From: Oscillospiraceae bacterium
GTDB taxonomy: Bacteria; Bacillota; Clostridia; Oscillospirales; Oscillospiraceae
Direction of reading: 5' to 3'
NCBI GenBank assembly: GCA_015068305.1
Contig: SVKV01000004.1
Span: 1 to 64,000 of the forward strand
DNA length: 64,000 nucleotides
The translations under genes were made by a program, and so were the position numbers. A model generated the notes under the pieces. That model was not told the origin of the DNA. It made no database searches and saw nothing but the letters and a program-made list of their open reading frames with translations. Below are positions 1-64,000 of this stretch, one piece after another. Every line of letters begins with the position of its first letter. The stretch's first letter is position 1.

Positions 1-37
1 CAGTGGGTCCCGGGTTCGAGTCCCTGAAGGTGCACCA
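1..37 (+). tRNA. tRNA 3' part, probably tRNA-Lys(CTT)
   Basis: The window opens inside a tRNA. The T arm with loop TTCGAGT, the 3' acceptor strand AAGGTGC, discriminator A and an encoded CCA (35-37) are visible. The anticodon lies outside the window. The first bases (CAGTGGGTCC) match the 3' half of a Firmicutes tRNA-Lys anticodon stem and variable loop as I remember it, so the isotype is inference from memory. Confidence 0.6.
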
Positions 38-39
38 AT

Positions 40-114
40 GGCCCATTGGTCAAGTGGTTAAGACAGCGGCCTCTCACGCCGTTAACATCGGTTCGAATCC
101 GGTATGGGTCACCA
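40..114 (+). tRNA. tRNA-Glu(CTC)
   Basis: A full cloverleaf can be drawn. The acceptor strands GGCCCAT and ATGGGTC pair with one G-T wobble. The anticodon loop CTCTCAC gives anticodon CTC (Glu, codon GAG). The T loop is TTCGAAT and CCA is encoded at 112-114. It starts two bases after the preceding tRNA, so both are probably one transcript. I see no terminator between it and the promoter at 133. Confidence 0.92.
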
Positions 115-132
115 AATTCCTAAAAATAATGG

Positions 133-161
133 TTGACAAATCTTGATAGATTTGGTACAAT
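133..161 (+). promoter_or_regulatory. Sigma-A promoter for 5S rRNA and tRNA-Asn
   Basis: TTGACA at 133-138 and TACAAT at 156-161 are separated by exactly 17 bases. Transcription from it would cross an 80-base leader, the 5S rRNA and tRNA-Asn, and end at the terminator at 444-476. The leader (162-244) can form a stem between AGAAGCT and AGCTTCT, and a second small GGAAG/CTTCC hairpin just before the 5S gene. Confidence 0.85.
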
Positions 162-244
162 CCAGAAGCTGAAGCGCGGCGAATATCAGAAATCCGCAGT
201 AAGCTTCTACAACATAGGAAGGGGAACACCTCTTCCAATATAGA

Positions 245-359
245 GTTCGTGTTGATTGTCAAGTGGGTCCACCTGTTCCCATCCCGAACACAGAAGTTAA
301 GCACTTGTACGCCGACGATAGTTGCCGGGTGACTGGCCGTGAAAATAGGTAACGCGAAC
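245..359 (+). rRNA. rrf: 5S ribosomal RNA
   Basis: The conserved 5S core is present (CCTGTTCCCATCCCGAACAC, then GAAGTTAAGC and GCCGACGATAGT). The two ends, GTTCGTG at 245-251 and CGCGAAC at 353-359, pair to close helix I, which sets the boundaries at about 115 nt. No 16S or 23S sequence flanks it on either side: a tRNA-Glu ends 130 bases upstream and a tRNA-Asn begins 8 bases downstream. It is therefore a detached 5S gene carried with tRNAs. Confidence 0.93.
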
Positions 360-367
360 ACAAATAT

Positions 368-443
368 TCCTCTTTAGCTCAGTCGGTAGAGCGACGGACT
401 GTTAATCCGCAGGTCGTTGGTTCGAGTCCAACAAGGGGAGCCA
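368..443 (+). tRNA. tRNA-Asn(GTT)
   Basis: The acceptor strands TCCTCTT and AAGGGGA pair, with discriminator G and encoded CCA at 441-443. The anticodon loop CTGTTAA gives GTT (Asn). It lies directly behind the 5S gene and is followed at once by a rho-independent terminator, so it is the last gene of that small operon. Confidence 0.95.
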
Positions 444-476
444 AACCAGAACAACTTCGGTTGTTCTGGTTTTTTT
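444..476 (+). terminator. Rho-independent terminator after tRNA-Asn
   Basis: AACCAGAACAA pairs perfectly with TTGTTCTGGTT around a CTTCGG loop and is followed by a run of seven T. Confidence 0.95.
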
Positions 477-536
477 ATTTTTACTGTGATATTTCTTCTG
501 GAAACCGTACTATATAGGTGTAGCGGAAAGGATGTG

Positions 537-1100
537 ATGTGTTTGAAAGATCATGAGATTGTGGAACTGTTCTTTGAGCGCTCGGAGCAGGCCATTACAG
601 AATTGATCCTCAAATACGGAGCGACTATCAGAAATGTAGCTTCGAATATTTTGGGCAATGCGCAGGACATTGAAGAGTGCACTAACGATACATATCTGCA
701 GGTCTGGAACCGGATTCCGCCGACAAATCCCACCTTCCTGGGTGCCTATGTGTGCCGTGTTGCCCGGAATGTTTCCTTGAAACGGTATTATATGAATACT
801 GCTGCCAAGAGAAACAGCCACTATGATGTTGCGCTGCAGGAACTGGAAGCAACCATCCCGGCACTTTCCACTGTGGAATCCGATTATGATGCCAAGGAGC
901 TGACCCAATATCTGAACCGGTTTCTGCAAAGTCTTCGCCGGGAGGACCGGTATCTGTTCCTCCGCCGGTATTGGTTTGGCGACAGTGTTCAATTGATTGC
1001 CCGGAATTTGAATATTTCGGCTCATACCGCGTCGGTACGTCTTTTCCGTTTGCGACAGAAACTTCAAAACTATCTTCAGAAAGAGGGGATGATCCAGTGA
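537..1100 (+). CDS. ECF-like sigma-70 family RNA polymerase sigma factor
   Basis: The 187-residue protein has the two-domain layout of extracytoplasmic-function sigma factors. A region 2 helix set (around residues 20-85, including NAQDIEECTNDTYLQVWNRI) recognises the -10 element. A C-terminal region 4 helix-turn-helix (around 135-180, LNISAHTASVRLFRLRQKL) recognises the -35. It should direct core RNA polymerase to a small regulon that often includes its own operon. ATG at 537 is preferred because GGAAAGGA sits six bases upstream; the same frame opens earlier, inside the tRNA, with no ribosome site. Its stop overlaps the next start by four bases, so the downstream membrane protein is the likely anti-sigma partner. 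The inducing signal cannot be read from sequence. Confidence 0.85.
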   Translation: MCLKDHEIVELFFERSEQAITELILKYGATIRNVASNILGNAQDIEECTNDTYLQVWNRIPPTNPTFLGAYVCRVARNVSLKRYYMNTAAKRNSHYDVALQELEATIPALSTVESDYDAKELTQYLNRFLQSLRREDRYLFLRRYWFGDSVQLIARNLNISAHTASVRLFRLRQKLQNYLQKEGMIQ

Positions 1101-2134
1101 ATCGGAAACTGATATCGAAAGCAATCAGCAATATTGATGACCGGTATATTGCGGAGTCCATCCAAGTGCCGGTGCTGACAGAGGATCGTGCCCCGGAAAG
1201 GACGATTCAAATGAGTAAGTATGAAGCAAAAGGGAAGGCAAGTCCCAGACGTTTGATGCGGCTTGTTCTGGCTGCATGTCTGATCTTTGCTCTGGCGGTT
1301 ACCGCCTATGCTGTGCACTATTTTCTGGGAATTCGGGATATGGATCACAATCTTCCGGATACAGCGGAGCCTTATATCCAGCAGCATACGGAAGCTGCAG
1401 TCCTGGAGGACTGGAGCGCCCGGATCACAGAATCTCTCTGCGATGATACCCAAATCCTGGTGACGGTAACTGTGTCCGGCGGCGATCAATATATCATTGC
1501 CCCTACCTATGCTGATCCCAATACCCTGGCAGCCGATATCGGCATCGAGGGTAAACAGACTCTTGGAGAGTATGCAAGGGAACAGGGTAAGAAATTGCTT
1601 TTCGTGGGGGCATCGCTGAAAGAAAATGAGTCCCTTGGTGGTATCGGCTCTCAGGATTTCTGTAATACGAGTCCCAGTGAGATGACCATTCTGATCCAGT
1701 CAAACAAAACCGCTGCGCTGACTGAAAAGGAGATCATCTGCTGTGTCTATGCTGTGGATGAGAACTGGGAGAGGCAGACACTGGATATTCCCTTCTGTCT
1801 TGAGGAAGCACCTTCCAATGGCGGTATTTATGTTCCCGATGATCCTGATGCGGTGCCCGGTATGATCGCCGGTGAGGCTACCGTTGCGGAAACACCGCTC
1901 GGCATCAGCATCCGCTTTATGCAGACAGCCACTAATGAGACGGTCTGGGATAACCTTAAGAAGGTGGAATTTGACGGCGTCGTCCGGGGTGAAGGCGGCT
2001 GGGTTCTGGAAGATGACGGAAACTGGTGGTTTACTGTGTCCCGCTGCAGCGGTACGGTGGGGGATACCTTAACTGCCCGGTTCTATGACTGGGACGACCA
2101 GGTGATTGGGACTATTGTGTTCAAACGAAACTAA
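1097..2134 (+). CDS. Membrane protein, probable anti-sigma partner of the upstream sigma factor
   Basis: The 345-residue protein starts with GTG at 1097, overlapping the sigma gene stop by four bases (GTGA), which indicates translational coupling. Residues 1-52 are cytoplasmic and begin NRKLISKAISNIDDRYIAES. This N terminus is common in proteins paired with this kind of clostridial sigma factor (my recollection of the family). One transmembrane helix follows at about 53-77. The remaining roughly 265 residues would lie outside the membrane and show no enzyme motif I recognise. The arrangement fits a single-pass anti-sigma factor with an external sensing domain. The role comes from architecture and coupling, not from a recognised anti-sigma motif. 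Confidence 0.65.
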   Translation: MNRKLISKAISNIDDRYIAESIQVPVLTEDRAPERTIQMSKYEAKGKASPRRLMRLVLAACLIFALAVTAYAVHYFLGIRDMDHNLPDTAEPYIQQHTEAAVLEDWSARITESLCDDTQILVTVTVSGGDQYIIAPTYADPNTLAADIGIEGKQTLGEYAREQGKKLLFVGASLKENESLGGIGSQDFCNTSPSEMTILIQSNKTAALTEKEIICCVYAVDENWERQTLDIPFCLEEAPSNGGIYVPDDPDAVPGMIAGEATVAETPLGISIRFMQTATNETVWDNLKKVEFDGVVRGEGGWVLEDDGNWWFTVSRCSGTVGDTLTARFYDWDDQVIGTIVFKRN

Positions 2135-2145
2135 CAGCAATTTGC

Positions 2146-2178
2146 ACAGAGACCGGCGTGTCCGGTCTCTGTATTTTT
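2146..2178 (+). terminator. Rho-independent terminator of the sigma/anti-sigma operon
   Basis: ACAGAGACCGG pairs with CCGGTCTCTGT around a short CGTGT loop and is followed by ATTTTTG. Confidence 0.9.
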
Positions 2179-2203
2179 GTCATGGATTAATGTCCACAGA
2201 AGG

Positions 2204-2232
2204 TTGACAAATTCTGCATGAAGTGCTATACT
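2204..2232 (+). promoter_or_regulatory. Sigma-A promoter of the lysine-riboswitch transporter operon
   Basis: TTGACA at 2204-2209 and TATACT at 2227-2232 are spaced by 17 bases. The transcript begins just ahead of the riboswitch aptamer. Confidence 0.88.
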
Positions 2233-2255
2233 CTGGCTATCCAATAAAAAATGTG

Positions 2256-2489
2256 AATCGATAGAGGTGCGTTTGACATCAGTACACCGGCTGCATGGAA
2301 CGGGAATTCCGGTCGGTGGAAAGGGAAGAACGCCGAAGTGGATTCCGTTTCCCGAGCGGAACTGCTGGTCCGTCAGAGAAAATTTGCCGGACTGTCACAA
2401 TTGTGTGGAGCGCTATCGTGGATTTCAGAATTTGCCTTTTGGCATGTTTTGTATTACCATGGACCGCTTTGCATGCGGTCCATTTTTTA
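2256..2489 (+). ncRNA. Lysine riboswitch (L box) with expression-platform terminator
   Basis: The leader carries the L-box landmarks in order: AGAGGTGC after the P1 strand (CGATAG, 2259-2264), ATCAGTA, GGTGGAAAGGGAAGAACGCC followed by GAAGTG, CTGCTGGTC, and GGACTGTCAC. The P1 return strand CTATCG is at 2413-2418. A terminator follows at 2459-2489 (ATGGACCGC pairing with GCGGTCCAT, then six T). In known L boxes, lysine binding favours the terminator, so the operon below should be expressed when lysine is scarce. No covariance search was run; the call rests on motif order and spacing. A stem-loop at 3430-3460 (AAGGCGAGAG with CTCTCGCCTT, no T run) marks the first intercistronic gap of the operon. 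Confidence 0.85.
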
Positions 2490-2535
2490 TCCCACCGGAT
2501 GGAAGATCCGGAATCCAATTAGAGAGGTAATCATT

Positions 2536-3417
2536 ATGAAGAAGATCCTGACCCTGATCCTGGCACTGGCTATGGTGCTGTCCCTGGCTGCCTGCGGCGG
2601 CAATGCAGATGCTCCTGCTGAGCAGAATGCTGCTGTGAAGTCCGGTGTGGAAGACGGCGTTCTGACCATCGCCATGGAATGCGCCTATGCGCCCTACAAC
2701 TGGACCCAGAGCGACGACTCCAACGGTGCTGTTCCCATTGCCAATGTTCCCGGTTCCTATGCCAACGGCTACGACGTGATGATCGGCAAGAAGATCGCCG
2801 AGGCAAACGGCTGGGAGCTGGAAGTGATCCAGTCCGACTGGGATTCTCTGGTGCCCGGTGTTCAGACCGGTACCTTTGATGCCGTTATTGCCGGCCAGTC
2901 CATGACCGCTGAGCGGGCTGAGCAGGTCGATTTTGCAGGTCCTTACTTCTATGCAACCATCGTCTGCGTGACCAAGGCTGACTCTGCATACGCAAATGCA
3001 GCTTCCATTGCCGACCTGGCCGGCGGTTCCTGCACCGCTCAGATCGCCACCATCTGGTACGATCAGTGCCTGCCCCAGATCGAAGGCGCCAACATTCAGA
3101 CCGCTGCGGAGACCGCTCCTGCCATGCTGATGGCTCTGGAGACCGACATGGTCGACTTCATCTGCACCGATATGCCCACCGCCCAGGGTGCTGTGGCTGC
3201 TTATCCCGACATGAAGATCCTGGACTTCTCCGGCACCGACGGTGACTTCCAGTTCTCCGAAGAGGTCCGTGCAGAAAATGTCAACATCGGTGTTTCCGTG
3301 ATGAAGGGCAACACCGTGCTGAAGGAAGCCATCGACAGCGTGCTGGCTACCATGACTGTGGATGATTTCAACGCCATGATGGAAGAGGCAATTGCCATCC
3401 AGCCCCTGAGCGAGTAA
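2536..3417 (+). CDS. Family 3 extracellular solute-binding lipoprotein, probable lysine ABC transporter
   Basis: The 293-residue protein starts with a lipoprotein signal peptide: basic KK, a hydrophobic stretch, and lipobox LSLAAC with the lipidated Cys at residue 20. The mature part is a periplasmic-binding-type fold of the polar amino acid family (SBP_bac_3), with stretches such as NGYDVMIGKKIAEANG and FDAVIAGQSMTAERAEQVDF. It should capture the amino acid outside the membrane and hand it to the permease encoded next. ATG at 2536 follows GAGAGG; the open frame extends upstream, but that part is the riboswitch. The lysine assignment comes from the riboswitch, not from binding-site residues. 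A permease and an ATPase follow, completing the transporter. Confidence 0.88.
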   Translation: MKKILTLILALAMVLSLAACGGNADAPAEQNAAVKSGVEDGVLTIAMECAYAPYNWTQSDDSNGAVPIANVPGSYANGYDVMIGKKIAEANGWELEVIQSDWDSLVPGVQTGTFDAVIAGQSMTAERAEQVDFAGPYFYATIVCVTKADSAYANAASIADLAGGSCTAQIATIWYDQCLPQIEGANIQTAAETAPAMLMALETDMVDFICTDMPTAQGAVAAYPDMKILDFSGTDGDFQFSEEVRAENVNIGVSVMKGNTVLKEAIDSVLATMTVDDFNAMMEEAIAIQPLSE

Positions 3418-3429
3418 TCAAATCCTACC

Positions 3430-3460
3430 AAGGCGAGAGGACGTCCGGTTCTCTCGCCTT
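3430..3460 (+). promoter_or_regulatory. Intercistronic stem-loop between binding protein and permease
   Basis: AAGGCGAGAG pairs with CTCTCGCCTT across an 11-base loop. No T run follows, so it is not a classical terminator. Hairpins here often protect the upstream message so that the binding protein is made in excess over the membrane parts; that role is inference. Confidence 0.6.
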
Positions 3461-3498
3461 GATGTGCAGACCGAAATTAACGGAAGGAAACCTGATCC

Positions 3499-4404
3499 AT
3501 GGATAAATTCGTCCAACTTGCCAATGATATCGTGAAGCTGCTGGGCAAATACGGCGGCTCCTATGCTTCCGGTATTCTGAACACTCTGATCCTGGCCCTT
3601 GTGGCAACAGTCATCGGCTGTCTGATCGGCTTTGTCTGCGGTGTTCTCAATACCATTCCCTATACCCAGAACGATCCGCTGCCCAAGCGGTTCCTGCTGA
3701 AGCTGATCCGTGCTCTGGTCCGGATCTATGTGGAGGTTTTCCGCGGTACCCCCATGGTGCTGCAGGCTGTGTTTTTGTACTACGGCCTGCCCTATTTTAC
3801 CGACAATGCACTGAAGTTTACCAATATCTGGGTGGCTGCCATTGTGGTTGTTTCCATCAATACCGGCGCCTACATGGCCGAATCCGTCCGCGGCGGCATT
3901 ATTTCCATTGATCCTGGCCAGACGGAGGGTGCAAAGGCCATCGGCATGAACCATGTGCAGACCATGACCAACGTGATCCTGCCCCAGGCCCTGCGCAATA
4001 TCATGCCCCAGATCGGCAACAACTTTATCATCAACGTGAAAGATACCTCTGTGATGTTCATCATCGGCTTCCCGGACTTCTTTGCAGCACACCGGGCTGC
4101 TGTGGGCGCCAGCTATCTGTACTTCCCCTCGGCCACGGTGGAAATGGTGGGTTATCTGACCATGACCCTGGCTGCCTCCTTCCTGCTGCGCTGGGTGGAA
4201 AAGAAACTGGACGGCAGCAGCAACTACGAGCTGGTGCAGGTGGATCAGCTGACCATGACCGCCGGTACTTACAGCCATCCGGACCGGGGAACGCCATTTG
4301 ATGAGCAGAGCCGGGAGTTTACCGCTGCAAAAGAGCTGAAGCGGGAGCGCCGGGAGAAAAAGCTCCAGGAATTAAAATACGGACGACCCAAAGGAGACCG
4401 CTGA
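3499..4404 (+). CDS. Polar amino acid ABC transporter permease
   Basis: The 301-residue integral membrane protein belongs to the His/Glu/Gln/Arg-type permease family. Hydrophobic helices run from about residue 25 to 232. The cytoplasmic EAA loop that docks on the ATPase is visible as [20 protein letters not shown] (143-162). It should form the translocation pore, probably as a homodimer because only one permease gene is present. An unusual feature is a tail of about 65 residues after the last helix that becomes highly charged ([15 protein letters not shown]). Most relatives end shortly after the final helix. ATG at 3499 follows GGAAGGAAA. The ATPase gene begins one base after its stop. Confidence 0.9.
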
Positions 4405-4405
4405 A

Positions 4406-5146
4406 ATGGATAATATGATTTTTGAGATCAGGCACCTTTACAAATCCTTTGGTAACCATGAGGTTTTGAAAGACATCGATTTTTCCGTGAAAAAGGGTGA
4501 TGTGATTTCTGTCATCGGTGCCTCCGGTTCCGGCAAATCCACCCTTCTGCGGTGTATCAATATGCTGGAAATCCCCACTTCCGGCGAGATTCTGTACCAT
4601 GGGGAAAATGTGATGCACCGGGGCTACAATGTTCCGACTTACCGCAGCCGGGTGGGCATGGTGTTCCAGTCCTTCAATCTGTTCAATAATATGACGGTCC
4701 TGGAAAACTGCATTGTGGGCCAGGTGAAGGTTCTGAAGAAAAACCGGGATGAGGCCCAGCAGCACGCCATGTATTATCTGGAAAAGGTGGGCATGGCGCC
4801 CTATATCAACGCGAAGCCCCGTCAGCTTTCCGGCGGCCAGAAGCAGCGTGTGGCCATTGCCCGGGCCCTGGCCATGGACCCAGAGGTGCTGCTGTTTGAC
4901 GAGCCCACCTCCGCTCTGGATCCGGAAATGGTGGGTGAGGTGCTCACGGTTATGCAGGGTCTGGCCCAGGAAGGCATGACCATGCTGGTGGTTACCCATG
5001 AGATGGCCTTTGCCCGGGATGTAAGCAACCATGTGGTCTTTATGAGCCAGGGTGTCATTTGCGAAGAGGGCTCGCCGGAGGAAGTTTTCGGCAATCCTCA
5101 GAAGCAGGAGACCAGGGATTTCCTTGCCAGATTCCGCAATAATTAA
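4406..5146 (+). CDS. Polar amino acid ABC transporter ATP-binding protein
   Basis: The 246-residue ATPase powers the transporter encoded just upstream. Walker A is GASGSGKST (38-46), the Q loop is around MVFQSFNLF (85-93), the signature is LSGGQ (141-145), Walker B is VLLFDEP (161-167) with catalytic Glu, and the H loop is VVTHEMAFA. This is the standard length and order for GlnQ/HisP-type ATPases. It starts one base after the permease stop with GGAGA upstream and is the last gene before a terminator. Its expression should follow the lysine riboswitch. Confidence 0.93.
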
Positions 5147-5214
5147 GAAAAAAGAATCTGCAAAAGACAGAGGGATTCCGGTTCCGGCATCTGCTGCAGA
5201 AAGAATCGAAAAGC

Positions 5215-5246
5215 AAAAGAGACCGACTGTTTTCGGTCTCTTTTTT
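5215..5246 (+). terminator. Rho-independent terminator of the ABC transporter operon
   Basis: AGAGACCGA pairs with TCGGTCTCT around CTGTTT, followed by six T. A-rich sequence on the left arm pairs with the T run. Confidence 0.9.
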
Positions 5247-5342
5247 GCGCTTATTTGGAAAATGCTGGGATTCTTTGTTAAAAATGCAGATATTTCTTGG
5301 GGTTTCTATTGGAATTTTCGCGAAAAAACAGCAGTTTTCCAG

Positions 5343-5371
5343 TTGTAATTGTACTGGAAATGCTATATAAT
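5343..5371 (+). promoter_or_regulatory. Probable sigma-A promoter of murC
   Basis: TTGTAA at 5343-5348 and TATAAT at 5366-5371 are spaced by 17 bases, 47 bases ahead of the murC start. Confidence 0.7.
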
Positions 5372-5417
5372 AAGATGGTTATTGGAATTTGAAACCATCA
5401 TTGGGAGAATGAGATTC

Positions 5418-6773
5418 ATGGCGAAGAGCAATCTGATTGAAACTTTTTTTAAGCCCGGACGCCGGGTCCACCTGGTTGGCATCGGCGGCGTATCCATGCG
5501 ACCCCTGGGTCTGGTACTCAAGGGAATGGGTATGATCGTGACGGGCTCCGATATGAACGCATCCGTTTCCACCGACGAGCTGATCGCAAAGGGAATCCAC
5601 GTGGAGATCGGCCATCGGGCAGAGAATATCGGCGATGCGGAGTGCATCATCCGTACCGCTGCGGCACATAACGACAATCCGGAAATTGCGGCAGCCCGGG
5701 CAGCAGGCATCCCTGTTTTTGAACGGGCACAGGCCTGGGGCCAGATCATGAAGGCCTACAAAAATGCCATCTGCATTTCCGGTACCCACGGCAAAACCAC
5801 CACCACTTCCATGGTGACCCACATCATGATGGAGGCAAAGAAGGATCCCACGGTGATGATCGGCGGCTATCTGCCCCTGCTGCACGCAGGCCACCGGGTC
5901 GGCAGCGGTGATACCATCATTCTGGAAAGCTGCGAATACTGCGACTCCTTCCTGAATTTCTTCCCCACACTGGCGGTGGTGCTGAATATTGAAGAAGATC
6001 ATCTGGACTACTTCAAGGATTTGAACGACATTGAAAAGTCCTTCCATAAGTTTGCGGAGATTGCCACCTCCGGCATTCTGGCCAACGGCGATGACCGGAA
6101 CACCGTGGATGCCATGGAAGGCCTCCACTATACCAGCTTCGGTCTGGATTCTAGGAACGACATCCATGTGGAAAATATCACCGACGATTACCGCAGCTAT
6201 GATGTGATCTGCGATGGGGAATACTACTGCCATCTGAATCTGGGTGTTGTGGGCAAGCACAATGCGCTGAACGCACTGGCTGCTGCCGGCACGGCCTGGA
6301 TGCTGGGTCTGCCCGGCGAGACTGCTGCCCGGGGCCTGGCTTCCTTCCACGGTGCCGGCCGACGGATGGAATACAAGGGCCAGTTTAACGGCGCGGATGT
6401 CTATGACGACTATGCCCACCATCCCGGCGAACTGGCTGCCACCTTTGATGCGGTGCGCACCATGGGCTACAAGCGGGTTGTGGTGGCCTTCCAGCCCCAT
6501 ACCTACACCAGAACCCATGCGCTGTTTGAAGATTTTGTCCGGGAACTCCAGAAGCCCGATCTGGTGGTCCTGGCTGAAATCTATGCGGCCCGGGAGCGCA
6601 ATACCATGGGTATTTCCTCTGCGGACCTGGCTGCAAAGGTACCCGGAAGTGTTTTCTGCGAGACGCTGCCGGAGGTTACCGACTGGCTTAAGGAAAATGT
6701 ACAGCCCGGGGATCTGGTGCTGACCGTCGGTGCCGGTGATATTTACCGGGCAGGTGAGGCGCTGCTGAAGTAA
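5418..6773 (+). CDS. murC: UDP-N-acetylmuramate--L-alanine ligase MurC
   Basis: MurC adds the first amino acid, L-Ala, to UDP-MurNAc in the cytoplasm, using ATP. The 451-residue protein has the N-terminal nucleotide-sugar domain (HLVGIGGVSMRPLG, 18-31), the ATP loop SGTHGKTTTT (121-130), a central domain with NIEEDHLDYF, and the C-terminal Mur ligase domain (DDYAHHPGEL, FQPHTYTRT). The length is normal. ATG at 5418 is chosen because GGGAG lies ten bases upstream; an ATG nine bases earlier is too close to that site. The gene stands alone with its own promoter and terminator instead of lying in the dcw cluster at 45-58 kb. Confidence 0.96.
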   Translation: MAKSNLIETFFKPGRRVHLVGIGGVSMRPLGLVLKGMGMIVTGSDMNASVSTDELIAKGIHVEIGHRAENIGDAECIIRTAAAHNDNPEIAAARAAGIPVFERAQAWGQIMKAYKNAICISGTHGKTTTTSMVTHIMMEAKKDPTVMIGGYLPLLHAGHRVGSGDTIILESCEYCDSFLNFFPTLAVVLNIEEDHLDYFKDLNDIEKSFHKFAEIATSGILANGDDRNTVDAMEGLHYTSFGLDSRNDIHVENITDDYRSYDVICDGEYYCHLNLGVVGKHNALNALAAAGTAWMLGLPGETAARGLASFHGAGRRMEYKGQFNGADVYDDYAHHPGELAATFDAVRTMGYKRVVVAFQPHTYTRTHALFEDFVRELQKPDLVVLAEIYAARERNTMGISSADLAAKVPGSVFCETLPEVTDWLKENVQPGDLVLTVGAGDIYRAGEALLK

Positions 6774-6777
6774 AAAC

Positions 6778-6806
6778 AAAAGGTGCCGCAAAAAACGGCA
6801 CCTTTT
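6778..6806. terminator. Bidirectional terminator between murC and the minus-strand gene
   Basis: AAAAGGTGCCG pairs with CGGCACCTTTT, giving a T run on both strands. It serves murC on plus and the 6814-7221 gene on minus. Confidence 0.88.
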
Positions 6807-6813
6807 CATCGGG

Positions 6814-7221
6814 TTAATCTTCCAGAACCAGATGATCCAGTCCGGAAGCCTGGAACTCACTCATATACTGGTTCATCCGGACCACAATCTCGTCGTAGTT
6901 TTCTTCGTTGATCTCGGGATACTGCATATCCCGGCGGGAAAGTTCCTCGGCGAGGATTTCATAGAATACATTGTCCTCGTAGTAGGCGATGGCTTCGTGG
7001 ATGCCGCCTTCGCAGTAAGCCTTGGACGGCACATCCGTTTCGTTCCACTTATCAACCAGAATGTCCATTCCGTGCTGGCGGCAGAGGGCAAAAAGCTTGC
7101 TCTCGATGTCGTCATAGGGTGCGAAGCGGTCTTCGCCCCGGGTGGAATTGAGCACCCAGTTTCCGATGTATACCAGATCCAGCAGAAGCCGGAATTCCCT
7201 GTTTGTCAGATCGATGCGCAT
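6814..7221 (-). CDS. Conserved hypothetical protein
   Basis: I do not recognise a named domain in this 135-residue acidic protein. It begins MRIDLTNREFRLLLDLVYIG, has no signal peptide or transmembrane segment, and is rich in Glu, Asp and aromatics. The middle, VFYEILAEELSRRDMQYPEIN, suggests an all-helical soluble protein. I have an impression of similar short proteins in other Clostridia, but it is not firm. AAGGAGG precedes the start at 7221. It lies between murC and ddl on the opposite strand, so genomic context does not tie it to cell wall synthesis. Confidence 0.75.
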   Translation of the reverse strand: MRIDLTNREFRLLLDLVYIGNWVLNSTRGEDRFAPYDDIESKLFALCRQHGMDILVDKWNETDVPSKAYCEGGIHEAIAYYEDNVFYEILAEELSRRDMQYPEINEENYDEIVVRMNQYMSEFQASGLDHLVLED

Positions 7222-7338
7222 GGTTTTCCTCCTTGGGTGGGTGTGGAACTTATTATAGCAAGAAATTCCGGAATTTCCAGATGGAAAATGGAAATAGATC
7301 CGTATTTTTGATTATTTTCGAAATTGAGGTAGAACAAC

Positions 7339-8409
7339 ATGAGTAAATTGAGCGTATGCATTCTCTTCGGCGGCATGAGTCCCGAACATGAGGTCTCTCT
7401 GCGCTCTGCCGAGTCCGTTCTGAACAACATTGACCACAATAAGTACAATGTCTTCCCTGTGGGCATCGCCAAGGACGGCGACTGGATCATCTACGGCGGC
7501 AAGGATTATTCCGAACTCCCTGCCGGCACCTGGATGAATAACCCCAATAACCGCCGGGGTACCATTTCTCCAATCCGGGACCAGGGCCTCTTCTGCTTCG
7601 AGGGCGACTGCGTGGTCCGGGAACGGATCGATGTGGTATTCCCTGTGATGCACGGCGAAAACTGCGAGGACGGCGCCATCCAGGGCCTGATGCAGCTGGC
7701 AGGCATTCCCTATGTGGGCCCCCATGTGGCAGCTTCTGCAGTTGCCATGGATAAGACCCTGACCAAGCTGGTGGTGGACCAGGCCGGTGTGCCCCAGGCA
7801 GCCTGGCATCTGGTGCACGGCAACGAACTGGAGCACCATATGGATTCCATCGTGGCCACCCTGGAGGAGAAATTTGACTATCCCATGTTCGTCAAGCCCG
7901 CCGGAACCGGCTCTTCTGTGGGCGTCAGCAAGGCCTCTGACCGGGAGGATCTGGAGAAGGCGCTGAACAATGCGGCCAAGTTTGACAAGAAGATCCTGGT
8001 TGAAGAATTCATCCACGGCCGGGAGATCGAGGTGGCTGTCATGGGCAACGACAATCCCATGGCCTCCGGCTGCGGCGAAATCGATTCCGGTGCTGAGTTC
8101 TATGACTATGAAGCCAAGTACGTCACCGATACTTCCACCGCCTATATCCCTGCCCGGATCAGCGAGGAAGTGGAGGAGCAGGTGCGGGAACTGGCTGTGA
8201 AGGTCTACAGCGCCATCGGCTGCCAGGGCCTGAGCCGTGTGGACTTCTTTGTGACCTATGAAGACAACCGGATCGTGTTCAATGAGATCAACACCCTGCC
8301 TGGCTTTACTTCCATTTCCATGTATCCCAAGCTCTTTGCAGCCAGCGGCATTCCCTACTCGGAGCTGATCGATCAGCTGCTGGAGCTGGCGCTGGAGGCA
8401 GGAAAATGA
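7339..8409 (+). CDS. ddl: D-alanine--D-alanine ligase
   Basis: Ddl joins two D-Ala molecules with ATP to make the dipeptide that MurF adds to the peptidoglycan precursor. The 356-residue protein shows the N-terminal motif GGMSPEHEVS (11-20), an ATP-grasp domain with VKPAGTGSSVGVS, and the metal-binding segment FNEINTLPGF near residue 320. Length and order are standard. ATG at 7339 follows GAGGTAG. The next gene starts inside its stop codon (ATGA), so the two are coupled. I see nothing to suggest a D-Ala-D-Lac specificity, although that cannot be excluded by eye. Confidence 0.95.
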   Translation: MSKLSVCILFGGMSPEHEVSLRSAESVLNNIDHNKYNVFPVGIAKDGDWIIYGGKDYSELPAGTWMNNPNNRRGTISPIRDQGLFCFEGDCVVRERIDVVFPVMHGENCEDGAIQGLMQLAGIPYVGPHVAASAVAMDKTLTKLVVDQAGVPQAAWHLVHGNELEHHMDSIVATLEEKFDYPMFVKPAGTGSSVGVSKASDREDLEKALNNAAKFDKKILVEEFIHGREIEVAVMGNDNPMASGCGEIDSGAEFYDYEAKYVTDTSTAYIPARISEEVEEQVRELAVKVYSAIGCQGLSRVDFFVTYEDNRIVFNEINTLPGFTSISMYPKLFAASGIPYSELIDQLLELALEAGK

Positions 8410-8828
8410 AAAGGAAAGTGGTGCTGAGTCTTCGGGGAACCCAGACCTACGAGGGCCAGGAACCGGATGTGATCGAGCTGGTCACGGAAGGAACCATGGA
8501 ATTCCGGGATGGCGGCTGGGACATCAGCTATGAAGAAAGTGAACTGACGGGCCTTGCGGGGGTTACAACCACCTTCCGGGTGGAGCCCGGCTGTGTGATC
8601 CTGGAACGGACCGGCAATCTTCGCTCCCGGATGGTCTTCCGGAAGGATGTTCCCCACGATTCTCTGTATCAGATGAGTTTCGGAACCCTGATGATCACCG
8701 TCTGTGCCAAGTATCTCTTCTTTGATCTGGTACCCGACGGCGGTGTGATCGATCTGCTGTACAGCATTGCAATTGAAAACAATGCAGCCGGTACGGTGGA
8801 TTATCACCTGGATATCCGGGCCAAGTAA
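8406..8828 (+). CDS. DUF1934 family beta-barrel protein
   Basis: This 140-residue protein matches the DUF1934 (YwiB-like) family: an N-terminal VVLSLRGTQTYEG strand, an acidic middle with ISYEESELTGL, and FGTLMITVCAKYLF near the centre. The family is predicted to fold as a calycin-like beta barrel; its biochemical role is unknown to me. It overlaps ddl by four bases and ends at a terminator, so it is co-transcribed with ddl. A role linked to envelope or amino acid metabolism is possible from context only. Confidence 0.82.
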   Translation: MKRKVVLSLRGTQTYEGQEPDVIELVTEGTMEFRDGGWDISYEESELTGLAGVTTTFRVEPGCVILERTGNLRSRMVFRKDVPHDSLYQMSFGTLMITVCAKYLFFDLVPDGGVIDLLYSIAIENNAAGTVDYHLDIRAK

Positions 8829-8832
8829 AAAT

Positions 8833-8863
8833 AAAGGACGCACCGTAAGGTGCGTCCTTTGTG
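8833..8863. terminator. Bidirectional terminator
   Basis: AAAGGACGCACC pairs with GGTGCGTCCTTT around GTAA. It separates the convergent ddl operon (plus) and the PadR/DUF2812 operon (minus). Confidence 0.88.
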
Positions 8864-8873
8864 CGTTGCGGGA

Positions 8874-10046
8874 TTATTTCAGCATGTCGGCCATTTGCGT
8901 GGCCCATTCGGTCAGATAATTGTATCCGGAGTCGTCAAAGATATCAATGTATCCCTGCACCATCACATTTCCCTGCTGCATGATAATCGTCGGATGGCCG
9001 GAGTTTTGTGCCGTATAGGCAATTGCATAGTCGATATCCAGCTCCGGGGTCTCCCAGGGCCCGAAAGCATAGGCACCCTGGGCCCGTTTGTAGAATTCCC
9101 TGGCCAGCTGTTCTGCCAGCCATGTATTTTTGGTTTCGTAATAAATCACGTCCAGCTGTCCGCCCACAGTGCTGCCGTCGGGAGCAAGCACATCCGCATC
9201 CTCATGCCACTCCATATAAAGGGGAGCGAGGAAGGATTCATCCACAGTCACGGTGTTGTAAACATCGCCGTTATGGAGTGTGTAGCTTCCCTGGGGACAC
9301 AGGTCAGAGATCGTAACAAAGGGCGGATCGTCGGTATACTGTCCGATCTGGAGATCGCTTCCGAATCCTTGGGTGCATTGGGTCATCATGACGACCAGAA
9401 TGAATATATAGAAGCCCCAACCGACAAATTTGGAAAGACGGCTGAAAAGAGCCTGCTTCCGCCAGGGTTTATGATGATCCAGAGGGATATCATTTTTCAG
9501 TTTTTGGTGCACACGCAGCAGATGGACAAGCCGAATGAGCGTCAAAACAGCGGAAGCAAAGATCACCAGAAAGTATCCGCCAGCATAGGTAATGCCAAAG
9601 GTGACAAAGAAGCGGACAACACCGCCGGTGATCCGGGAGATGCTGTTTCGAAGGCCCAGAATACAGATGAATAGTGGCCCGATCAGCTGCTTGAAAATAC
9701 CCTTCATAGCTAGGGCCTGGACCTGGGGATCGGTGTTCATTTCCCGGGCATCGGGGGTGACGGAGCGGTAGATATAGAACAGACCGTAGTCGGTTACATA
9801 CTCCCAACCGTATTCCCGGTACAGCGCTTCGGCATCCATATCCGGTTTTTCGTTGTCGATGACAGCCTGTTTCGGTTCCAGCCGATATCGGACATCCCGG
9901 GGCTCACCTTTCGCAAAAGGAAAGAAGCCCATAAAGGTGGGTTCCTTCTCCAGATGGAGCCCCTCAGCCGCCATATCTGTCAGCCAGCTTTCAATTCGCT
10001 CCACATCGTAGTGGGCGCAGGGGACAAGCTTGTGGGTCTTTTTCAT
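8874..10046 (-). CDS. DUF2812 membrane protein paired with a PadR regulator
   Basis: The 390-residue protein begins with a DUF2812-type domain (HYDVERIESWLTDMAAEGLH, later YRLEPK and YGWEYVTDYGLFYIYR, about residues 10-125). Three hydrophobic segments follow around 135-275. The C-terminal ~150 residues look extracytoplasmic. DUF2812 proteins are commonly encoded next to PadR-type regulators, as here, and are thought to be membrane stress or drug-responsive partners; the biochemical role is unknown. The ATG at 10046 is chosen because AAGGAGAG lies just upstream. The gene overlaps the 3' end of padR by 56 bases, so the two form one operon read from the promoter near 10430. Confidence 0.82.
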   Translation of the reverse strand: MKKTHKLVPCAHYDVERIESWLTDMAAEGLHLEKEPTFMGFFPFAKGEPRDVRYRLEPKQAVIDNEKPDMDAEALYREYGWEYVTDYGLFYIYRSVTPDAREMNTDPQVQALAMKGIFKQLIGPLFICILGLRNSISRITGGVVRFFVTFGITYAGGYFLVIFASAVLTLIRLVHLLRVHQKLKNDIPLDHHKPWRKQALFSRLSKFVGWGFYIFILVVMMTQCTQGFGSDLQIGQYTDDPPFVTISDLCPQGSYTLHNGDVYNTVTVDESFLAPLYMEWHEDADVLAPDGSTVGGQLDVIYYETKNTWLAEQLAREFYKRAQGAYAFGPWETPELDIDYAIAYTAQNSGHPTIIMQQGNVMVQGYIDIFDDSGYNYLTEWATQMADMLK

Positions 10047-10356
10047 CCTGAATCTCTCCTTCCGCATCGGTGATACATTGCTTCAGCCGGGTCAGCTCGG
10101 CGAAATAGGCATCGATGCCCTTTTGGGTAATTTTGTAGGTGCGCTTTCTGCCTTCTACGCTGATTTCCTCAATCATATCCTCATTTTCAAATTTACCGAG
10201 GATGGTGTACAGGGTGGCGGGGCCCATCTGGACCCGGCCGTTGGTTCTGCGCTCAATATGATCGGCAATTTCGCTGCCGCATTTGGGACCGTGGCACATG
10301 GCCATCAGCACATAGAACATGGACTCGGTCAGTCCGTCCATGGGTTTTTTCGGCAT
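9991..10356 (-). CDS. PadR family transcriptional regulator
   Basis: The 121-residue protein is a PadR-type winged helix repressor. Residues 5-85 hold the recognition fold with the family pattern MGPATLYTILGKFENEDMIE, then a short dimerisation helix (AYFAELTRLKQCITDAEGE). AAGGAGG lies eight bases before the start. PadR proteins usually repress their own operon and release it on binding a ligand or on envelope stress. Two overlapping inverted repeats lie just downstream of its -10 box, a good position for autorepression. Cysteines near the C terminus (CPLRPLRCG) may be incidental. It is followed by, and overlaps, the DUF2812 partner gene. Confidence 0.9.
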   Translation of the reverse strand: MPKKPMDGLTESMFYVLMAMCHGPKCGSEIADHIERRTNGRVQMGPATLYTILGKFENEDMIEEISVEGRKRTYKITQKGIDAYFAELTRLKQCITDAEGEIQDEKDPQACPLRPLRCGAN

Positions 10357-10373
10357 GGGGATCAGCCTCCTTA

Positions 10374-10403
10374 ATATCGTTATATGATATCGTTTAATGA
10401 TAT
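10374..10403 (-). promoter_or_regulatory. Putative PadR operator: two overlapping inverted repeats
   Basis: ATATC-GTTATAT-GATATC-GTTTAAT-GATAT forms two overlapping inverted repeats with about a 12-13 bp period. It abuts the -10 box and start site of the minus-strand padR promoter, where a bound dimer would block transcription. The match to PadR is inference from position. Confidence 0.65.
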
Positions 10404-10430
10404 TATAAAGGGACGGGAAAGATTTGTCAA
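10402..10430 (-). promoter_or_regulatory. Sigma-A promoter of padR-DUF2812
   Basis: On the minus strand, TTGACA (10425-10430) and TATAAT (10402-10407) are separated by 17 bases, a near-ideal promoter suited to repression. Confidence 0.9.
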
Positions 10431-10431
10431 C

Positions 10432-10463
10432 AAAAAAATCAGCCGCTGCATATGCAGCGGCTG
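10432..10463 (-). terminator. Terminator of the vanW-like gene
   Basis: On the minus strand, TCAGCCGCTGC pairs with GCAGCGGCTGA around AT, followed by a T run. Confidence 0.88.
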
Positions 10464-10475
10464 AAATTCTGCCTG

Positions 10476-12362
10476 TTAAGCTCCGGCATCGGCGGGAGCA
10501 TCAGTAGGTTCGGGGGCCTTGACGATCTTGACGACGATCTTATCGCGCTTTTTGTAGATGGACTGCTTGTCAAAATCACGGGAGATCAGCTCGCCGGTTT
10601 CCTTGTCGTACTTGTTCTTGTAAGTATTGACCCAGTAGCCCTTGTAGGCGGTCTGCAGGATCTGGCCGTCCCGGTAGCCTTCGGGGTTATTCTCCGGGTG
10701 CTCTTCATAAACAGTTTCAGCAGCGGCGACACCTGTGACTTCATACTCCATCTCAATGTAGTAATCCTTGGTATCGGTACCGATGAGCTTGCAGTGGACA
10801 TAGCCGTCAGCAACCCAGGTTTCGATACGGATGGGGTATTCGGTATTATTCTTGAAGGTAAATTCGGGACCGCCCCAGTTGACTGTGGCATCCATGCCCA
10901 TGGGCATATAGGAGGATACATAGCTGTGGGGCATCCGGTTGATGATCTCCAGATCGGCGATCAGACAGCAGTAGTAGATGGTGGAGGATACCTGGCAGAC
11001 ACCGCCGCCGATATCATCCACAGTTTTGCCGCTGGAATAGGCAGGGGCTGCCTGATAGCCCTTTTCTTTGGTGCGCTTACCAACCACGGTGTTGTAGTCA
11101 AATTCCTCACCGGGAGCCAGGACTGTGCCGTTGATGGCGGCGCAGGCCAGGGTCAGATTGGTGTTGCGCTTCTCATTCTTGGTATGTTCTGTTTGGTATT
11201 CACAGAGCACATCCCGGAAGTAAACGTCCCGGTAAGGGCCGCCCAGAAATTCCGGTTCAGTCAGAATCATGGGAATTGTGACGGTATCGCCGTAGACTGC
11301 ATTGTCCAGCTGGGCTTGCGCCTGCTCCAGGTCAAATTCATAGCCGTAGACCTCCATGGTCACCTCGAAGGTTTCCGGATCGATGACGGCGTCGCTGACT
11401 TCGCAGTAGTATTCCTGATAAAGGGATTCCAGATCGATTGCTTCGGGCAGAACTTCCTCTTCGTCCATTTCCACCGTCAGCTCAAACTGATTGAAGCTGT
11501 AAGCATCCAGCACCCGGTCATAAACCTTGTCAATGTCGATGTAGCGGCCGGGGGTACCGGTATAGATTATCAGATTCCGGTCACCGATTTCGGCAGTGAA
11601 GTTTTCGTCCGCCGCATTCAGAATGGGACGTTCGCCGTCCAGCTCCACGGTGGATGCGGAATAGACGCTGTTGAAGGATTTGCCGTAGTCCTCCAGCTCC
11701 TGGCGGATGTACTCCAGATTCAGATTCAAATAGGGAAGCAGAGCGATGGGATGCTCGGAATTCATGGAAGCGTCCAGGGCCTGCTGCCGCTCTTCTTCGG
11801 TGCCGGTGCGGCCGTAGTCAAAGGCCTCGTCCACCAGTCTGTTCACATCCAGCTGGGCACCGGTGTCGGCGGGGGACAGGTGAAGCTGAATATCCGGGAA
11901 AAGGATGACCATATCCTGCTGGGTATAGGTGCCGTCGGTGGCAGCCCGGATGGCGGCACGGGCCTCCGATTTGCTCATGTTGCCGATGTTGATGCCGGCG
12001 ACGGAAACATTGTTGAGGATTTTGCCGTCGTTGGGGTCGATGGCAAACAGATACACCAGGGCACCGATGATGCTCATCAGTAGAACAGCGGCCACGGAAC
12101 AAAGGCTGATCAGAATGATCTTGCGGTTTCTGGCTCTGGGATCCTTTTTTGTTGCAGGAATATATTCCGGTTCTTCGGGAATCACCGGATCCGTATTCGG
12201 AACGGCTTCATCCTCGGTAAAAGGGACGTCCTGCTGCGGAGCCTCAAAAGGTTCCATAGCATCCGGAATCGGCTCATCAGGCGTAACCGGGGCTAAAACC
12301 TCGGGAAACTGGTCTTCGGGCAACTGGGACTGATTGTCCCGGGGTTTCGAGAATTTACCCAT
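10476..12362 (-). CDS. VanW family envelope protein
   Basis: The 628-residue protein has a disordered acidic, Pro-rich cytoplasmic part (1-75), one transmembrane helix (81-108) and a long external region. A peptidoglycan-binding-like domain (YoaR type) spans roughly residues 110-370. A VanW domain follows at about 390-560, with LTLACAAINGTVLAPGEEFD, then DDIGGGVCQVSSTIYY and RMPHSYVSSYMPMG. VanW is named for vancomycin clusters, but the domain is widespread and its biochemical role is unsettled; resistance should not be inferred. The start at 12362 follows AAGGAGATG. The frame stays open further upstream but without a ribosome site. Confidence 0.88.
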   Translation of the reverse strand: MGKFSKPRDNQSQLPEDQFPEVLAPVTPDEPIPDAMEPFEAPQQDVPFTEDEAVPNTDPVIPEEPEYIPATKKDPRARNRKIILISLCSVAAVLLMSIIGALVYLFAIDPNDGKILNNVSVAGINIGNMSKSEARAAIRAATDGTYTQQDMVILFPDIQLHLSPADTGAQLDVNRLVDEAFDYGRTGTEEERQQALDASMNSEHPIALLPYLNLNLEYIRQELEDYGKSFNSVYSASTVELDGERPILNAADENFTAEIGDRNLIIYTGTPGRYIDIDKVYDRVLDAYSFNQFELTVEMDEEEVLPEAIDLESLYQEYYCEVSDAVIDPETFEVTMEVYGYEFDLEQAQAQLDNAVYGDTVTIPMILTEPEFLGGPYRDVYFRDVLCEYQTEHTKNEKRNTNLTLACAAINGTVLAPGEEFDYNTVVGKRTKEKGYQAAPAYSSGKTVDDIGGGVCQVSSTIYYCCLIADLEIINRMPHSYVSSYMPMGMDATVNWGGPEFTFKNNTEYPIRIETWVADGYVHCKLIGTDTKDYYIEMEYEVTGVAAAETVYEEHPENNPEGYRDGQILQTAYKGYWVNTYKNKYDKETGELISRDFDKQSIYKKRDKIVVKIVKAPEPTDAPADAGA

Positions 12363-12404
12363 GAAATCATCTCCTTGATTGGGTGTGCTTTCAATTTGCG
12401 GTAC

Positions 12405-12432
12405 ATTGTACCACATTTTTAAGATATTTCAA
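12405..12432 (-). promoter_or_regulatory. Probable promoter of the vanW-like gene
   Basis: Minus-strand TTGAAA (12427-12432) and TACAAT (12405-12410) with a 16-base spacer. Confidence 0.65.
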
Positions 12433-12459
12433 TATCTTTCCGGTAATTTCAATAGACTT

Positions 12460-15400
12460 TTAAGAATTGCAGTGCCGGGTGTAGTGCTGGATGAAAACCT
12501 TGCTCTGTTTTAGGCTGTCCACACCGGCGGCGAGCTTCAGCCGGAGGGTAGGCTCCTTGGCGGTGGCAACAAACAGAAGCCTGTTTTTGTAATCGGCTTC
12601 TGCGCACAATGCGCTGACCGCATCAAAATTGAGGCTTGTCAGGGTGAACAGCACATCGCTGCCCTTTTGCTTGATGTCCTTGATGCCGACCTTTCTTGCG
12701 TTGGCCCGGAGCAAAGCAATGTCGATGAGGTTCAGCACGCCCTTGGGCGGTTCGCCGTACCGATCCACAATCTCGTCCAGCAGGTCGTCGGCATCCTCTT
12801 CTGCCCGGATGGCGGCCATCCGGCGGTACAGGTCCATCCGTTCCTCGCCCCGGGAAACATAGGCTTTGTCCACATTGGCGGTGACGTTGAGGTCTGCGGT
12901 GCAGTCGGGGGTTTTTGGGGCTTCGCCCTTTTCCTCCAGAACTGCTTCGTCCAGGAGCTTCAGATACATGTCATAGCCCACACTCATCATGTGACCCGAC
13001 TGCTCGGCACCCAGCAGATTGCCTGCGCCCCGGATTTCCAGGTCCCGCATGGCGATCTTGAAGCCGGAGCCGAATTCTGCGAAATCCCGGATGGCGGACA
13101 GACGCTTTTCGGCGATTTCCGTCAGATTTTTGTCGGGCTTGTAAGTGAAATAGGCATAGGCGTGGCGGGTGGAGCGGCCAACCCGGCCCCGGAGCTGATG
13201 AAGCTGGGAAAGACCGAAGCGGTCGGCATTTTCGATAATGAGGGTATTGGCATTGGGAATATCCAGACCCGTTTCGATGATGGTGGTGCACACCAGCACC
13301 TGGATGTCGCCGTCGGCCATGGCATGCATCACATCACCCAGGGCTTCCTCGCCCATCTGACCGTGGGCCACGGCAACGGACAGACCGGGGATCCGCTTCT
13401 GCAATGCGGAAGCGCACTGGTCGATGGTTTCCACCCGGTTGTGGAGGTAATAAACCTGGCCGCCCCGCTCGATTTCCCGGCGGATGGCATCGTCGATCAC
13501 CGCGTTGTTATGCTCCATGACAAAGGTCTGAACCGGGTACCGGTCAGCCGGGGGTTCTTCGATGGTGGACATATCCCGGATGCCGGACAGGGCCATGTTC
13601 AGTGTTCTGGGGATGGGGGTGGCAGACAGCGTCAGCACATCCACGCCCTTGGAAATTTCTTTTAAGCGCTCCTTGTGGCTGACACCGAAGCGCTGTTCCT
13701 CGTCGATGATCAGAAGGCCCAGATCTTTGTATTCAATGGTTTTTTGCAGCAGCTTGTGGGTGCCGATGATCAGATCCACGGAGCCTGCCCGGAGATTTGC
13801 AATGGTCTGCCGCTGCTGGGCGGGAGTCCGAAACCGACTGAGCACATCGATGTTCACCGGGAAGCCCCGGAACCGGGAAACGGCGGTCTGGTAGTGCTGC
13901 TGGGCCAGGACCGTGGTGGGCACCAGAATGGCTACCTGCTTGCCGTCCATGATGGCTTTCATCACGGCACGGAGGGCAACCTCTGTTTTGCCGAAGCCCA
14001 CGTCGCCGCAGAGGAGCCGGTCCATGGGGATGGGGGACTCCATATCATGCTTGATGTCTGCAATGCAGCGCAGCTGGTCGTCGGTTTCCGGATAGGGGAA
14101 ATTGTCTTCAAATTCCTTCTGCCAGGGGGAGTCCGCGGCAAAGGCAAAGCCGGACTGCCGCTTCCGGGCGGCATAAAGCTGGATCAGCTCCCCGGCCATA
14201 TCCTTGGCGGCTTTTCTGGCCTTGGCTTTGGTTTTCTGCCAGGCATCGGAGCCGATTTTGTTCAGTCGGACGTTGGTGTCCTCGCCACCGCCGCCGATAT
14301 ATTTGCCCACCAGGTCCAGCTGGGTGGCGGGAACAAAGAGGGTATCGCTGCCCTGGTAAGCGATCTTGATATAGTCCTTTACGGCACCGTCCACCCGGAT
14401 CTGCTCCATGGCAACAAAACGGCCGATGCCGTAGTTTTCGTGAACCACCAGATCACCGGGGGAGAGATCTGTGAAGGAGTTCAGCTTTTGCCGGTTGGTG
14501 GAACCGGTTTTTTTGGAGGGCTTCCGCTTGGGGGCAGTTTTGGTGATCAGCTGGCCCTCCGTGAGGATGGCAAGCTTGCTGTTGGGATATTCCATGCCAT
14601 AGGGCAGGGTCCCCTCGGTCAGCAGAATCTGACCGGGCTTGGGCATGGAGGTCAGCGGAATGCAGATAAAGGAGGACAGAACCTTGGCGCTGAGCATTTC
14701 CTGCAAAAGCTCTGCTCTTCTTCTGGTGCCGCAGAGAACCAGAGAAGAAAATTCCATCTTCTGGTAATGGGTCAGGTCGGAGGCGGCGGTATCCAGATTG
14801 CCGCCGTAGCTGGGCAACTGCTTGGCAGTCATGGGAAGCAACAGCTTCGGGGGACAGTCCTCGGGATAGGAGGTGCCGCCGAAAGCATCAAAATAAACCG
14901 TCGTCCGGCCTCTCAGGTTTTCACAGAAATCTTCCCACTGGCAAACATAGTCGCACAGCTCACCGGCCAGAAGCCCGCCCTGCAGGAGGCTGTCCAGCTG
15001 CATACCCATTTCGTCGCAGCGGGAACGGGCGGCCCGTTTCAGATTGCCCTGGTCACAGAGAATGAGCAGGGCATCCGCCGGGATATAATCCATGGCGGTG
15101 GCCACTTCGGGATAGATGAGGGCCATATACCGGTCGGAGGCCGGATTCTGCAGGCCGTTTTCGTATTTTTTCAGATCCTTTTCCAGGGTGGAGATCAATG
15201 CTTCATTCAGATTTTTCCTGCGCTTCTGGCGGGCAATCAGATGGCGCAGGTCGGCGCACAGTCCTTCGATTCCATCCGGATGCAGCCGGGGCTGAGTCTC
15301 ACCCACGGGAAGGACCGTCAATTCCTCAATGTTGTCAGTCCGGCGCTGGGTATCCGGGTCAAAGTAACCCATGGTGTCCAGCTCGTCGCCGAAGAATTCG

Positions 15401-15975
15401 GCACGGACCGGCCGGTCGGCGGCAGGAGAGAAGATATCCACAATGCCGCCGCGAACAGCAAACTGGCCGGGACCTTCCACCATGCCGCACCGGCTGTAAC
15501 CGGAGGCGGAAAGCTGATTCAGCAGCCAGTCCAGAGGGTATTCCTTGCCGGTTTCCAAGCGGAAGGCGGCTTTCATCAGTGTGGATCGGGGCATGGTCCG
15601 CTGGGACAGGGATTCCCAGGTGAGGATCTGCAGCCCGGTCCGTCCTCCGGCCAGATCGTAGAGCTGGCGCAGCCGCTTCTGCTCCCAGGCCCGGGAAACA
15701 ACGGCAGCATCATAGAGGGTCAGTTCCCGGTTGGGCAGGATCGGGGCCGTTTCTCCCAGAAAGGCCTTCAGCTCTTCCTGGAGCCGCTTGGCGGCCATAT
15801 CATCCTGGCAGACGATCACAATGGGCCGGCTCAGCTGCTGATGAAGCCCTGCAATCATGTGGCTGCGGTTGATCTGGCCGATGCCGGTGACAGCGGCGCT
15901 GTCGTTTTTGGACAGGGAGAGCAGAAGCTGACCGAATTCGGGTATGGATTTGAGGGTAGTCAGAAGTTGTTCCAT
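12460..15975 (-). CDS. mfd: Transcription-repair coupling factor Mfd
   Basis: Mfd pushes RNA polymerase off DNA lesions and recruits UvrA. The 1171-residue protein has the UvrB-like N-terminal modules, the RNA polymerase interaction domain (LSPGDLVVHENYGIGRF, near residue 510), the RecG-like translocase with Walker A GDVGFGKTE and box DEEQ, the motif QLRGRVGRS, and a C-terminal TRCF domain. Length is normal. GAGGTG precedes the start. The upstream gene pth is on the same strand, an order also seen in Bacillus. Its functional partners uvrA and uvrB are encoded within the next 8 kb on the other strand. Confidence 0.97.
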   Translation of the reverse strand: MEQLLTTLKSIPEFGQLLLSLSKNDSAAVTGIGQINRSHMIAGLHQQLSRPIVIVCQDDMAAKRLQEELKAFLGETAPILPNRELTLYDAAVVSRAWEQKRLRQLYDLAGGRTGLQILTWESLSQRTMPRSTLMKAAFRLETGKEYPLDWLLNQLSASGYSRCGMVEGPGQFAVRGGIVDIFSPAADRPVRAEFFGDELDTMGYFDPDTQRRTDNIEELTVLPVGETQPRLHPDGIEGLCADLRHLIARQKRRKNLNEALISTLEKDLKKYENGLQNPASDRYMALIYPEVATAMDYIPADALLILCDQGNLKRAARSRCDEMGMQLDSLLQGGLLAGELCDYVCQWEDFCENLRGRTTVYFDAFGGTSYPEDCPPKLLLPMTAKQLPSYGGNLDTAASDLTHYQKMEFSSLVLCGTRRRAELLQEMLSAKVLSSFICIPLTSMPKPGQILLTEGTLPYGMEYPNSKLAILTEGQLITKTAPKRKPSKKTGSTNRQKLNSFTDLSPGDLVVHENYGIGRFVAMEQIRVDGAVKDYIKIAYQGSDTLFVPATQLDLVGKYIGGGGEDTNVRLNKIGSDAWQKTKAKARKAAKDMAGELIQLYAARKRQSGFAFAADSPWQKEFEDNFPYPETDDQLRCIADIKHDMESPIPMDRLLCGDVGFGKTEVALRAVMKAIMDGKQVAILVPTTVLAQQHYQTAVSRFRGFPVNIDVLSRFRTPAQQRQTIANLRAGSVDLIIGTHKLLQKTIEYKDLGLLIIDEEQRFGVSHKERLKEISKGVDVLTLSATPIPRTLNMALSGIRDMSTIEEPPADRYPVQTFVMEHNNAVIDDAIRREIERGGQVYYLHNRVETIDQCASALQKRIPGLSVAVAHGQMGEEALGDVMHAMADGDIQVLVCTTIIETGLDIPNANTLIIENADRFGLSQLHQLRGRVGRSTRHAYAYFTYKPDKNLTEIAEKRLSAIRDFAEFGSGFKIAMRDLEIRGAGNLLGAEQSGHMMSVGYDMYLKLLDEAVLEEKGEAPKTPDCTADLNVTANVDKAYVSRGEERMDLYRRMAAIRAEEDADDLLDEIVDRYGEPPKGVLNLIDIALLRANARKVGIKDIKQKGSDVLFTLTSLNFDAVSALCAEADYKNRLLFVATAKEPTLRLKLAAGVDSLKQSKVFIQHYTRHCNS

Positions 15976-16013
15976 AAATGCACCTCATGGGATTTACACA
16001 ACGTGGCAACGCG

Positions 16014-16041
16014 GAAAGGGGAATATTGCACCCCTTTCCGT
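16014..16041 (-). promoter_or_regulatory. Stem-loop between pth and mfd
   Basis: CGGAAAGGGG pairs with CCCCTTTCCG across a nine-base loop in the 82-base pth-mfd gap. No T run is present on the minus strand, so it may modulate read-through or mRNA stability instead of terminating. Confidence 0.45.
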
Positions 16042-16057
16042 GGTTATTCGAGCGGTT

Positions 16058-16636
16058 TTACTGCTTTCCGTTGTAACGGTTGGCGGTTTCGTAAATACCC
16101 CGGTCGATGATACAGAGGGCGGCTTCGCCGGCCCACTCCAGGGCGTTCTTCAGAGCCTTTTCTTCGTTGGCGGAGAAGGTGCTCAGCACCCAGTCCGCAA
16201 GCTCCATTTCCGCCCTCGGCTTGGCGCCCACTCCAATCTTGACCCGGGGGAATTCCTGGGAGCCCACTTCGGCAATGATGGACTTGATGCCGTTGTGGCC
16301 GCCGGCAGAGCCCTCGGCCCGGACCCTTAAGCGTCCCGGAACCAGGGAAATATCATCGTACATCACGATGATCCGGGCAGGGGGAATGTTGAAATAGGCG
16401 GAAAGCTGCAGCACGCTGCGGCCGGACAGGTTCATATAGGTTTGGGGCTTCAGGAGCATCAGCTTTTTGCCCTTGTAATTGACCTGGCCGTAAAGGCCCT
16501 GGAATTTTGCCTTGTCAATTTTGCAGCCCAGGGAATCGGCCAGAATGTCGATGGCCCGGAAGCCTGCGTTGTGGCGGGTTTTTTCGTATTCGCGGCCCGG
16601 ATTGCCCAGGCCCACGATCAGCCATGTTTCGTTCAT
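16058..16636 (-). CDS. pth: Peptidyl-tRNA hydrolase
   Basis: Pth releases tRNA from prematurely dropped peptidyl-tRNA. The 192-residue protein has the family start LIVGLGNPGREYEKTRHNAG, where the His in RHN is the catalytic base. It also has the conserved LLKPQTYMNLSGRSV and IIVMYDDISLVPGRLRVR, and GGHNGIKSI. Length is standard. It heads the pth-mfd operon on the minus strand and diverges from uvrA. Confidence 0.97.
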   Translation of the reverse strand: MNETWLIVGLGNPGREYEKTRHNAGFRAIDILADSLGCKIDKAKFQGLYGQVNYKGKKLMLLKPQTYMNLSGRSVLQLSAYFNIPPARIIVMYDDISLVPGRLRVRAEGSAGGHNGIKSIIAEVGSQEFPRVKIGVGAKPRAEMELADWVLSTFSANEEKALKNALEWAGEAALCIIDRGIYETANRYNGKQ

Positions 16637-16690
16637 GATCTATTCTTCAATCCTTCGATTGTAATTTACGGCGCAAATTTCACCAAATAT

Positions 16691-16720
16691 AGTATAGCAC
16701 AAATTATGGCGGAATTGCAA
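16691..16720 (-). promoter_or_regulatory. Probable promoter of pth-mfd
   Basis: Minus-strand TTGCAA (16715-16720) and TATACT (16691-16696) with an 18-base spacer. Confidence 0.55.
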
Positions 16721-16774
16721 TATCTTTTCCTTGGCGGAAATGGGGATAAAGCGAAATTTTGTTTGCATTCGGTA

Positions 16775-16803
16775 TTGTGTATTTATAAAGAATGTGGTAT
16801 AAT
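16775..16803 (+). promoter_or_regulatory. Promoter of uvrA
   Basis: TTGTGT (16775-16780) and TATAAT (16798-16803) with a 17-base spacer. I found no obvious LexA box (GAAC-N4-GTTC) nearby. Confidence 0.7.
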
Positions 16804-16842
16804 ACATAGAATGAAATTCCCGCATTTTACAGGAGAAACGCT

Positions 16843-19665
16843 ATGAATGATAAGATCGTGATCCGGGGTGCCAGAGAGAATAACCTCAAGAATGTCGACC
16901 TGACCATCCCCAGAGATAAGCTGGTTGTGTTTACCGGCCTGTCCGGTTCCGGCAAGTCCAGCCTTGCCTTTGATACCATTTATGCAGAGGGCCAGCGGCG
17001 GTATGTGGAGAGCCTTTCTTCCTATGCCCGGCAGTTTTTGGGCCAGATGGACAAGCCCGATGTGGATGCCATCGACGGCCTATCCCCGGCCATTTCCATC
17101 GACCAGAAAACCACCTCCAAGAATCCCCGCTCCACGGTGGGAACCGTCACGGAGATTTACGATTATCTGCGTCTTCTGTGGGCAAGAGTGGGCATTCCTC
17201 ACTGCCCCAAATGCGGTAAGGAAATCTCCCGGCAGACCATCGACCAGATCGTGGACCGCATTGAAGCACTGGGGGAGGGAACCCGGTTTATCGTCCTGTC
17301 CCCGGTGGTCCGGGCCAAAAAGGGCGAGCATGTGAAGGTCTTTGAGGATGCCCGCAAGGGGGGCTTTTCCCGTGTCCGGGTGGATGGCATCCTTTACGAT
17401 CTGACCGAAGAAATCAAGCTGGAAAAGAACAAAAAGCACAGCATTGAGCTGGTGGTGGACCGTCTGGTACTGAAAGAGGGCCTGCGCCGCCGTCTGACCG
17501 ATTCCATCGAAACAGCCTGCGCCCACTCCGGGGGGCTTGTGACCATCGAACTGCCCACCACCAAGGAAGAACTGAGTTTTTCTCAGAATTATGCCTGCGA
17601 GGATTGCGGCATCAGCCTGACGGAGCTGGAGCCCCGGATGTTCTCCTTCAACAATCCTGCCGGCGCCTGTCCCAGCTGTACGGGTCTGGGTTTCCGGCTG
17701 GTGGCGGATGTAGATCTGGTGGTGCCGGATAAGAGCAAATCCGTTCTGGACGGAGCCATCCAGGTCACGGGCTGGCAGAATGCCCGGACCGACAGCGTCT
17801 TCCGGATGTATTTCGAGGCTCTGGCCAAGAAGTATCATTTTGATTTGAATACACCCTTCGAACAGCTTTCCGAGGAAGCAAAGGATGTGATCCTCTTTGG
17901 CACCAAGGGGGAGAAGCTCCGGATAACTTACAACCGGGGCTCCGGCTTCGGTGTGCTGGAACAGCCCTTCGAGGGTATTATGAACAATATTTCCCGTCGA
18001 TACCGGGAGACCCAGTCCGACTCTGCCCGGAAGGAACTGGAAGAGTGCATGTCCAGCGCTCCCTGCCCCCAGTGCGGCGGCGACCGGCTTTCCGATATTG
18101 CCCGGGCAGTGACGGTGGGTGGCATCGGCATTATGGATTTCTGCCGGATGAGCATTTCCGACGGCCTGCACTTTATGGAAAACCTCCATTTGGAGGGCAA
18201 CATGGCGGCCATTGCGGAGCAGATCGTCCGGGAGATCGTGTCCCGGCTGAAATTCCTGACGGACGTGGGTCTGAGCTATCTGACCCTCTCCCGGGCGGCA
18301 GGCACCCTCTCCGGCGGCGAAAGCCAGCGGATTCGCCTGGCTACCCAGATCGGATCTTCCCTGATGGGTGTGCTCTATATTCTGGACGAGCCCTCCATCG
18401 GACTGCATCAGCGGGATAACGACAAGCTTCTGGGCACGCTGAAGCACCTGCGGGATATCGGCAACACCCTCATCGTGGTGGAGCATGATGAGGATACCAT
18501 GCGGGCCGCAGATTTTATTGTGGACGTGGGCCCCGGTGCCGGCAGTCACGGCGGTGAGATCGTGGAGGCGGGCACCATGGAGCAGATTATCGCCAACCCC
18601 CGGTCTGTTACCGGTCAGTACCTGTCCGGTGCTAAGAAAATCCCGGTTCCCGCTTCCAGAAGGGCCGGAAACGGAAAATTCCTCACGGTTTCCGGTGCTG
18701 CCGAGAACAATCTGAAGGATGTGGATGTGTCCATCCCTCTGGGAACATTGACCTGCGTCACCGGTGTGTCCGGTTCCGGAAAATCCAGCCTTGTGAACGA
18801 GGTTCTGAATAAGACCCTGCTTGGCAAGCTGAACCATGCCCGGACCCGGCCCGGTCAGTGCCGGTGTGTCTGCGGTATGGAGCATCTGGACAAGGTCATT
18901 GACATCGACCAGAGCCCCATCGGCAGAACGCCCCGCAGTAACCCTGCCACCTATACGGGCCTCTTTAATGACATCCGGGATCTTTTTGCATCCACCAATG
19001 ATGCCAAGATCCGGGGCTACGGTCCCGGCAGATTCTCCTTCAATGTCAAAGGCGGCCGATGCGAAGCCTGCAGCGGCGACGGCCTGGTGAAGATCGAAAT
19101 GCACTTCCTGGCGGATGTTTACGTTCCCTGCGAGGTCTGCCGGGGTGCCCGGTATAACCGGGAAACCCTGGAGGTTCTCTACAAGGGTAAGAATATCTCC
19201 CAGGTTCTGGATATGACTGCGGAAGAGGCGGTGGATTTCTTCGAGAATCTGCCCAAAATCCGCCGCAAGGCTCAGACTATGGTGGAGGTGGGCCTTGGCT
19301 ATGTGAAGCTGGGCCAGTCCAGCACCACCCTCTCCGGCGGCGAGGCCCAGCGGGTGAAGCTGGCCACGGAGCTGGCGCGGTCTTCCACCGGCAAGACCAT
19401 CTATATTCTCGACGAGCCCACCACGGGCCTCCATGCCGCCGATGTCCACAAGCTCATCGAGGTGCTGCAGCAGCTGGTGGATGCGGGCAATACGGTGCTG
19501 GTGATTGAGCACAATCTGGATGTGATCAAGACTGCCGACCACATCATCGACCTGGGACCCGAGGGCGGCGACGGCGGCGGCTATGTGGTGGCTTCCGGTA
19601 CCCCCGAGGAAGTGGCTGCGGTGGAGGGAAGCTATACCGGCCAGTATCTGAAGAATTACCTGTAA
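16843..19665 (+). CDS. uvrA: Excinuclease ABC subunit A
   Basis: UvrA finds DNA lesions and loads UvrB in nucleotide excision repair. The 940-residue protein has two ABC ATPase modules: Walker [15 protein letters not shown] near residue 31 and [14 protein letters not shown] near 645, each with LSGGE signatures and ILDEP Walker B boxes. The zinc modules are visible as CPKCG, CEDCG with CPSCTG, and CEACSGDG with CEVCRG. AGGAGAAA lies before the ATG. uvrA is separated from uvrB by a kinase-like gene and radC, so it is transcribed alone from its own promoter. Confidence 0.97.
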
Positions 19666-19673
19666 AAAAGAAT

Positions 19674-19699
19674 CAGCGCACCGCGAGTGCGGTGCGCTG
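19674..19699. terminator. Stem-loop between convergent uvrA and the kinase-like gene
   Basis: CAGCGCACCGC pairs with GCGGTGCGCTG around GAGT. An A run precedes it on the plus strand, which gives a T run on the minus strand, so it mainly serves the minus-strand gene. Confidence 0.8.
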
Positions 19700-19706
19700 A
19701 GATGAA

Positions 19707-20792
19707 TCAATTGATTTTGCTGGAGTCATAGAGTTCTGCCGGCAAAACATCCGAAAGCTCCAGCAGGCCGTGGTCCCGTTCTCCGGCGTAGTCCACCTTC
19801 AGAATGGGAGAGCGGACCTGGTTGGCAGAACCGGGCCGGACGGACAGGGTCATGGTGATCCGGGTGCCCCGGTCCTGGGGATGATCCACCAGAACGGTGC
19901 CCCCGTGCCGGGCAGCGGCGGAGCGGACAATCACGAAGCCCAGACCGATGCCGTACCGTCCGTCCTCCACGCCGGGTTCCCGGGTGTACCGGGAGAACAG
20001 GGTGCTGCGCAGCTCCTCCGGGATGCCGGAACCGTTATCCTGGATGCTCAGACAGAGCTTTTTGCCCCGGCGGAGAAGATTTGCCTCAATGGTGCCCCCG
20101 GCGGGTGTAAACTTGATGGCATTGGAGATCATATTCAGTACTGCCCGTTCCAGCAGTTCTTCATTGGCCAGACCGTAGACGGCCTCGGAAATACCCTCAA
20201 AATTCAGATGAAGTCCGGCCTGGTCCACCAGAGCGGCTGCTTTCTTAAAGATCTCTTCCAGCAGGGCGCTGATGTTCTTGATCTCCATGGGAACGGAATC
20301 TGCGGCGGCGTAGCGGCCTGCATCGGACATGTTGCTGATCAGCCGCAGCATCTGAAACAGGCCCCTGTTGATCCGGGCCACCTGTTCTCCGGTTCTGGGG
20401 TCATCCCCATGGCCGGCAGCAGGAAACAGATGATCTGCGCTGATCATGATGCTGGCCAGCGGCTCCCGAAGCTCCCGTGCGGCCAGCGCCATGGCCTGGA
20501 GCTCATAATTCTCCACATCCTGCTCCAGCCGGAACAGATCGAATCCGCATTTGCGGATCACGGAAAAACCCAGCTCCATGCCGCTGACCTCCAGGGTCAG
20601 ATACAGGCAGCCATCGGAGAATTCTTCATATTCTTCGCTGCCGTTTTTGATCAGCCCGGAAACCAAAGTATCGGGCTCAATCATGCGCTGCCGGGCGGCG
20701 GTATTTACTTTGACGATGATGCCTTCTTTGACACAGAAGGCCGGATGATGCAGAAGATCAACCATCTCCATCGCATCGGTCATATGATCCAT
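19707..20792 (-). CDS. Soluble histidine-kinase-like ATPase lacking the phospho-accepting His
   Basis: The 361-residue protein has no membrane segment. Residues 1-95 resemble a small PAS-like sensor (HHPAFCVKEGIIVKVN). Next comes a dimerisation helix pair, then an intact HATPase domain: N box ERAVLNMISNAIKF (around 215-228), G1 DNGSGIP (252-258) and G2 GIGLGF (281-286). In the H box, where kinases have H-E-L-R-x-P-L, this protein reads R-E-L-R-E-P-L, so Arg106 replaces the His. It should bind ATP but cannot autophosphorylate at the usual site. No response regulator gene is adjacent. The start at 20792 follows AGGAGG by six bases. It may act as a protein-protein signalling ATPase or be decaying. 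Confidence 0.8.
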   Translation of the reverse strand: MDHMTDAMEMVDLLHHPAFCVKEGIIVKVNTAARQRMIEPDTLVSGLIKNGSEEYEEFSDGCLYLTLEVSGMELGFSVIRKCGFDLFRLEQDVENYELQAMALAARELREPLASIMISADHLFPAAGHGDDPRTGEQVARINRGLFQMLRLISNMSDAGRYAAADSVPMEIKNISALLEEIFKKAAALVDQAGLHLNFEGISEAVYGLANEELLERAVLNMISNAIKFTPAGGTIEANLLRRGKKLCLSIQDNGSGIPEELRSTLFSRYTREPGVEDGRYGIGLGFVIVRSAAARHGGTVLVDHPQDRGTRITMTLSVRPGSANQVRSPILKVDYAGERDHGLLELSDVLPAELYDSSKIN

Positions 20793-20874
20793 GACGATCC
20801 TCCTCATGGGGCTATCTTGTGCAAATCGGAAGAAATGTTGCGCAGATTTCCTCGACGAGATTTTACATATCCTT

Positions 20875-20903
20875 ATTCTACCGAAAAACGAGAAAAATAG
20901 CAA
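20875..20903 (-). promoter_or_regulatory. Probable promoter of the kinase-like gene
   Basis: Minus-strand TTGCTA (20898-20903) and TAGAAT (20875-20880) with a 17-base spacer. Confidence 0.6.
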
Positions 20904-20930
20904 GGGCAAACAAGTATTGAGGTGAAAAAT

Positions 20931-21629
20931 ATGTCGATTCATGCAGGACACCGCCAGCGGCTGAAGGAACGTTTTCTGAAAGACGGACTGGATCATTTTG
21001 AAGAGCACCAGGTCCTGGAACTGCTTCTCTTTTACGGAATTCCCCAGCGGGACACCAACGAAATTGCCCATGAGCTGATCCGGAAATTCGGCTCTCTGTC
21101 CAAAGTTCTGGAAGCAACACCGGAGGAACTGTGTGAAGTGAAATATGTGGGTGACAATGTGACCACCCTGTTTCAGCTGATCACCGCCGTGGCCCGATAT
21201 TATCAGGTCAACTGCGCCATGCGGGAGGTGATCCTGCCCACCATCGATGCCTGCGGCAAATACCTGGTGCCCTATTTCTATGAACGGCAGAATGAAACGG
21301 TATATCTGCTGTGCTTGGATGCCAAGTGCAAGGTGCTCTGCTGTGAGAAGGTGGGGGAGGGCGGTGTCAATTCCGCCGGTGTGCCCATTCGCAAAATCGT
21401 GGAGCTGGCCCTGAAGAATAATGCCACCTCGGCCATTCTGGCCCACAACCATCCCAGCGGTCTTGCAATTCCCTCCGGTGAGGATATCCAGACCACCCGC
21501 CGGGTGGCGCTGGCGCTGGATGCTGTGGAGATCGGACTGGTGGATCACATCATTGTGGCAGATAACGACTGGGTATCTCTGAGTCAGTCCGGCCTGTACC
21601 GGCAGGGAGAATGCCGGATTCTGGGATAA
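20931..21629 (+). CDS. radC: RadC-like JAB domain protein
   Basis: The 232-residue protein has an N-terminal helix-hairpin-helix region (about 1-90, [20 protein letters not shown]) and a C-terminal JAB/MPN metalloprotease-like domain (about 105-225). The zinc motif is complete: HNHPSG at 172-177 with downstream Asp in the SGED segment. The historical link of RadC to DNA repair is disputed, and the reaction is unknown. ATG at 20931 is chosen over an earlier GTG because GAGGTG lies at the right distance. uvrB follows after 14 bases, so the two are co-transcribed. Confidence 0.92.
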
Positions 21630-21643
21630 CGGGAGGGAATACT

Positions 21644-23611
21644 ATGGACAAATTCAAACTGGTATCCGAATACCGCCCCTCCGGTGACCAGCCGGAGGCC
21701 ATCGCCGGCCTTGTCAACGGTGTCAACTGGGGCCTGCGGGAGCAGACCTTGCTGGGTGTCACCGGTTCCGGCAAAACCTTTACCATGGCCTCGGTCATCG
21801 AAAAGCTGAACCGGCCCACGCTGGTGCTGGCCCACAACAAAACGCTGGCGGCCCAGCTTTGCTCTGAATTCCGGGAATTCTTCCCGGACAATGCGGTGGA
21901 GTATTTTATTTCCTATTACGACTACTATCAGCCGGAGGCCTATATTGCCCATACGGACACCTACATTGAAAAGGATGCCTCCGTCAATGAGGAAATCGAC
22001 CGCCTGCGTCACTCTGCCACTTCGGCGCTTTTTGAGCGGCGTGATGTGATCGTGGTGTCCTCTGTCAGCTGTTTGTATGGCCTGGGCGACCCCATTGACT
22101 ACAAAAGCATGGTGATTTCCCTCCGGGTGGGTAACGAATATCCTCTGGATGACATCCTGCGCAAATTGGCGGAAATCCGCTATGAGCGCAATGACCTGGA
22201 TTTCTCCCGTAATAAATTCCGGGTCCGGGGCGATACCCTGGAAATCTACCCTGCCTATTGGTCCGGCCGGGCCATCCGGGTGGAGTTCTTTGGTGACGAA
22301 ATCGACCGGATCAGTGAAATCAACGCAGTTTCCGGCATGGCAGAGCGGTATGTTGACCATGTGGCCATTTATCCCGCCTCCCACTATGTGGCATCCAGGG
22401 AGAAGCTCCACCGGGCGATGCTGGAGATTCAGAAGGAGTGCGACGACCAGGTTGCCTGGTTCCGGGCCCATGACAAGCTGATCGAAGCCCAGCGGATCGC
22501 CCAGCGGACGGCCTATGATCTGGAAATGCTGACGGAGATCGGCTTCTGCAACGGCATCGAAAACTACTCCCGGGTGATCCAGGGACGGGCTCCCGGCACA
22601 CCGCCCACGACTCTGCTGGACTATTTTCCCGATGATTTTCTCATGTTTATTGATGAAAGCCATGTGACGTTGCCCCAGACCCGGGCCATGTATGCCGGCG
22701 ACCGGAGCCGAAAGGATTCTCTTGTGAACTATGGCTTCCGTCTGCCCTCGGCCTATGATAACCGCCCCCTGAATTTCAAGGAGTTTGACGAAAAGATCAA
22801 TCAGGTGATCTATGTATCCGCAACTCCCGCTGAGTATGAGCGGACCCGGTCCGGCCAGACGGTGGAGCAGGTGATCCGGCCCACGGGCCTTCTGGATCCC
22901 GAGGTGGAAGTCCGTCCAATTGACGGCCAGATCGACGACCTGATCGGCGAGATCAATGCCCGGACTGCCAGAAACGAGCGGGTGCTGGTAACCACCCTGA
23001 CCAAGAAAATGGCAGAGGATCTGACGGTTTATCTTCAGAAAGCGGGTATCAAGGTCCGGTATATGCACTCGGACATCGGTGCCATGGAGCGAATTGAGAT
23101 CATCCGGGATCTGCGGATGGCGAAATTTGATGTGCTGGTGGGCATTAATCTGCTCCGGGAGGGCCTGGACCTGCCGGAGGTGAGTCTGGTGGCCATCCTG
23201 GATGCGGATAAGGAGGGCTTCCTCCGGTCGGAGACCAGTCTGATCCAGACCATCGGCCGCGCTGCAAGAAATGCCGACGGCAAGGTGATCATGTATGCGG
23301 ACAATGTGACTGCCTCCATGCGCTCTGCCATCGATGAAACCGCCCGCCGGCGGGAAATCCAGGATGCCTACAACAAGGCCCACGGCATCGTGCCCAGGAC
23401 GGTCATCAAGTCGGTGCGGGATCTGATTGAGATATCTTCTCCCACCGCCGAGCGGAAGGGCAAGTCCGGCATCAAGATGACGAAGGCTGAGAAGGAAAAG
23501 GAAATTGCCCGTCTGGAAAAGCAGATGAGAGAAGCTGCCCGGATGATGGAATACGAGTACGCCGCTGTTCTGAGAGATCAGATCATCGAACTCCGCGGAA
23601 ACGGATTATAA
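21644..23611 (+). CDS. uvrB: Excinuclease ABC subunit B
   Basis: UvrB takes the damaged strand from UvrA, verifies the lesion and recruits UvrC. The 655-residue protein has Walker A GVTGSGKT (around residue 38), the beta-hairpin region [11 protein letters not shown], the box DESH ([11 protein letters not shown]), helicase motifs ending in QTIGRAARN, and a C-terminal UVR domain ([22 protein letters not shown]) for UvrC contact. ATG at 21644 follows GGGAGGG. It is the second gene of radC-uvrB and ends at a strong terminator. Confidence 0.97.
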
Positions 23612-23614
23612 GAC

Positions 23615-23645
23615 AAATCCCCGACTCGCAAGAGTCGGGGATTTG
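23615..23645. terminator. Bidirectional terminator after uvrB
   Basis: AAATCCCCGACTC pairs with GAGTCGGGGATTT around GCAA. It serves uvrB on plus and the LTA-synthase-like gene on minus. Confidence 0.88.
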
Positions 23646-23646
23646 C

Positions 23647-25173
23647 CTAGTTCCAGAAGTTTTCTTCGTAATAGTCAGAGGATTTTCCGAGTTCGTCGTT
23701 GAGAACTTCAAAGCCGTATTTTTCGCAGAGGGTGACCTGACCGGAGAATAGGTTGGTGCCGAGACCCAGCCGGTTTCCTTCAATGGTGCAGCCGATGCTT
23801 GCCAGAGTGGTGGGGAACAGGTCGATGGCAGCCCAATGGCGGCCTGTTTTCCGCATCGCTTTTGCAGCCGGATTAATGAAGCAGTTATAGATCATGCGCT
23901 GATAATCTTCGTCCACCATCCGTTCAAAATAGCCGTTGTCCATGGATTCATGGTCGCCGACGATGATGACGGTGGTGTTTTCATAGAAGGGCTGGGCCTG
24001 GATCCACTCCACAAAGTCAGCAACCTGGCGGCTGGAGCAGGAAATGGACTGGTCGTAGGTTTCACCGCTGACACTTTCCTCGCAAAGCTCGCATTGATAG
24101 CCGCCCACATGGTGGGTATCCACCGTGAGCATGGTGAAGGCGAAAGGTTCTGCGTTTTTGGAAAGGGTGTTAATTTTCTGCTTCGCATATTCAAACAGGT
24201 GCAGATCCTCCATGCCCCACCAGACGAAATAATCCTTAGGGATGATGCCGTCTTTCCGGGCGGTATAAATATCCAGAATCTCATCCATATCATGCTGGGA
24301 GAAGTAGGCGTCCCGGCCCCCAAAGCGGATGTCGGAACCCACCATCAATGCCTGGGTGTAGCCTGCATCGTGAAGAATATTGGTCAGCGTGGTGACACCG
24401 GGCAGGAATGCTTCGCCCTGGGTGCCGTACTTGTTCACATCCTCCGTGGGGGTCTTCAGCGGAATACCGGCGGTCTGGGCGACCATGGAGCCCACGGTCC
24501 AGGTGGCACCGGCGGTGGTGTGGTAGCCGCCCACAGAGGCTTTGCTGTTCGAAAAACACAGATTTTCCGCCGCCAGATCATAAAGCTCCGGAATCAGATT
24601 TTCTTCCATGGCACCGCCCAGTTCCTTCGACAGGTAGGAGGTTTCCATGGATTCGAGCATAATGTAAATCAGATTCCGCTTTTTTTCCGGGAATGTGATT
24701 TTGACCGAATCGGGATCAGCATAATAGGTTTCGTAAAGCGGGGAGTCGGACAACTGGTCGGCAATGTAATCAGCCAGCTCGCAGTCGAAGGCGGCGATGC
24801 ACAGCAAAATCAGCGCCAGCAAAATGCACAGCAGAACAGGTCCTGTCAGCCTGCGCTGACCTCCTTCGTATTTGCCCTGCTTTTTCCGGGGGCGGAAGAA
24901 GGCCAGATAAATCACCAGCGCCGTTGATACCGCGCAGGGGAGAAGGGCCTTCAGAAGATAGCTCACCAGAAGCTCCGGCTCCACGCCGCCGAGACTGGAA
25001 TTCAGGGTATAAAGAATGGAATCAAAACCGATTCGGCCATAGACACTGACAAACCATCTGGCCGAGAAAAAACCCAGGAAAGCCGCAAAAAGCACCGCAG
25101 AGCAAAGGCTGATGGCACAGATACGGCCCTTCCGGGAAGCAGAAACAGCTGGGACCATGGGAAATCGCCTCAT
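23647..25173 (-). CDS. LTA-synthase/phosphoglycerol-transferase-like membrane protein
   Basis: The 508-residue protein has three hydrophobic segments in the first 155 residues, then an external alkaline-phosphatase-superfamily sulfatase domain. Visible metal and nucleophile sites are LIYIMLESMETSYLS (Glu ligand), SVGGYHTTAGATW (probable Thr nucleophile), DTHHVGGY, and IIVGDHESMDNG (Asp-His ligands). The family moves glycerol-phosphate or phosphoethanolamine groups onto envelope polymers; the substrate here is unknown. Fewer helices precede the domain than the five of LtaS. The first ATG (25173) has no clear ribosome site. The ATG at 25158 has GAGGCG seven bases upstream and may be the true start. 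Confidence 0.85.
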   Translation of the reverse strand: MRRFPMVPAVSASRKGRICAISLCSAVLFAAFLGFFSARWFVSVYGRIGFDSILYTLNSSLGGVEPELLVSYLLKALLPCAVSTALVIYLAFFRPRKKQGKYEGGQRRLTGPVLLCILLALILLCIAAFDCELADYIADQLSDSPLYETYYADPDSVKITFPEKKRNLIYIMLESMETSYLSKELGGAMEENLIPELYDLAAENLCFSNSKASVGGYHTTAGATWTVGSMVAQTAGIPLKTPTEDVNKYGTQGEAFLPGVTTLTNILHDAGYTQALMVGSDIRFGGRDAYFSQHDMDEILDIYTARKDGIIPKDYFVWWGMEDLHLFEYAKQKINTLSKNAEPFAFTMLTVDTHHVGGYQCELCEESVSGETYDQSISCSSRQVADFVEWIQAQPFYENTTVIIVGDHESMDNGYFERMVDEDYQRMIYNCFINPAAKAMRKTGRHWAAIDLFPTTLASIGCTIEGNRLGLGTNLFSGQVTLCEKYGFEVLNDELGKSSDYYEENFWN

Positions 25174-25208
25174 GTAAACAAATTGGATATGAAATCATAT
25201 CAGCAATT

Positions 25209-25237
25209 ATTCTATCAGATAATAAATGATGAATCAA
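25209..25237 (-). promoter_or_regulatory. Probable promoter of the LTA-synthase-like gene
   Basis: Minus-strand TTGATT (25232-25237) and TAGAAT (25209-25214) with a 17-base spacer. Confidence 0.65.
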
Positions 25238-25259
25238 ATTAAGTTTTCGTTAAAAGTAA

Positions 25260-25285
25260 GGTGCGCCGGAACAATCCGGCGCACC
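25260..25285 (-). terminator. Terminator of the deacetylase-like gene
   Basis: GGTGCGCCGGA pairs with TCCGGCGCACC around a four-base loop. On the minus strand it is followed by TTACTTTT. Confidence 0.75.
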
Positions 25286-25292
25286 GAAAATA

Positions 25293-27194
25293 TTAACCCT
25301 GAGGAACGTTGCCGCGCTGGCTGTTCAGAACAGCCTTGGCATCGAAGTAGTTGGTATACATGGTGGGGGTATGTGCCATGTACTGGCCGGTGACCATGAT
25401 ACGCTTCTGGCGGACATAGGAGGAAGTCACATCTGCGGAGGGGTTGGTGCCGTTGCCGATGAAGTAACGGAAGCCGGCCTCGGACAGGACGTTATACTTG
25501 CCGCCGGTGTAGGCGCCGGTAGCGCTGATGTCGCTGGACTTGGCGTAAACGATGGTATCCAGAGTGCCAACCACAGGCATGATCTCCATCTTCCAGGAGG
25601 CGATGTCTGCCTGAATCTCGGAAGCGCTCTTCTTGCCGTAGTCAATGTTGCCGTAGGTGTAGCAGGCAATCTCATAGCCCTTGTCTCTCAGTGCGGCTAC
25701 GATCTTCTTGGCGCCTTCCACCTGCTGGTTGTAGTAGTCCTCACCCTTGGAATTCTTCACGCCGGAGTTGATCCGGTAGCCGAAGATGCCTTCATCACCG
25801 GTAACAGCCAGGGTAGCACGGGCACCCTGGTAGGAGAAGTCGGGATGCTCCTCGATGAACTTTTCCAGGATGGGAACCAGATCGTAATCACCCTTGACGG
25901 TCTCGCCGGAGGCATTGACGATCTCGGCCTGGATCTTGCCGGTCAGATCATCTTCCACCAGACGGAAGGCAAAGCCTGCGCCGTCCTTGTCGGGGGTGCC
26001 GTCGCCGTTGCCGTCGATCATGTAGTTATAGTAGTTGACCATGGTCTGGGTGATCATCACAGGCCGCTTGCCATCGGGCAGAAGCACGGGCTTTGCGGAG
26101 TAGGTGACGGTGTCGCCGGTGACGGTTTCTGCAACGCAGTGCTCCATTTCCACCAGGACATAGCCGTTGTCATAGAGCTGGTTCAGAATCTTCTGGAACT
26201 CATCCACCGTAACAAAATTCTTGTTATAGGAGTTGCCCCACTTCTGATCGGTGAAGGCCCGGGAGGGGTCTGCGATCAGCATATGGAAGGACAGATTGGG
26301 AATCATGCCGGGATCGTTGTACTCGATCAGAGAACTGATGGTCTGCTTGTACTCGGAAAGCCGCATGGTGATCTCGGTGTGCTCGGTGATGTTGCCGCTG
26401 TAGGTGTTCAGCTTGGCAATGGCAGCCTCGTAATTGTAGCCGGCAGCCAGCAGGGCAGCCTCATCCAGAATCTCCTGTGCCTCCAGAGCCAGACGCTGCT
26501 CTTCGTTCATCTTGGATTCGGAAGCGTTCTGCTTATCCTTGTTGTTGCGGATGCTGGTGGAGATGGCCCGGGTAGCGGAGCCGACCACAAAGAACACAAT
26601 CAGAACAGCGGCGATGCCGATGATGATCAGCGGCAGGGTCTCATTCTTGAACTGGCGCATCTTGCTGACAGGCTTTCTCCGGGGTGCGCCTTCAGCAGCG
26701 GGCTTGGGCTCTTCCGGCTGGGGAGCGGGACGCTGCTTCAGGGGATTCCAGCGCTCCTTGGCGGGCTTTCTGCGTTCCCGGCGCTTGGGAGCGGCAGGCT
26801 CCTCTACCGGTGCAGGCTCAGCATCTTCGGGGATCTGTGTAAATTCCTCATCAGCCAGATCATCCACAACCGGCAGATCGTCCTCTTCCATCAGCTGCTC
26901 GATGGAGGGTTCCTCCATTTCGGGCTCCTGCTCGAAAATCAGATCGATCTCGGGCTCCTCGGGGGCCACATCGGGCTCTGCGGGTGCTTCCTCCAGCGGG
27001 AATTCCTCGGGGCCGTAATCAAAGTCATTTTCATATTCCGCATGGAACAGTTCTGCTTCCTCTGCAAAATCGGACTCCAGAATTGCTCTCAGGTCAAAAT
27101 CTTCCTGTGCGTTATTTTCAGGCTCTTCCTTGGGAAGTTCAAAGCCATATTCCTTTTCAAAATCGAAATCCAGGTCGAATTCGTTCGCATTCAT
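25293..27194 (-). CDS. Membrane-anchored polysaccharide-deacetylase-like protein with altered active site
   Basis: The 633-residue protein has an acidic, Pro-rich cytoplasmic region (1-135), a basic patch, one transmembrane helix (about 187-206) and a large external domain. The latter part resembles a clostridial NodB-like deacetylase family: FHMLIADPSRAF, FVTVDEFQKILNQLYDNGY, FIEEHPDFSYQGARATLAVT and YEIACYTYGN. In relatives I recall, the segment before NYY carries the catalytic Asp pair (DDVNYY). Here it reads TQTMVNYY (near residue 378), so the Asp pair appears lost. A Ca-loop-like stretch DGNGDGTPDKDG follows. The start at 27194 follows AAAGGTGG; an in-frame GTG at 27206 falls inside that site. 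Function is probably binding or scaffolding in the wall. Confidence 0.72.
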   Translation of the reverse strand: MNANEFDLDFDFEKEYGFELPKEEPENNAQEDFDLRAILESDFAEEAELFHAEYENDFDYGPEEFPLEEAPAEPDVAPEEPEIDLIFEQEPEMEEPSIEQLMEEDDLPVVDDLADEEFTQIPEDAEPAPVEEPAAPKRRERRKPAKERWNPLKQRPAPQPEEPKPAAEGAPRRKPVSKMRQFKNETLPLIIIGIAAVLIVFFVVGSATRAISTSIRNNKDKQNASESKMNEEQRLALEAQEILDEAALLAAGYNYEAAIAKLNTYSGNITEHTEITMRLSEYKQTISSLIEYNDPGMIPNLSFHMLIADPSRAFTDQKWGNSYNKNFVTVDEFQKILNQLYDNGYVLVEMEHCVAETVTGDTVTYSAKPVLLPDGKRPVMITQTMVNYYNYMIDGNGDGTPDKDGAGFAFRLVEDDLTGKIQAEIVNASGETVKGDYDLVPILEKFIEEHPDFSYQGARATLAVTGDEGIFGYRINSGVKNSKGEDYYNQQVEGAKKIVAALRDKGYEIACYTYGNIDYGKKSASEIQADIASWKMEIMPVVGTLDTIVYAKSSDISATGAYTGGKYNVLSEAGFRYFIGNGTNPSADVTSSYVRQKRIMVTGQYMAHTPTMYTNYFDAKAVLNSQRGNVPQG

Positions 27195-27227
27195 ATACTT
27201 TCCCACCTTTATGGTAAACTCAAAGTT

Positions 27228-27256
27228 ATTATACTGTTACTTCTCACAAAAAGCAA
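27228..27256 (-). promoter_or_regulatory. Probable promoter of the deacetylase-like gene
   Basis: Minus-strand TTGCTT (27251-27256) and TATAAT (27228-27233) with a 17-base spacer. Confidence 0.75.
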
Positions 27257-27280
27257 GTGGATTCGGCAGAAAAGAAAGGA

Positions 27281-27310
27281 AATCCTCCGAAGTTTTTTCT
27301 CCGGAGGATT
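27281..27310 (-). terminator. Stem-loop after the XRE/LiaF-like gene
   Basis: AATCCTCCG pairs with CGGAGGATT across a 12-base loop. On the minus strand it is followed by a pyrimidine-rich TCCTTTCTTTTC stretch. Confidence 0.65.
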
Positions 27311-27323
27311 TGGGAATTATTTC

Positions 27324-28340
27324 CTATACATATTTGACAGCAATCTGTCCAAAACTGACATCCGCATCGATGGAGAGGGAAACGGCGGTTTCGCTGTCGT
27401 GGTTGCCATGGATGTCCACAGAGCCGAAGGCGGCATCGGAATCCACCTCCGCCCGGACGGATTTGGGAACCAGAATGGTAAGATTACCGAAGGAACAGTC
27501 GGCATCAATCCGGCAGTTTTCATCGAATGCTTCGCAGCCGGTCAGATCCACCGTCAGATTTCCAAAGCAGACATCTGCTCTGCCGCTGCGCAGCCGGGGC
27601 AGATCGATGACATGATATTTTTCACTGAATGAAATGGAAATGTCAAAGGAATCCTCACCAAAAGAGCAATCAGAAAGGTTTTGCTTCATATTTTTTCCGT
27701 TGTGGATGACCGTAACATGAGGCCTTGCTGATTTGCGGAAAGCTTTTACCAATAAACTGAAACCCAGAAGAATCAGCAGGGCGGGAATGGCAAAAGCGCC
27801 GCTCAGATTCATGTCGCTCATGTTGGAAAACAGAAAACAGGCACCGAGGAATGTACAGCCCAGACGCAGGAATGTGAATCTGCGAAACAGAGCAAAGCCG
27901 CCGTAGATCAGCAGGGCGCTGGGCCAGAGCAGCGCCCACAGGTCGGTGGGCTGCCCCGTCATAATGCGAAGCAGATACACAATTCCAACCCAGATAAAAA
28001 GTACTGCGGTGGCCAGCTGGGAGGACCGTCCGGTATCCATCCGGAACTCCCAGTTTCCTTTCTGTAAATGGATGCCCTCCGGCGCTTCCTCCGTATGAAC
28101 GGGTTCAACGATTTCTGCCTCCCTGACTGCTTCCGGTTCGGACAGGCCCAGCAGAGCATCCGTCGTGGTTCCAAAAATTTCTGCCAGCTTCGGCAGCATG
28201 GTGATGTCCGGGCAGGACTGGTCATTTTCCCATTTGCTCACCGCCTGGGCGGTGACGCCCAGCTGCTCCGCCAGTCGGTCCTGGGTGATGCCCAGCCGTT
28301 TCCGGTTGGCAACGATCCGCTTTCCCAAGGTTTCTTCCAT
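27324..28340 (-). CDS. XRE regulator fused to LiaI/LiaF-like membrane domains
   Basis: The 338-residue protein starts with an XRE helix-turn-helix (about 5-60, QDRLAEQLGVTAQAVSKWEN). A linker follows, then four hydrophobic helices (about 112-210) and a beta-rich C-terminal domain with repeated short motifs (DCSFGED, DVCFGNL, DCSFGNL, DAAFGSVD, DVSFGQ). This repeat pattern is typical of LiaF-type and toastrack envelope-stress domains. The protein could therefore sense envelope state and bind DNA in one polypeptide. The start at 28340 follows GGGAGG. It diverges from the LURP/luxS operon, and two palindromes lie in the shared upstream region, candidate sites for this protein. Confidence 0.8.
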   Translation of the reverse strand: MEETLGKRIVANRKRLGITQDRLAEQLGVTAQAVSKWENDQSCPDITMLPKLAEIFGTTTDALLGLSEPEAVREAEIVEPVHTEEAPEGIHLQKGNWEFRMDTGRSSQLATAVLFIWVGIVYLLRIMTGQPTDLWALLWPSALLIYGGFALFRRFTFLRLGCTFLGACFLFSNMSDMNLSGAFAIPALLILLGFSLLVKAFRKSARPHVTVIHNGKNMKQNLSDCSFGEDSFDISISFSEKYHVIDLPRLRSGRADVCFGNLTVDLTGCEAFDENCRIDADCSFGNLTILVPKSVRAEVDSDAAFGSVDIHGNHDSETAVSLSIDADVSFGQIAVKYV

Positions 28341-28432
28341 ATCTTGTTCCTCCCAATTGTTTCTGGCTCCATCATGCCATAAAACGGGAGAAAAAGCTAT
28401 CAATTATCCGTTAATTTCCGGAAAATATCAGT

Positions 28433-28469
28433 TCAACCCACCGTTGAGGGCTGCTCAACCGGCGGTTGA
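28433..28469. promoter_or_regulatory. Two 15-bp palindromes, putative operator pair
   Basis: TCAACCCACCGTTGA (28433-28447) and TCAACCGGCGGTTGA (28455-28469) share the frame TCAAC-N5-GTTGA. Their centres are 22 bp apart, about two helical turns. They lie between the divergent XRE/LiaF-like gene and the LURP/luxS operon, upstream of the plus-strand -35 box. The cognate protein is unknown; the divergent XRE protein is the natural candidate. Confidence 0.6.
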
Positions 28470-28482
28470 GGCGCATTTTTCT

Positions 28483-28510
28483 TGCATTTGGAGCTTCCTT
28501 GCGCTATGAT
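28483..28510 (+). promoter_or_regulatory. Promoter of the LURP-luxS-pfs operon
   Basis: TTGCAT (28483-28488) and TATGAT (28505-28510) with a 16-base spacer, just below the palindrome pair. Confidence 0.6.
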
Positions 28511-28530
28511 AATGCCAAGAGGTGATGCAT

Positions 28531-29007
28531 ATGGAACTGCTGATCAAACAGCGCGTCTTTTCCTGGACAGATACCTATGATGTCTGCGACGAAACCGGGG
28601 AAGCCAGATATTTCGTCAAGGGAGAATTCTTCAGTCTGGGCCATAAGATCCACATCTACGATAAATATACAGGGGAAGAGCGGGGATGCATTGCCCAGCG
28701 GCTGTTTACCCTGCTGCCCACCTTCGATATTTATATGGGTGGGCAAATGGTCGGAACCGTCAAGAAAAAGTTTACCCTCTTTACCCAGGATTACCAGGTG
28801 GATTACCGTGGCTGGGATGTGGAAGGTGACTTCCTGGGCTGGGATTATTCCGTAACGGAGGGCTGCAGGGAAGTGATGACCATTTCCAAACAATGGCTTT
28901 CCTGGGGCGATACCTACACCCTGAGCTATTCCAATCCGGCGGACGAACTGCCGGGACTGCTGCTGGTGATCGCCATCGATGCGGCAAACTGCGATCACAG
29001 CGATTAA
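28531..29007 (+). CDS. LURP-one-related (tubby-like) protein
   Basis: The 158-residue protein matches the LURP-one-related family: MELLIKQRVFSWTDTYDVCD at the start, repeated short strands (YFVKGEFFSLGHKIHIYDK), IAQRLFTLLPTFDIY, and DYSVTEG. The fold is a tubby-like beta barrel around a central helix, sometimes linked to lipid or membrane association; no enzyme activity is known to me. ATG at 28531 follows GAGGTG. luxS begins 11 bases after the stop, so it is the first gene of a three-gene operon. Why a LURP protein should travel with AI-2 synthesis is not evident. Confidence 0.85.
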   Translation: MELLIKQRVFSWTDTYDVCDETGEARYFVKGEFFSLGHKIHIYDKYTGEERGCIAQRLFTLLPTFDIYMGGQMVGTVKKKFTLFTQDYQVDYRGWDVEGDFLGWDYSVTEGCREVMTISKQWLSWGDTYTLSYSNPADELPGLLLVIAIDAANCDHSD

Positions 29008-29018
29008 GGAGAACGAAT

Positions 29019-29495
29019 ATGGAAAAAATCACAAGCTTTACCATCGATCATATCAAGCTGCAGCCGGGCCTGTATGTGTCCCGGAAGGACAAAGTGGGCA
29101 GCGAAACGGTGACCACCTTTGACCTGCGTCTGACCAATCCCAATGAAGAGCCGGTGATGAATACCGCAGAGATTCACACCATGGAGCATCTTGCGGCAAC
29201 TTACCTGCGAAATGAGCTCATCTGGAAGGAAAAGGTGCTGTATTTCGGCCCCATGGGCTGCCGCACCGGCTTCTATCTGCTGCTGGCAGGAGATTACGAG
29301 TCCAGCCAGATCGTGGATTTGGTGAAAGCCTGCTTTGCGTTCATTCGGGATTTCCGGGGTGATGTCCCCGGCGCATCCGCAAAAGACTGCGGCAATTATC
29401 TGGATATGAACCTGCCCATGGCAAACTACTGGGGCGCAAAGTATGCGGCGCTGCTGGAGAATATTGACCGGGACCATCTGGTTTACCCGGAATAA
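29019..29495 (+). CDS. luxS: S-ribosylhomocysteine lyase LuxS
   Basis: LuxS splits S-ribosylhomocysteine into homocysteine and DPD, the precursor of autoinducer-2. The 158-residue protein has the metal-binding motif HTMEH (near residue 53), the catalytic Cys in GPMGCRTG, and the third metal ligand Cys in KDCGNYLDMNL. Length is standard. AAGGAGAA precedes the ATG. The pfs nucleosidase gene, which makes its substrate, starts 11 bases downstream, so the pair recycles S-adenosylhomocysteine and produces AI-2. Confidence 0.97.
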   Translation: MEKITSFTIDHIKLQPGLYVSRKDKVGSETVTTFDLRLTNPNEEPVMNTAEIHTMEHLAATYLRNELIWKEKVLYFGPMGCRTGFYLLLAGDYESSQIVDLVKACFAFIRDFRGDVPGASAKDCGNYLDMNLPMANYWGAKYAALLENIDRDHLVYPE

Positions 29496-29506
29496 GGAGA
29501 CAGAAT

Positions 29507-30211
29507 ATGACAAAACTTGGAATCATCGGCGCCATGACCGTGGAGGTCGAACTGCTGAAGAAAAAAATGGAGAATCTGACCGTAACCGGCCACGCGGGAA
29601 TGGAATTCTACGACGGTCAGCTGGAAGGGCTGAATACCGTGGTGGTCCAGTGCGGCGTAGGCAAGGTCAATGCCGCCATGTGCGCCCAGATTCTGTGCAG
29701 TGTGTTTGGGGTGACCCATCTGGTGAATACCGGAATTGCAGGCTCTCTTTGTGCAGATCTGGATATCGGCGATCTGGTGGTGAGCAAGGATGCCATGTAC
29801 CACGATTTTGACTGCGTCCATTTTGGCTATGAAATGGGCAGGGTGCCGGGCATGGACACTGTGGCATTTCCTGCCGATGAGCGGCTGATCCGCTATGCCC
29901 TGGCCGCTGCGGAGGAAGTCAACCCCGGCCATGCCAGAATCGGCCGTGTTGCCAGCGGCGACCTGTTTGTGGCGGAAAAGGCAGCCAAGAGCCGGATCAT
30001 TGAAAAAACCGGTGCTGTCTGCACCGAGATGGAGGGCGCAGCCATTGCCCAGACGGCCTACCGGAACAAGGTGCCTTTCGTAATCCTCCGGGCCATCTCT
30101 GACAAGGCAGATGACTCCGCCCAGATGGACTATCCCACCTTCGAGACCCAGGCAGCCCACCGCTGCGCTGAGGTTGCCGGAACCATGGCAAGAAAGCTGA
30201 AAGCAAACTGA
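29507..30211 (+). CDS. mtnN: 5'-methylthioadenosine/S-adenosylhomocysteine nucleosidase
   Basis: The enzyme (also called Pfs) removes adenine from S-adenosylhomocysteine and methylthioadenosine, feeding LuxS. The 234-residue protein has the start LGIIGAMTVEVELL with catalytic Glu, VVQCGVGKVNAA, VNTGIAGSL, the phosphorylase-family core VASGDLFV, TEMEGAAIAQTAY with the ribose-binding Met-Glu, and ISDKADDSA with the catalytic Asp. AAGGAGAC precedes the ATG. It is the last gene of the operon and ends at a strong terminator. Confidence 0.96.
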   Translation: MTKLGIIGAMTVEVELLKKKMENLTVTGHAGMEFYDGQLEGLNTVVVQCGVGKVNAAMCAQILCSVFGVTHLVNTGIAGSLCADLDIGDLVVSKDAMYHDFDCVHFGYEMGRVPGMDTVAFPADERLIRYALAAAEEVNPGHARIGRVASGDLFVAEKAAKSRIIEKTGAVCTEMEGAAIAQTAYRNKVPFVILRAISDKADDSAQMDYPTFETQAAHRCAEVAGTMARKLKAN

Positions 30212-30216
30212 TTAAA

Positions 30217-30246
30217 AAAACTGCCACCCCTCTGGGTGGCAGTTTT
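30217..30246. terminator. Bidirectional terminator after pfs
   Basis: AAAACTGCCACCC pairs with GGGTGGCAGTTTT around CTCT, with a T run on both strands. It separates pfs from the convergent MATE gene. Confidence 0.92.
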
Positions 30247-30250
30247 TGGT

Positions 30251-31615
30251 TTACTGAGCTTTTTTGGCTTCCAGACGGTCAAAATTGTGGATCCAGTCAG
30301 CCTTTACAAGATAAATGAGGAAAATGATGGAGCTCAGGGTCCAGGTCAGGGGATAGGCCCAGGAAACGGTGGTCAGATGGTTGACAAACCGGACTGCTAC
30401 GGTGATGTAGCTGACACGGACGAAGCACCAGCAGACCATCATGGTAACCATGGGCACCGTGGCCTTGCCGGCACCGCGCATAATGGCAGCCACACAGTGG
30501 GAGAATGCCAGCAGGAAGTAGAACAGGCAGATGGTCCGGGTATGCATGCTTCCGTAGGCAACCACCTCGGGGGTGTCATTGAAGAATGCGATGAGCTGGG
30601 GTGCGAAGAGATAGGATGCAATACCAATCAGCTCCGCCAGGATGCAGGCACAGGCAATGCCGAAAGCGACACCTTTTTTTACCCGGTCGTGCTTGTGAGC
30701 GCCCAGATTCTGGCCCACAAAGGTGGACAGGGCCATGGTAAAGCATGTGATGGGCAGAAATGCGAAACCCTCAATTTTGGAGTGGGCACCGCAGCCGGCC
30801 ATGGCGGCGGAGCCGAAGCTGTTGATATTGGTCTGAACCACCACATTGGCAATGCCGATGACGGAATTCTGAATGCCGGAGGGCAGACCAAACCGGACGA
30901 TGGATTTGAGACAGCTGAAATCGAAGCCGATGGCCCGGACATCCAGCCGGTAGGGTTCCTTGACCCGCACCAGATGGATGAAGCAGAGAATCACGCTGAC
31001 ACCCTGGGAAAGGGTGGTGGCCAGAGCGGCAGAGCCTACACCCAGCTTCAGAACTGCCACAAACAGCAGATCCAGAACGATGTTGACGAAGGTGGCGAAG
31101 ATCAGGTAATACAGCGGATGGCGGCTGTCACCCACGGCGTGGAGAATGCCCACGAAGATATTGTACATGACCGTGAAGATGGCACCGCAGAAATAGTAGC
31201 GGAAATAGATAATGGACTGGGGAAGCACGTCCTCGGGGGTGCCCATCCACTGCAGAATGGTGGGGGTAAAGGCGACACCCAGAACGGACAGAAGGATACC
31301 TGCGGTAAGACCGAAGGCCACATCCGTGTGGATGGCGATGCGCATATTTTTATGGTCCTGAGCGCCGAAGAATTTTGCGATGATCACACCGGCACCCATG
31401 GCAACACCGTTGAAGAAGCCCACAAACATGTGGATCAGGCTTCCGGAGGAACTGACGGCGGCCAGGGCAGTCTCGCCGATAAATTTGCCGACGGTCCAGG
31501 AGTCAAAGGCGTGATAAAACTGCTGAAAGATATTGCCGACCAAAATGGGCAGTGCGAACAGAAGAATTTTTTTCCAAATGGGGCCCTCTGTCAGAGTATT
31601 GCGGTCGCTGTGCAA
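30251..31615 (-). CDS. MATE family multidrug/metabolite exporter
   Basis: The ~454-residue protein has about twelve transmembrane helices in two halves of the MATE fold: GPIWKKILLFALPILVGNIF at the start and PSGIQNSVIGIANVVVQTNI opening the second half. MATE exporters expel cationic drugs or metabolites using a Na+ or H+ gradient; the substrate is unknown. AAAAGGA sits too close to the GTG at 31624, so TTG at 31615 (spacing about ten bases) is preferred, with low certainty. No regulator is directly adjacent. Confidence 0.9.
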   Translation of the reverse strand: MHSDRNTLTEGPIWKKILLFALPILVGNIFQQFYHAFDSWTVGKFIGETALAAVSSSGSLIHMFVGFFNGVAMGAGVIIAKFFGAQDHKNMRIAIHTDVAFGLTAGILLSVLGVAFTPTILQWMGTPEDVLPQSIIYFRYYFCGAIFTVMYNIFVGILHAVGDSRHPLYYLIFATFVNIVLDLLFVAVLKLGVGSAALATTLSQGVSVILCFIHLVRVKEPYRLDVRAIGFDFSCLKSIVRFGLPSGIQNSVIGIANVVVQTNINSFGSAAMAGCGAHSKIEGFAFLPITCFTMALSTFVGQNLGAHKHDRVKKGVAFGIACACILAELIGIASYLFAPQLIAFFNDTPEVVAYGSMHTRTICLFYFLLAFSHCVAAIMRGAGKATVPMVTMMVCWCFVRVSYITVAVRFVNHLTTVSWAYPLTWTLSSIIFLIYLVKADWIHNFDRLEAKKAQ

Positions 31616-31698
31616 GAGAAACACTTCCTTTTAGACAAAACGTTGCTTACGCAACTGTTATACTTCACCGGGTGGAAAATGTCAAGAGTTGGAAGCGC

Positions 31699-31727
31699 GC
31701 AATATTTTTTGCTCTGCGGGCATAATA
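31699..31727 (+). promoter_or_regulatory. Possible forespore sigma (F/G) promoter of spoVAC
   Basis: CATAATA at 31721-31727 matches six of seven bases of the sigma-G -10 consensus (CATACTA as known from Bacillus). GCAATA 16 bases upstream is a partial -35 match. The evidence is weak and supported mainly by the identity of the gene. Confidence 0.35.
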
Positions 31728-31744
31728 AGCCGGGAGTGATGAAG

Positions 31745-32194
31745 ATGACAGAACGGGAATATGAAAAACTGGTGGCGGAGCTGAGTCCGAAATCTCCGCT
31801 GTGGCGGGACTGCCTGAATGCATTCTGGATCGGCGGACTGATCTGCACCGTGGGCCAGTTTTTTATTAACTGGTACAGCAATCTGGGGCTGGACCGGGAG
31901 AATGCAGGCACCGCCGCATCCATGACGCTGGTGGCGATTTCTGCGGTACTGACGGGGCTGAGCCTTTATGACAATATTGCAAAGCACGCCGGTGCCGGGA
32001 CTCTGGTGCCCATCACAGGCTTTGCCAATTCCGTCGCCGCCCCGGCAGTGGAATTCAAGACCGAAGGCTTCATCCTTGGGGTTGGCGCGAAGATGTTCAC
32101 GATTGCTGGCCCGGTGATCGTGTATGGTGTAAGCGCAAGTGTGGTGTATGGATTTGTCTATTGGATCACACAAATGATAACGGGCGGTTTATAA
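31745..32194 (+). CDS. spoVAC: Stage V sporulation protein AC
   Basis: SpoVAC is part of the SpoVA machinery that moves dipicolinic acid into the developing spore and acts as a mechanosensitive channel in germination (Bacillus). The 149-residue protein has several hydrophobic helices and the family core LVPITGFANSVAAPAVEFKT followed by EGFILGVGAKMFTIAGPVIV. ATG at 31745 has GGGAG at good distance; an ATG six bases earlier is too close. spoVAD and spoVAE usually follow in Clostridia, but here a minus-strand regulator does. The gene is therefore an isolated copy. Confidence 0.93.
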   Translation: MTEREYEKLVAELSPKSPLWRDCLNAFWIGGLICTVGQFFINWYSNLGLDRENAGTAASMTLVAISAVLTGLSLYDNIAKHAGAGTLVPITGFANSVAAPAVEFKTEGFILGVGAKMFTIAGPVIVYGVSASVVYGFVYWITQMITGGL

Positions 32195-32203
32195 CCGCCC
32201 GTT
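32179..32203. terminator. Stem-loop at the spoVAC end
   Basis: AACGGGCGGTT pairs with AACCGCCCGTT and includes the spoVAC stop codon. The T run is poor on both strands, so termination strength is uncertain. Confidence 0.55.
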
Positions 32204-32231
32204 GCAGATTCTATTGCAAATGTTTTTGAAA

Positions 32232-32837
32232 TCACAGGTCTGCTTTGCGGGCAGGCAGCTTTTTTCGGAAGAGCCCGTGCTGATTGCAGTACCAGTACAA
32301 GGTTCCGATTCCACGGAGTGAAAGCCTGGTTTCAGCATTTCCCTCCGGGTAGAGCTTTACCATCTGGATTCTGTCTGAAGTTACGAATGCAGCAAAGGAA
32401 ACATAATGCCCCTTCTCCATGGGATGGTGGACGGTGATAAAATGCTCATCCTCCACCTTTTCAATGGTGATGGTATGATCTTCGTCCGCTTCTTCCGCTT
32501 CCAGAGCAGGCAGGGTAATGCCGCAGCAACTGACCACGGTATTTCCAAGGGCATGCACAGCATTGCCGCAGACGGGACAGACATAGAACAGACTTCGCTG
32601 CATGTTGGCGGAGACGTTCCTGTTAATGATATGCTCTCCGTTCATCAGCTCAATAACAGAGATTCCCAAGGCCTGAGCCAGGGGCTGTAAAAGAGAAATA
32701 TCCGGAAGTCCCTTTCCGGTCTCCCATTTGGAGATGGTTTTGCTGCTGACACCGACCCGATCCGCCAGATCGGCCTGCGTGAAATTCCGCATTTCCCGCA
32801 GGCGTTTGATCGTTGCACTTGTTACATAGGTGTTCAT
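32232..32837 (-). CDS. XRE-type regulator fused to a complete desulfoferrodoxin
   Basis: Residues 8-65 of this 201-residue protein are an XRE helix-turn-helix (QADLADRVGVSSKTISKWET). Residues 85-107 form a desulforedoxin-like knuckle, C87-x2-C90 with C104-C105. Residues 118-195 look like superoxide reductase: HTITIEKVEDEHFITV, HHPMEKGHY, and YCNQHG. The iron ligands of that family can be matched to His121, His138, His144, Cys184 and His187, with the exact 6- and 3-residue spacings of the enzyme. The protein is therefore likely an iron-containing, redox- or superoxide-responsive DNA-binding protein. The start at 32837 follows AAAGGACG. Its target is unknown; the convergent spoVAC and the same-strand GNAT gene are neighbours. 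Confidence 0.85.
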   Translation of the reverse strand: MNTYVTSATIKRLREMRNFTQADLADRVGVSSKTISKWETGKGLPDISLLQPLAQALGISVIELMNGEHIINRNVSANMQRSLFYVCPVCGNAVHALGNTVVSCCGITLPALEAEEADEDHTITIEKVEDEHFITVHHPMEKGHYVSFAAFVTSDRIQMVKLYPEGNAETRLSLRGIGTLYWYCNQHGLFRKKLPARKADL

Positions 32838-32928
32838 AAATACCACGTCCTTTCTGAATAACAGGTTATCACAGAAGCGAAAACAGGGCAACCTATGTAT
32901 CGTAGACTGTATATTTAAAGAAATGAAT

Positions 32929-32952
32929 GCCTGCCGCGATTTGCGGCAGGCG
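32929..32952. terminator. Stem-loop after the GNAT gene
   Basis: GCCTGCCGC pairs with GCGGCAGGC around GATTT. It lies between the minus-strand GNAT gene and the minus-strand XRE fusion. On the minus strand an ATTCATTTCTTT stretch follows, a moderate terminator. Confidence 0.6.
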
Positions 32953-32974
32953 GTGGGTATATTTTGCGGTCAGT

Positions 32975-33427
32975 TTATCTGTGAATATACATCCGGGTCA
33001 TGTCCGGCTCTCCGTCACCCTGGACCATGCAGAGGAATTCCCATCCGTACCGCTCATAGAATCCGGTGTGGTCGGTCACCAAATAGGCAGGGGAGATGCC
33101 CTTGCTCCGAAGATCTTCCACAGCCATATTCAGAAGCACACCGGCAATCCCGCGGCAGCGGTGGCTTTCTTCTGTATAGACGGCGCAGACATTGGGGGTC
33201 AGATCGGGCCGGTCATGAAAGTCATTTTCGATGACACCCAGACCGCCAACGATCTGGTCGCCATCCTGACAAAGGAACCAGCCCAGCTCCGTCTCCCGGT
33301 TCAGGTAGGCTTCCATGCAGTTAAGATAAGCTTCCTTCGGAACGCCCCACTTGCTGTTGAACCACGCTGCTGCCCTGTGCATCAGTTCCGGTTGTTCTCT
33401 TAATGTAATGTAGTGTAAATCTGCCAT
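32975..33427 (-). CDS. GNAT family N-acetyltransferase
   Basis: The 150-residue protein has the GNAT fold. The acetyl-CoA-binding motif A appears as CAVYTEESHRCRGIAGVLLN, where R-C-R-G-I-A is the pyrophosphate-binding turn. The C-terminal strand YLVTDHTGFYERYGWEFLC is typical of the family. The substrate cannot be told. ATG at 33427 is preferred to a GTG nine bases earlier that lies too close to AAAGGA. It shows no operon partner beyond the weakly separated XRE fusion gene downstream on the same strand. Confidence 0.88.
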   Translation of the reverse strand: MADLHYITLREQPELMHRAAAWFNSKWGVPKEAYLNCMEAYLNRETELGWFLCQDGDQIVGGLGVIENDFHDRPDLTPNVCAVYTEESHRCRGIAGVLLNMAVEDLRSKGISPAYLVTDHTGFYERYGWEFLCMVQGDGEPDMTRMYIHR

Positions 33428-33638
33428 TTCCGGCACCGTCCTTTTCGTTTTTTTATACTATCACAAAGGGAGGAAAAATGCCATCCCCAAACTTTTTTCC
33501 GAAGGGAGCGTTTCCGGGACACGGATTTTTCCGAAAAATCTTTGCGATTGCAAATCTTTGCGATCTGCCGTATATTATGGGGTGGAATCCCGAAAAAAGG
33601 AGGATCTGCATTTTGATTCGTTATGTAATGGCTGCATA

Positions 33639-33689
33639 AGCGTTGGCTATGCAAAAATAATGGAATACTGACTTTGTATAGCCAATGCT
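33639..33689. repeat. 17-bp imperfect inverted repeat
   Basis: The arms at 33639-33655 and 33673-33689 match at 15 of 17 positions and are separated by 17 bases. The core is TTGGCTAT/ATAGCCAA. The element lies 35 bases before the CD3324-type gene. The 296-base region 33428-33723 otherwise contains only short direct repeats (two copies of AAATCTTTGCGAT near 33536-33565) and no recognisable gene. Confidence 0.6.
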
Positions 33690-33723
33690 TTCCTTAAGAA
33701 GCAAATTCTACAAGGAGGCAGCC

Positions 33724-33987
33724 GTGAGCTATATAAAAGCAGAAGAAATCCTGCCGGAGGAACTGATCCGACAGATTCAGGAGTACGCCGACGGCGTGTA
33801 CATCTATATCCCCCGGAAGCCGGGCACCCGGCATCCCTGGGGCCAGAAAACGGACTACAAAGCCGAGCTGAAAGCGAGGAATGACCGGATCCGCAGTGAT
33901 TATGCCGCAGGTGTCGGCGTGGCGCTGCTCAGCCGGAGATACCATCTGTCCGAAAAAAGCATCCGCAGGATTCTGCAAAAATCATAA
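33724..33987 (+). CDS. CD3324 family protein with Mor-like helix-turn-helix
   Basis: The 87-residue protein matches small clostridial proteins annotated CD3324 family (recognised from memory). It begins SYIKAEEILPEELIRQIQEY, has YIYIPRKPGTRHPWGQKTDY, and ends with a helix-turn-helix resembling the Mor activator type (YHLSEKSIRRILQKS). It is probably a DNA-binding protein, target unknown. GTG at 33724 is chosen because AAGGAGG lies five bases upstream. It stands alone between a 51-bp inverted repeat and a terminator. Confidence 0.8.
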   Translation: MSYIKAEEILPEELIRQIQEYADGVYIYIPRKPGTRHPWGQKTDYKAELKARNDRIRSDYAAGVGVALLSRRYHLSEKSIRRILQKS

Positions 33988-33991
33988 ACGA

Positions 33992-34019
33992 AGAGCCGGG
34001 AGTAATCCCGGCTCTTTTG
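33992..34019 (+). terminator. Terminator of the CD3324-type gene
   Basis: AGAGCCGGGA pairs with TCCCGGCTCT around GTAA, followed by TTT. The 22-bp core recurs in the terminator at 34827-34862. Confidence 0.85.
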
Positions 34020-34028
34020 CGCGACAGA

Positions 34029-34056
34029 TTGACAAGTAATCGCGCTATGCTATAAT
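34029..34056 (+). promoter_or_regulatory. Promoter of the deacetylase gene
   Basis: TTGACA (34029-34034) and TATAAT (34051-34056) with a 16-base spacer. Confidence 0.85.
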
Positions 34057-34118
34057 GCAGGTAGAAAATCGAATTCGGATGTCTGTTTTCTATAAAAAGG
34101 AATGGAAGAGGTGGGATT

Positions 34119-34820
34119 ATGGCAAAAAGCTATCCCGGAGGAAAGAAAAAGGCATTTAATATCACCTATGATGACGGGGTTTTGCAGGATGAACGATTTG
34201 TTGCATTGCTGAACAAATATGGTATAAAGGGTACCTTTAACTTAAACTCCCAGCTGATGCAGGAGGCATTTTCCTGGACCCATCCCAACGGTATGAAAGT
34301 CACTAGGCTGACGCCTGATCAGGTGAAGCATTTATATGACGGCCATGAGGTTGCATCCCACACCCTGACCCACCCGTATATGCATGGGCTGTCGGACGAG
34401 GAACTGTACCGGCAGTTAAAGTCCGATAAAGACAATCTGGAACGGTTATTCGGCAGGGAAGTGAAAGGCTTTGCAGTGCCCTTTGACTATTACGATGACC
34501 GAATTGCGGACTGTGCCAAAGCCTGCGGCTTTACCTATGCCCGAAAAAGTGAATGTACCGGTAATTTTACACCGTGTACCGATCGATACCATTGGAAAAC
34601 CGGCATTTACCATATCGATGCTGACTTAACCAATTTTGTGGCAGCATTTTTGAATACTGATGAGGAATTGGCAGTGTGCCAAATTGTGGGCCACAGCTAT
34701 GACCTTGATGCAGAAAATCTGTGGGGTACTATGGAGCTGATCTGTGCTGCGGTATCCAAGTGCGATGACATCTGGTTCTGCACGAATGCCGAGTTGGTGG
34801 ACTATTTGTGCAATTTATGA
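34119..34820 (+). CDS. Polysaccharide deacetylase family protein
   Basis: The 233-residue protein has an intact NodB active site: TYDDG (around residue 16-20, catalytic Asp and metal Asp), HEVASHTLTHP (metal His pair, S/THxxxHP pattern), and FAVPFDYYD replacing the usual R-x-P-Y motif 3. No signal peptide is seen, so it may act inside the cell or on a small acetylated molecule. GAGGTGGG precedes the ATG. It has its own promoter and terminator. Unlike the deacetylase-like protein at 25293-27194, this one keeps the Asp pair. Confidence 0.88.
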   Translation: MAKSYPGGKKKAFNITYDDGVLQDERFVALLNKYGIKGTFNLNSQLMQEAFSWTHPNGMKVTRLTPDQVKHLYDGHEVASHTLTHPYMHGLSDEELYRQLKSDKDNLERLFGREVKGFAVPFDYYDDRIADCAKACGFTYARKSECTGNFTPCTDRYHWKTGIYHIDADLTNFVAAFLNTDEELAVCQIVGHSYDLDAENLWGTMELICAAVSKCDDIWFCTNAELVDYLCNL

Positions 34821-34826
34821 ACAGTT

Positions 34827-34862
34827 AGTGTGAGCCGGGAGTAATCCCGGCTCACACTTTTC
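34827..34862 (+). terminator. Terminator of the deacetylase gene
   Basis: AGTGTGAGCCGGGA pairs with TCCCGGCTCACACT around GTAA, followed by TTT. It shares a 22-bp core with the terminator at 33992-34019. Confidence 0.88.
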
Positions 34863-34941
34863 GCAAGGACGGAAATGTTTTCTCTTTTTTCTGTGCTATT
34901 ATATAGATGTAGCTACAAGGAAAATGAAAGGAGGGGGAAGA

Positions 34942-36216
34942 ATGGACAATCGGAGGATCATCCAGAAAAGCCTTGACTATATCGAGGACAATCTGCAAAC
35001 GGAGATTACAGCCGCAGAACTGGCAGAAATGGCGCATATTTCCCTGTTTCACTATTACCGGCTGTTTCAGCAGGCTACGGGTATGCCTGTGATGCAGTAT
35101 ATCCAGCGGCGCAGACTGCTCCATGGGGTCTATGCTATGAGGCAAGGAAGCACCAAAATCGATGCGGCGCTTTCCTTTGGCTTCGATACCTATGCAGGGT
35201 TTTACAAGGCTTTCTGCCGGGAGTTCGGCGCCACACCCTCTGTTTTTTTAGAGTCCAGTCGGGCCAAACGGCCCTACCGGATCGACATCACCAAGGAGAA
35301 ATACATGACTGTAACCCATAAAAAAGCCGCCCGGATTCTGAAACACTGGAATCTGGAGGGTGAAACTATTACCGATATCTACTACGAGGGTACCGGGAAC
35401 AAAAATGAAAATGCCTGCTATGTGGGGGAACGCTATGTGCTGAAGTATACTGCCAATCTGGGCAAGCTGAAAAAGCACATTGAGGTTTCCGAAGCGCTCC
35501 ACAGCATCGGACTGCTCTCTGCCGTGCCGGTGCCCACTGCCGACGGCGCGGAATACATTTCCGACGGCGAGCTTTATTTCTATCTGACCCGCCGCCTGCC
35601 GGGAGGGCAGATGGTATCCCATCGGTTTGCCGATGGCGACGGACGTTTTGTAGGGGAGATCATCGGTCAGCTCCATCTGGCGCTGCACAAAATTGAGGAC
35701 TGCGTCAGCGAAGCAGATCTGCTGGCAACGGTCCGGGACTGGGCACTGCCAAGGACTAAAGCGGCGCTGAATTTATCCGATGCATTCTGTAAGGAATATC
35801 TGGGTGCCTTCTCCGCCCTGTACCCTGATCTGCCCCGGCAGATCATCCACCGGGACCCCAATCCCGGCAATATCATCTGCGCCGAAGACCAGTGGGGCTT
35901 CATCGATTTTGAACTGGCGGAGCGGAATGCCCGGATCTATGATCCCTGCTATGCGGCTACGGCGGTGCTGTCGGAAACTTTTGGACAAAACAATGGAGGC
36001 TGGCTGGAAATCTACCGGGATATCATCCGGGGCTATGACAGCGTGGCCCATCTGACGGAAGCAGAGCGAAAGGCGATTCCCTATATCATTCTTGCCAATC
36101 AGTTTGTCTGCGTGGCGTGGTTTGCCGAACAGGACAAGTATGCGGAGATTTTTGAAATCAACAAGCGCATGACCAAATGGCTGATCGGTCAGCTTGAGGT
36201 ATTGAAGGATATTTAA
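34942..36216 (+). CDS. AraC-type regulator fused to an aminoglycoside-phosphotransferase-like kinase
   Basis: Residues 1-105 of this 424-residue protein are an AraC/XylS DNA-binding domain with both helix-turn-helices (ITAAELAEMAHISLFHYYRL and KIDAALSFGFDTYAGFYKAF). Residues ~150-400 are a phosphotransferase of the APH/choline kinase group. VGERYVLKYT carries the ATP-binding Lys, IIHRDPNPGNI (near 301-311) is the Brenner-type catalytic loop, and GFIDFELAERN (near 319-329) provides the metal Asp. The canonical HxD is HRD here. ATG at 34942 follows AAAGGAGGGGG. The fusion suggests that a small molecule both binds or is phosphorylated and controls transcription. An antibiotic-resistance role is not supported by the sequence. 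Confidence 0.87.
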   Translation: MDNRRIIQKSLDYIEDNLQTEITAAELAEMAHISLFHYYRLFQQATGMPVMQYIQRRRLLHGVYAMRQGSTKIDAALSFGFDTYAGFYKAFCREFGATPSVFLESSRAKRPYRIDITKEKYMTVTHKKAARILKHWNLEGETITDIYYEGTGNKNENACYVGERYVLKYTANLGKLKKHIEVSEALHSIGLLSAVPVPTADGAEYISDGELYFYLTRRLPGGQMVSHRFADGDGRFVGEIIGQLHLALHKIEDCVSEADLLATVRDWALPRTKAALNLSDAFCKEYLGAFSALYPDLPRQIIHRDPNPGNIICAEDQWGFIDFELAERNARIYDPCYAATAVLSETFGQNNGGWLEIYRDIIRGYDSVAHLTEAERKAIPYIILANQFVCVAWFAEQDKYAEIFEINKRMTKWLIGQLEVLKDI

Positions 36217-36234
36217 ATTGTCTGTGAGCAAAGA

Positions 36235-36260
36235 ATCCCCGCACCTATCGGTGCGGGGAT
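36235..36260 (+). terminator. Stem-loop after the AraC-kinase gene
   Basis: ATCCCCGCACC pairs with GGTGCGGGGAT around TATC. The T run after it is weak. Confidence 0.65.
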
Positions 36261-36291
36261 GATTCAATAGAGGAAAGATTGCAGCGGGCGG

Positions 36292-36320
36292 TTGCAAAAA
36301 AAGACAAATTGTGCTAAATT
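36292..36320 (+). promoter_or_regulatory. Probable promoter of the DUF3842 gene
   Basis: TTGCAA (36292-36297) and TAAATT (36315-36320) with a 17-base spacer. Confidence 0.55.
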
Positions 36321-36371
36321 AAATGACACAGAACATGAATAACAGCACCGCATATGTTGGGGGGCATGAAA

Positions 36372-36791
36372 ATGAACAACCGGATTCTGGTGATTGACGG
36401 ACAGGGCGGCCAGCTGGGCAGCCAGATTGTCAAAGCACTTCTTGCAAAATTCTCCGGTATTTCCGTTACAGCCGTGGGAACCAATGCAGCTGCCACAGCT
36501 GCCATGATGAAGGCCGGCGCGGCAAAGGCTGCGACCGGGGAAAATCCGGTGATTGTTGCCAGCAGGAAGGCAGACATCATCATCGGCCCCATCGGCATTG
36601 TGATCGCGGACTCTCTGATGGGAGAAGTTACCCCGGCCATGGCGGCTGCTGTAGGACAGGCCGATGCAGTGCGGATCTTGATCCCCATGAACAAATGTGA
36701 AAACATTGTGGCAGGCGTTGGCGACCTGTCCACCTCTGTTCTGATCCAGGATGCGGTTGCAAAGGCCGGCAGATACCTGGAATCCCGCTAA
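36372..36791 (+). CDS. DUF3842 family protein
   Basis: The 139-residue protein begins NNRILVIDGQGGQLGSQIVK, a Rossmann-like glycine-rich start typical of DUF3842. It continues with alternating hydrophobic strands (VTAVGTNAAATAAMM, ADIIIGPIGIVIADSLMGEV). It looks like a small soluble nucleotide-binding or regulatory protein; the reaction is unknown. ATG at 36372 is preferred because the G-rich ribosome site is seven bases upstream; an ATG at 36366 is too close. An ECF-type transporter subunit follows after a structured leader, so any functional link is by proximity only. Confidence 0.82.
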   Translation: MNNRILVIDGQGGQLGSQIVKALLAKFSGISVTAVGTNAAATAAMMKAGAAKAATGENPVIVASRKADIIIGPIGIVIADSLMGEVTPAMAAAVGQADAVRILIPMNKCENIVAGVGDLSTSVLIQDAVAKAGRYLESR

Positions 36792-36797
36792 AATCCC

Positions 36798-36931
36798 TAT
36801 GGGAGGATGACGGTGCTGCTCAGAAGAGCAGCATTGGAAACAGTAGTTTCCTGTCCCATATCTGATATTTGATTGAATTTACCGTGCCAGGAAGGCGTTG
36901 GTGTCCCAGAAGGGATTGCCGCGCCTTTTTT
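36798..36931 (+). promoter_or_regulatory. Candidate riboswitch: three-way junction plus attenuator before an ECF transporter gene
   Basis: TATGGGA (36798-36804) pairs with TCCCATA (36854-36860), enclosing two hairpins: TGCTGCTC/GAGCAGCA (36814-36833) and GGAAAC/GTTTCC (36836-36851). A terminator-like hairpin follows (AAGGCG 36892-36897, CGCCTT 36922-36927, then T run), 26 bases before the transporter start. ACGGT (36810-36814) could pair with ACCGT (36881-36885) as a switch. It matches no riboswitch class I know. Confidence 0.5.
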
Positions 36932-36956
36932 GCATAGTAAGGGAAGGAACAATGCT

Positions 36957-37478
36957 ATGAAGAAAACAAATGTAAAACAGCTGGTCCAGTCGGCGCTTTT
37001 TCTGGCGCTGGCGCTGGTGCTGCCTTTTCTGACGGGGCAGATTCCGGAAATTGGCTCCATGCTCTGCCCGATGCACATTCCTGTGCTGCTGTGCGGCTTT
37101 TTCTGCGGCTGGCCCTGGGGACTGGCTGTTGGAATGATTGCGCCGATTCTCCGTTCTGTGCTTTTCGGAATGCCCCCTATGTTCCCGGCAGCAATCTGCA
37201 TGGCCTTTGAACTGGCTGCTTACGGCGGAATCTGCGGATTTCTATATGAGAAGCTGCCCCGGAAGAAGGCTTATGTATATGCTGCCTTGCTGGCGGCGAT
37301 GGTTGCAGGTCGTCTGGTGTGGGGTGCTGCCCGGTTCGTCTGTGCCGGGCTGGATGCGTCGGCCTTCGGACTGGCTGCTTTCTGGGCTGGGGCCGTCACC
37401 ACAGCGATTCCCGGCATCGCGGTTCAAATCCTGTTGATTCCGATTCTGGTCATGGCGCTGGAAAAACGGGCGGATTAA
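36957..37478 (+). CDS. ECF transporter S component, substrate unknown
   Basis: The 173-residue protein has about six hydrophobic helices. It has the clostridial S-component signature FLTGQIPEIGSMLCPMHIPV, then RSVLFGMPPMFPAAICMAFE. S components bind a vitamin or other micronutrient and share a common energising module (EcfA, EcfA', EcfT) encoded elsewhere. Residues that would identify the ligand are not known to me. ATG at 36957 follows GGAAGGA. The leader may be a riboswitch; if so its ligand is probably the transported compound. The stop overlaps the convergent spmB stop by four bases. Confidence 0.85.
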   Translation: MKKTNVKQLVQSALFLALALVLPFLTGQIPEIGSMLCPMHIPVLLCGFFCGWPWGLAVGMIAPILRSVLFGMPPMFPAAICMAFELAAYGGICGFLYEKLPRKKAYVYAALLAAMVAGRLVWGAARFVCAGLDASAFGLAAFWAGAVTTAIPGIAVQILLIPILVMALEKRAD

Positions 37479-37984
37479 TACAGCAATCTGACGCTCCAGC
37501 TGGCCATGCAGAATCCCACCAGATCTGCAAACAGGGCCGCCGGAAGGGCATAGCGGGTCTTTTTGACTCCTGCAGCACCGAAATAAACGCTGAGGGTATA
37601 AAAAGTGGTTTCTGTAGAGCCCAGCATCACCGCAGCGGTTCGCCCGATGAGAGAATCGGGCCCGTACTCCGCCATCAGATCGGCTCCAACAGCCAGAGCA
37701 GCGCTGCCGCTGATGGGCCGGATCAGTACCAGCATGGCAGTTTCCGGCGGAATTCCCAGAAAGGAAAGCAGGGGCGCTGCTGCAGAACTGAACAGCGCCA
37801 CAGCACCGGAGGCTTTTAGCATCTGCACGGCGGTCATCAGCAAGACCAGCGCCGGGATGATGGAAAAGAGCAGCATCAGTCCTTCGGCACCGCCTGCGAT
37901 CAGAAGATCGTAGGCGTTTTCCTTTTTCCGCAGAGCAAGGGCTGCTGCGAAAAATATCAGAAGCGGTACAATATATTCAGTCAT
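37475..37984 (-). CDS. spmB: Spore maturation protein SpmB
   Basis: SpmB acts with SpmA in spore core dehydration (known in Bacillus and Clostridium). The 169-residue membrane protein has the nucleoside-recognition (Gate) domain, with GGAEGLMLLFSIIPALVLLM, RPISGSAALAVGADLM and MLGSTETTFYTLSVYFGA. It is coupled to the upstream spmA by an eight-base overlap. Its stop codon overlaps the stop of the convergent ECF transporter gene, leaving no room for a terminator between them. Confidence 0.93.
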   Translation of the reverse strand: MTEYIVPLLIFFAAALALRKKENAYDLLIAGGAEGLMLLFSIIPALVLLMTAVQMLKASGAVALFSSAAAPLLSFLGIPPETAMLVLIRPISGSAALAVGADLMAEYGPDSLIGRTAAVMLGSTETTFYTLSVYFGAAGVKKTRYALPAALFADLVGFCMASWSVRLLY

Positions 37985-38561
37985 GGCCCCAGACCTTTCC
38001 CAGAAAAAATGCTGCCGCTACCCCCAGCCCGGCAGAAAAGAGGCTAGTGAGCCAGACCGCCGGCAGCAGATCAAAGGGAGTGGCGCAGCCCAGGGAAGCC
38101 CGGACAGCGGCCACTGTGACGGGTATCAGCTGAATGGAGGCGGTGTTCAGCACAATCAGACGGCACATTTCATCGGAGGCACAGCCGGGAGCGGCTTTTT
38201 CGGCCATCCGTTTGACGGCCTGGATGCCCATGGGGGTTGCAGCATTGCCCAGACCCAGAAAATTGGCGCAGATGTTGCCGGAGAGCTTTTCCGCCAGAAC
38301 AGGATCAGCCCCTGTGCCGGGGAAAATCCGGTGGAGCAGAGGGGCTGTCAGCCGGGAAAGTGCGGCGGTGACTCCGGTATGCTCCAGCAGCTTTCCAATG
38401 CCGGTCCACAGGCAAAGAGACCCTGCCAGGGATACGGCCAGGGTGATTCCGGCCTGGGCGCCCTCCGGAACTGCGGCGGCCAGAGCACTGCCGTTTCCGG
38501 TTACGGCGGCGCAAATACAGGAAACTCCGGTAAAAATACAGAAAATCCAGCTCATAATCAT
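37977..38561 (-). CDS. spmA: Spore maturation protein SpmA
   Basis: The 194-residue membrane protein pairs with SpmB. It carries the Gate domain with ICANFLGLGNAATPMGIQAV and MCRLIVLNTASIQLIPVTVA, both typical of SpmA. Start choice is between ATGs at 38567, 38561 and 38555. The one at 38561 has GGGAGG about seven bases upstream. Expression is expected late in the mother cell during sporulation, but I could not identify a sigma-E or sigma-K promoter. Confidence 0.92.
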   Translation of the reverse strand: MIMSWIFCIFTGVSCICAAVTGNGSALAAAVPEGAQAGITLAVSLAGSLCLWTGIGKLLEHTGVTAALSRLTAPLLHRIFPGTGADPVLAEKLSGNICANFLGLGNAATPMGIQAVKRMAEKAAPGCASDEMCRLIVLNTASIQLIPVTVAAVRASLGCATPFDLLPAVWLTSLFSAGLGVAAAFFLGKVWGHD

Positions 38562-38650
38562 GTCCATCCCTCCCGGAACAGCATATGTTCCAAATAACTG
38601 GAAATGTTTGGAAATTGCCGACAAAAACCGGAGTAAACCTTAAAAAATAA

Positions 38651-38679
38651 TTGACAAAAATGGCGAAAACCGATATACT
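38651..38679 (+). promoter_or_regulatory. Promoter of the AbrB-type regulator
   Basis: TTGACA (38651-38656) and TATACT (38674-38679) with a 17-base spacer. Confidence 0.88.
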
Positions 38680-38747
38680 GTTGTTAAGTAAGTCAGAATC
38701 AGACTTTGCATTGACTTATATAACGGAAAATAAAGGGGGCTTCCAAT

Positions 38748-38990
38748 ATGAAGTCTACAGGAATCATTCGCAAGGTTGACGAGCTGGGCAGAATCGTTCT
38801 GCCGATCGAACTGCGTCGGACCCTTGACATTGCAGAGCGGGATGAACTGGAGATTTTTATGGAGAATGACCGAATCGTCTTGCAAAAATTCGAACCTGCA
38901 TGCTTGTTCTGCGGTTCTTCCCGGGCGCTGATCACATACCGGGGCAAAAATGTTTGCCAGAGTTGTGTGAACAAGATGTCCGAATACTGA
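38748..38990 (+). CDS. AbrB/SpoVT-type transition regulator with a zinc-ribbon tail
   Basis: The 80-residue protein has the AbrB swapped-hairpin DNA-binding domain (STGIIRKVDELGRIVLPIEL, continuing RRTLDIAERD, residues 3-45). A short C-terminal CxxC...CxxC knuckle follows (CLFCG, CQSC, residues 52-75), probably binding zinc. AbrB-type proteins repress transition-phase genes and help time sporulation. AAAGGGGG precedes the ATG. It is monocistronic, with a strong promoter and terminator. It sits next to spmAB but diverges from them. Confidence 0.92.
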   Translation: MKSTGIIRKVDELGRIVLPIELRRTLDIAERDELEIFMENDRIVLQKFEPACLFCGSSRALITYRGKNVCQSCVNKMSEY

Positions 38991-39006
38991 GAATATAGGT
39001 AAAAAG

Positions 39007-39040
39007 AATCCCGGACGGTGAAAACCGTCCGGGATTTTTT
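39007..39040 (+). terminator. Terminator of the AbrB-type gene
   Basis: ATCCCGGACGGT pairs with ACCGTCCGGGAT around GAAA, followed by TTTTTT. Confidence 0.95.
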
Positions 39041-39134
39041 GCGGGATTTTTATAAAATTTCGCGGAATTGAGGTAGCGAATATAAATGCTCCGGAGTATA
39101 ATTATATTACTTGAAACAGAAAGGATTGAGGCGG

Positions 39135-40091
39135 ATGCAGCAGCCGTGTACAGTTGAATTTAAGCCCGGAAGCAGAGAAGAACTGCTGCCGGATTTTGAG
39201 GAATCATTCCCTCATATGATCACAAAGGCTGCGTTCCGGGAGGGTACCAGCGCGCCGTGGCATTGGCACAAAAGCGTGGAACTGTTTTACATTGAAAGCG
39301 GGACACTGGAATATGTAACCCCCTCTGTCAGCCATATATTTCAGACCGGATCGGGCGGAATGATTAATTCCAATGTGCTGCATATGACCAACGGACACAA
39401 TGTCCGGGTGAATGACGGGCATTTTTTGCACTTGTTCGATCCAGTGTTGATTGCGGGTGGGCAGGGAAGCAGAATTGAAAAGAAATATGTGATGCCTTTG
39501 CTGACTGCGTCCCAGGTCGAGATGATTGTGTTGGAACCTGCGATCCCGGAACAGGGCAGAATTCTGGAGAAACTTCGGCACTCTTTTCAGCTATCGCCGG
39601 AAGAAACGGGGTATGAGTTGAGAATGCGGTCTGCATTGTCTGAAATATGGCTGGATATGCTGCTGTTATCGGAGCACCGGCTGAAACAGGGTGAAGGCTG
39701 TTCCAATGCATCGGAGCGGATCAAATTGATGATGGTTTATCTGCATGAGCATTATGGGCAGAAGCTGAATGTCCGTCAGATTGCCCAGGCGGCAGCAGTC
39801 AGCGAAAGTACCTGCTTTGAACTGTTTCGCAGCTATCTGCGGACGACACCCATCGAGTATTTAAACAGTTATCGGCTGCGGGTTGCCTGCCGGCTGCTGA
39901 CACAGACAGAAGAATCTGTAACGGAGATCAGCGCAAGGTGCGGAATGAACAACAGCTACTTTTGCCAGATGTTTCGGGAATCCACCGGTTTTACGCCTCT
40001 GGAATACAGGAAATTTTACCGGCGACATCAAAATAGTCTGCTTGCAGATCAGATGATTTGGGAACAGAACAGGAAGGTAGGCAAAAAATGA
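39135..40091 (+). CDS. AraC family transcriptional regulator
   Basis: The 318-residue protein has an N-terminal cupin-like sensor (about 20-130, with HWHKSVELFYIESGTLEY) and a C-terminal AraC domain (about 195-295) with two helix-turn-helices (LNVRQIAQAAAVSESTCFEL and VTEISARCGMNNSYFCQMFR). It should activate or repress genes in response to a small ligand. ATG at 39135 is chosen with AAAGGA upstream; TTG codons at 39111 and 39126 are alternatives. The YgjV-like membrane gene overlaps its stop by four bases and is probably co-expressed. Confidence 0.9.
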   Translation: MQQPCTVEFKPGSREELLPDFEESFPHMITKAAFREGTSAPWHWHKSVELFYIESGTLEYVTPSVSHIFQTGSGGMINSNVLHMTNGHNVRVNDGHFLHLFDPVLIAGGQGSRIEKKYVMPLLTASQVEMIVLEPAIPEQGRILEKLRHSFQLSPEETGYELRMRSALSEIWLDMLLLSEHRLKQGEGCSNASERIKLMMVYLHEHYGQKLNVRQIAQAAAVSESTCFELFRSYLRTTPIEYLNSYRLRVACRLLTQTEESVTEISARCGMNNSYFCQMFRESTGFTPLEYRKFYRRHQNSLLADQMIWEQNRKVGKK

Positions 40092-40597
40092 TATACAGTA
40101 TCGGCCAGTTTTTTGGTATTCTGGCCTCTGTGTGCTGCATAGTAATTCCGCTGCTGCAGAAAAAACGGCATATGCTGCTGGCAACAGCTGCAGTAAATAC
40201 TTTCTTTGCGCTGAATCTTCTTATGATCGGGGAGTCCGGTTCCGGTTTGCTCATCAACTGTCTGGCAGTGATCCAGGCGGTAATTGCTCTATGGAGCTTT
40301 GAAAAAGACCGGCCGATCACCACCACAGAGAATGTATTATTTCTTTTCCTGTATGTACTGACCGGGGCTTTGGGATTCGGAAGTGCAATTGACCTGCTGC
40401 CGATGGTCGGCGCGGTATTGAATATGCTGACGATCTTCCAGCGGGATGTGCGTAAAAGCCGTTACCTGCTGCTTTGCAATGCATCCGCATTTTTGATATA
40501 CTACTGGCTGCTGCATGCCAGCTCCGCAATTGCGGAGCTCTGCGCGGTGATAGCCAACCTGGCGGCGATCCATAAACACAGAAAAGACTCGGAATGA
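40088..40597 (+). CDS. YgjV family inner membrane protein
   Basis: The 169-residue protein has about six hydrophobic helices with short loops and resembles the YgjV (Imp-YgjV) family: YSIGQFFGILASVCCIVIPL at the start, LLINCLAVIQAVIALW in the middle, and LLLCNASAFLIYYWLLHASS near the end. Function is unknown. Its ATG overlaps the AraC gene stop (ATGA). The end of the gene lies within the terminator hairpin at 40583-40618. Confidence 0.8.
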   Translation: MIYSIGQFFGILASVCCIVIPLLQKKRHMLLATAAVNTFFALNLLMIGESGSGLLINCLAVIQAVIALWSFEKDRPITTTENVLFLFLYVLTGALGFGSAIDLLPMVGAVLNMLTIFQRDVRKSRYLLLCNASAFLIYYWLLHASSAIAELCAVIANLAAIHKHRKDSE

Positions 40598-40618
40598 CAA
40601 CTGTCATTCCGAGTCTTT
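40583..40618. terminator. Bidirectional terminator between ygjV-like and rsmI
   Basis: AAAGACTCGGAATGACA pairs with TGTCATTCCGAGTCTTT around two bases. It contains the ygjV-like stop codon and the last bases of the convergent rsmI gene. Confidence 0.88.
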
Positions 40619-41440
40619 CAATGCAATGTCGTAGACTACATTTTTGGGAAGGTTCAGATCCTTGGACACCTGTTTCACAGCATCCTTTCGGCTGAGACCC
40701 TCATCCATCAGCTGCTGGACACGTGCGGCGGCATCCGCTTCCGAAGCAACTTCCTTTTCTTCGGCAGGAGCGCCGGCTACGATCAGAACAAATTCACCCT
40801 TGGGTGCGTTTTCCGTGTACTTGGCAACTGCTTCGCCCAGAGTAGTGCGGACCACTTCCTCATGGAGCTTGGTCAGCTCCCGGCAGAGACTGATGGGCCG
40901 GTCTTCGCCGAAAACCGCAGCCATATCCTGCAGCGTGGTCAGCAGCTTGTGGGGGGCTTCGTAGAAGATCATGGTCCGCTGCTCTTTCACCAGGGACTCC
41001 AGATGCTCCCGGCGGCTCTTTTTTGCGGTGGACAGGAAGCCTTCAAAGCAGAATCGGCCGGTAGCCTGGCCGGAGATGCTCAGAGCGGTAATGGCGGCGC
41101 AGGGTCCGGGAATGGCGCAGACCACAATGCCTGCCTCGTGGCAGAGCTTCACCAGATCCTCGCCGGGATCGGAGATGGCGGGAGAGCCTGCATCGGAGAC
41201 CAGAGCGCAGGTTTCACCGGATAAGATCCGCTCCACGATCTTTTCACCTTTGAATGCCTTGTTGTGCTCGTAGTAGCTGACAAGGCTTTTTTTGATGCCC
41301 AGGTGGTTCAGCAGCTTCAGCGAAACCCGGGTGTCTTCCGCGGCGATGAAATCCGCCTGTTCCAGGGTTTCCCGGCAGCGCTGGGAAATGTCGCCCAGGT
41401 TGCCGATGGGGGTGGGGACCAGATATAACATACCTGCCAT
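40604..41440 (-). CDS. rsmI: 16S rRNA 2'-O-ribose C1402 methyltransferase RsmI
   Basis: RsmI methylates the ribose of C1402 in the decoding centre using S-adenosylmethionine. The 278-residue protein has the family start LYLVPTPIGNLGDISQRC, the SAM-binding segment AEDTRVSLKLLNHLGI, and VSDAGSPAISDPGEDLV with GPCAAITALSISG. A C-terminal helical extension (LMDEGLSRKDAVKQVSKDL) is normal in this family. AGGAGG lies eight bases before the start at 41440. trmN6-like and rsmI run in the same direction with a 12-base gap, as in Bacillus yabB-rsmI. Confidence 0.95.
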   Translation of the reverse strand: MAGMLYLVPTPIGNLGDISQRCRETLEQADFIAAEDTRVSLKLLNHLGIKKSLVSYYEHNKAFKGEKIVERILSGETCALVSDAGSPAISDPGEDLVKLCHEAGIVVCAIPGPCAAITALSISGQATGRFCFEGFLSTAKKSRREHLESLVKEQRTMIFYEAPHKLLTTLQDMAAVFGEDRPISLCRELTKLHEEVVRTTLGEAVAKYTENAPKGEFVLIVAGAPAEEKEVASEADAAARVQQLMDEGLSRKDAVKQVSKDLNLPKNVVYDIALKDSE

Positions 41441-41452
41441 TCAGGTTGCCTC

Positions 41453-42139
41453 CTAAATATGATAAACTTCCCGGAAATAATCGGTGGGTTCTCCCCGGGA
41501 ATCGAAAAGCCAGCGTTCGTGGAGCTGCAGACCGGGTTTGCCGCCCTTGCGCAGCTGCAGCAGTATGAGGGTGATGGGACCGCCTTCTTTGTGGCGGAGG
41601 AGCATCAGCTGTTTGGCCTCCAGGCCCCAGGCTGCGCCGCAGCTGATCAGCTGGGCCAGCTTCTCCGGCTTGTGGACCAGATAAAAGTCACCGCCGAACT
41701 GAAGCGCCCGGCTGGCGCTTTGGAAAAGGTCCCCCGGGGCGCAAAGATCGTCCCGGCGGGCGATGGGGGTGGACATGCTGGCCGGTCCTCCGGAAAAATA
41801 GGGCGGATTGGAAACACAGCAGTGAAATCTGCCGGCAAAGCCCTCGGGCAGATTCCGAAGATCCGTGCATATGCTTTCCATACGAGCTTCCAGACTGTTG
41901 CGGCGGATGTTTTCCAGGGCAGCCAGATGGGCCGATTCAGAGATTTCCAGACCGGTCACATGACAGGTGCTGTCCTTGGCGCACAGCGCAAGGCCCAATG
42001 TGCCGCAGCCGGAGCCCAGGTCCAGAACATCTGCATTCCGGCGCAGCTTTACAAAATGGGCCAGCACCATGGAATCGGTGCTTAAGGGGAAGGCTCCGTC
42101 ACACAGCTGCAGCGTCAGACCGCCGGGCAAGTACTCCAT
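41453..42139 (-). CDS. tRNA1(Val) adenine-N6 methyltransferase-like protein
   Basis: The 228-residue protein is a class I SAM methyltransferase of the TrmN6/YabB group: LQLCDGAFPLSTDSMVLAHF at the start, motif I LDLGSGCGTLGLAL, and catalytic VSNPPYFSGG (NPPY, as in adenine-N6 enzymes). In E. coli the enzyme modifies A37 of tRNA1-Val; the exact target here is inferred. GGAGG precedes the ATG at 42139. It is the first gene of the operon with rsmI. Confidence 0.88.
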   Translation of the reverse strand: MEYLPGGLTLQLCDGAFPLSTDSMVLAHFVKLRRNADVLDLGSGCGTLGLALCAKDSTCHVTGLEISESAHLAALENIRRNSLEARMESICTDLRNLPEGFAGRFHCCVSNPPYFSGGPASMSTPIARRDDLCAPGDLFQSASRALQFGGDFYLVHKPEKLAQLISCGAAWGLEAKQLMLLRHKEGGPITLILLQLRKGGKPGLQLHERWLFDSRGEPTDYFREVYHI

Positions 42140-42160
42140 AATAACCTCCATCCGGATAGA

Positions 42161-42189
42161 AAATCAGCCTGCGCAGAGAATGCGCAGGC
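42161..42189 (-). terminator. Terminator of the ferredoxin gene
   Basis: Minus-strand GCCTGCGCA and TGCGCAGGC pair around five bases and are followed by TGATTTTC. Confidence 0.75.
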
Positions 42190-42209
42190 CGAGTTCGTGT
42201 TCAGAAGAA

Positions 42210-42380
42210 TTAGCCTTCCTCGATAGCTTCAGCGGGGCACTGGTCAGCGCAAGCACCGCAGGAGACGCAGACATCGGGATCGATGACGTACTTGTCTTCG
42301 CCTTCAGAGATAGCCTCGACGGGGCACTGGTCAGCACAAGCGCCGCACTTGACGCAAGCGTCGGTGATATTGTAAGCCAT
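42210..42380 (-). CDS. 2[4Fe-4S] ferredoxin
   Basis: The 56-residue protein is a classic clostridial ferredoxin. Two CxxCxxCxxxCP motifs (CVKCGACADQCP near residue 9 and CVSCGACADQCP near residue 38) each bind a [4Fe-4S] cluster. It serves as a low-potential electron carrier for hydrogenases, pyruvate:ferredoxin oxidoreductase and similar enzymes. GGAGG precedes the ATG at 42380. It is monocistronic and supports an anaerobic lifestyle. Confidence 0.96.
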   Translation of the reverse strand: MAYNITDACVKCGACADQCPVEAISEGEDKYVIDPDVCVSCGACADQCPAEAIEEG

Positions 42381-42536
42381 GATATTACCTCCATATATGT
42401 TGTATAATAGCACGCTAACTTAATAACGTTATGTCTATCATAGCATGTATTTCCAAAATTGCAATTCCTTTTTTCAAAAGTCTTGTATATTTTTTTGGTA
42501 CCGGGGTGAGAATTTTCCTCATGGAGGTGAGGCCTC

Positions 42537-44855
42537 ATGCGTTACGATACGGAATCGGCGGAGCTGATCCGCCGGGCAGGAGCCAAGGCCCGGCAGCTGG
42601 GACACAGCTATGTCAGCAGCGCCCATCTGCTGCTTGCCCTGGCACAGCAGCGCGGTCATGCGGGTAATATTCTCAGAGGATTCGGGCTGAAAGCAGCCGT
42701 GGCGGAGGATATGACAGCGATCCTTTACGGGAAGGGCACGCCGGAACTGCCGCTGCCTCAGGGCATGACGGCGGAACTGCGGCTGATTCTCCAGGGGGCG
42801 GCGGAGGAGGCCCGGACCCAGAACCGAAACCGGATCAGCACCGGGCATATTCTGCTTTCGCTGGCCCGGCGGGAGGGCAGTGCTGCGGGAAAACTGCTGA
42901 CATATAACGGAATTGCCGCCGATGTGCTTTTTTCGGCAGCGGTGGAGCAGATGAAATCGGGAAAAAACATGGCGGACAGGAGGACGGTCAATATGAAACT
43001 GCTGGAACAATTCGCGGAGGACCTGATCCAAAAGGCAGGCTCCATGGAGCCGGTGATCGGCCGGGAAAAGGAAATTGATCTGGTCATCGGGATCCTTTGC
43101 CGGAAGAATAAAAACAATCCGGCCCTGGTGGGAGAGCCCGGTGTGGGCAAGACGGCCATTGCCGAGGGGCTGGCCCAGCGGATGGCGGTGGGGAATGTAC
43201 CGCCGCAGCTGAAGGAAAAAAGGCTGTTCAGTCTGAATATGGCCAATCTGGTAGCCGGGACCAAATACCGGGGAGAGTTTGAGGAACGGCTCCGGGATGT
43301 GCTCAATGAGATCCGCCGCAGCGGAGATGTGATTTTGTTTGTGGACGAAATGCACACCATTGTGGGGGCCGGTGCGGCAGAGGGCGCCATCGATGCGGCC
43401 AATATCTTCAAGCCCGCTCTGGGCCGGGGAGAGCTGCAGATGCTGGGCGCCACCACCCTGGACGAATACCGCCGGTATATCGAGAAAGATCCGGCGCTGG
43501 AGCGGCGGTTCCGGCCGGTGAAGGTGGAGGAGCCCTCAAAGGATGCGGTGATGGCCATCCTCCAGGGTCTGAAGCCGGGACTGGAGCGGCATCACCGGCT
43601 GAAAATCTGCGAGGAAGCCCTGTCGGAAGCAATCCGGCTGTCGGTGCGCTACCTGCCGGATCTGTATCTGCCGGACAAGGCCATCGACCTGCTGGATGAG
43701 GCTGCGGCTCGGGTCAGAATGGAGGAATCCGCCGGAGGCAGAAACAGCACCGCAAGACTGGAACTGGAACAGGAGCTTCACGATGCGGTGAAGGAGAGCC
43801 GGTTTGAAAAGGCTGCGGAGCTGCGGGATAAAATGCAGAAAATGGTAGCCCACGGCAGCGAAGGCCGCCGGGGAAAATCCGTCACCGGAAATGACGTTGC
43901 CCGGGCAGTATCTGCCAGAACCGGGATCCCGGTGGGAAAACTGACAGCCGGCGAGCGGCAGCGGCTGCTGAAGCTGGAAGATTATCTGTCACAGCAGGTG
44001 GTGGGCCAGAAGGAGGCGGTACGGGCCGTGGCAGAGGCCCTGCGCCGGGGTTATTCCGGGATCCGGGATGAAAACCGGCCCATTGCCTGCATGATGTTCA
44101 CAGGCCCCACCGGTGTGGGAAAAACGGAGCTGTGCCGCTGTCTGGCTGAGGAGATGTTCGGCAGCCGGGAGGCTATGATCCGGCTGGATATGTCGGAATA
44201 TATGGAAAAGCATGCGGTGGCCCGGCTGATCGGAGCGCCTCCCGGCTATGTTGGCTATGAAGAAGGAGGCAAGCTGACGGAGGCGGTGCGCCGCAGACCC
44301 TACTGCCTGGTGCTGCTGGATGAGCTGGAAAAGGCCCACCCGGATATTGCGGGAATCCTGCTGCAGATCATGGAGGAGGGTTGCCTGACGGATTCCCGGG
44401 GCCGGTCTGTCAGCTTCAAAAATGCCATCGTGGTGATGACCTCCAATGTGGGCAGCGAGGTCCGGGGCGAGGGCCTGGGATTCCGGCCCACGGGGCGCAA
44501 TGCGGAAATGGACGGGGCGCTGCGCCAGGCCTTTACGCCGGAATTTCTGGGGCGGCTGGACCGGATGGTTCATTTTGAAGCCCTGGGGGAGGATGCCATG
44601 GAAACCATAGCCCGGAAGTATCTGACGCTGCTCCAGTCCCGGACGGCGGTGCTGGGAATCCAGCTTCAGCTGCCGGAGGATCTTGCTTCCCGGCTGGGAA
44701 AAACCGGAAAGGGAAAGGGCGGTGCCCGGGCGCTGCGGCGGCTGGTTCAGGAGCGGGTGGAGGGGCCTCTGGCGGCTTTCCTTCTGAGCTGCAGCCGGAA
44801 GCCCGGAAAGATATTTGCCAGTATGGAGGGTGAAACAGTCCGCTTTCAATGCTGA
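42537..44855 (+). CDS. ClpC-type AAA+ protease ATPase subunit
   Basis: ClpC unfolds proteins for the ClpP peptidase. The 772-residue protein has an N-terminal Clp_N repeat domain (about 1-140), AAA domain 1 (Walker A GEPGVGKT, Walker B VILFVDE), a short UVR-containing middle segment (ELRDKMQKM near 430), and AAA domain 2 (Walker A GPTGVGKT). An LGF tripeptide after SEVRGEG sits where ClpC carries the ClpP-docking loop, so ClpP partnership is likely. The usual clpC operon partners ctsR, mcsA and mcsB are not adjacent. GGAGGTGAGG precedes the ATG. It may be a second, specialised ClpC. Confidence 0.88.
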   Translation: MRYDTESAELIRRAGAKARQLGHSYVSSAHLLLALAQQRGHAGNILRGFGLKAAVAEDMTAILYGKGTPELPLPQGMTAELRLILQGAAEEARTQNRNRISTGHILLSLARREGSAAGKLLTYNGIAADVLFSAAVEQMKSGKNMADRRTVNMKLLEQFAEDLIQKAGSMEPVIGREKEIDLVIGILCRKNKNNPALVGEPGVGKTAIAEGLAQRMAVGNVPPQLKEKRLFSLNMANLVAGTKYRGEFEERLRDVLNEIRRSGDVILFVDEMHTIVGAGAAEGAIDAANIFKPALGRGELQMLGATTLDEYRRYIEKDPALERRFRPVKVEEPSKDAVMAILQGLKPGLERHHRLKICEEALSEAIRLSVRYLPDLYLPDKAIDLLDEAAARVRMEESAGGRNSTARLELEQELHDAVKESRFEKAAELRDKMQKMVAHGSEGRRGKSVTGNDVARAVSARTGIPVGKLTAGERQRLLKLEDYLSQQVVGQKEAVRAVAEALRRGYSGIRDENRPIACMMFTGPTGVGKTELCRCLAEEMFGSREAMIRLDMSEYMEKHAVARLIGAPPGYVGYEEGGKLTEAVRRRPYCLVLLDELEKAHPDIAGILLQIMEEGCLTDSRGRSVSFKNAIVVMTSNVGSEVRGEGLGFRPTGRNAEMDGALRQAFTPEFLGRLDRMVHFEALGEDAMETIARKYLTLLQSRTAVLGIQLQLPEDLASRLGKTGKGKGGARALRRLVQERVEGPLAAFLLSCSRKPGKIFASMEGETVRFQC

Positions 44856-44934
44856 TATAATAGAACAAGTGTTTGGAAAATTGAGAATTCAGGGGATTTC
44901 ATGGAGATTTTTGAAAAAAAACCGGGAAAAAAGA

Positions 44935-44963
44935 TTGATTTTTTCAACTGGTGGTATTATAAT
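44935..44963 (+). promoter_or_regulatory. Promoter of the dcw cluster (mraZ)
   Basis: TTGATT (44935-44940) and TATAAT (44958-44963) with a 17-base spacer. The -10 box runs directly into the MraZ-box-like repeats. Confidence 0.8.
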
Positions 44964-45000
44964 GGAGCAAAAGTGTAGCAAAGTGGAGTAAAGTGGAATG
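44961..45000 (+). promoter_or_regulatory. Four tandem 10-bp repeats, putative MraZ operator
   Basis: The units AATGGAGCAA, AAGTGTAGCA, AAGTGGAGTA and AAGTGGAATG follow each other at exact 10-bp spacing. MraZ is known to bind short GTG-containing direct repeats with about one-helical-turn spacing upstream of its own gene. These repeats overlap the start site of the mraZ promoter, fitting autorepression. Confidence 0.75.
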
Positions 45001-45011
45001 GAGGTGAGCCG

Positions 45012-45440
45012 ATGATCGGAAAATACGCCGCAAAACTGGACGACAAGAACCGTCTGTTTGTGCCTGCAAAGCTGCGAAGCGAGCTGGGGGAGGATTTCTA
45101 TGTGACCCTGGGCGTCAATTGCGGTCACCGCTGCCTCACTGTCTATACCGCCGCAGAGTGGCAGACCTTAAGTGACAACTTCAACGCCCTGAGCCTTGCT
45201 CAGCGGTCCGGTGCCACCAGCTTGATTTTTATGAATGCCAATCAGTGCACCCCCGACAAACAGTTCCGCTTCGGACTGACCCAGAACCTCATTGATTATG
45301 CCGGCATCGACCGGGAAGTGGTGATCGTGGGCCGGGCCGGCCAGGCAGAGATCTGGGATGCTGGGGAATTTGCATCCTTTGAGGCGGAGAACCTGTCTCC
45401 CGAAAAACTGCTTGCATCTCTGGAGGCCATCGGACTATGA
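45012..45440 (+). CDS. mraZ: Transcriptional regulator MraZ
   Basis: MraZ is the first gene of most dcw clusters and represses the cluster. The 142-residue protein has two AbrB-like half domains: GKYAAKLDDKNRLFVPAKLR at the start and ANQCTPDKQFRFGLTQNLID later, each with the family D-x-x-x-R-x-x-x-P/F pattern. GGAGGTG precedes the ATG. It overlaps rsmH by four bases. Its candidate binding repeats lie 12-50 bases upstream of its own start. Confidence 0.96.
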   Translation: MIGKYAAKLDDKNRLFVPAKLRSELGEDFYVTLGVNCGHRCLTVYTAAEWQTLSDNFNALSLAQRSGATSLIFMNANQCTPDKQFRFGLTQNLIDYAGIDREVVIVGRAGQAEIWDAGEFASFEAENLSPEKLLASLEAIGL

Positions 45441-46372
45441 CAGATTTTCATCATGTGAGCGTGCTTCTGGACGAATGTCTGGAAGGACTTGATATCAAAC
45501 CCGAGGGCATTTATGTGGACGGCACCCTGGGCGGTGCGGGCCACTCGAGCCAGATTGCAAAGCGGCTGACCACCGGCCGTCTCATCGGCATTGACCGGGA
45601 TCCGGTTGCGCTGAAGGCGGCAGGGGAGCGACTGGCACCCTTCGGTGACCGGGTGACCCTGGTCCACTCCAATTTCTGCGAAATTGCGCAGGTTCTAAAG
45701 AGCCTGAATATTGACGGCGTGGACGGCATTTTGCTGGATCTGGGTGTTTCTTCCCCTCAGCTGGATGACGGGAGCCGTGGCTTTTCCTATATGGCGGATG
45801 CGCCTCTGGATATGCGCATGAACAGCGAGGATATGCTGTCCGCCCACGATGTGGTAAATACCTGGAGCTTTGAGGAACTGAAGCGGATCCTCTATGACTA
45901 CGGCGAAGAGCGCTATGCCCCCCGGATCGCCTCTGCCATCTGCAGCCGCCGGGAGGTAAAACCCATCGAAACCACCCTGGAACTGGTGGATATCATCCGG
46001 GGAGCCATGCCCGCTGCTGCGCTGAGAGAAAAACAGCACCCGGCCAAGCGGAGCTTCCAGGCCATCCGCATTGCGGTCAATGACGAGCTTGGAAGTGTGG
46101 AAAAAGTGATGCGCGATGCCATTCCCTGCCTGAATCCCGGCGGACGGCTGGCGGTGATCACATTCCATTCTCTGGAAGACAGAATTGTAAAGAACGCGAT
46201 GGCGGAGGCAGCCAAGGGCTGCACCTGTCCGCCCAGTTTCCCGGTTTGCGTCTGCGGCAAGAAGCCCCTTGTGAAGCTTATCAGCCGCAAGCCCATCGTT
46301 TCCGGCGAGATGGAGCTGGAGCGCAATCCCCGGGCCCGCAGCGCCAAGCTGCGCATCTGCGAAAAGATATAG
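45437..46372 (+). CDS. rsmH: 16S rRNA (cytosine(1402)-N4)-methyltransferase RsmH
   Basis: RsmH adds the N4 methyl group to C1402 of 16S rRNA, the same base whose ribose is modified by RsmI, also encoded in this window. The 311-residue protein starts HHVSVLLDECLEGLDIKPEG, has SAM motif DGTLGGAGHS, DGILLDLGVSSPQLDD and FSYMADAPLDMRM, all conserved in RsmH (MraW). Length is standard. It overlaps mraZ by four bases and is followed by ftsL. Confidence 0.97.
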   Translation: MTDFHHVSVLLDECLEGLDIKPEGIYVDGTLGGAGHSSQIAKRLTTGRLIGIDRDPVALKAAGERLAPFGDRVTLVHSNFCEIAQVLKSLNIDGVDGILLDLGVSSPQLDDGSRGFSYMADAPLDMRMNSEDMLSAHDVVNTWSFEELKRILYDYGEERYAPRIASAICSRREVKPIETTLELVDIIRGAMPAAALREKQHPAKRSFQAIRIAVNDELGSVEKVMRDAIPCLNPGGRLAVITFHSLEDRIVKNAMAEAAKGCTCPPSFPVCVCGKKPLVKLISRKPIVSGEMELERNPRARSAKLRICEKI

Positions 46373-46399
46373 TCCCTTTTTTGGAAGGAAGTAAGAGTC

Positions 46400-46873
46400 A
46401 TGGTCAAAAAGCCTGATATTCAGTATATTGATAAATTCTATGTCCACGGCAGCGAAGCCCGTGTGCTGGAACTGAAGCCCAAAAAGCGCATCATCAAGAC
46501 GGTCCTGCCTCTGACAGCTCCGGATCATACCGTGAAGATTGCGGTGGATCCTGTGGCAATCTGCGGCATTGTGGTGGCTGTTGCGATGCTGGTGCTGATG
46601 ATCATGGGTACGGTCCGGTATGCAGGTGTCTGCCGCCAGTATCAGGCCATGATGGACTATGTGGTCACCGTTCAGAATGAAAACGTATCGCTGAATCAGA
46701 CCTATGAAGACGGATACGATCTGGCAGACATCGAAGCGAAGGCGTTGGCCCTGGGCATGATTCCCAAGGCAGAGGCCCAGGTGATCCAGGTGGATGCCGG
46801 GGTGCCCCAGAGAGCACCGGAAATGACCTTCTGGGAGGAAATGCGCTGGCTGTTGGGGGGCCTGTTTGCATAA
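46400..46873 (+). CDS. ftsL: FtsL-like cell division protein
   Basis: The 157-residue protein has a cytoplasmic N terminus (1-48), one transmembrane helix (about 50-70) and a short external helical segment likely to form a coiled coil. This is the FtsL layout. FtsL evolves fast, so the name rests mainly on position between rsmH and the division PBP and on topology. It would form the FtsL-FtsB/DivIC-FtsQ complex of the divisome. The cytoplasmic part is longer than in Bacillus. A 93-base gap with a strong stem-loop separates it from the PBP gene. Confidence 0.8.
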   Translation: MVKKPDIQYIDKFYVHGSEARVLELKPKKRIIKTVLPLTAPDHTVKIAVDPVAICGIVVAVAMLVLMIMGTVRYAGVCRQYQAMMDYVVTVQNENVSLNQTYEDGYDLADIEAKALALGMIPKAEAQVIQVDAGVPQRAPEMTFWEEMRWLLGGLFA

Positions 46874-46910
46874 AGCGTTTTCCGGCCAATAGAATTAGGA
46901 TAGCAGCTGC

Positions 46911-46945
46911 AATGGGCAGTGAGGGATCTCCCCTTGCTGCCCATT
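46911..46945 (+). promoter_or_regulatory. Stem-loop between ftsL and the PBP gene
   Basis: AATGGGCAG pairs with CTGCCCATT, with an inner GGG/CCC pairing, in an otherwise tightly packed operon. There is no T run. It may be an mRNA-stability or attenuation element. Confidence 0.5.
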
Positions 46946-46967
46946 TCCTAAGAAAGGGCCGGGATCT

Positions 46968-49265
46968 ATGGCAGGGAAATCGCATAAACGGGAAATCGGC
47001 CGCCTGCGGGCGGATACAGGTCAGCATAACCGGATCATGCTTGTGATGGCAGTACTGGGAATACTGGCCTTTTTGCCTATCGGGGTCCGGCTGTACAGCC
47101 TGATGGTAACCCAGTACGATTATTATGCGAATCTGGCCCTGCGCAACCAGACCCGCACCACTGCGGTGGCTGCAGAGCGGGGCAATATCTACGACCGGAA
47201 TATGAACATTCTGGCAAGCTCTGTGGGTGTGGAAAATGTGTACCTGGATCCCCATGAGCTGAAGCAGGCCCGGGAGGATATCGGTCAGATCAGCACGTTC
47301 CTCGGGGAGGTTCTGGACCGGGATCCTCAGTGGATCCAACAACAGGCGAAGGATTTTTCCAAACGCTACAAGCAGGTGGGCAGCCGGGTGGAGGAAGAAA
47401 CGGCGGCAAAAATCCGGGCCTTTATCAATGAATATGAGATTGCGGGCATCCATCTGGAGCCGGGCTCCAGAAGAACCTATCCCTACGGCACGCTGGCGGC
47501 CCAGGTCATCGGATTTACCAATGCTTCCGGCGACGGCTCCGAAGGGGTGGAGGCGGCCTATAACAGCTATCTTTCCGGCAGTGCCGGAAAAGTGATTACA
47601 TCCAAGGGCAACAATGAAATGGATATGCCCTTTTCCTATGAAAGATATGTCCGCAGCCGCCAGGGCTGCAGCGTGATTCTGACCCTGGATGCCACAGTCC
47701 AGGCTTGCCTGGAAAAACAGATGGAAGCAGCTGTTGACCGCTACGACGTGCAAAACGGCGCCTTCGGTCTGGTGATGCATGCCAAAACCGGAGAAATCCT
47801 GGCCATGGCCACCCTGGGAAATTATGACCCCAACAATTATCTGGAAATTGCCGACGGGGATACGGCGGCAAAACTGGAGCAGCTGAAACATAGTGACAGC
47901 GAAGCCTACCAAAAGGAACTGCGTGCAGCGCAGCTGAAGCAGTGGCGCAACCGGGTTCTTTCAGACGGCTATGAGCCGGGTTCCACCTTCAAGGTGCTGA
48001 CCATGGCGGCGGCTCTGGACTGCGGTGCCATTGATCTGAACACCGGATTCCACTGCTCCGGTGCGGAGCAGATCCCGGGCAGAGCCCAGAAGCTCCACTG
48101 CTGGAGGGCCCAGGGCCACGGCCCGGAGCAGACACCCCAGGCCCTGCAGAATTCCTGCAACATTGCCTTTGCACACATTGCCCTGAAACTGGGCGGCGAA
48201 CGTTTTTATGAATACATTGAAAAATTCGGGATTCTGGAAAAAACCGGCATCGATCTGGCCGGGGAAAGCAAGGGGATCTTTTTTGACAAAGCACTGGTCA
48301 CCGATACGGACAAATGGGGGACAGCTTCCCTGACCTCCGGCTCCTTCGGCCAGACCTTCAAGATCACACCGCTGCAGCTGGTCCGGGCCATCGCATCGGT
48401 GGTCAACGGGGGAAATCTGATGGAGCCCTACATCGTATCCGAAATACTGGATGCGGATGGCAACACAGTGCTGAAAGCGGAGCCCACGGTGGTGCGCCGG
48501 ACCGTCAGCCCGGAAACCTCCGATACCATGAGAGGGCTGATTCAATCCGTTGTGGAAGAGGGGACCGCAAAAAATGCCCAGGTGGCTGGGTTCTCCATCG
48601 GCGGGAAAACCGGCACCAGCGAGAAGATCGATGTCTTCGATGAGCAGGGGCAAAGGGTTTTAGATAAAATTGTTTCCTTCGTGGGTATTGCGCCAATGGA
48701 AAATCCGGAGTATATTGTACTTGTGGCGCTGGATACCCCCAGCCGGACCACCGGAATCTATATTTCCGGCGGCGTCATGGCGGCACCTACGGTTGGTGCG
48801 GTGATGGCGGACATCCTGCCCTATCTTGGGGTGGAGCGGCATTTCTCGGAAGAGGAGGCTGCCGGGCGGACCGTAACGGTGCCGGATCTGACAGGGCTGG
48901 CAGCACAGGAAGCACAGCGCATACTGAAAGATCTTGGCCTCACCGCATCTTTTTCCGGAACGGAGGAAACTGTGACAGGTCAGATCCCGCAGCCGGGAGC
49001 TTTGATTCCCGGTGACAGTCAGATGCTGGTATATCTGGGTGAGGATATCCCGGAAAGAATGGCGCAGGTGCCGGATTTTTCCGGTATGAACCGGCAGCAG
49101 GCTTCCGATGAAGCCGGGAAGCTGGGGCTGTACATTCTGGTTACCGGAAATCAGGAAGTTTCCACCCGGGTGGTCGCCACGGCCCAGAGCATCCCGGCAG
49201 GGGAAATGGCCCCGGCCGGAACCACGATACAATTGGAATTTACCGATACCGGCGCCCGGGACTGA
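46968..49265 (+). CDS. Class B penicillin-binding protein with two PASTA domains (SpoVD/FtsI type)
   Basis: This transpeptidase crosslinks septal or spore cortex peptidoglycan. The 765-residue protein has a cytoplasmic start, one transmembrane helix (about 23-45), a dimerisation domain (ERGNIYDRN) and a penicillin-binding domain with GSTFK (active Ser near residue 339), SCN and KTGTS. Two C-terminal PASTA domains (about 630-760) follow. Bacillus SpoVD has one PASTA and PBP2b has two, so domain count favours the division type; position in dcw also fits either. The start at 46968 follows AAAGGG with modest spacing. Confidence 0.92.
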   Translation: MAGKSHKREIGRLRADTGQHNRIMLVMAVLGILAFLPIGVRLYSLMVTQYDYYANLALRNQTRTTAVAAERGNIYDRNMNILASSVGVENVYLDPHELKQAREDIGQISTFLGEVLDRDPQWIQQQAKDFSKRYKQVGSRVEEETAAKIRAFINEYEIAGIHLEPGSRRTYPYGTLAAQVIGFTNASGDGSEGVEAAYNSYLSGSAGKVITSKGNNEMDMPFSYERYVRSRQGCSVILTLDATVQACLEKQMEAAVDRYDVQNGAFGLVMHAKTGEILAMATLGNYDPNNYLEIADGDTAAKLEQLKHSDSEAYQKELRAAQLKQWRNRVLSDGYEPGSTFKVLTMAAALDCGAIDLNTGFHCSGAEQIPGRAQKLHCWRAQGHGPEQTPQALQNSCNIAFAHIALKLGGERFYEYIEKFGILEKTGIDLAGESKGIFFDKALVTDTDKWGTASLTSGSFGQTFKITPLQLVRAIASVVNGGNLMEPYIVSEILDADGNTVLKAEPTVVRRTVSPETSDTMRGLIQSVVEEGTAKNAQVAGFSIGGKTGTSEKIDVFDEQGQRVLDKIVSFVGIAPMENPEYIVLVALDTPSRTTGIYISGGVMAAPTVGAVMADILPYLGVERHFSEEEAAGRTVTVPDLTGLAAQEAQRILKDLGLTASFSGTEETVTGQIPQPGALIPGDSQMLVYLGEDIPERMAQVPDFSGMNRQQASDEAGKLGLYILVTGNQEVSTRVVATAQSIPAGEMAPAGTTIQLEFTDTGARD

Positions 49266-49289
49266 AGGGCACTGGGGAAGGAGTTACTT

Positions 49290-50741
49290 ATGAAACTGAA
49301 AGAATTACTGCAGGGCATCCAGGTGCTGGAGCTGAATGCGGATCCCGAACTGGAAATCGCATCCGTTGCCTATGACTCCCGGAAGGTGGAGAAGGGCGGT
49401 ATGTTTGTGGCCATTTCCGGCTTTACCTCCGACGGCAACCGCTTTATCCCCATGGCCATGGAAAAGGGCGCAGCTGTTGTTGTGACTGCCAGAAAACCCA
49501 AGTTGGAGGTTCCCTATGTACTGGTGGAAAATGACCGGCTGGCCCTGGCTCTGCTGGGCACCAATTTCTACGGCCATCCTGCAAAGGAAATGACCATGAT
49601 CGGCATCACCGGCACCAACGGCAAGACCTCCGTAACCCTGCTTTTAAAGCAGGTGCTGGAAGAGGTGCTGGGAGCCAAGGTGGGCCTCATCGGCACCATG
49701 GGTGCCATGGTGGGAGATGAGCACATCCCCTCCGAGCGCACCACCCCCGAAAGCTTTGAGCTCCAGGGCCTGTTTGCGAAAATGCGGGATGCAGGCTGCA
49801 CCCATGTGGTGATGGAGGTTTCCTCCCATGCCCTGACCCTGGACCGGGTGGGCGGCATCCACTTTGACGTGGCAGCCTTCACCAATCTGACGGAGGATCA
49901 TCTGGATTTCCACAAGACCATGGATGCCTACTGCGATGCAAAGGCCATGCTCTTTGAGCGCTGCAGCAAGGCTGTCATCAACGTCGACGACAGCTATGCC
50001 TGCCGGATGCTTGACAAGGCCAGATGCCCCGTGGTTACGGCCTCTGTCCGGGGTAAGGGCAATCTGAATGCCAAAAATCTGCAGCTTCATGCAGAGGGCA
50101 TCTGCTTTGAGGCTGCGCCTGTGATCGGCAAGAGCGTGGAAGTACAGCTCCCCATTCCCGGCAAGTTCACTGTTTACAATGCCCTCACCGTTCTGGGAAT
50201 TGCCCGGAGCCTGGGCATTTCTCTGGAAAAGAGTGCACAGGCGCTGCAGAAGGCCAAGGGCGTCAAGGGCCGCATCGAGGTGGTTCCCACTCCCGGTAAG
50301 CCCTGGTCTGTCCTCATTGACTATGCCCACACCCCCGACGGCCTGGAAAACGTCCTCAGCTCTGTCAAGGACTTCTGCAAGGGCCGGGTGATCTCTGTCT
50401 TTGGCTGCGGCGGCGACCGGGATCCTATCAAGCGGCCCATTATGGGCGAGATCGGCGTCCGGCTGGCGGACTTTGCCATCATTACCTCTGATAACCCCAG
50501 AACCGAAGACCCCCTGGCCATCATCGATGACATCCTCAAGGGCGTGGATGCATCCATGGGCCCCTATGTTGTGGTACCGGAGAGAAGAACTGCCATCCGA
50601 TATGCTATGGACATTGCGAAAAAAGATGATATAATTGTACTGGCAGGAAAGGGCCATGAAACCTATCAGGAGATTCACGGTGTGAAATACCACCTGGATG
50701 AGCGCGAGGAGGTTGCTGCCCACCTGGCAGAAATGGGGTAA
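49290..50741 (+). CDS. murE: UDP-MurNAc-tripeptide synthetase MurE (meso-diaminopimelate type)
   Basis: MurE adds the third stem-peptide residue. The 483-residue protein has ATP loop GTNGKTS (around residue 108-114), central motif THVVMEVSSHAL, and C-terminal DNPR (SDNPRTEDP), the motif that selects meso-diaminopimelate; Lys-type enzymes lack it. The wall should therefore be A1gamma/DAP type. GGAAGGAG precedes the ATG, and murF starts six bases after the stop. Confidence 0.96.
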   Translation: MKLKELLQGIQVLELNADPELEIASVAYDSRKVEKGGMFVAISGFTSDGNRFIPMAMEKGAAVVVTARKPKLEVPYVLVENDRLALALLGTNFYGHPAKEMTMIGITGTNGKTSVTLLLKQVLEEVLGAKVGLIGTMGAMVGDEHIPSERTTPESFELQGLFAKMRDAGCTHVVMEVSSHALTLDRVGGIHFDVAAFTNLTEDHLDFHKTMDAYCDAKAMLFERCSKAVINVDDSYACRMLDKARCPVVTASVRGKGNLNAKNLQLHAEGICFEAAPVIGKSVEVQLPIPGKFTVYNALTVLGIARSLGISLEKSAQALQKAKGVKGRIEVVPTPGKPWSVLIDYAHTPDGLENVLSSVKDFCKGRVISVFGCGGDRDPIKRPIMGEIGVRLADFAIITSDNPRTEDPLAIIDDILKGVDASMGPYVVVPERRTAIRYAMDIAKKDDIIVLAGKGHETYQEIHGVKYHLDEREEVAAHLAEMG

Positions 50742-50747
50742 ACTTTT

Positions 50748-52112
50748 ATGGGAAAACTGACTCTCAAGCAGGCTGCCGCCTGGTGCGGCGGTTGGGTCGA
50801 CCCGAAATATGAAAATATTGAATTTTTAGGTGCAAACAACGATACCCGCATCATCAAGCCCGGCCAGCTGTTTATCGTACTGCAGGGTGCCCGGGACGGC
50901 CATGATTTCATCCAGGCAGCCATGGAAAAGGGTGCAGCTGCTGCTCTGTGCAGCAGATCCGTGGGAGATTATCCCTGCATCATTGTGGAAGATCCCAGAA
51001 TTGCTCTGGGCGAAATTGCCCGGCAGGAACTGCAGCGGATCGGCTGCAAGGTGGTGGCTATTACCGGATCTGTCGGTAAAAGCACTACCAAGGAAATGGT
51101 GGCTGCGGTGCTGGAAAGCACCTACTGTACCGCCAAGACCCCGGCAAACCATAACAATGACATCGGTATGCCCATGGCGATCCTTGCCATGGCAGAAGAT
51201 ACGGAAGTGGCGGTGCTGGAAATGGGCATGAACCATTTCCGGGAGATTGCATACCTTTCCAATATTGCACAGCCCGACATCGGTGCCATCGTCAACATCG
51301 GCTCCATGCACATTGAATACCTGGGCTCCATCGAGGGTATCCGGAAGGCCAAGCTGGAGATCCTGGAGGGCATGAAGGAAAACGGCAGGCTGGTGCTCAA
51401 TGGCGACGATGCCATGCTGAATCCGCTGCCGGAGCAGCCGGAGCGGGAAGTGATCTACTACGGAAGCCACGGACAGCCCTGCGGCGTCCGGGCCCGGGAT
51501 GTCCGGGAAGAGGACGGGATCCTCAGCTTCCGGGTTGAAACAGATCAGGAGAATTTTCTGGTGGAGCTGGCGCTGGAGGGACTTCATTTTGTGCCCGACG
51601 CCCTGACAGCCATTACCGTTGGTCTGGAGCTGAAGGTTCCGGTGCCCCGAATCCAGGAAAAGCTTTCCATGTTCCGGAATATGGCCGGACGGCAGGAGAT
51701 TTACCAGGCGAAGGGATATACCATTATTTCCGACTGCTATAATGCGGGCCCCGAGTCCATGGCAGCGGCCCTTGCCGTTCTGGGCAAAAAGAGCGGCCGC
51801 CGGATCGCGGTACTGGGTGATATGCTGGAGCTGGGCGACTGCGCCTGGGCAGAGCATTATAAGATTGGCCGCATCGCCAAGGAAAATGCGGAAATGGTGC
51901 TGGCTTACGGTCACCACGGCCCCAGAGTGGTCAGCGGCGCCCTGACCGGCGGTATGAGCGGCGCCAATGCCCGCTGCTTTGAAACCCATGAGGAAATGGT
52001 GCAGCATCTGAAGCGGACCGCAAAGGCCGGGGATGTGCTGCTGTTTAAGGGCAGCCGGGGCATGCATATGGAAAAAGTGCTGGAAGGCTTCCTGAAAGAA
52101 GAGAAAGAATAA
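50748..52112 (+). CDS. murF: UDP-MurNAc-tripeptide--D-Ala-D-Ala ligase MurF
   Basis: MurF adds the D-Ala-D-Ala dipeptide (made by Ddl, encoded at 7339-8409) to finish the cytoplasmic precursor. The 454-residue protein has ATP loop GSVGKSTTKEM (around residue 106), EMGMNHFREI, and the C-terminal DCYNAGPESMAAAL. The start lies six bases behind the murE stop, and mraY follows after 14 bases. Length is normal. Confidence 0.96.
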   Translation: MGKLTLKQAAAWCGGWVDPKYENIEFLGANNDTRIIKPGQLFIVLQGARDGHDFIQAAMEKGAAAALCSRSVGDYPCIIVEDPRIALGEIARQELQRIGCKVVAITGSVGKSTTKEMVAAVLESTYCTAKTPANHNNDIGMPMAILAMAEDTEVAVLEMGMNHFREIAYLSNIAQPDIGAIVNIGSMHIEYLGSIEGIRKAKLEILEGMKENGRLVLNGDDAMLNPLPEQPEREVIYYGSHGQPCGVRARDVREEDGILSFRVETDQENFLVELALEGLHFVPDALTAITVGLELKVPVPRIQEKLSMFRNMAGRQEIYQAKGYTIISDCYNAGPESMAAALAVLGKKSGRRIAVLGDMLELGDCAWAEHYKIGRIAKENAEMVLAYGHHGPRVVSGALTGGMSGANARCFETHEEMVQHLKRTAKAGDVLLFKGSRGMHMEKVLEGFLKEEKE

Positions 52113-52126
52113 CGGAGGAATTCTCA

Positions 52127-53104
52127 ATGACTAGAATTTTGGTTACGGCGCTGGTGGGCGGTGTGCTGTCCGGTGTCATCGGCTATTTTCTGATTCCGGT
52201 CTTACGGACCATCAAGGCAGGCCAGTCCATCCGGGAGGTGGGTCCCACCTGGCATAACTACAAGGCTGGCACTCCCATGATGGGCGGACTGATGTTCATT
52301 GCGGCGGCCATTATCTGCCTGCTGTGCAACATTCCCTTTATGCAGGATTACTCCGTATTTCTGGTGCTGGCGATTTCCCTGTGCTTCGGTGCCGTGGGCT
52401 TTGTGGATGATTACTGCAAGCTGAAGAAAAAGCAGAATGAAGGCCTGACATCCATTCAGAAGCTGATGCTGCAGCTGGCTGCCTCCGCACTGTTTCTGTA
52501 CATCATGTACCGCAGCGGCAGCATGAACTGCCATTTGTACATCCCCTTTGTAAATGTGACCTTTGAGATCCACCCAATCGCCTATATTTTCTTCGCCATG
52601 TTCGTGATGGTGGGTTGCGACAATGCGGTGAATCTGACCGACGGCGTGGACGGCCTGTCCAGCTCCGTGACATTGCCCGTCATGGTGTTCTTCACTGCTG
52701 CGGCAGTGGCAAACGGCAGAATGGATCTGGCTTTGCTGCCTGCCTGCCTGCTGGGCGGCCTGATCGCCTACCTGTTCTACAACTGGCATCCTGCCAAGGT
52801 GTTCATGGGCGATACCGGCTCTCTGTTCCTGGGCGGCGTGGTCTGTGCCATGAGCTTTGCCCTGGACATGCCTCTGATTCTGATTCTGGTGGGCTTTGTG
52901 TACATCTGCGAGACGGTGTCCGTCATTTTGCAGGTGGGCTATTTCAAGCTGACCCATGGCAAGCGCCTGTTTAAGATGTCTCCCATCCACCATCATTTTG
53001 AGATGTGCGGCTGGAAGGAAGAAAAAATCGTGCTGACCTTTGCGGCGGTTTCCGCAATCATGTGCCTGATCGCCTGGTTCGGCATTCCCAAGCCTTTTTT
53101 CTAA
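52127..53104 (+). CDS. mraY: Phospho-MurNAc-pentapeptide transferase MraY
   Basis: MraY links the soluble precursor to undecaprenyl phosphate, forming lipid I at the membrane. The 325-residue protein has about ten transmembrane helices, with GTPMMGGLMF, the catalytic FVDDYCKL (Asp pair), NLTDGVDGL and HHHFEMCGW. AGGAGG-like sequence lies before the ATG. In most Firmicutes murD comes next; here ftsW follows directly after 17 bases. Confidence 0.96.
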   Translation: MTRILVTALVGGVLSGVIGYFLIPVLRTIKAGQSIREVGPTWHNYKAGTPMMGGLMFIAAAIICLLCNIPFMQDYSVFLVLAISLCFGAVGFVDDYCKLKKKQNEGLTSIQKLMLQLAASALFLYIMYRSGSMNCHLYIPFVNVTFEIHPIAYIFFAMFVMVGCDNAVNLTDGVDGLSSSVTLPVMVFFTAAAVANGRMDLALLPACLLGGLIAYLFYNWHPAKVFMGDTGSLFLGGVVCAMSFALDMPLILILVGFVYICETVSVILQVGYFKLTHGKRLFKMSPIHHHFEMCGWKEEKIVLTFAAVSAIMCLIAWFGIPKPFF

Positions 53105-53121
53105 ACTGAAAGGAGCAATTG

Positions 53122-54285
53122 ATGGCATCGAAGGCTTCTTCGCATGCCAATGAGGACCGCCGCGGTCACCGCGGTGCAACTGTGGATATTCCTTTTCTGG
53201 TTCTGGTGCTGCTGTTGCTGGCGGTGGGGCTGACGATGCTCTACTCTGCCAGCTACGCCCAGAGCGAATATGATACGGGTTACGAAATTTCCACCCGTTA
53301 CCTGCAAAAACAGGCCGTCTGTGCAGCCATCGGCCTGGCGGCAATGTGGGCTTTCAGCCGGATTCCGGCGCAGGTTTGGTATCACGCTGCCTGGCCCCTT
53401 TACGGAGTCAGTATTTTGCTGCTGCTTTCGGTGCTGCTCATCGGCGAGGAAGTCAATGGCGCAAAGCGCTGGATCAACATCGCCGGTATTCAGTTTCAGC
53501 CCTCGGAAGTGGCAAAATTCACCATGATTCTGATCTTTGCCCGGCTGACCCGGCGGTTTGGCCCGGATGCCAGGAAATTCCGCTACGGCGTCCTGGGTTT
53601 CGGCCTGGCACTGATGGGAATCCTGCTGCCGCTGGCGCTGGAAAAGCATCTGTCTGCCATTATGCTCATGGGCATGGTGGCGGTGGTGATGATGTTTGTG
53701 GCAGGGACCCATCCCAAGTGGCTTCTGGCCGGTGCCGGAGCGGCGGTGGTGTTTGTTGTCATCTATGTCAGCTTCATGGGCTATGCCGGTGACCGGATCA
53801 CCGCCTGGCTCCATCCGGATGCAGACCCCGGGGACACGGGGTATCAGATTCTGCAGTCCCTTTACGCTATCGGCTCCGGCGGCGTTTTTGGTCTGGGACT
53901 GGGCAAATCCAAGCAAAAATATCTGTATTTACCTTTTCAGTATAACGACTATATCTTTGCAATCATCTGTGAGGAGCTGGGCCTTTTCGGAGCGGTGCTG
54001 ATCATGGTCCTGTTTTCCGTGACCATCCTCCGGGGCTACTGGATTGCCCTGCGTTCTTCCGACCGGTTTTCGACGGTACTGGCCGCAGGACTTGTAACAC
54101 TCATCGCCGTCCAGACTGTCTTAAATCTGGGGGTGGTGACGAATCTTCTGCCATCGACAGGCATCGCCCTGCCGTTTTTCTCCTATGGAGGTACGGCCCT
54201 GGCGGTGAATCTGGGGGAGATGGGCATTGTTTTGAGCATTTCGCGGCAACGCGATGAGATAAAGAAACAGGAGGACATCCTATGA
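53122..54285 (+). CDS. ftsW: SEDS glycosyltransferase FtsW/SpoVE
   Basis: FtsW polymerises lipid II at the septum together with a class B PBP. The 387-residue protein has a short basic cytoplasmic start and about ten transmembrane helices. Conserved segments include GAKRWINIAGIQFQPSEVAK, EKHLSAIM, and STGIALPFFSYGGT near the end. ATG at 53122 with AAAGGAG six bases upstream is preferred over the TTG just before it. It overlaps murG by four bases. FtsW and SpoVE cannot be separated by eye. Confidence 0.94.
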   Translation: MASKASSHANEDRRGHRGATVDIPFLVLVLLLLAVGLTMLYSASYAQSEYDTGYEISTRYLQKQAVCAAIGLAAMWAFSRIPAQVWYHAAWPLYGVSILLLLSVLLIGEEVNGAKRWINIAGIQFQPSEVAKFTMILIFARLTRRFGPDARKFRYGVLGFGLALMGILLPLALEKHLSAIMLMGMVAVVMMFVAGTHPKWLLAGAGAAVVFVVIYVSFMGYAGDRITAWLHPDADPGDTGYQILQSLYAIGSGGVFGLGLGKSKQKYLYLPFQYNDYIFAIICEELGLFGAVLIMVLFSVTILRGYWIALRSSDRFSTVLAAGLVTLIAVQTVLNLGVVTNLLPSTGIALPFFSYGGTALAVNLGEMGIVLSISRQRDEIKKQEDIL

Positions 54286-55409
54286 ACGTGATTTTTACCT
54301 GCGGCGGTACCGGCGGACACATCAATCCCGCCATCGCCGTGGCCAATATACTCAAAGAAAGACAGCCCGATGTAAAGATCCTCTTCATCGGTGCCCAGGG
54401 CCATATGGAGGAGAAACTGGTTCCTGCCGCAGGCTTTGAACTGGTGACGCTACCAGGCTCGGGCCTCAGCCGGAAGCTGAATCTGGCCGGCATCAAGAAA
54501 AACGTCAATGCCATCAAGTGTGTCCTCAGTGCAGTGGGCAAATGCAAAAAGATCATCCGGGAATTCGGTGCGGATGTGATCGTGGGTACCGGCGGCTATG
54601 CCAGCTTTCCGGCACTCCTGGCAGGCTCTCAGCTGAAGGTTCCCACGGTGGTCCACGAGGCCAATGCAGTCCCCGGACTGACTACCAAGATGGCCGCCGC
54701 CGTTGCGGACCGGGTGCTGGTATGCTTTGAAGAAAGCGTCAAGTATTATAAAAATCCCGACCAGGTGGAAGTGGTGGGCATGCCGGTCCGGAAGGAATTC
54801 CTCTTCTGCGACAAGGCTGCTGCCCGGAAGGAGCTGGGCATCGATGACGGAAAGGCCGTGGTGGTTTCCGCCTTTGGCAGCCAGGGCGCCAAGGTCATGA
54901 ATGAGACCATGGCCGATATGATGCCGCTGGAAAAGGCTGATGGCTTCCCCTTCCACCATATCCATGCCACCGGTTCTTTCGGCAGGGAGTGGATGCCCCA
55001 GCGGGTGAAGGACAACGGTGTGGACTTTGAAAAGGAACCCATGCTGGACATTCGGGAGTATATTTACAATATGCCCACCGTGATGGCTGCCGCCGATGTG
55101 GTCATCGGCCGGGCAGGCAGCGCCACCTGCAATGAGATCGCCGCTGCCGGTACTCCCTGCATTCTGATCCCTTCTCCCAATGTGACCAACAACCACCAGG
55201 AGAAGAACGCCCGGGTGCTGGAAGAAGCAGGCGGCGCGGTGGTGGTCCTGGAAAAAGACTGCAATCCGGAAAAAATGTACGAACTGGTCACAGCCCTTCT
55301 GGCAGAGGAAAGCCGCCGGCAGGAGATGACCAAAGCCCTCCACAGCCTGGTGAAATCCGATTCCGCCCAGCGGATCTGTGATATCGTGGAGGAACTGGCC
55401 AAGAACTGA
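54282..55409 (+). CDS. murG: UDP-GlcNAc--MurNAc-pentapeptide-lipid GlcNAc transferase MurG
   Basis: MurG converts lipid I to lipid II at the inner membrane face. The 375-residue GT-B enzyme starts NVIFTCGGTGGHINPAIAVA, the acceptor-binding glycine loop, and has GTGGYASFPALLAGS and VIGRAGSATCNEIAAAGTPC, the donor-binding site. It overlaps ftsW by four bases. Length is normal for Firmicutes. Confidence 0.96.
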   Translation: MNVIFTCGGTGGHINPAIAVANILKERQPDVKILFIGAQGHMEEKLVPAAGFELVTLPGSGLSRKLNLAGIKKNVNAIKCVLSAVGKCKKIIREFGADVIVGTGGYASFPALLAGSQLKVPTVVHEANAVPGLTTKMAAAVADRVLVCFEESVKYYKNPDQVEVVGMPVRKEFLFCDKAAARKELGIDDGKAVVVSAFGSQGAKVMNETMADMMPLEKADGFPFHHIHATGSFGREWMPQRVKDNGVDFEKEPMLDIREYIYNMPTVMAAADVVIGRAGSATCNEIAAAGTPCILIPSPNVTNNHQEKNARVLEEAGGAVVVLEKDCNPEKMYELVTALLAEESRRQEMTKALHSLVKSDSAQRICDIVEELAKN

Positions 55410-55429
55410 TCCTTCGAAGGAGGAACCCT

Positions 55430-56707
55430 ATGAGTACCAATCAGAAGACCCGGAGTGCTTCCCAGCAGAGCCGGTCAACTGCAAAAAAGAAAAAGAAGAA
55501 AACTCTGCTCCAGCGGGTTCTGGGCGGCAGCAGCAAAACGGCTGCCCGTCCTGCTGCAAAGCAGGCAGCGCCCCGCCAGGGAAGCCGTCCGGCCGCCCAG
55601 TCCGGAGCAGCCCGGCCCAGCGCCGAGGAAATTGCCCGCCGCAGGGAGGCTGCGGCCCGGCAGGCAAAACTGCAGCAGCAGGCAGCTTCCGAACAGCTGA
55701 ATGCAGCGGCCCAGTCTCTGCCGGAGGAGGTGTTCAACACCACCCAGCAGACCCGCAAGGAGCGCACCCCCGAAGAGAAGAAGCGCATTGCCATGCGCAA
55801 AAAGTCTGCCAAGCGCAGCAAGGAACGGGAAAAGGAAGCAAAGAAGGCTGCCAACCGGCCCACCGTTACCTACACCCAGCCCAGCCCCTTCAACCTCAAC
55901 AAGCTGCTGCTGCAGCTGACTGTGGTGATCGCGGTGGTTCTGGCAGTGGTCATCGGTCTTTCCGTGTTTTTCAAGGTCGACCGGGTCGTGGTATACGGCA
56001 ACAAGGCTTACAGCGCCTGGACCGTTCAGGAGGCCTCCGGCATTGAAGGCGGCGAAAATCTGCTTTCTTTCGGCAGAACCCGGGCCTGCGGTAAGATTAT
56101 TACGGCCCTTCCTTATGTAAAAAATGTGCGGATCGGTATAAATCTGCCGGACACGGTCAATATTTACATAGAGGAATTTGATGTCTCCTATGCGGTGGAG
56201 TCCACAGACGGCATCTGGTGGCTGATGACATCCAACGGCAAGATCACCGAGCAGATCGATAAATTTGCGGCCGGCAGCTACACCAAGATCACCGGCATCC
56301 AGCTGGACAATCCTTCCGTTGGCAGCCAGGCAAAGGCAAAGGAGAATCTGGTCCAGGAGGATGTGCCTGCAGAAACCGGAGATCCTCTTGCCGGCACCGA
56401 AGCAACCGCTCCGGTGATTACGGTGACGGCCAATGACCGGCTCCAGGCAGCACTGCTGATTCTGGAATCTCTGGAGCTTAACGACATCGTCGGTGAGGTT
56501 TCCAGCGTGAATGTGACGAGTCTGTTCAATCTGGAACTGATGTACGGCCAGCGCTACCAGGTGAAGCTGGGCGATACCTCCCAGATGGATTACAAGATCT
56601 CTATGATGAAGAAGTCGGTTGCTCAGCTGAACGACTACCAGACCGGTATTCTAGATGTCAGCTTCACCACCTGGCCCGATGAGCCCTTCTACACGCCTTT
56701 GGCATGA
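55430..56707 (+). CDS. ftsQ: FtsQ/DivIB-like cell division protein
   Basis: The 425-residue protein has an unusually long cytoplasmic region (1-158) that is rich in Lys, Ala and Gln and probably disordered. One transmembrane helix follows (about 159-181), then an external POTRA domain (DRVVVYGNKAYSAWTVQEAS) and an FtsQ-type beta domain. FtsQ/DivIB anchors the divisome FtsL-DivIC complex. Poly-Lys near residues 19-25 and a long Ala/Gln stretch stand out. GGAGGAA precedes the ATG. Confidence 0.9.
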   Translation: MSTNQKTRSASQQSRSTAKKKKKKTLLQRVLGGSSKTAARPAAKQAAPRQGSRPAAQSGAARPSAEEIARRREAAARQAKLQQQAASEQLNAAAQSLPEEVFNTTQQTRKERTPEEKKRIAMRKKSAKRSKEREKEAKKAANRPTVTYTQPSPFNLNKLLLQLTVVIAVVLAVVIGLSVFFKVDRVVVYGNKAYSAWTVQEASGIEGGENLLSFGRTRACGKIITALPYVKNVRIGINLPDTVNIYIEEFDVSYAVESTDGIWWLMTSNGKITEQIDKFAAGSYTKITGIQLDNPSVGSQAKAKENLVQEDVPAETGDPLAGTEATAPVITVTANDRLQAALLILESLELNDIVGEVSSVNVTSLFNLELMYGQRYQVKLGDTSQMDYKISMMKKSVAQLNDYQTGILDVSFTTWPDEPFYTPLA

Positions 56708-56754
56708 TTCAGACAGAAAAATGTAAAATTAAAAGGTATTTTCAAGAATTTGTA

Positions 56755-56783
56755 TTGACCAATTGGAAATTTCGGGATAGAAT
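56755..56783 (+). promoter_or_regulatory. Internal promoter for ftsZ
   Basis: TTGACC (56755-56760) and TAGAAT (56778-56783) with a 17-base spacer, in the 150-base gap between ftsQ and ftsZ. It would give ftsZ extra expression independent of mraZ. Confidence 0.75.
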
Positions 56784-56857
56784 ATATGGGTAAAAATAAA
56801 CGCAAACGTAATGCAGAAGCAATTTCTGCTGAAAAACGATACATAGGAGGAGAGATT

Positions 56858-57940
56858 ATGTCCGAATCTTTGCAGGAGCGCGTCGTCAAAATTAAAGTCA
56901 TTGGTGTCGGCGGCGCCGGCAACAATGTTATTAACCGTATGATTGCTTCCGGTTTGGAAGGTGTGGACTTTGTGGTTGTCAACACCGACAAGCAGGATCT
57001 GAATAAGTCCAAGTGCCCCAACAAGATCCAGATTGGCGAAAAGCTGACTGGTGGTATGGGTGCAGGTTCCAAGCCCGACATCGGCAAAAAGTCCGCTGAG
57101 GAGTCCCGTGCAGCCATTGCCAAGGTCCTGGAGAACACCGATATGGTGTTCATCACCGCTGGTATGGGCGGCGGCACCGGCACCGGCGCAGCACCCATCG
57201 TGGCAGACCTGGCTCACGAGGCCGGCATTCTGACCGTTGGTGTTGTCACCAAGCCCTTCAAGTTTGAGGGTGCAAACCGTATGCGTCAGGCAGAGGCCGG
57301 TATCGCTGAGCTCAGCGGCAAGGTCGATTCCCTGATCATCATCCCCAACGACCGTCTGAAGTACGTCACCGATCAGAAGATCACCTTCGCCAATGCATTC
57401 GGCATTGCTGACGATGTGCTGAAGCAGGCTGTTGCTTCCATCTCTGAGCTGGTTGGCTTCTCCAACAACGTCATCATCAACCTGGACTTTGCCGACGTTT
57501 CCGCTGTCATGAAGGATGCCGGCCGGGCTCACATGGGCGTCGGTACCGCAGCAGGCCGCGAAAAGGCGGAGCAGGCCGCTCAGATGGCTATCGCAAGCCC
57601 CCTGCTGGAGACCGCCATCAACGGCGCTACCGGCGTTCTGGTCAATGTGACCGGTTCTTCCGAGATGACTCTGGACGACGTGGAGACCGCTGCCGGCATC
57701 GTGCAGGAAGCTGCAAATCCCGATGCCAACATCATCTTCGGTGCCACTGTGTCCGAGGACTTCCAGGACGAGATGCGCGTGACCGTTATTGCCACCGGCT
57801 TCGACCAGGCAAATTTCGGCTTCAGCGCCAAGAAGGCTCCCGAGGCCAAGAAGGCTGAGGAAGAGGTTGTCATGAAGCCTGTTGAGGCTCCCGCTGACAT
57901 CGGTGAGATTGACGAGATCTTCAAGATCTTCAGCCGCTAA
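56858..57940 (+). CDS. ftsZ: Cell division GTPase FtsZ
   Basis: FtsZ polymerises into the division ring. The 360-residue protein begins the GTPase domain with KVIGVGGAGNNVINRM, has the tubulin signature GGGTGTGAAP, and NLDFADVSAVM for the T7 loop. The C-terminal tail is short and ends IDEIFKIFSR instead of the common IP-x-FLR-type peptide, which in other bacteria contacts FtsA. ATG at 56858 follows AGGAGGAG; an in-frame ATG at 56786 lacks a site. ftsA is not next to it. Codon use is highly biased, suggesting strong expression. Confidence 0.97.
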   Translation: MSESLQERVVKIKVIGVGGAGNNVINRMIASGLEGVDFVVVNTDKQDLNKSKCPNKIQIGEKLTGGMGAGSKPDIGKKSAEESRAAIAKVLENTDMVFITAGMGGGTGTGAAPIVADLAHEAGILTVGVVTKPFKFEGANRMRQAEAGIAELSGKVDSLIIIPNDRLKYVTDQKITFANAFGIADDVLKQAVASISELVGFSNNVIINLDFADVSAVMKDAGRAHMGVGTAAGREKAEQAAQMAIASPLLETAINGATGVLVNVTGSSEMTLDDVETAAGIVQEAANPDANIIFGATVSEDFQDEMRVTVIATGFDQANFGFSAKKAPEAKKAEEEVVMKPVEAPADIGEIDEIFKIFSR

Positions 57941-57952
57941 TCGAAATAACGT

Positions 57953-57979
57953 CAACCCGGCCCGTCACGGGCCGGGTTG
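57953..57979 (+). terminator. Terminator after ftsZ
   Basis: CAACCCGGCCCG and CGGGCCGGGTTG pair around three bases, followed by GTTCTTT, so the T run is imperfect. Confidence 0.75.
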
Positions 57980-57999
57980 GTTCTTTGTGAGGATACGGA

Positions 58000-58749
58000 A
58001 TGGACGCTTATCATGCCCTGGCGGCCAGTTATGACCGGCTGACCAATGACGTGGACTATGAGGCCACGGTGAAATTTTATATGCAGATTCTGGAGCAGGA
58101 GGGGTACAAACCCAGGACTGTTGCGGATCTGGCCTGCGGCACCGGCTCCGTTACGGCCATTCTGGCAAAGATGGGCTACCCGGTGCTGGGCGTAGATATG
58201 TCCGAGGAAATGCTGACAGAAGCTGCCATGAAGACCATGGACTTGGATCCCATGCCCCGGTTCGTCTGTCAGAAGCTCCAGGAATTGAGACTTCCCAGAG
58301 CCGTGGACATGGCTGTGTGCGCCCTGGACAGTCTGGACTATATCACAAACCCCGACGACTGCGCCGAGGCCATCCGGCGCATCTACAAGGCCCTGAATCC
58401 CGGCGGCATCTTCATCTTCGATGTGAACACCCCGGAAAAACTCCGGGCCATGGACGGCCAGGTGTTCCTGGATGAAGACGACGATGTATACTGCGTCTGG
58501 CGGGGCGAATTCGACGAGAAAGAAAATATCTGCACCTACTGGATGGATCTGTTCCAGCGGCAGGGGAATACCTGGAACCGCAGCTATGAGGAGCACCGGG
58601 AGTATGCCTATTCCGAGGCGCAGCTCCGGAGCTATCTGAAGAATGCAGGTTTTACACATATTGAAGTTTACGCAGACCGCAGCTTTGAAGCCCCCCGGGA
58701 AGGGGAGCAGCGGATCTATTTCAAGGCAAGAAAGGGACGAATCAAATGA
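58000..58749 (+). CDS. Class I SAM-dependent methyltransferase
   Basis: The 249-residue protein has the Rossmann SAM fold: motif I VADLACGTGSVTAIL (near residue 41), GVDMSEEML for the acidic loop, and LDSLDYITNP for motif IV. It resembles Methyltransf_25-type enzymes that often precede hslO in Clostridia (recollection); the substrate is unknown. Its stop overlaps the hslO start by four bases, so the two are co-translated. Confidence 0.85.
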   Translation: MDAYHALAASYDRLTNDVDYEATVKFYMQILEQEGYKPRTVADLACGTGSVTAILAKMGYPVLGVDMSEEMLTEAAMKTMDLDPMPRFVCQKLQELRLPRAVDMAVCALDSLDYITNPDDCAEAIRRIYKALNPGGIFIFDVNTPEKLRAMDGQVFLDEDDDVYCVWRGEFDEKENICTYWMDLFQRQGNTWNRSYEEHREYAYSEAQLRSYLKNAGFTHIEVYADRSFEAPREGEQRIYFKARKGRIK

Positions 58750-59624
58750 ATGACTACTTAGTTCGCGGTATGAGCATGGACGGCTTCGTGAAGGTCGTGG
58801 CCATCCGCTCCACCGAGATTGTACGCCGGGGCGCCCAGATTCAGGGAACAACCCCCAATGCCACAGCGGCCTTCGGACGGGCTCTGACGGCAGCTTCCAT
58901 GATGGGAAATATGCAGAAGGTGGAAAACGGTTCCATGACCATGCAGATCAAGGGCGGCGGCCCCATCGGCTCCATCACCTGCGTTTCCGATGCGGTGGGC
59001 AATGTCCGGGGCTATGTTGTGGAGCCTAAGGTGCCTCTGGTGGAAAAATTCCCCGGCAAGCTGGACGTGGGCGCAACAGTCGGCACCGACGGCACCCTGA
59101 CCATTATCCGGGACCTGCAGATGAAGGAACCCTATATCGGCTCCGTGGAGTTGGTGTCCGGTGAGATCGGCGATGATGTGACGGCCTATTTCGCCCAGAG
59201 CGAGCAGACCCCCACAGCCTGCGCACTGGGTGTGCTGGTGGATACGGACTGCAGTGTGAAGGTTGCTGGCGGCTATCTGATCCAGCTGCTGCCCGGTGCC
59301 CCCGATGAAACCATCGATGCAGTGGAGGCCGGCATCAAGCGGGCCGGTGCCGTGACCAAAATGCTGGACGCTGGCATGACCCCGGAGGATATTCTGGGCC
59401 AGGTCTGCGGTGAACTGGGTGTTGTGTTCATGGAAACTACCGAGGTGTCCTATAAGTGCTACTGTTCCCGGGAGCGGGTGGAGGCAGCGCTGATCAGCCT
59501 GGGCAAAAAGGAGTTGGCAGAGATCGCTGCCGAGGGAAAAACCTTCCCGGTGGAATGTCAGTTCTGCGATACGGTTTATGAGTTCACGCCCGACGACATT
59601 CGGAAACTGATCGAAAATAGTTAA
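58746..59624 (+). CDS. hslO: Redox-regulated chaperone Hsp33
   Basis: Hsp33 is switched on by oxidation and prevents protein aggregation. The 292-residue protein has the family N-terminal fold (YLVRGMSMDGFVKVVAIRST) and the C-terminal zinc/redox switch with Cys-x-Cys (CYC) and Cys-x2-Cys (CQFC) near residues 239 and 272. All four cysteines are present, so the switch should work. It is the last gene before the tRNA operon. Its role in oxidative stress fits an anaerobe that also encodes a desulfoferrodoxin-like protein. Confidence 0.95.
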   Translation: MNDYLVRGMSMDGFVKVVAIRSTEIVRRGAQIQGTTPNATAAFGRALTAASMMGNMQKVENGSMTMQIKGGGPIGSITCVSDAVGNVRGYVVEPKVPLVEKFPGKLDVGATVGTDGTLTIIRDLQMKEPYIGSVELVSGEIGDDVTAYFAQSEQTPTACALGVLVDTDCSVKVAGGYLIQLLPGAPDETIDAVEAGIKRAGAVTKMLDAGMTPEDILGQVCGELGVVFMETTEVSYKCYCSRERVEAALISLGKKELAEIAAEGKTFPVECQFCDTVYEFTPDDIRKLIENS

Positions 59625-59700
59625 GAAATAACAGAAAAATGGTGGGAAACCTGGTGAATTATCCAAAAGAAAGTTTTTTGGAAAAAATCGAAAAAACTGC

Positions 59701-59729
59701 TTGACAAAATGGGGTCTCCTGTGTATAAT
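59701..59729 (+). promoter_or_regulatory. Promoter of the five-tRNA operon
   Basis: TTGACA (59701-59706) and TATAAT (59724-59729) with a 17-base spacer, an ideal promoter. Confidence 0.92.
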
Positions 59730-59766
59730 AATCTACGTCGCTGAGGCAAACAGCCAACGCGAACAC

Positions 59767-59842
59767 GGGAGCATAGCTCAGCTGGGAGAGCATCTGCCTT
59801 ACAAGCAGGAGGTCACAGGTTCGAGCCCTGTTGTTCCCACCA
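59767..59842 (+). tRNA. tRNA-Val(TAC)
   Basis: Acceptor strand GGGAGCA pairs with TGTTCCC. Loop CTTACAA gives anticodon TAC (Val). CCA is encoded at 59840-59842. Confidence 0.95.
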
Positions 59843-59849
59843 TCAATTT

Positions 59850-59926
59850 GGCCCTGTGGTGCAGTCGGTTAGCACGCCAGCCTGTCACGCTGGAGGTCGA
59901 CGGTTCGAGTCCGTTCGGGGTCGCCA
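59850..59926 (+). tRNA. tRNA-Asp(GTC)
   Basis: Acceptor strand GGCCCTG pairs with CGGGGTC. Loop CTGTCAC gives anticodon GTC (Asp). CCA is encoded at 59924-59926. Confidence 0.95.
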
Positions 59927-59947
59927 TAAAGTCGCAAATTTGCGCAC

Positions 59948-59969
59948 ATGAGGAAGGTTCCTTCCTCAT
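59948..59969 (+). repeat. Perfect inverted repeat between tRNA-Asp and tRNA-Phe
   Basis: ATGAGGAAGG and CCTTCCTCAT pair around TT. There is no T run, so it is more likely an RNA-processing or spacing hairpin in the tRNA precursor than a terminator. Confidence 0.7.
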
Positions 59970-59971
59970 AT

Positions 59972-60047
<76 letters not shown>

Positions 60048-60052
60048 AATTT

Positions 60053-60128
60053 GCGGGTGTAGCTCATCCGGTAGAGCGCCACCTTGCCAAGGTGGAGGTA
60101 GCGAGTTCGAGCCTCGTCACCCGCTCCA
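60053..60128 (+). tRNA. tRNA-Gly(GCC)
   Basis: Acceptor strand GCGGGTG pairs with CACCCGC. Loop TTGCCAA gives anticodon GCC (Gly). CCA is encoded at 60126-60128. A hairpin (TCAGGAACG/CGTTCCTGA, 60134-60160) lies before the next tRNA. Confidence 0.95.
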
Positions 60129-60168
60129 AATAATCAGGAACGTATCCACGCGTTCCTGATTTCCATAT

Positions 60169-60243
60169 GGTACCGTAGCCAAGTGGTAAGGCCCCGGTCT
60201 GCAAAACCGTTATTCGCCAGTTCAAATCTGGCCGGTACCTCCA
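60169..60243 (+). tRNA. tRNA-Cys(GCA)
   Basis: Acceptor strand GGTACCG pairs with CGGTACC. Loop CTGCAAA gives anticodon GCA (Cys). CCA is encoded at 60241-60243. It is the last tRNA of the operon. Confidence 0.95.
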
Positions 60244-60246
60244 AAA

Positions 60247-60275
60247 GAAAAGCACACCAATCGGTGTGCTTTTTC
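60247..60275 (+). terminator. Terminator of the tRNA operon
   Basis: AAAAGCACACC pairs with GGTGTGCTTTT around AAT-C, with T-rich sequence following. Confidence 0.9.
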
Positions 60276-60288
60276 TTTTTGAAGAAAC

Positions 60289-60414
60289 GGTACCAACAGA
60301 TTTGAAGATCTAAATATAACTATCCTGTGGACAGTTGCCGCCGACGGCTTGACGGAGGCGAACAAAATTTTCCTTTCCAGCGGAAAGAAAATGCAGACAA
60401 ATCTGACCGGTACC
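60289..60414 (+). other. tRNA-Cys-like structured element of unknown function
   Basis: The element starts GGTACC, like the adjacent tRNA-Cys. It ends with a 17-base copy of that tRNA's 3' region (60398-60414), differing at one position from 60223-60239. The two ends pair: GGTACC with GGTACC, and AGATTTG with CAAATCT. Inside, GTTGCC/GGCGAAC-type and CTTTCC/GGAAAG hairpins can form. It is 126 nt, longer than a tRNA, has no anticodon arm I can place and no CCA. It may be a tRNA relic interrupted by other sequence, a trace of site-specific integration, or a small RNA. The rest of the gap to 60544 holds only a terminator. Confidence 0.45.
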
Positions 60415-60512
60415 AGTACTGACAAACGGTATTTAAGGTGTGCACCAATGACAGTAACCGACATTCTTCTGACGAAGGATGTTTATATATGATAATAAAA
60501 CCTTATACGAAA

Positions 60513-60545
60513 AGGCATCGGATTGTAAATCCGATGCCTGATTTT
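60513..60545. terminator. Terminator of the EamA gene
   Basis: AGGCATCGGATT pairs with AATCCGATGCCT around GTA, with T-rich sequence on both sides. Confidence 0.88.
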
Positions 60546-60958
60546 TATAAGACCATGAGTAATGTGCCACCTGCAATGAGGATGCATCCCAGAATGGAGC
60601 GGGGAGTGAGCTGCTCATGGAGCAGTACTGCGGCCAGGATGATGGTGATCACGACGCTGAGCTTATCGATCGGAACGACCTTTGACACATCGCCAATCTG
60701 AAGTGCCTTATAGTAGCACAGCCAGGAGGCGCCGGTTGCGAGACCGGAAAGGATCAGAAACAGCCAGCTTCGCCTGCTGATTTGGTCGATGCCATGCTGG
60801 GCGTTGGTCAAAAAGACCATGCCCCAGGCCATGACAAGAACAACCGAGGTGCGAATGGCGGTTGCCAGGTTGGAGTTTACATTGGAAACGCCGACTTTTG
60901 CGAGGATAGAGGTAGCTGCTGCGAACAGGGATGATCCCAGGGCCAGTACGAACCACAT
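60545..60958 (-). CDS. Half-size EamA family membrane transporter
   Basis: The 137-residue protein has about five hydrophobic helices and the EamA pattern (LAKVGVSNVNSNLATAIRTS, LCYYKALQIGDVSKVVPIDK, then EQLTPRSILGCILIAGG). It is a single EamA unit of the DMT superfamily, so it probably dimerises, like small exporters of this group. The substrate is unknown. GAGGAGA precedes the ATG. It lies 39 bases behind eno on the same strand with no terminator between, so it is probably read from the eno promoter. Confidence 0.88.
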   Translation of the reverse strand: MWFVLALGSSLFAAATSILAKVGVSNVNSNLATAIRTSVVLVMAWGMVFLTNAQHGIDQISRRSWLFLILSGLATGASWLCYYKALQIGDVSKVVPIDKLSVVITIILAAVLLHEQLTPRSILGCILIAGGTLLMVL

Positions 60959-60997
60959 ACGGTTATCTCCTCTCTATGATCCTTTTTGATGCGCGCT

Positions 60998-62314
<1,317 letters not shown>

Positions 62315-62388
62315 TTATGTTAATTACATTATATCGGTATTATTGGAAGCAATCCGTGATGTTGTTACGGAGCGGATACCATACTTTG

Positions 62389-62416
62389 ATTATAGCACAA
62401 AAAACCGGAAATGCAA
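62389..62416 (-). promoter_or_regulatory. Promoter of eno
   Basis: Minus-strand TTGCAT (62411-62416) and TATAAT (62389-62394) with a 16-base spacer. The 330-base region 62291-62620 holds this, the divergent promoter at 62558 and an untranslated leader of about 95 bases for eno; I see no gene in it. Confidence 0.75.
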
Positions 62417-62557
62417 TGAGGCGTATCATCCAGGCAATGCATGCTGCCGTAAGGTAATGATTGCAAATGCCGAATCCTGCGAACGAAATCATTAGAATAA
62501 AGATAAAAATAGCAAATCAGAGCGGAACCTTTTGTAAAAGAATATGCTGCCAATATC

Positions 62558-62586
62558 TTGCACAGAGGGATTCTTTCGTGTAAAAT
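62558..62586 (+). promoter_or_regulatory. Promoter of the Gfo/Idh/MocA gene
   Basis: TTGCAC (62558-62563) and TAAAAT (62581-62586) with a 17-base spacer. Confidence 0.7.
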
Positions 62587-62620
62587 GATTGCAGATATTA
62601 GTAATACTGGAGGAACGACT

Positions 62621-63592
62621 ATGAAAATCGGCATTCTCGGCGCAGGAAAAATTGCCCATTCCACAGTTCCGGCGATGATTGCGCTGGATGAAATCGAGTG
62701 CTATGCGGTGGCATCCAGGGACTATGAAAAGGCCAGAGATTTTGCAGACCGCTACGGTTTTCAGAAGGCCTACGGAAGCTATGAGCAGATGCTTTCCGAT
62801 CCGGAACTGGAGCTGGTTTACATCGCCACGCCCCATTCCCACCATTATGAGCACATGATGCTGTGCATGGAGCACGGAAAGGCTGTTCTGTGCGAAAAGG
62901 CCTTTACCATGAATGCAGATCAGGCAAGAAATGTCATGAACTATTCCAGAGATCACGGCGTTTTCGCCGCAGAAGCCATCTGGCCCCGGTATATGCCCTC
63001 CCGGAAAATCATTGACGATGTGATCGCCAGCGGTGTGATCGGAAAGGTAAATACGCTGACCGCCAATCTTTCCTATGTGATCCATCAGGTTCCCAGAATC
63101 TATGATCCTGCACTGGCCGGCGGTGCACTGCTGGATATCGGTGTTTACGGCATCAATTTTGCGCTGATGCACTTTGGTAAGGACATTGAGCGGGTGGAAT
63201 CCTCCGTCCGGATGACGCCCACGGGAGTGGACGGCATGGAAACCATCACCATCTTCTACAGGGATGGCCGCATGGCTGTGCTGACCCACAGCATCTATGC
63301 CCGGTCTGACCGGAGGGGTATTATTCACGGTGATCAGGGTTACATCGTGGTGGAAAACATCAACAACCCGCAGTCCGTGTCTGTCTTTGACACATCCGAC
63401 CGGCTCGTTGCCCATTATCCGGTACCGGAACAGATCAACGGTTACGAATACCAGTTCCTCGAGTGCGCCCGGGCCATTGCGGCAGGGGAAACGGAAAGCC
63501 GTTCCATGCCCCTGGAAGAGTCGGTTTACATGATGGAATTTATGGACAGCTTAAGAAAACAGTGGGGTCTGGTATATCCCCAAGAAGCATAG
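62621..63592 (+). CDS. Gfo/Idh/MocA family NAD(P)-dependent oxidoreductase
   Basis: The 323-residue protein has an N-terminal NAD(P) Rossmann fold (KIGILGAGKIAHSTVPAM), the family's substrate loop IATPHSHHYEHMM, EKAFTMNADQA with the catalytic Lys, and a C-terminal beta-sheet domain (GGALLDIGVYGINFAL). The family oxidises or reduces sugars, inositols or dihydrodiols; this member resembles trans-dihydrodiol dehydrogenase-type enzymes, but the substrate is unknown. GGAGGAAC precedes the ATG. It is monocistronic. Confidence 0.92.
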   Translation: MKIGILGAGKIAHSTVPAMIALDEIECYAVASRDYEKARDFADRYGFQKAYGSYEQMLSDPELELVYIATPHSHHYEHMMLCMEHGKAVLCEKAFTMNADQARNVMNYSRDHGVFAAEAIWPRYMPSRKIIDDVIASGVIGKVNTLTANLSYVIHQVPRIYDPALAGGALLDIGVYGINFALMHFGKDIERVESSVRMTPTGVDGMETITIFYRDGRMAVLTHSIYARSDRRGIIHGDQGYIVVENINNPQSVSVFDTSDRLVAHYPVPEQINGYEYQFLECARAIAAGETESRSMPLEESVYMMEFMDSLRKQWGLVYPQEA

Positions 63593-63601
63593 AATCATTC
63601 A

Positions 63602-63632
63602 AAGCGGCCGGCGAAAGCCGGCTGCTTTTTTA
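63602..63632 (+). terminator. Terminator of the oxidoreductase gene
   Basis: AGCGGCCGGC pairs with GCCGGCTGCT around GAAA, followed by T6. Confidence 0.9.
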
Positions 63633-63716
63633 TGAGCAATTCAAAATCCATGATAACTGGGAAAAGTTTTATTAATATTTCCTCGGAAACCGGTGTTTTT
63701 TTGTGAAGATAATTCA

Positions 63717-63745
63717 TTGAAATCACAATTGAAAGGGAGTATACT
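63717..63745 (+). promoter_or_regulatory. Promoter of the NCS2 permease gene
   Basis: TTGAAA (63717-63722) and TATACT (63740-63745) with a 17-base spacer. The leader is only about 30 bases, too short for a purine riboswitch. Confidence 0.78.
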
Positions 63746-63781
63746 TGTTCCTAGCGAATTTTAGAAAGAGAGGTAAATACT

Positions 63782-64000
63782 ATGTCCAATCCCGAAAAGA
63801 TGGATGCTGTGTATGATGCCAAGAGCCTGGGTACTTCCAAGGTTCTGATTCTGGGCCTGCAGCATCTGTTCGCCATGTTCGGTGCCACCGTGCTGGTTCC
63901 CGCCATCACCGGCCTGAACGTTTCCACCACCCTGCTGTTTGCAGGTCTGGGCACACTGCTGTTCCACCTGATCACCGGCCGCAAGGTTCCCGCTTTCCTG
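63782..64000 (+). CDS. NCS2 family nucleobase:cation symporter (5' part)
   Basis: Only the first 73 codons lie in the window. They show a soluble start, then [20 protein letters not shown] and [20 protein letters not shown], the first two helices of uracil/xanthine permeases of the UraA/PbuX type. The [15 protein letters not shown] stretch favours a uracil-type member. GAGAGG precedes the ATG. The gene runs off the window edge. Confidence 0.88.

Follow-up and report, generated by a model that had tools for sequence, protein, structure and literature searches.

An XRE-type helix-turn-helix protein fused to a desulfoferrodoxin module: a candidate autoregulatory redox sensor in Clostridia

Main finding

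Anaerobes must be able to detect superoxide and oxygen. The known regulators SoxR and PerR respond by Fe-S oxidation or by metal-catalysed oxidation. A regulator built on the iron site of a superoxide reductase (SOR) would sense with the same chemistry that removes the threat. Here, we describe a protein that joins an XRE helix-turn-helix (HTH) to a desulforedoxin (Dx) knuckle and an SOR domain. Its gene lies in a stretch of 64,000 nucleotides from an Oscillospiraceae bacterium, which was analysed as a whole and is referred to as the window. On balance, we consider it likely that the fusion is an autoregulatory, redox-responsive transcription factor with the superoxide-reductase module as its sensor.

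The fusion combines a Cro/CI-type HTH with a two-domain desulfoferrodoxin fold

A Pfam search of the 201-aa protein returned HTH_3 (PF01381) at residues 10-64 with E=2.3e-16, and its sequence carries the Cro/CI-type HTH that characterizes XRE regulators. For the remaining part of the chain, phmmer against the PDB sequences identified 2ji2 (E=1.7e-8) and 1dfx (E=2.2e-7). Both matches cover the two sub-domains from residue 81 or 84 to 191, and that to 2ji2 improved to 1e-14 with a profile built from 50 sequences. The SOR fold extends over the whole module, which corresponds to the two-domain desulfoferrodoxin fold. HTH, then Dx, then SOR in one chain is the architecture termed HTH-Dx-SOR in SORGOdb. 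The viral structure library contained no match to the protein at E<=0.001.

MAFFT and HMMER agreed on the four Dx cysteines given in Table 1, and both aligned H121, H138, H144, C184 and H187 with H48, H68, H74, C115 and H118 of 1dfx. As judged from these alignments, the four histidines and one cysteine of the Fe(His)4Cys site (centre II) are complete in the query. An earlier note on this DNA had proposed an XRE HTH followed by a desulforedoxin-like knuckle and an SOR-like domain, and had matched all five SOR ligands. The searches bear out this domain order, and the alignment with characterized desulfoferrodoxins that the note had suggested indicates that the five SOR ligands and four Dx cysteines are equivalent to those of 1dfx.

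General models score the fusion weakly. PF01880 (Desulfoferrodox) gave E=3.2e-4 and 21.6 bits, slightly under its cut-off of 22.2 bits (22.5 bits in the genome search), while TIGR00320 (dfx_rbo) reached 44.2 bits over residues 84-191, far under the cut-off of 146.9, which places the protein outside the desulfoferrodoxin equivalog. Automatic annotation may therefore give the HTH name alone; a relative from a plasmid collection (H2) carries the annotation ‘helix-turn-helix domain-containing protein’ and nothing more. The open reading frame is not a chance or spurious one, as judged from 455 related stretches and a dN of 0.105 at a dS of 1.33 against the relative L001.

Table 1 Features of the fusion gene and its surroundings in the window.
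Feature	Position	Strand	Remarks
HTH-Dx-SOR gene	32232..32837	-	201 aa; ATG start at 32837, TGA stop; open ORF
XRE/Cro-CI helix-turn-helix, residues 7-68	32634..32819	-	
Desulforedoxin (Dx) knuckle C87xxC90-x13-C104C105, residues 84-110	32508..32588	-	C87/C90/C104/C105 aligned with 1dfx C9/C12/C28/C29
Superoxide-reductase domain, residues 114-194	32256..32498	-	ligands H121, H138, H144, C184, H187
Residue 120, Asp	32478..32480	-	Lys in stand-alone SORs, within the motif E-K-H (Lys48 of D. baarsii)
Putative operator TCTACGATACATAGGTTG	32889..32906	-	conserved motif; core CTACGATACATAG at 32893-32905; one mismatch in right palindrome half
Putative -35, TTGCCC	32886..32891	-	operator motif ends with this TTG; family TTG position
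Putative -10, TAACCT	32863..32868	-	weak against family consensus TATAAT; 17-nt spacer; 25 nt to ATG
Terminator-like hairpin	32929..32951	-	between upstream GNAT gene and fusion-gene promoter
Terminator-like hairpin	32179..32203	-	after fusion gene

Fused proteins form a family separated from stand-alone proteins

Of the 455 stretches encoding relatives, which were found in genome contigs, 80 were kept; the labels assign 70 of these to Clostridia and 7 to other or unplaced Bacillota, and 3 carry no label. A fused-type match (>100 bits) was present in 41 of 150 genomes of the window's family. In the window's class, 76 of 391 genomes contained such a match, a few of them in an open frame that encodes no HTH; as scoring was limited here to the best candidates of each genome, second copies may have escaped. 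For comparison of the two types, we employed 190 fused proteins including the query (187 distinct after three duplicate rows) and 79 stand-alone proteins. The latter consist of 34 first controls and 45 further strong PF01880 matches, added because 30 of the first 34 were the best Pfam scorers; HTH matches in two of the 45 added loci fall in other open frames. The query copies L081, L089 and L125, the remaining loci of the genome search, and L165, L138, L175 and L177, which lack an HTH in the same frame, were excluded from these counts, and the module boundary of L217 was placed by hand. Alignment A1 comprises 77 of the 80 loci and the window, alignment A2 49 of the 80 and the window.

In a quick tree of few columns (108 columns, 230 rows; 27 of 224 inner branches starred), a single starred branch with a support of 99 parts the fused from the stand-alone proteins, so that one fusion event suffices. 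By the starred branches, no more than 3 changes are forced in the position-187 group, 3 in the position-121 group and 1 in the site-lost group. The nearest starred set of the query holds 9 rows, 8 of them intact and one without the first His.

A PF01880 search of the 150 family genomes yielded 27 weak matches, all of which are also fused-type matches. None of these 27 is an HTH-SOR protein without Dx, in a search that also misses some fused members and did not list this genome's own fused copy. Fused and stand-alone types occur together in 24 of the 150 genomes, the fused type alone in 17, the stand-alone type alone in 49 and neither in 60. The idea that the fused type replaces or depends on a stand-alone SOR was dropped, as the two showed no link in these genomes (Fisher p=0.15).

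The Dx site is retained while the SOR site varies

The Dx ligands are three cysteines plus a cysteine or histidine in all 190 fused proteins, with His at position 105 in 29. The five SOR ligands are complete in 127 and altered in 63 of them, as compared to 76 intact sites among the 79 stand-alone Dx-SORs (Fisher p=2.4e-8, uncorrected for kinship). The three non-intact stand-alone cases are a contig-end cut, a short frame without the knuckle, and an incomplete knuckle without the first His. Asp or Glu takes position 187 with Cys184 retained in 38 of the 190 fused proteins, H121 alone is missing in 16, and H144S occurs once. Eight proteins carry substitutions of H121, H144, C184 and H187 together; in them, H138 and all four Dx cysteines persist. 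When Asp/Glu at positions 121 and 187 are counted, ligand-capable residues occupy the five SOR places in 169 of the 187 distinct sequences. The exchange of Cys105 for His is found together with that of His187 for Asp in 24/190 (e.g. L041, L073, L039, L045), but with only two independent pairs on supported branches.

The two types also differ in spacing. H121 and H138 are separated by 16 residues in 186 of 187 distinct fused sequences versus 19 in 32 of 34 stand-alone ones; the three-residue gap at the first His segment that had been noticed in the query is thus real and a trait of the fused family. The interval between CxxC and CC is 13 residues in 185/187 distinct fused and 15 in 31/34 stand-alone proteins. 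All four cysteines are present in the query knuckle at a spacing of x13, while SORGOdb gives CxxCx15CC for HTH-Dx-SOR.

The residue next to the first His ligand is lysine in 78 of 79 stand-alone but in only 13 of 190 fused proteins, and the query has Asp120 instead of Lys48. Lys48 of the D. baarsii SOR forms a hydrogen bond to the peroxo intermediate and assists protonation, according to a figure legend (PMC2824530, Figure 2 legend). Lys48 is near-universal in our stand-alone sample, yet not strictly required for the name SOR. Across 110 genomes, a second Dx-SOR-type match accompanied 39 intact sites and was absent for 33, compared with 21 and 17 for altered sites (Fisher p=1). This absent link strongly favours neither a sensor nor an enzyme. 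Taken together, the aligned sequences suggest that the SOR site of the fused family is not conserved as in an enzyme.

A conserved operator-like motif abuts the promoter of the fusion gene

Usable upstream sequence was available for 183 of the 190 fused genes. Within up to 150 bp upstream, 72 of these genes carry an exact copy of CTAC-N5-GTAG and 57 a copy with one mismatch, compared with a Markov-1 expectation of 0.1 and 5.5 per 183, respectively. The broader motif TCTACKNNNMGTNNRTTG at <=2 mismatches was present in 162/183 fused upstreams versus 0 of 33 stand-alone Dx-SOR upstreams, whose start codons were guessed, and about 1 per 183 in the Markov model. TTG follows the palindrome almost directly (T 128, T 93 and G 114 in 128 aligned upstreams), and TATAAT, often preceded by TG, lies 17 nt past the TTGNNN hexamer in the 128 aligned sites. 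This placement sets the operator centre near -43 and the operator edge at the -35 box. The protein may act as an activator or as a repressor: lambda OR2 is likewise centred near -43 with respect to PRM, but repression would be compatible with the TG that many family promoters carry ahead of the -10.

In the genome of the window (G000), the window operator is the sole match with <=1 mismatch. A generic sigma-70 scan of the window did not report the proposed fusion-gene promoter. Among the 150 family genomes, we observed ten perfect matches to TCTACKNNNCRTAGGTTG, of which eight precede an HTH-Dx-SOR gene; the other two lie 81 bases before a contig end (G034) and inside long open frames (G055). 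A regulon search with CTCTACKNNNMGTAGGT covered 30 chosen genomes, 22 with altered and 8 with intact sites. Nine of its ten perfect matches are located just before an HTH-Dx-SOR gene and the tenth, in G261, before an FMN-reductase-like gene that precedes the fusion gene. At <=1 mismatch, 20 of the 30 genomes had matches, 31 in total versus 125 for the reversed pattern; at <=3 mismatches, the genome of the window had 58 versus 116 in the control, and its three 2-mismatch matches all fall inside long open frames. A wider regulon was rejected on these counts, which lie below the reversed-pattern control. The L242 site (2 mismatches) also lies 47 nt before a 382-aa D,D-carboxypeptidase-like open frame, without a family-type -10.

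A similar operator layout was found ~60-100 nt before the starts of four XRE genes whose C-terminal parts differ from that of the fusion. One of them, L082 (G000:C53:619-3801), belongs to this genome and has one mismatch to the broad motif, and L277, L280 and L286 come from three other genomes. Judging from this shared layout, the HTH-operator unit looks modular and is apparently shared by an XRE subfamily whose C-terminal sensors are exchangeable. Regulatory cross-talk with L082 is possible. As the motif also precedes other XRE genes, L082 included, its binding may not be unique to the fusion protein.

Genomic context

On one side of the fusion gene lies a GNAT gene, on the other a convergent SpoVAC-like gene. 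The latter encodes a SpoVAC/SpoVAE-like sporulation membrane protein (31751-32191, + strand); no further spoVA gene was present among ten neighbours checked. A conserved neighbourhood was considered and discarded: upon clustering of 860 ORFs from the 80 loci and the window, the largest shared cluster occurred in 10 loci at scattered places and strands and resembles an ABC exporter, and none of the window neighbours recurs in more than one other locus. Two further genes of the window also join a regulator domain to another part. One, ~2 kb off at 34924-36216 (+), combines an AraC-type HTH and an APH-type phosphotransferase in one chain, a regulator-enzyme fusion. The other, at 27327-28340 (-), combines an XRE HTH with a LiaF-type transmembrane domain, the LiaF C-terminal match being sub-threshold; its upstream region holds no close operator copy (best 4 mismatches).

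In 6/188 fused loci (L037, L051, L056, L133, L155, L171), an FMN-reductase-like gene (PF03358, 24.4 bits on the first 90 residues of the protein) adjoins the fused gene, sharing its strand and lying no more than 250 bases from the module. No such neighbour was seen in the mostly shorter flanks of 34 stand-alone loci or beside the window gene. In G261 (L155/L308, G261:C7), the operator lies 72 nt before the FMN-reductase-like gene, and the fusion gene comes second. The adjacent gene points to a redox partner or process in a minority of fused relatives. Rubrerythrin matches are present in the genome of the window.

Discussion

In the mechanism that we favour, the protein would dimerize through its HTH and probably through the Dx-SOR module, the part through which desulfoferrodoxin dimerizes. 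The dimer would occupy the palindrome next to the -35 box at the promoter of the fusion gene. Oxidation, or binding of superoxide or peroxide, at the iron of the Dx site, the SOR site or both would alter DNA binding and thereby the expression of the fusion gene itself. The Dx site would be the constant part, while the SOR site may supply superoxide reactivity; the absent lysine may slow peroxide release, a property that would be more fitting for a sensor than for an enzyme. Operator binding, iron at the sites, a superoxide or oxidation signal and the Dx centre as essential switch are parts of this mechanism that we infer. Against a sensor speak the weak -10 of the query, in a promoter missed by the generic scan, and the failure to find a second strong target site in this genome, as a sensor that serves only itself would be odd. 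The earlier note had gone further and envisaged a regulator with a full superoxide reductase as its sensor. The regulatory part of this idea gains support from the operator-like motif conserved at the promoter of the fusion gene, but a ‘full superoxide reductase’ is too strong for a protein with Asp at the place of the catalytic Lys48 from a family in which 63 of 190 ligand sets are altered.

Enzyme function remains conceivable, since the SOR ligand set is complete in most members, query included. The fusion might accordingly be, as raised in the note, a bifunctional, autoregulated superoxide reductase that senses and destroys superoxide, its single operator adjusting its own dose only. The fusion gene is the sole PF01880 match in this 95%-complete genome, in which no Fe/Mn-SOD was found either, and this leaves room for a real enzymatic role. 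In line with this, 17 of the 41 fused-type family genomes, some of them incomplete, have no other Dx-SOR match, no near-perfect operator was found elsewhere in this genome, and the FMN-reductase-like neighbour of the six loci outside the window could be an electron donor. We nevertheless regard such a dual role as unlikely, given the replaced catalytic lysine, a first His pair that is three residues closer, and SOR ligands that are altered in a third of the family, with four of five gone in eight members. Moreover, a shared enzymatic load predicts a link between altered ligands and a second Dx-SOR match, and the two are unlinked.

In a further reading, the knuckle and the His/Cys site would bind iron or zinc chiefly to support the fold or to gauge metal supply, without redox signalling. 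The tolerance of the Dx site for Cys105 to His would fit, as would the ligand-capable residues that most fused proteins have at all five SOR places; zinc knuckles tolerate Cys-to-His exchange. However, the module has the two-domain desulfoferrodoxin fold, and the exact set of four His and one Cys, kept in 127/190, is unusual for a plain metal sensor, which makes this explanation rather improbable. It is more improbable still, to the point of being hardly credible, that the protein is a decayed enzyme whose SOR module acts as a dimerization domain only. The eight proteins with the lost site might be read that way, but five ligands retained in 127/190 across a divergent family, a Dx site kept throughout and the purifying selection on the whole gene seen against L001 argue against a relic.

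Beyond the single protein, we tentatively suggest, with somewhat more doubt than confidence, that HTH-Dx-SOR is a widespread clostridial sensor family in an enzyme-to-sensor transition: one fusion to an autoregulating HTH, the catalytic lysine gone in nearly all members, Dx always retained, and the superoxide site lost or re-coordinated (His to Asp) several times. If true, superoxide reductase would have given rise to a sensor of superoxide or redox state whose operator is common to the family. The shared motif makes the class directly testable, as a single promoter and a single protein suffice and nature supplies variants in which the site is intact, changed from His to Asp or lost.

Comparison with known systems

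SORGOdb defines an HTH-Dx-SOR class with an N-terminal HTH before Dx-SOR, comprising 19 of 325 curated proteins (PMC3116461). The architecture of the query is thus already known by name. The description in the accessible part of that paper is architectural, without an operator, SOR-ligand drift or lysine loss. We found the term HTH-Dx-SOR in the open-access literature in this paper alone, and no experiments on the class came to light there, as judged from titles and the opening lines of abstracts; as far as we found, neither the operator nor the relaxed SOR site has been described in open-access literature. TrtA of Treponema denticola was considered as a class member and set aside, being described in the accessible part of its report as a 104-aa XRE protein with no recognized domain after residue 80 (PMC12724145). 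Compared with desulfoferrodoxin (2Fe-SOR, class I; 1dfx, 2ji1), to which it is 28-30% identical in structural alignments, the query adds an HTH, has three residues fewer between the first two His and a knuckle of x13 instead of x15, and lacks Lys48. The SOR of Treponema pallidum (1y07), in which the Dx centre is degenerate, is a stand-alone protein, unlike the query. XRE repressors of the P22 c2, 434 and DdrO type, finally, carry C-terminal domains other than Dx-SOR.
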